Shown: positions 1 through 12,695 of the stretch, piece by piece
Position numbering within the stretch: position 1 is the stretch's first letter
Layout of the letters: every line of letters starts with the position of its first letter
Assembly (NCBI GenBank): GCA_005880345.1
Contig: VBGE01000215.1
Coordinates: forward strand, 1-12,695
Source: Chloroflexota bacterium
GTDB lineage: Bacteria; Chloroflexota; Dormibacteria; Dormibacterales; Dormibacteraceae
Length of the DNA stretch: 12,695 nt
Reading direction: 5' to 3'
Made by a program: the position numbers and the translations under genes
The notes under the pieces: model-generated
What the model was told of the DNA's origin: nothing
The model's input: only the letters and a program-made list of their open reading frames with translations
The model's database searches: none

Positions 1-298
1 GAAGATCTCCCGGCGATGGGTACGCTAGGGGCGACATGAGATCTAGCAGTCGATAAGCTTTCGACTGAGACAACCCTACGGAATGACCCAGTCGATTCAC
101 CCTTGAGAAGATTGTCCCTCGTTCGTTCAGGGCTGACACATGCGGTCAAATTCGCCGTTTAGGCGCCGTCATCAGCATCGTGGCGTCGACGGCCACGCTT
201 GAGCTGGCTCCCGGGGCTAAGCGCCGGGCCTGCGTGACCAGCGGCCCGTTGAATAGAGGCGGCGGGAGGCGGTCGACGAGGCCCGGTGCTCAAGGTCC
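1..298. other. Non-coding left edge
   Basis: I see no convincing gene here. There are two small inverted repeats: one at 210-228 (CCCGGGGC, a three-base loop, GCGCCGGG, one mismatch) and a weaker CCCT/AGGG pair near 116-132. Neither is followed by a T-run, so I do not call a terminator. The frame of the next gene has a TAG at 254-256, so that gene cannot begin earlier than 257. Confidence 0.4.
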
Positions 299-1258
299 TT
301 GTGCGGGAAACGTGATTTCACCGTCTTGTGGACGCACGTGGCCCGAGATTGGGTGAGCGCCCACGCCTCGCCTCAGCGCTTAGGAGTGCGGCGCCTGCGA
401 CGCGCTACATTGCGGAGCACGTACTCGAAAGACGAAGCCGAACTACAACGAGCGCTCGAGCGAGTGCGTCGGGCACTGCTGCCTGACGAAATGGAGGTTG
501 CCCTGGACCGACTATCGCAATGGCCAGGCAATGCCGGGATCCGGCCCGTGTTGGTGGAGCGCTACCTTGCGCTGACGGGTAGCCGGCGGCGAGACGCGGA
601 CGGCCGCCTTCGCTGGTTGCTGCTTCGCGCTCTTCAGGGCCTCGCGACGGCGGCCGACGTACCACTCCTCTTGGATGCGACGCGAAGATTCGAGTACCTG
701 CCGCAGTCTCTTGAAGAGGTTGCCCATGGGATCCGGGCGGAGGGGCTTCACCGCCTACTCGAGCTAGATCGTGACCTTGCACTTTGGCGGGCGATCGAAT
801 TGCTCGCCGACGGCCACGATAACCTGGTGACCGGCGAACCGGCGCGCACCGCGGTGCGCGTCCTCGGCTCCACGGGAGAGTTGGCTCTGCTCTACGGAAT
901 CGCGCTCGACAACCCCTACGGCCTGCCGCCGGCAGCCCGGGCGGAGTCATTGCTTTGGCTTGACGGACTCCCGGAGGACCGGCTCCGGACAGTCGTCGAT
1001 CGATTCCTCGCGCGGGACGAGCCAAACTTGCTCCTGGCAGTGATCGAACTCGGGATCGAACGTCGAGGCGGCTGGCTGGAGGACATGTTGATAGACGGAC
1101 TTCTCGCTACCTCGCACGTGGATGCGTTCCGGTACGCAATTCTCGAAGCCATCGCCCGTCATCGCCTGGATCTGGTCGAGCGGCTTAGCCGTCGACTTAA
1201 CTCGAAGGGACAGGCCCAAAAGCTTGCCATGCTGCACGAGCTTCGGCTGGCGACATAG
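299..1258 (+). CDS. Helical-repeat protein of unknown function
   Basis: Unrecognised protein of up to 319 residues. From about residue 45 it is almost entirely Leu/Ala/Arg/Glu-rich amphipathic helix, with short helix pairs separated by Gly, Pro or Asp, which resembles HEAT-like or other alpha-solenoid proteins that act as protein-binding scaffolds. I see no signal peptide, membrane segment or catalytic motif. The longest reading starts at TTG 299, but its first 30-40 residues are basic and poorly structured. GTG at 338, 353 or 386 (the last after a TAGGA-like sequence) or ATG 491 are alternative starts, and no ribosome binding site decides. The frame stays open for nearly 1 kb and its composition is protein-like. 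The solenoid reading is inference from residue pattern. It stands alone, with non-coding DNA on both sides. Confidence 0.65.
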   Translation: MCGKRDFTVLWTHVARDWVSAHASPQRLGVRRLRRATLRSTYSKDEAELQRALERVRRALLPDEMEVALDRLSQWPGNAGIRPVLVERYLALTGSRRRDADGRLRWLLLRALQGLATAADVPLLLDATRRFEYLPQSLEEVAHGIRAEGLHRLLELDRDLALWRAIELLADGHDNLVTGEPARTAVRVLGSTGELALLYGIALDNPYGLPPAARAESLLWLDGLPEDRLRTVVDRFLARDEPNLLLAVIELGIERRGGWLEDMLIDGLLATSHVDAFRYAILEAIARHRLDLVERLSRRLNSKGQAQKLAMLHELRLAT

Positions 1259-1324
1259 CGGCTTAGTGCGTACCCCGGTTCGTGACCCCACCCTGTCACA
1301 GATGTGTCACGCACTCGGGGAACC

Positions 1325-1416
1325 AGGAGGATACGGGAGGATACCCGAGGACACGACGGCGAGTGGAATCGAGCGCAGGAGGACACTGAAGGAAACGGCG
1401 GGACACAGGAGGACAC
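1325..1416. repeat. Array of seven degenerate 10-base repeats
   Basis: Units of consensus AGGAGGACAC lie head to tail with a strict 10-base period in two blocks. Block one is 1325-1334, 1335-1344 and 1345-1354. Block two is 1377-1386, 1387-1396, 1397-1406 and 1407-1416. Copies 1377-1386 and 1407-1416 are identical, and the others keep the central GG and final AC best. The blocks are separated by 22 bases. A 10-base period is close to one helical turn, so bound proteins would sit on one face of the DNA. Tandem sites of this kind are known as arm-type sites of tyrosine integrases and as regulator arrays. The match to Shine-Dalgarno sequence (AGGAGG) may be incidental. Confidence 0.7.
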
Positions 1417-1429
1417 GACATGCGCAGGG

Positions 1430-1441
1430 TTCGGGACCGTG
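1430..1441 (+). other. Candidate att core matching tRNA-Pro anticodon loop
   Basis: TTCGGGACCGTG is identical to the anticodon loop plus 3' anticodon stem of the tRNA-Pro(CGG) remnant at 12168-12179, and both are preceded by GCAG plus two variable bases. The five bases before it (CAGGG) could pair with the last five (CCGTG) with one mismatch, giving an anticodon-arm-like hairpin. No D-arm, T-arm or acceptor stem is present here, so it is not a tRNA gene. A 12-base match by itself can occur by chance in a window of this size. Confidence 0.35.
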
Positions 1442-1520
1442 CGACTGCATAGATTCGGACCGCCGCATTGGAAGTGAAGACTGCTTTGACAGCCAAGCTG
1501 ACAGCCAACTTCGCGCACAG

Positions 1521-2063
1521 ATGCGCATGGTGGGCTGGGTCACGACGAATCTGGGTCGCGACGCTAGGCTGGCCGAAATCGCGGCCTCAGCCGCCACCGA
1601 TGCAGCTTTGCACGGCCGAGGATTCAACAGCGCCGCCGAAGCGGCTCGGACCGCGTGGGCCGATGGAGCCAAGCGATCCTCAAGTGATCAGCGCTCGATG
1701 CCGATGGCGCAGCCAGGCGCGAACCGGGCCCGGCCACTTTTCTACACCTCAATTGCCGCGGTGATTGGGATCTTGGTCTACCCCATCGTGTTCGGAGTCG
1801 CCATGGCGCATTTGATGCTATTTGCGCCGCTGGTCGTCACGCTGGTCGCCGGGTTTGCGCTTGGTCTGCTCTCTCGAAGCTGGCGTATCGCCATTGTCTG
1901 TAGTTGGTTCATCGTGCTTGTCGGTGTCGTTGGAACCCTACCTGCCTTGGTCCCTCTGTATGGCGGTATCGAACTCGACCTGCCTCTGGCATTGCTGGTC
2001 GGCGGGCCCGGAGGTGCGGCCGTCGGTGGCTTCTTGGGAGCTAGGCTGAGGCGCGCCAACTAG
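1521..2063 (+). CDS. Putative small multi-span membrane protein
   Basis: Unrecognised. From ATG 1521 it has 180 residues. The first ~70 are Ala-rich and soluble. From about residue 70 there are three to four hydrophobic stretches, which start near an RPLFYTS sequence and end in a Gly-rich helix (GGPGGAAVGGFLGA) followed by a basic tail, so an inner-membrane protein is likely. The frame is open back to 1122, but that part overlaps the previous gene, crosses the 10-base repeat array and does not look like protein. ATG 1527 or ATG 1698 (121 residues, nearly only the membrane part) are alternative starts, and none has a clear ribosome binding site. No conserved motif suggests a function. I am fairly sure of the membrane part and unsure of the N-terminus. 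Confidence 0.45.
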   Translation: MRMVGWVTTNLGRDARLAEIAASAATDAALHGRGFNSAAEAARTAWADGAKRSSSDQRSMPMAQPGANRARPLFYTSIAAVIGILVYPIVFGVAMAHLMLFAPLVVTLVAGFALGLLSRSWRIAIVCSWFIVLVGVVGTLPALVPLYGGIELDLPLALLVGGPGGAAVGGFLGARLRRAN

Positions 2064-2445
2064 TCTTCAGGAGCCCGAGCACGCCAACGAGTTCGCCCTA
2101 GGGAGTTCAGATAGTGTCCCGTCGCCCCGACCAAAATCGAGTTCAAAATTGGCGATTTCGCTTGCTCTGCGGAGCCGCTGTATCACGGCCGGATCACAAA
2201 TTTTCCGACAAGTCACCCGGGTTGTAGCTCATTAGGGGTGGGTCGCCAGCGGATCTGAACTCGCGCGTCACCAAGCGGAGGCCGAGGTAGGTACCGCATT
2301 TGTGGCTGTATCAAAGGACCGTGAGGCGCCCAGTTTTGAAACCGAAGCTCGTTCCACCGAAGTCAGGACACCCCTGACACTCCACGAAACCCAGGGAGGG
2401 GCCGTCCGGACGGTCGTGCGGTGAGCGCGATGGCCGGACAAAGAA
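2064..2445. other. Intergenic stretch, nothing assigned
   Basis: I find no protein-like frame on either strand in these 382 bases. There is an AT-rich patch around 2143-2160 with a loose inverted repeat (AAATCG ... CGATTT). A D-arm-like TAGCTCATTAGG around 2225-2236 has no accompanying anticodon arm or T-arm and is not a tRNA. The promoter of the following membrane-protein gene may lie here, but I cannot place it. Confidence 0.35.
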
Positions 2446-3333
2446 GTGTGCCCCCCAGCCGCGTGCCTGAGCGTAGGATCGGGCAACAAAGCATTGTCGG
2501 TCAACCTCAAGTCTGGCTGGGCGATCAACTTGTGGATTGCCGCTGGAATTGAGATGGTTGGCCTAGCAGGCGCCTCCATGTGCGCTCTTCTTAGTCCGGC
2601 GATGACGTTGTCAGTCGAAGGATCGGTCGACGTAGTCGGCTCGTCTTTCGTCACTGTCGCCCCAACCGAAATCGAGATCAATTACGTCGACCTGCCGGTA
2701 AAGCTTGAGTACGGTCAGCAGGTTCGCATCGTCTATGTGGACGCAGGGGCACATGGATGGAGCGCGCTGTTTATCACCGTTAAGCCGGGCAGCGCCGATT
2801 ACGTAACGCCGGACGGCCGCGATTACCAGCAAAAGCAAGAAGTCGCTCGGTTCACACGTGCGGGTCTGTTGGCAGGATTGGCCATAGCGGCCTCCGCAGC
2901 CATCGGGGCCATCGTGCTCGGCCTTCGCCGCCGGGCGCCGGCAGTTGTAATCGCGACAGTCGCAGCCCCCTGGACGCTGCTTGGCAGCGTCCCGGCCATC
3001 ATCAATCTGGCTTCACTTCAAGCCGATCGTTCCGTTGAAAACCCCGCCTCTCTCGTCTGGCTGAGCGCTGTCCTCGTGACCCTGACGGCCAGCGCCGTGG
3101 GCCTACTGCGACACGAACCGGGATCCAGAATCCTCCTCGGCACAATCGCGTTAGCGGTTGCCACCAGCGTTGCGTGGTTCGCCGGGTGGATCAGCTATTT
3201 CTCTGACTTCAGTGGGCTTGTACCGCGAGCTAAATTGGTTCGTGATGTGGCCCAGATGTGCTCCTACGCGAGCGCCGCGTTTATTCATACACGTTTCTTT
3301 ACGGGCAACGACGCCACTCGAGTCGCGTCCTGA
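2446..3333 (+). CDS. Five-span membrane protein with one exported domain
   Basis: Unrecognised, 295 residues from GTG 2446; TTG 2494 is another possible start and neither has a clear ribosome binding site. Hydrophobic segments lie at about 28-50, 138-160, 166-191, 202-222 and 229-251. Between the first and second is a soluble stretch of about 85 residues (52-137) with alternating hydrophobic residues typical of beta strands (for example EIEINYVDLPVKLEYG), likely a small beta domain outside the membrane. The RRR after the second segment and the basic C-terminal tail fit cytoplasmic loops. The layout resembles actinobacterial DUF-type membrane proteins with one exported loop, but I cannot name a family. 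It is separated from both neighbours by more than 250 bases, so it is probably transcribed alone. Confidence 0.6.
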   Translation: MCPPAACLSVGSGNKALSVNLKSGWAINLWIAAGIEMVGLAGASMCALLSPAMTLSVEGSVDVVGSSFVTVAPTEIEINYVDLPVKLEYGQQVRIVYVDAGAHGWSALFITVKPGSADYVTPDGRDYQQKQEVARFTRAGLLAGLAIAASAAIGAIVLGLRRRAPAVVIATVAAPWTLLGSVPAIINLASLQADRSVENPASLVWLSAVLVTLTASAVGLLRHEPGSRILLGTIALAVATSVAWFAGWISYFSDFSGLVPRAKLVRDVAQMCSYASAAFIHTRFFTGNDATRVAS

Positions 3334-3599
3334 TGCACGGAAGATGTTTAGCTGCAGCTTGACCACAAGACGACATTGCACCAGCTTCCATGCGGGTGAG
3401 AGCTCCGATTGCACCTCACGGCGGTGGCGAATGGACGTGCGCCCTCTCTCGCGTGGGCAGTGAGGATTTCGAACCGGCAGATGCAAAGTGCTGGGCGAAT
3501 GTCGCTCTGACTGGGAATCTATGGCCAGATCAAGAATCTGTGTGACAAGCGCTATCTAAACCACCTCATCGACTTGGTGATTCAGAATCCGGGTGACGA
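3334..3599. other. Intergenic stretch before the M16 gene
   Basis: Nothing is firmly identified. A frame from 3511 to about 3627 reads rather like protein (it includes YLNHLIDLVIQNPGDE) but has no upstream start and ends just inside the next gene. It could be a remnant or chance. The M16 frame itself has a TGA at 3594-3596, so it cannot extend upstream. Confidence 0.3.
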
Positions 3600-5015
3600 G
3601 TGCGCAGGATCAAGTTGCGCGCCGAGCTGATCTTCAGGGTGGGGCAGGTGGACGAAGCCTTGCCGCGCCGTGGCATCACGCACATGGTCGAGCACCTGGC
3701 TATGCACTTTCGATCGCACCGACCCGATTGGTGGCGAACCCATGCAACGGTTGAGCCGTTCGTGACCCGATTCAATGTCAGGGGTGAGCCAGGCGACATA
3801 TCGAGCTTCTTCTCTCAGCTGGCCGCAAGCCTGTCCGAGCTGCCGGTAGAACGGTTGCCGACCGAGCTGGGCGTCCTGCGCACCGAGGCCGCCACTTCAA
3901 GTGGCGGATCGGTCAAAGAAATCTGGAGCCATAGATTTGGGGCTCGGGGTCTTGGTCTCTCGGATTATCGGGAGTTCGGACTCAATTGGCTCGGACCCCG
4001 CGACGTACGCGCGTGGGCCGAGGAGCGATTCAACGCAGGAAACGCGGTGCTGTGGATCAGCGGCGAAGTTCCAGCCGACCTACGTTTGCCCCTCAGGCCG
4101 GGAAGTCGGTTTCCACGGCCACAGGTCAATCCTCTGGAGCAGGCAACTCCAGCCTTCTACCACCAGGGAAACACAGGGGTCGCACTGTCCCTGTTGACCA
4201 AGGCCGGCATCACCACCGCATATGTCGTGAGCGAATTGCTTGAGGACCGGATCCGGGCGCGCCTCCGCCACGCCGAAGCGCTCGCCTACGAGACCTATGT
4301 CCAGCTCAGGGCAGGCGGGATTACTGCGTTCGCTGATGCGCTTCCAGAAAATGCTGGGCAAGCAGCCGCTTCACTTATCGCGATCGTGCGCGACCTTGCC
4401 GAAAGCGGACATCGAGCCGATGAGCTAGAAAGGGTACTAGCTTCAAATCGCGCTGCTCGAGAGGAGCCGGGCGCCACACTAGAGAGCCTGAACGATGCCG
4501 CTCGGTTTGAGCTTGGGGCTGTGACCAGTACGATTTCCTGGGACGACTACGACAGAGAAGCCAGAGCGCTGACCGCTTCAGAGGTTGCCCGAGCGACCGA
4601 AGCAGCCTTGTCTACAGCGCTGCTCGCGATCCCGGAGGACGTGCCGTTCGCCATCGACGGATTCACGCCGCTGCCCGAAGCAAATGGGCGGACTTTCGCA
4701 GGGAGTCGCGTGATCGCCGCACCAGGCGCCGGCAAAGACTCTGTCATCGACTACTCAGACGAGGGTGTCTCGATTAGCTTGGCCGACGGGACGACCGACG
4801 GATTCGGTTGGCAGGACATCGCAGCGGCCCTGTGGTGGAGCGATGGCACTAGAGCTCTCCTTGGACTGGACGGGTCTGCCCGCCGCATCGTCCCCAAGGA
4901 TTGGGCACACCCAGAGGCTCTTTTCGAAGCCATCCGAGTCCGCGTGCCTGCAGACCGGTGGGTGCCGATGGACGAACCTGCGACGTCGCGTCCACCAGAT
5001 GAGCAGAGGCTGTGA
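3600..5015 (+). CDS. M16 family (insulinase-like) zinc metallopeptidase
   Basis: A 471-residue protein of the pitrilysin/insulinase M16 family, which hydrolyses peptides in a clamshell made of two related domains. The zinc motif HxxEH is intact: H28, E31 and H32 in the sequence GITHMVEHLAM. E96 in GVLRTEAA is the likely third ligand; its distance from H32 (64 residues) is shorter than the roughly 75 usual in the family, so the loop after the motif is trimmed. Residues ~110-160 match the M16 pattern leading to 'NAVLWISGEVP', and ~180-345 look like the second, non-catalytic M16 domain. Residues ~380-460 (IDYSDEGVSISLADG, then WQDIAAALWW) resemble a bacterial PH-like domain. GTG 3600 follows an in-frame TGA, and the usual first beta strand of the family is missing, so the N-terminus is short and may be truncated. 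There is no signal peptide, so a cytoplasmic location is likely. Confidence 0.75.
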   Translation: MRRIKLRAELIFRVGQVDEALPRRGITHMVEHLAMHFRSHRPDWWRTHATVEPFVTRFNVRGEPGDISSFFSQLAASLSELPVERLPTELGVLRTEAATSSGGSVKEIWSHRFGARGLGLSDYREFGLNWLGPRDVRAWAEERFNAGNAVLWISGEVPADLRLPLRPGSRFPRPQVNPLEQATPAFYHQGNTGVALSLLTKAGITTAYVVSELLEDRIRARLRHAEALAYETYVQLRAGGITAFADALPENAGQAAASLIAIVRDLAESGHRADELERVLASNRAAREEPGATLESLNDAARFELGAVTSTISWDDYDREARALTASEVARATEAALSTALLAIPEDVPFAIDGFTPLPEANGRTFAGSRVIAAPGAGKDSVIDYSDEGVSISLADGTTDGFGWQDIAAALWWSDGTRALLGLDGSARRIVPKDWAHPEALFEAIRVRVPADRWVPMDEPATSRPPDEQRL

Positions 5016-5348
5016 GCCCAGCACGTCTAGGGCTCGGCATGGTTCGCGCGGTTGCCGCACTACGACAGACTGTCCCGGTCAGTACAAGGCGGGCTTAGGC
5101 AATGAGTTCAACCTGATGATCTGGAGTCCCACCAATGACATTTCGACGACACCAAGCGGATCGGCGACCTACAAGAACGACGCGATACCACGGCGACTCG
5201 CAGGCCGACGCATCACGTTTGTCTGAATAATGTCGGAGGCGTTCCTGTGTGCGGGCTCGCGCAACGTAATCACGTCTGCTTGTGAGTGCCGTCATCTTGC
5301 TCAGCAGAAGGGAGGCCATCTCCTCGGACCTTGCTGCGTCAAGGCCCC
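5016..5348. other. Convergent intergenic stretch
   Basis: This lies between two genes that end toward each other. A small inverted repeat GAGCCC (5014-5019) / GGGCTC (5030-5035) overlaps the stop of the M16 gene but lacks a T-run. A frame ending at 5226 gives about 45 protein-like residues from about 5092 (including NEFNLMIWSPTNDISTT), but it has no good start or ribosome binding site, so I do not call it a gene. Confidence 0.35.
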
Positions 5349-6137
5349 TCACCGCAGTGTCCAGCCGCCGTCGACGGCGACGGTCTGGCCGACGACAAAC
5401 GACGAGGCGTCGCTGGCGAGGAAGACCAGCGCTCCATTCAGCTCCTCCAGTCGCCCCACGCGACCCATCGGTGTGCGCCGCTCGATCCAATTGACCTGCC
5501 GGGGATCCTGGAGCTGACCTGTCATCTCGCTGGGAAACCAGCCCGGCGCGATGGCGTTGACGCGCACGCCACGTGCCGCCCACTGCGCACCAAGCTCGCG
5601 CGTAAGCCCTACGACCCCTGATTTCGGTGCGACGTATCCAGCCAGCGGGTAGCGCTCGGAGAGAGATCCGAAGCCAGCCACGGAAGCGATGTTCACGATG
5701 CTGCCCCGACCCGCCGGCAGCATGACTCGAGCTGCCTCGCGGCAGCCAATAAAGACTGCGGTGAGGTTTACCCGGATGACGCGCTCGAAGTCCGCCAGTG
5801 ATTCCATCTCGGCCGGACCGCCGTCGATCACGCCGGCGTTGTTAACCATCACGTCCAGGCGGCCGAATCGGTCGACAGCCCTGTCGACGAGCAGGCCGAC
5901 AGCCGCCTCATCCGCGACGTCGGTCGGCACCGCCTCCGCCTGGTCGGCGCCGAGCTCATCGGCCAGCGCGCGCAGGCGCTCCGCGCGCCGGCCGGCAAGC
6001 ACCACCTTCGCGCCGCTCTTAGCAAGAACCCGCGCGAAGTTGGCGCCCAATCCTGACGATGCGCCGGTGACGATCGCGACGCGTCCATTGAGGTCCGACT
6101 GCAGATACGTACTCTCGGTGAAGATCGCAGCCATCAT
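5349..6137 (-). CDS. Short-chain dehydrogenase/reductase (classical SDR)
   Basis: A 262-residue classical SDR, a cytoplasmic NAD(P)(H)-dependent oxidoreductase with a Rossmann fold. Everything expected is present: the cofactor loop TGASSGLG (24-31), an Arg pair at 50-51 after the second strand that favours NADPH, D73, NNAG at 99-102, N124, catalytic S152, and Y168/K172 in YVAPK. The C-terminus VGQTVAVDGGWT is typical. Length is normal for the family. It is closest in style to 3-oxoacyl-ACP reductase (FabG)-like or gluconate 5-dehydrogenase-like members, but the substrate cannot be told from sequence. ATG 6137 is preceded in frame by TAG, so the start is there or at the adjacent ATG 6134. It follows the lipoprotein gene on the same strand after 197 bases and may have its own promoter. 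Confidence 0.93.
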   Translation of the reverse strand: MMAAIFTESTYLQSDLNGRVAIVTGASSGLGANFARVLAKSGAKVVLAGRRAERLRALADELGADQAEAVPTDVADEAAVGLLVDRAVDRFGRLDVMVNNAGVIDGGPAEMESLADFERVIRVNLTAVFIGCREAARVMLPAGRGSIVNIASVAGFGSLSERYPLAGYVAPKSGVVGLTRELGAQWAARGVRVNAIAPGWFPSEMTGQLQDPRQVNWIERRTPMGRVGRLEELNGALVFLASDASSFVVGQTVAVDGGWTLR

Positions 6138-6334
6138 GACCTAACTTGGTCTAGCTCAACGGCTCCAGCAAATAGACGAACGCGGGATCACACAGCTCAA
6201 TTTGCAGCGAGGTGCCGGGCAGAGGGACAAGGCCTTGGGGTCGAGTCCCAGAGTGGACTCCATGTTTGGGAGGTCCTCTGGCACTGGGGGTCATCAATCA
6301 TGCGTCGTTCGGCGAGGCGGCACGATTTCAGAGG
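6138..6334. other. Gap between SDR and lipoprotein genes
   Basis: A perfect 6-base inverted repeat, GAGTCC (6243-6248) and GGACTC (6255-6260), with a six-base loop, lies downstream of the lipoprotein stop and upstream of the SDR start as read on the minus strand. No T-run follows on either strand, so it is not a standard terminator. It might be an attenuating hairpin or an operator. Confidence 0.3.
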
Positions 6335-6796
6335 TCACGTTGATAAGTCGACGCAAGCGAGCACCGCATATGTCCCTTGGGCCGTTAGGCCCTGGACGTT
6401 TGCGTTGCCGGCCATTCCGTTAGGTACAACCCACGTGACCATGGCCGATCCACCCGCATCCGGTGCTATGGGTTTGGCGAACGATTGGCTAGGGCCGAGA
6501 GCGAAGAATTGGCAGGCTAGCGGATCCGCATCAACGATGTAGTTGCCGCCTGGCGTGAGTCCGTGGACAGTCGCTTCTAGCGTGACTCCGGTCGATGTCG
6601 TGGCTAACTGAACCGTTCCAGTCACCGTGCTTCCCGGCTCCGGCACGAATGTGAAGATGGTCGCGGTCGAGCTGGGCGACGCCGTGGGGCTCGGTGGGCT
6701 GGCCCTAGGCGAAGACGTTCTTGCGGTCGAGCCAGGCGCGCTTCCGCACGCTGTCAACAGGAACGCGGCAACAAGTGCCGTATACGTTTTGCGCAT
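6335..6796 (-). CDS. Lipoprotein with a small beta-rich domain
   Basis: A 153-residue predicted lipoprotein of unknown function. MRKTYTALVAAFLLTAC is a classic lipoprotein signal: basic start, hydrophobic core, lipobox LTAC with C17 as the lipidation site. Residues ~18-47 are a Ser/Thr/Pro/Ala linker, then ~48-153 form a probable beta-sandwich with C95 and C148 as a possible disulfide. In outline it recalls CHRD- or Cu/Zn-SOD-like sandwiches (LEATVHGLTPGGNYIV), but it lacks a set of metal-binding histidines, so I do not assign it. A longer start at 6865 is possible but lies inside the upstream gene. ATG 6796 is preferred because it begins the signal peptide and overlaps the upstream stop as TAATG, implying translational coupling with the DUF4242-like gene. 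Confidence 0.82.
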   Translation of the reverse strand: MRKTYTALVAAFLLTACGSAPGSTARTSSPRASPPSPTASPSSTATIFTFVPEPGSTVTGTVQLATTSTGVTLEATVHGLTPGGNYIVDADPLACQFFALGPSQSFAKPIAPDAGGSAMVTWVVPNGMAGNANVQGLTAQGTYAVLACVDLST

Positions 6797-7092
6797 TACA
6801 TCGTTGGCGCCTCGATCTGAATTACCTGCAGGATTCGATCGAACCGAAGGCCTGCGTCGTGGCAAGCCTCGGCCACCGTGTGCTCAGAGTCCGCTTCAAA
6901 GAGGCAGAAAGAGACTTCATCTTTGCTAACGAGCATCGCGTGCACACATCTGATCTCGGTGCCCTGAGTAGTGAGCATCACAGCTGCATTGGAGGCGCGG
7001 CGCGTAGTCGCGACGAGTTGCGACTCAGTAACTCCGGGCCAGTAAGTCTCGACCAAGTAGCGATTCAAAGGTGATTGGTCGGTTCCCGTCAT
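6796..7092 (-). CDS. DUF4242-like small protein (nickel-binding relative?)
   Basis: A 98-residue protein from ATG 7092 that resembles the DUF4242 family, which includes small ferredoxin-fold-like actinobacterial proteins such as the nickel-binding SCO4226. The signature is RYLVETYWPGVTESQL at 11-26, then a middle strand (IRCVHAMLVSKDEVSFCLFEA, 47-67) and an EACHDAGLRFDRI helix at 75-87. Recognition is from memory of family pattern; metal binding is not shown here. A longer start at 7191 would run through the divergent promoter region and its extra 33 residues do not fit the family, so ATG 7092 is chosen. It overlaps the downstream lipoprotein gene by one base (TAATG), and its 5' side faces the LuxR-type regulator across 101 bases, so that regulator may control it. 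Confidence 0.78.
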   Translation of the reverse strand: MTGTDQSPLNRYLVETYWPGVTESQLVATTRRASNAAVMLTTQGTEIRCVHAMLVSKDEVSFCLFEADSEHTVAEACHDAGLRFDRILQVIQIEAPTM

Positions 7093-7193
7093 CCGTCGAC
7101 CGTAGGCCCTTTGTACAGCCTTCGCATCGGGCGATTCCCTATCCGCGGATACAAGGAAGTTGGACGGTCGATGGGGCGTACCCTTTTCCAACT
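7093..7193. promoter_or_regulatory. Divergent promoter region with central palindrome
   Basis: These 101 bases separate the minus-strand DUF4242-like/lipoprotein pair from the plus-strand LuxR-type regulator and must hold both promoters. A perfect 12-base palindrome, TATCCGCGGATA, sits at 7140-7151, about 48-53 bases from both starts. An outer inverted pair, TCGACCGT (7096-7103) and ACGGTCGA (7164-7171), surrounds it almost symmetrically. I cannot identify reliable -35/-10 boxes. A palindrome of this size can arise by chance, but the central position makes an operator plausible. Confidence 0.45.
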
Positions 7194-7985
7194 ATGTCGA
7201 TCTCGGTAGTGGGCCGGCAGACCGAACTGCAAGGCATTGGGACGTTCCTCGAGTCAATAAACGGTGGGCCCCGGGCGCTGATGCTTTACGGCGAGGCTGG
7301 CATCGGCAAGACGACCCTTTGGCAGGAGGGCACAGCGGAAGCGAGGCGCCACGGGTATGCGGTCCTACTCTGCCGGCCGGCACAATCTGAGGTCCAGCTG
7401 TCGTACTCGTCGATAGCAGACCTGCTGGCCGATCTCGACGAAGCGGTGCTGAGCCGACTGCCCACCCCCCAGCGCGAAGCGCTAGAAGTGGTTCGTCTGC
7501 GCTCCCAAAAACCACACGCAACGGTGGACCGCCGCCTCGTCGCCACAGCTTTCCTCGCCGTTCTGCAACGGCTCTGCGACCGAACTCCCGTCTTGCTTGC
7601 AGTCGACGACTTCCAATGGCTCGACCGCACCAGCGCTCAAGCAATCGAGTTCGCTGCCAGACGCGTCACAGGAAAAATCGGATTCATGATTTCGTTCCGG
7701 ACGACCGCACGCAACCTCGATGAGCCCGCATTTCGAGTTGCAAGCCCCGATGGCATCTACCGTCTCGATGTCGGGCCGCTGAGCCTTGCCGCCATTCATC
7801 ATGTTCTCAGAGAGCGCTTTGGACGCACGTATCCACATCCGATACTGGTGCGAATCCACGAGGCTTCCGCTGGGAATCCTTTTTTGGCCCTCGAACTTGT
7901 TCGTGTGCACGGGAGCGGCATTGGTCTAGGGCCACGTCGAAGCTCTGCGACAAATTGTCGGGGCGACTGCAGCCGCTTCGCTTGA
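7194..7985 (+). CDS. LuxR-type AAA regulator, N-terminal ATPase fragment
   Basis: The N-terminal part of a large ATP-binding LuxR-family (LAL/MalT-like) transcription regulator. VVGRQTEL opens an AAA_16-type domain; Walker A is GEAGIGKTT (residues 33-41), Walker B is LLAVDDFQWLD (134-144), and the GNPFLALEL motif near 228-236 is typical of the end of the ATPase core. After about residue 240 the frame becomes meaningless (Arg/Ser/Cys-rich) and stops at 7985. The continuing sequence is in another frame from 7930 onward. ATG 7194 is chosen because the family normally begins a few residues before VGR; the upstream extension to 7071 is not protein-like. The protein would be cytoplasmic and bind DNA with the domain encoded by the next entry. 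It is divergent from the DUF4242-like gene. Confidence 0.85.
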   Translation: MSISVVGRQTELQGIGTFLESINGGPRALMLYGEAGIGKTTLWQEGTAEARRHGYAVLLCRPAQSEVQLSYSSIADLLADLDEAVLSRLPTPQREALEVVRLRSQKPHATVDRRLVATAFLAVLQRLCDRTPVLLAVDDFQWLDRTSAQAIEFAARRVTGKIGFMISFRTTARNLDEPAFRVASPDGIYRLDVGPLSLAAIHHVLRERFGRTYPHPILVRIHEASAGNPFLALELVRVHGSGIGLGPRRSSATNCRGDCSRFA

Positions 7986-8013
7986 AAGTGCAGAGGATCT
8001 TGGTATCGTCGAG

Positions 8014-9846
8014 GTGGACGGTCCGGTGGTCCGATTCACCCATCCGATCCTCGCCTCTGCCGTATACAGCATGGCATCGCCTAAACAGCGACGAGCAATG
8101 CATAGGCAAATCGCCAGTACCCAGCTCGACATCGAAGAGCGAGCCCGCCACTTGGCCCTTGCTGCGACCAGCCGCGATGAGGAGACAATCAGGGCGCTGG
8201 ACGAGGCCGCAGAAAATGCCAGCACACGCGGTGCAGCCGCGGCCGCGGCCGATCTCCTTGAACTGGCACTCAAGCTCGGCGCGCATGACGTCAGCCGCAT
8301 GATTCGCGCCGCGGCGCATCACTATGACGCGGGGGATCCCATGCGCGCGAGAGATCTACTCGAAGAGGCGATTGACAAATTGCCGCCAGGGGAGCTGCGG
8401 GCGGAGGCGCTGAGACTTCTCGCCAGGGAGCGCATTTACGACGATAGCTACCAGGCTGCGGCCCCCCTCCTCGAACGGGCGCTTGCTGACGCCGGCACCG
8501 ACTTGCTGCGCGTCCAAATCGAAATCGATCTCTCGTTCGTGCTCTTCAATCTGGGTCGTCTCGAAGATGCATTGAGCTCTTCTGAACGCATGGTCAAAGA
8601 CGCCGAACGCCTTGCTGATACCGCCTTGATTGCCCAAGCATTGGCGCTCGCGGCAAGCATCCGATTCATGGCGGGAATGGGTTTGGACGAGCCAACTCTA
8701 AAGCGGGCGCTCGCCTTGGAAAGTCGCGTCCATTCCGGGCCGATTGCCCTGACCCCATCGTTAATGGCCAGCCTGATCTGGATGTGGTCGGGTCGACTTG
8801 ATCAGGCCGATATCGGGCTCGAAGCGCTGCACCGCGAATGCCTCGAGAAGGGCGCCGAGAACGATTTAGTGTTCCTCGGCTTCCAGCGTGAGGCGCTTGC
8901 GTGCTGGCGCGGTGATCTCGCCTCCGCAACGCAGGTCGCCAATGATTCTTACGAGCGTGCGCTGCAACTGGGCACCGAGCTGCCGCTCGCCATAGCGTTA
9001 TCGGCCAAAGCACATGCCGCCGCATTTCGTGGCGATGTCGCGGAAGCAAGGAAAGAGGCAGAAGCCTCTTTTGAGATCCTTCAACGAGGGACGCTGGCGA
9101 CGGTAGCACTCGCCCCACTCGGCACGCTTGGGTTTATCGAGCTCTCGGTCGATGACTATCAGGCCGCCGCGACGCGGCTGGCGCCAATGGCGGCAGGCGC
9201 CATTGCGGTGGGGCTCCGCGAGCCATCGATTGTGCCATTTGCACCCAATGCCGCAGAAGCGCTCATCGCGGTCGGCAAGCTGGATGAGGCGACGGTGCTT
9301 GTCGACTGGCTTGAAGACCACGGCCGCCGCCTCGACCGTGCATGGGCCTTGGCAGCTGGCGGTCGCTGCCGCAGTCTTCTGCTCGCCGCAGCGGGCGAGC
9401 TTGAGGCATCGATCCGATGCTGCAAGCTAGCGCTGGCGCAGCATGATCGGATCGAAATGCCCTTCGAGCGAGGTCGAACGATGCTGGTTCTAGGGCGGCT
9501 GCAACGCCGCCGAGGTACGCGGAGGGAAGCTAAAACGTCATTAGAAGCTGCACTTGACGCTTTCACCATCACGGGCACGAGACTTTGGGCTGAGAAGGCG
9601 CAGCGCGAACTTGCTCGTCTTGGTATCCGGCGGGGAAAGGGCGGCGAGCTGACACCGTCGGAACACCGGATCGCACAGCTGGCGGCGAATGGACAGACCA
9701 ACCGGCAGGTCGCTGCTGCGATGTTGATCAGCCCGAAAACGGTCGAGGCCAACCTTGCCCGTGTCTACCAAAAGCTGGACATACGCTCGCGTGCCGAGCT
9801 CGGGCGTCGAATGGCTGAGAAGCAACTCCGAATCCCGACACCCTGA
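8014..9846 (+). CDS. LuxR-type AAA regulator, C-terminal fragment with HTH
   Basis: The C-terminal part of the same regulator. GTG 8014 is only the first possible start; sense codons of this frame begin at 7930, after a TAG at 7927, and encode the family's typical ALRQIVGATAAASLESAEDLGIV stretch followed by VRFTHPILASAVY (split here only by normal residues). Residues ~60-530 are TPR-like helical pairs that serve as the signal-sensing region. Residues ~544-600 are a GerE/LuxR helix-turn-helix: ELTPSEHRIAQLAANGQTN, then QVAAAMLISPKTVEANLARV and YQKLDIRSRAEL. Compared with relatives, the link between the ATPase core and this part lacks roughly 35 residues ('...lv..RL..L....'), so the break looks like a deletion plus a frameshift rather than one indel. 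If real, the regulator is inactive or made as two pieces. Confidence 0.88.
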   Translation: MDGPVVRFTHPILASAVYSMASPKQRRAMHRQIASTQLDIEERARHLALAATSRDEETIRALDEAAENASTRGAAAAAADLLELALKLGAHDVSRMIRAAAHHYDAGDPMRARDLLEEAIDKLPPGELRAEALRLLARERIYDDSYQAAAPLLERALADAGTDLLRVQIEIDLSFVLFNLGRLEDALSSSERMVKDAERLADTALIAQALALAASIRFMAGMGLDEPTLKRALALESRVHSGPIALTPSLMASLIWMWSGRLDQADIGLEALHRECLEKGAENDLVFLGFQREALACWRGDLASATQVANDSYERALQLGTELPLAIALSAKAHAAAFRGDVAEARKEAEASFEILQRGTLATVALAPLGTLGFIELSVDDYQAAATRLAPMAAGAIAVGLREPSIVPFAPNAAEALIAVGKLDEATVLVDWLEDHGRRLDRAWALAAGGRCRSLLLAAAGELEASIRCCKLALAQHDRIEMPFERGRTMLVLGRLQRRRGTRREAKTSLEAALDAFTITGTRLWAEKAQRELARLGIRRGKGGELTPSEHRIAQLAANGQTNRQVAAAMLISPKTVEANLARVYQKLDIRSRAELGRRMAEKQLRIPTP

Positions 9847-9988
9847 AGTCGGCTCTAGCCGCCAGATAGGGAAACGCCCGATGCGAGCCTGCTAGGCGGC
9901 TGATAGCGTCGCGATCGGCACGCGCCGGAGGTTGAACTGGTGCGCCCGTGCACTCGCATCCGCAAGTTGTCGGATTAGGAGTACGAAC
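9847..9988. promoter_or_regulatory. Leader region and ribosome binding site of the secreted-protein gene
   Basis: AGGAG at 9977-9981 lies seven bases before ATG 9989, a standard Shine-Dalgarno site that fixes the start of the secreted protein. AGCCGCC (9857-9863) and GGCGGCT (9895-9901) form a wide inverted repeat after the LuxR stop. With 31 bases between arms and no T-run it is a poor terminator candidate. No clear -10 box is visible. Confidence 0.5.
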
Positions 9989-10173
9989 ATGATCCGCGGA
10001 AGAGCCATGAAGTCGACACGCCGTGCCCTGTTTCTGATAGCCGCGGTGCTCGCGATCTCGGCCCTTTTCGCACCGCCTGCGGCTGCCCAAAAAGGCGCCG
10101 GCCTACTCCCGGCCGGCATCTACCATTTCGACTTCACCGGGGCCGTTTGCGTGCCTGCTGCTCGAGCATCCGT
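9989..10173 (+). CDS. Signal peptide and first segment of a secreted repeat protein (frameshifted)
   Basis: This reads a start, a twin-basic N-region, a hydrophobic core and an APPAAAQ cleavage region: a Sec signal peptide of about 33 residues, followed by GAGLLPAGIYHFDFTGAVCVP. After about 10170 this frame turns Arg/His-rich and senseless (it runs on to 10759), while the frame one base over becomes protein-like (SDFRIDNRLGSATLNTT). Removing one G near 10171 would join CVPAARAS to SDFRIDN and restore a continuous protein. The start is firm because AGGAG sits seven bases upstream. The rest of the protein is the next entry. Confidence 0.7.
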
Positions 10174-10223
10174 CGGACTTCAGGATCGACAACCGGCTCG
10201 GAAGCGCAACTCTGAACACGACG

Positions 10224-11132
10224 TTGACCCCTTCCACTCCGACCTGTCCGGGCTTCGGCCCACCACTGACGACCAGCATCGGCATCAACGCAACCTGGAC
10301 CGGCGTTGGCCCGCTGGCCAACTCGACCGGAGCAAGCGATTACTCGTGCGCCACGTACACCGCTCAGAGCGCCAACCGTGGCCTGACCAACACGGCCACC
10401 GCCAACCTCACCCTTACGACGGTCACAACGCCGGGCGGCACTACCAACACGACGTTTCCGCCTACCCAAACCGCGCTCAACTTCAATCACTCCGACGTCC
10501 AGGCCCACGGGACCGTCGATCCCGGTTGCGGGCCCACCGGTTTTGGCATCGGCCCAACGCCGGCCGGCCATTCCCACTTCTTCGGACTTTTCGCGAACGG
10601 CTTCTTTGGAGCTCCACCGTTCTCGTTCGACCAGGTCTCTCTGGTGCAGAGCAGCACGTCGTTCCAGCCGGCCGGGCGACCGGCGAGCGGCGCCGCCGAG
10701 GACGACCTCAATGTGTCCCTGTTCAGCGGTTCAGGATGCTTCGTGATTCCCTCGTCTGATGTCGTGACGAACGGCCTTGTGTCAGCGTCTGTCCAGACGA
10801 CGATTCCAGGACCGAATCCGCCGGTCTGCGCCGGCAGCTTCCCGCCATTCGGCCTGAACTTCCCGATGACTGTGAGTGCGACGTGGACAGCGCAAGGTCC
10901 AGTGATGACAGTGCACGACCAAAACAACTATCACTGCTTGGGCTACACCCAGGCGACGTCGACTTTCGTGCAGGCGGTTGGCGCCACCTCAACGGCGACC
11001 ATCACCATGCCCGATTACTTCGGCAATCCGCAAACGCAGACCCTGAACAACGGCTTTGGCAACATCACCCAGGTCAGCCAGAGGGTTCAAGCGAACGGGG
11101 TGTTGCAGCAGTCATGTCTCATCCGCGCGTGA
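10224..11132 (+). CDS. Secreted protein with duplicated four-cysteine repeat
   Basis: The main body of an exported protein of unknown function. 10224 is only a TTG inside the frame; the true coding sequence begins with the signal peptide at 9989 and enters this frame at about 10171. It is rich in Thr, Asn, Gly and Pro with few charged residues, as expected for an extracellular beta protein. Two halves are homologous: INATWTGVGP...DYSC (21-42) and VSATWTAQGP...NYHC (217-238), preceded by PTCPGFGPPL and PVCAGSFPPFG. Each half has four cysteines: C(10151), C8, C42, C102 and C172, C202, C238, C298 in this frame's numbering, with spacings of about 32/34/60 and 30/36/60. Two disulfides per repeat are likely. 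The halves are joined by a Gly/Phe-rich linker. I recognise no family. A strong hairpin follows 29 bases after the stop. Confidence 0.82.
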   Translation: MTPSTPTCPGFGPPLTTSIGINATWTGVGPLANSTGASDYSCATYTAQSANRGLTNTATANLTLTTVTTPGGTTNTTFPPTQTALNFNHSDVQAHGTVDPGCGPTGFGIGPTPAGHSHFFGLFANGFFGAPPFSFDQVSLVQSSTSFQPAGRPASGAAEDDLNVSLFSGSGCFVIPSSDVVTNGLVSASVQTTIPGPNPPVCAGSFPPFGLNFPMTVSATWTAQGPVMTVHDQNNYHCLGYTQATSTFVQAVGATSTATITMPDYFGNPQTQTLNNGFGNITQVSQRVQANGVLQQSCLIRA

Positions 11133-11373
11133 TGAAACGATTAGCCGACGGAAAGATGCGGTGGGCCGCCGAGTGAGCCGGCGGCCCAGATTCTTCACGC
11201 GATGACGCGACCTCGGCGCCAATCGGGTTCAGGCGGACGCGCACGGAGCCAAGTGGGTGCGGGGAGAATGAGGCGTCGATAGGGTTTCGGGACTGGGTTT
11301 CCCTGCGTTCCAATCCGTGGCCCGATATCGGTCGGGCGATGAACATCGCGCGGCCACTACGCGTGATGAAACG
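11126..11373 (+). repeat. 14-base direct repeat pair
   Basis: CGCGTGATGAAACG occurs at 11126-11139, where it includes the TGA of the secreted-protein gene, and again at 11360-11373. The copies are 234 bases apart and bracket the terminator. The second copy lies in otherwise unassigned DNA. The rest of 11189-11476 holds no gene I can support; a nominal minus-strand frame there simply reads both repeat copies. Confidence 0.55.
11162..11188 (+). terminator. Hairpin terminator after the secreted-protein gene
   Basis: A perfect 10-base stem, TGGGCCGCCG (11162-11171) and CGGCGGCCCA (11179-11188), with a seven-base loop, is followed by a weakly T-rich GATTCTTC. It starts 29 bases after the stop codon. 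The stem is strong; the short T-tract makes it less certain as a pure intrinsic terminator. Confidence 0.7.
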
Positions 11374-11476
11374 GTATGGAGTCGCGGGCCATCTGGGCGC
11401 TCGGCAAGTCATTAGGAGCACACCGGGTTGGGGAAAAGCGTGCCGGCGAGCACCTCTAGCTACCTAATCGGCCGAT

Positions 11477-11803
11477 ATGAGAATCCGTAAGGGGACCCAG
11501 CGTCGGAGGATGAATCGAGGGTGGCTTGCGGGCTGCGGGGTTGCCCTAACTGTTTGGGTGGTGGTTGCCCTACTTACTGTCTTCTTTGGGATGACATTTG
11601 CACCTCCATATACCCCTTATGGGGGGCTTGTTATGCTCGCGTTGGCACTTGCCGCGCCTTCAGCCCTTAGATTGATTCGCAGCTATCGATTCCGACGCTT
11701 TGATGCCACGGATATCCTCGCGATCGTCTTTCTACTGGTCGCTCTGGCTCTGTTCGTCTGGTCCAATCAACAACTTGCCTCTCCTCGCCCGGCCGTCTTT
11801 TAG
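11477..11803 (+). CDS. Small three-span membrane protein
   Basis: Unrecognised, 108 residues. A basic N-terminus (RIRKGTQRRR) precedes three hydrophobic segments at about 16-38, 46-64 and 80-96, with an RLIRSYRFRRFD basic loop between the second and third. A cytoplasmic N-terminus is expected from the positive-inside pattern. ATG 11477 has no visible ribosome binding site. ATG 11510 has GGAGG directly against it, which is too close for a normal site, so the start is uncertain between these. No motif suggests function. It stands alone between two gene-free stretches. Confidence 0.6.
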   Translation: MRIRKGTQRRRMNRGWLAGCGVALTVWVVVALLTVFFGMTFAPPYTPYGGLVMLALALAAPSALRLIRSYRFRRFDATDILAIVFLLVALALFVWSNQQLASPRPAVF

Positions 11804-12167
11804 GGGGCTAAGGACAAGCTGTTCTGGTCGTGGTCCCCAGGTCAACGTTACGGCCAACCATGGACCGATAAATCGGAGTTGCACGGCACGCCTCGGACAG
11901 GAATGCCGACGGGCAAACCGTGAGAGCTGGCGGCACTCCGGCACTCGGCGAGTTCAGACCACCATTTCTGAAGGTGCCCCGCAGATCTGTTGACGCAAGG
12001 TGCTGAGGCTTCGCCGCAGCCCTTCGCTCCATGGCGCGGGCCGTGTAGCAGATCGTGTAGTAGTCGGACGGAAAGACCACTCAAATCTGGACGGACTATG
12101 TGCTCGTCATAGAAGAATCGAACTGGAATCGATCGTTTCAGTGCTTTTTGGACGAAAGGTCGCAGAA
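11804..12167. other. Gene-free stretch left of the tRNA remnant
   Basis: No frame here looks like protein. The longest minus-strand frame (from 12288) reads antisense through the tRNA fragment, so it is not a gene. A pair of near-identical 9-mers, GTGTAGCAG (12043-12051) and GTGTAGTAG (12055-12063), lies about 105 bases left of the tRNA fragment and may be integrase arm-type sites. Short GGACG[GA]A motifs recur three times between 12065 and 12156. Confidence 0.4.
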
Positions 12168-12212
12168 TTCGGGACCGTGAGGCCCCGGGTTCAAGTCGCG
12201 GGTCCCCGACCA
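12168..12212 (+). other. 3' half of tRNA-Pro(CGG); probable attachment site
   Basis: Read in tRNA numbering, 12168-12174 is an anticodon loop TTCGGGA with T33, anticodon CGG, G37 (all typical of tRNA-Pro), then a 3' anticodon stem CCGTG, a five-base variable loop, a T-arm CCGGG-TTCAAGT-CGCGG with four of five pairs, the acceptor strand GTCCCCG, discriminator A and CCA ending exactly at position 76. The expected 5' half, which would begin CGGGGAC, is absent: the five bases before the loop do not pair with CCGTG and no matching acceptor strand lies 60-100 bases upstream. A tRNA 3' half starting at the anticodon loop is the classic remnant left by tyrosine-integrase insertion. One T-stem mismatch suggests it is no longer under selection. 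Confidence 0.75.
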
Positions 12213-12269
12213 CTTCCCGAACTCGAAGGCGACGTTCCCACCTGCGACCTGACAACGCTCTTGGATTGG

Positions 12270-12286
12270 TGTAGCGCTGATGTAGC
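12270..12286 (+). repeat. TGTAGC direct-repeat pair right of the tRNA remnant
   Basis: TGTAGC at 12270-12275 and 12281-12286, 11 bases apart, about 60 bases right of the tRNA fragment. A similar pair (TGTAGC/TGTAGT, 12 bases apart) lies at 12044-12061 on the other side. Such flanking pairs could be integrase arm-type sites. Confidence 0.4.
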
Positions 12287-12320
12287 ACAACTAGTAAAGT
12301 CCGCCTGACAAGCAGGAGTA

Positions 12321-12695
12321 ATGAGAACGTTGTCTTGGCGTTCAGCCGCCGCGGGAGCAGCGCTCTTGGTTGCTATGGCATGTGGTAGTTCCTCGGTGTC
12401 CGTCGAGCGGTCGGCAGCCTCAGCGACGCCGGATGCGGCCACACGGGCTTACATCGCTTTGGTCCGCGCCTACTGGGCCGACCTTCACGCCGCCGACGTC
12501 GCGTCGGACGGTTCGGATGTCGATGCGAAGGCGTGCCTAGGAGAGATGTCGCCTTCCTCGCCAAGTGACGTGCATGTGGTCGAGCCGCAGATTTGCCGGG
12601 CGTACGCTGTGGCGACGTTGGCTGCGAATGAGAAGTTCCTCGCCAACCTAGAGACGCTCTACGCGCCTCCGAAGTTCGCGTCTGACGACCGCGCG
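12321..12695 (+). CDS. Lipoprotein, partial at window edge
   Basis: An open frame of 125 codons from ATG 12321 runs off the right end. AGGAG at 12314-12318 is a ribosome binding site, although its two-base spacing to the ATG is short. The N-terminus (MRTLSWRSAAAGAALLVAMAC) is a lipoprotein signal with C21 in a VAMAC lipobox, then a short Ser/Ala-rich linker and from about residue 40 a helical domain (ATRAYIALVRAYWADLHAAD and, later, ICRAYAVATLAANEKFLANLET). C72 and C94 may pair. I do not recognise the family and the C-terminus is missing. If the tRNA remnant marks the end of an inserted element, this gene is chromosomal flank. Confidence 0.75.
   Translation, partial: MRTLSWRSAAAGAALLVAMACGSSSVSVERSAASATPDAATRAYIALVRAYWADLHAADVASDGSDVDAKACLGEMSPSSPSDVHVVEPQICRAYAVATLAANEKFLANLETLYAPPKFASDDRA

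Follow-up and report, generated by a model that had tools for sequence, protein, structure and literature searches.

A half tRNA-Pro gene and three further attachment sites

The window that we analysed, 12,695 nucleotides in length, is a whole contig (C123) of a 1.95 Mb draft genome of a Chloroflexota bacterium of the family Dormibacteraceae, which consists of 411 contigs and is 63% complete. Close to its right end, at 12168-12212 on the + strand, lie 45 bases that represent positions 32-76 of a tRNA-Pro(CGG), i.e. the 3' half of the gene, an assignment that rests on the sequence, on the genes of relatives and on a pattern control. The half reads TTCGGGA...CCGACCA and comprises, in this order, the anticodon loop TTCGGGA, the variable loop, the T arm with TTCAAGT, the 3' acceptor GTCCCCG, A73 and CCA. 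It is identical at 42 of 45 positions to the 3' half in complete tRNA-Pro(CGG) genes of relatives, differs from the common half at three positions, and bears marks of decay, since one T-stem pair is broken and the 5' half is absent. ARAGORN found no tRNA in the window, and Rfam gave no match over the window at the gathering score and none up to E = 5 in 11900-12400. This agrees with the preliminary description, which had recognised tRNA-Pro(CGG) positions 32 to 76 without the 5' half.

Directly upstream of the half, at 12026-12167 (+), a class A attachment arm forms the right end of a cassette. It contains TGTAG[CT]A repeats followed by TGGACGAAA, and was recovered by nhmmer with a profile of 58 other A arms (12026-12166, E 2.4e-24). 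The preliminary description had noticed neither this conserved stretch of about 140 bases nor the other sites in the window. Downstream of the half, 12213-12290 (+) is assigned to the left end of the next element on the basis of its sequence and of the motif in relatives; this end is class A-like, with GAACTC near +8 and, about 55-78 nt behind the CCA, a pair of TGTAG repeats, and it is not matched by the B left-end profile (E 1.8). The flank as a whole (12213-12695) had no match in the 60 relatives searched.

The site at 12026-12212 is one of four attachment sites in the window, three of which are of the tRNA-Pro type (one of them weak) and one of the tRNA-Asn type, each with a conserved attachment arm; the reversed window gave no match to the A arm, B arm and Asn arm profiles. 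The first tRNA-Pro site (about 1270-2221) is split. It begins with a class B attachment arm with GGACAC/GGATAC repeats at 1270-1429 (+; nhmmer with 58 B arms, E 5.6e-33 for 1278-1425), which is 85% identical over 130 nt to the arm of locus L090 in blastn. To this complete arm the first 12 bases of the tRNA-Pro half (TTCGGGACCGTG) are joined as an exact 12-mer at 1430-1441 (+). The 3' part of the half, ending in CCCCGACCA, follows at 2105-2133 (+) as a gapped match with a score of 12, which is weak alone and which is located directly before a class B left end with a GAGTTC palindrome and TCAC repeats (2134-2221, +; nhmmer with 62 B left ends, E 6.7e-17 for 2136-2211). About 0.66 kb (1442-2104) is inserted within this half, the middle of which is lost.

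The second tRNA-Pro site (about 11195-11323) is decayed and weaker. It consists of a decayed class B arm at 11195-11285 (+; nhmmer E 5.6e-5 for 11195-11252, from where it presumably extends to 11285) and of a decayed tRNA-Pro half at 11286-11323 (+), which matches at 28 of 38 positions without gaps and lies where the decayed B arm predicts it, while it is weak alone (its score of 18 was reached by 2 of 30 shuffled queries). The tRNA-Asn site (11888 to about 12037) is decayed as well. Its arm with GGCACTC repeats at 11888-11986 (+; nhmmer with 17 Asn arms, E 1.3e-15 for 11888-11981) also matches the loci L252-L255, and the same arm adjoins tRNA-Asn halves in relatives; behind it, at 11987-12037 (+), stands a decayed 3' half of tRNA-Asn(GUU) with a gapped score of 16 (≤12.5 in 200 shuffles). 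A fifth candidate at 2316-2327 (GGACCGTGAGGC) was rejected as a site, as its score of 15.5 is reached by many shuffles.

Since the B-type left end at 2134 and the decayed B-type right arm match each other according to the profile matches at the ends, 2134-11285 (+) reads as one cassette of about 9.2 kb, which we refer to as cassette Y. Its genes include an M16-like fragment, an SDR, an SCO4226-like gene and an AAA/LuxR regulator in two frames, besides others. This AAA/TPR/LuxR regulator appears to be split into frames at 7071-7985 and 8014-9846. In comparisons with relatives, the piece 2134-3800 was matched by two short pieces only, and the piece 11331-12030 by a gene in genome G030 and by tRNA-Asn arms in four genomes.

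The four sites imply that several elements are stacked in the window, and the earlier proposal that the DNA to the left of 12168 is a single element, possibly covering most of the window, had to be abandoned. A single prophage or integrative and conjugative element that fills the window and ends at 12168 would agree with the half, its boundary at the anticodon loop and its direction, all of which fit a canonical attR. However, such an element is contradicted by the attachment sites inside it (about 1270-2221, 11195-11323 and 11888-12037), and neither an integrase trace nor, in the 12 ORFs scanned, any phage structural or conjugation family was found in the window, so that we regard it as very unlikely. 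The integrase profile gave nothing up to E = 10 in the window, and the best tblastn match with seven integrase frames as queries had an E-value of 0.035. What lies directly left of the half (11324-12167) reads as at most a small cassette, of no more than about 0.8 kb.

Copies of the half in related genomes

A 32-base pattern of the half, searched with up to three mismatches, matched in 40 of 110 genomes of the class, and the reversed control in 0 of 110. The copy number together with the reversed control rules out chance, or a pseudo-tRNA that arose by decay alone, as an explanation. The highest numbers of matches per genome were 35 (G003), 21 (G011), 14 (G101) and 13 (G008 and G022); because complete genes are counted too, a count of one can be the gene itself. 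According to a hand tally, matches occur in 36 of 42 genomes of the window's own family (f1), in 4 of 18 of f3, and in 0 of 32 of f2 and 0 of 18 of f4, the zeros of which do not show that arrays are absent, since the pattern misses even the gene there. A 177-base query that spans arm and half (12040-12216) matched in 37 of 61 genomes, with ≤13 candidates scored per genome, so that its counts are lower bounds. All genomes used are drafts, in which the arrays break contigs.

An exact 24-mer was found in at least 118 stretches of genome contigs and in none of the viral contigs. Among the 80 matches listed, 76 come from records whose title gives Chloroflexi or Dormi(i)bacterota/Dormibacteraeota; the remaining four comprise records of Anaerolineae, Thermoflexus and Clostridia with an apparently complete gene (L064, L070, L074) and one of Acidobacteria, in which the half carries an arm (L059) and which may be misbinned. 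The same may apply to the copies in the f3 genomes G044 and G101, and with them to some of the sharing across families; the array on G044:C40 resembles that on G001:C111. The halves decay, with 26 of 152 differing at more than five positions or by an indel.

Complete tRNA-Pro genes, i.e. those that have both an ARAGORN call as tRNA-Pro(cgg) and a 5' half that reads CGGGGGCTGGCGCAG... or closely resembles it, were identified at six loci (L183, L191, L193, L196, L197 and L243). ARAGORN also called tRNA-Pro(cgg) on four halves without the usual 5' half (L189 7410-7484, L190 3810-3884, L209 10000-10078 and L239 1491-1565), the upstream sequence of which is an arm or other DNA, and for this reason we did not rely on it alone. 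The call at L239 was accordingly rejected as a complete gene, as a B arm lies upstream. Annotation pipelines may report halves of this sort as tRNA genes.

In all four loci that contain both the gene and halves (L122, L183, L196 and L197), the complete tRNA-Pro is the 5'-most copy, and the 3' fragments lie downstream of the complete gene in the same orientation, as Islander demands of an integrated island. This supports the earlier proposal of an integration event, from which the half would be a displaced 3' copy left at the anticodon loop. The further expectation that an intact tRNA-Pro lies to the left holds for relatives in these four loci. A complete tRNA-Pro(CGG) was not found in the window's own 63% complete genome, for which Pro(GGG) is the sole tRNA-Pro listed; at this completeness, the absence says little. 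The own genome does contain a second half at C222:418-462, which has about 125 bases upstream in common with the window copy, and we conclude from this that the half is part of a larger repeated unit. Just downstream of this second half (about 560-632 of locus L022), there is a decayed tRNA-like sequence that ends in CCGGGGCACCA.

Arms, cassettes and integrases

On contigs with more than one site, the sites all lie on one strand (23 of 23 contigs). The 55 intervals between sites have a median length of 3979 bp (range 987-52707), which represents upper bounds because decayed sites are missed, and contigs with three to seven sites recur. Cassettes in tandem, each closed by a partial copy of the same tRNA gene, are found both in these 55 intervals and at the three tRNA-Pro sites of the window, one of which is weak. 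Outside this set, and as the one exception in orientation that was noticed, L211 (G026:C14) carries two perfect halves on opposite strands (8525-8569 and 11903-11947), 3.3 kb apart.

When the 154 arms upstream of halves with ≥200 bases of upstream sequence were clustered by BLAST, i.e. blind to motifs, 67 and 64 of them fell into two clusters and 23 remained outside. For the motif positions, the classes A and B were set by their motifs within 200 nt, so that the presence of a motif is given by construction, while its position within the 200 nt is not. In 52 A arms, TGTAGTA had 69 matches in the bin 100-149 nt before the half and 0-1 in the other upstream bins, with TGGACG located nearer to the half; in 56 B arms, GGACAC had 175 matches within 100 nt of the half. 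The A and B arms are unrelated, and both end at one and the same position, immediately upstream of the anticodon loop TTCGGGA (7 bases), where the identity between sites with different arms also starts.

On the other side of the half, left ends carry TCACA or TGTAG repeats at 40-105 nt. A GAATTC-like palindrome is present within 25 nt after the CCA in 60 of 139 tRNA-Pro halves, compared to 0-8 in seven background windows; it also follows Asn halves and occurs in A as well as B cassettes. IS-like ends have been inserted at the palindrome that follows tRNA halves, or they interrupt the half itself (L066, L105, L117, L199; L053, L093, L190, L197).

With the repeated halves, the arms and the common polarity at hand, we consider it very probable that the half in the window represents one of the scars within a tandem row of small elements, mostly integrase-less cassettes, that were inserted serially at the anticodon loop of tRNA-Pro(CGG). 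Each element would carry an attP composed of the right-end arm, the 45-base 3' half of the tRNA and the left end, and a tyrosine integrase would recombine within the shared block, with the crossover probably located in the region that begins at the anticodon loop TTCGGGA. The half brought by the incoming element would restore the tRNA, and the resident half would be displaced downstream, behind the right arm of the new element. Repeated insertion would thus place cassettes between halves, the newest presumably adjoining the tRNA, and most cassettes would have lost an integrase or never had one and would persist as cargo carriers with old attachment sites.

Alternatively, arm and half could form a structured non-coding RNA or a regulatory element with a tRNA-like 3' end that is kept for its own function. 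Arm and half are indeed conserved together in many copies, and the ARAGORN calls on four halves as tRNA-Pro would suit this idea; against it, Rfam has no match in the window, unrelated A and B arms join the same base, and the halves decay, including those of sites 1 and 2 of the window, which makes this explanation extremely improbable.

The matched ends of the cassettes support the serial insertion of discrete units. B left ends occur together with B arms in 21 intervals and with A arms in 5, and non-B left ends with A arms in 19 and with B arms in 8 (p = 0.0003); this test used 53 of 66 intervals, since the arms of 13 were unclassified, near-duplicates between genomes occur among the intervals, the left-end types were set by regular expressions, and the non-B grouping ("A" plus "other") was chosen after the table had been seen. 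A strict A/B Fisher test of the end pairing was not significant (p = 0.56). The association of end types across one half was weak (p = 0.13). Sequence downstream of the half is shared by 59 site pairs, six of which share upstream sequence too. The cassette at L110, for example, lies directly behind the complete tRNA, and the same cassette is found behind the A-armed halves L187 and L189 and the B-armed half L058 (97.5-98.8% identity over 442-600 nt). A clean pair of an occupied and an empty site on single contigs was not found; the triplet L066/L105/L117 was rejected as such a pair on account of an IS-like end at the palindrome.

The many site pairs that share one side only would also be expected if ordinary homologous recombination between repeated halves and arms, instead of an integrase, caused the spread and shuffling, and halves of 45 bases and arms of 130-160 bases are long enough for this. 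Such recombination leaves unexplained the origin of the halves, the common stop base of unrelated arms and the integrase genes at cassette ends. As the sole cause we therefore judge it most unlikely, while it may add to the shuffling.

Regarding the integrase itself, the tyrosine recombinase that the preliminary description had suggested to look for left no trace in the window, while genes or remnants are present in some sister cassettes. L212 is a 3.96 kb cassette with B ends on both sides and a PF00589 ORF of 428 aa, the N-terminus of which is fused to a pyridoxamine-oxidase-like piece, and C-terminal remnants in L213 and L180 are 79-82% identical to its integrase over 62-80 aa. All three are located on the strand opposite to the halves, and their 3' ends face the left half. 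An open relative of 485 aa, 79% identical to the L212 protein and with PF00589, Phage_int_SAM_3 and a weak Arm-DNA-bind match, is encoded on L235; this contig of 9.9 kb breaks off within a half and illustrates how arrays of halves help to explain assembly breaks. The integrase that Islander requires inside each island was thus seen in isolated cases only, e.g. L212 and L235 (the latter with one end seen).

In total, a profile built from 23 integrase frames detected traces in 6 of the 66 complete intervals (6 of 62 distinct intervals, then 0 of 4 further ones) and none in the other 60, so that independent movement cannot be demonstrated for most cassettes. The target here is tRNA-Pro and the integrases found are of the PF00589 tyrosine type, in contrast to the serine recombinase at attL and the ssrA 3' repeat of islands of the Dehalococcoides type. 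When four of them were compared with TIGR02249, the model of integron integrases, they reached 36.8-63.7 bits (L235 52.4, L212 63.7) at a cut-off of 265.

As a sample of the cargo, 30 of the longest ORFs of the intervals were compared with Pfam (E up to 1e-5). Four STAND/AAA-LuxR regulators, two histidine kinases, an amino acid permease, a chromate transporter, dehydrogenases/oxidoreductases, an acetyl-CoA-synthetase-like enzyme, a protoglobin, an ApeA-type HEPN protein and one IS transposase were identified, among others; six of the 30 ORFs had no Pfam match, and none of the 30 fell into a family of phage structural or conjugation proteins. Cassette Y of the window likewise holds an AAA/TPR/LuxR regulator, to which the STAND-LuxR regulators that recur in other cassettes are similar. 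The cassettes may correspond to cis-mobilizable elements (CIMEs), which keep attL and attR and have no integrase or transfer genes; 60 of 66 intervals are without an integrase trace, and the other genes were sampled in the 30 ORFs.

The integrase-less cassettes might still be mobile through integrases encoded elsewhere, in an integron-like manner in which the tRNA is the entry site and the halves are the cassette sites. End types go together even though 60 of 66 intervals are without an integrase trace, identical or near-identical cassettes occur at different positions and in different genera (e.g. L205 and L207, 100% over 600 nt), and an open integrase frame, which could represent such a helper, is found in G022, a genome with long arrays. 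However, loss of the integrase after insertion yields the same pattern, and the remnants at left ends show that such loss takes place; sharing across metagenome-assembled genomes may be due to misbinning; and the scores with TIGR02249, far below its cut-off (52.4 bits for L235 and 63.7 bits for L212 compared to 265), do not identify an integrase of the IntI type. We therefore regard continued mobilisation in trans as possible, without favouring it. The 45-base signature together with the two arm profiles allows many gene-acquisition events per genome to be mapped from drafts, with their direction and probable order. If the serial insertion of small elements at the tRNA holds true, cassettes that mostly have no integrase can accumulate at tRNA genes on an integron-like scale.

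Known systems and parallel tRNA-Asn arrays

The stacked half-tRNA cassettes in this uncultured soil bacterium are best read as an already known type of genomic island on a larger scale, with some relatives carrying dozens of scars; the nearest precedents are the ssrA islands of Dehalococcoides and additive flexible islands. Dehalococcoides also belongs to the Chloroflexota. Its ssrA islands are described as several units in tandem behind a single RNA gene, with a repeat of the gene's 3' end bounding each of them, and the 15 of 31 islands that have no integration module were proposed to be cis-mobilizable (PMC3146451). The arrays described here share the tandem position at one RNA gene, the 3'-end repeats and the members without an integration module. 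They differ by the target and the enzyme, as far as the account of the Dehalococcoides islands goes, with the anticodon loop of tRNA-Pro, a 45-base repeat and a tyrosine integrase instead of tmRNA, a 20-bp repeat and the serine recombinase DsiB (PMC3146451). Further differences are the two main families of arms, the number of pattern matches (up to 35 in one genome) and the tRNA-Asn arrays that exist in parallel.

Partial repeats of a tRNA also mark additive flexible islands, such as the tRNA-Lys island fGI-2 of Methylopumilus (PMC10872708) and those of Ca. Actinomarinales (PMC7771536). In these islands, too, cassettes or islands are added at a tRNA gene (330 bp-42 kb in fGI-2), whereas attachment arms, arm classes or a coupling of cassette ends do not figure in the descriptions compared (PMC10872708, PMC7771536). 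The repeat is 20 bp in fGI-2 and 45 bases here, and the hosts differ (PMC10872708). In Islander, an anticodon-type ("A") attP centred on the anticodon was assigned to 2083 of 3919 islands (PMC4383910), and islands of this type resemble ours in the tyrosine integrase, the displaced downstream fragment in the same orientation and an attP of about 250 bp (PMC4383910). Islander lists only four tandems of three or more in 2168 genomes and requires an integrase in every member (PMC4383910); here, in contrast, contigs with three to seven sites recur and most members are without an integrase trace. Tycheposons, as they are described in PMC10872708, are likewise bordered by tRNA genes and contain a tyrosine recombinase and cargo genes, but measure 4-200 kb, compared to serial half-tRNA arrays with a median interval of 4 kb here. 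Judged by titles, the literature on Dormibacter/Dormibacterota that we retrieved with integrase, mobile-element and genomic-island terms contains no account of such arrays.

The decayed site at 11888-12037 of the window belongs to a parallel set of arrays at tRNA-Asn(GUU), which was also seen at L252-L255 and L286-L304. According to a hand tally of tRNA-Asn(GUU) matches, i.e. genes or 3' halves, two or more are present in 18 of 42 f1 genomes, with a maximum of nine in G022; in f4, each of the 18 genomes has exactly one match and none has two or more, at two mismatches, where diverged extra copies could be missed. The Asn halves have an arm family of their own, with GGCACTC repeats. Integrases on the opposite strand are located near some Asn sites, e.g. 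on G004:C40 (with a broken frame) and on G013:C81, where the Asn gene and the half are 63.6 kb apart.

In the four genomes in which every Asn match was read (G107, G022, G013 and G001), there is one gene each, and the acceptor block of this gene recurs in 16 of 17 halves, with three different acceptor blocks across the four genomes. Both exceptions are found in G001, where one Asn half differs from the gene in the acceptor block and another has a different T arm. Similarly, the tRNA-Pro gene and three halves of G107 have a common variant T arm (four of five pattern matches seen). Because each insertion would swap in the 3' half of the newcomer, compatibility of the acceptor or T stem with the host tRNA would set the host range, and if serial insertion holds true, this compatibility is predicted to limit the hosts that a cassette can enter. 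Against a strict matching of host alleles, two T-arm alleles are mixed in one array on G034:C48.

On a wider scale, the arrays might constitute a lineage-wide, integron-like system of gene capture, in which tRNA genes (Pro-CGG, Asn-GUU and perhaps more) would be the entry sites and half-tRNAs the cassette sites, and in which a few trans-acting tyrosine integrases would move dozens of integrase-less cassettes; we consider this broader scenario rather unlikely as it stands. At about 1690-1745 of L255, a third sequence resembling a tRNA 3' half (GGTTCGAGTCCACGGCGGCCCACCA) is preceded by CTACAAC repeats, which, judging by the sequence, hints at further tRNA targets.
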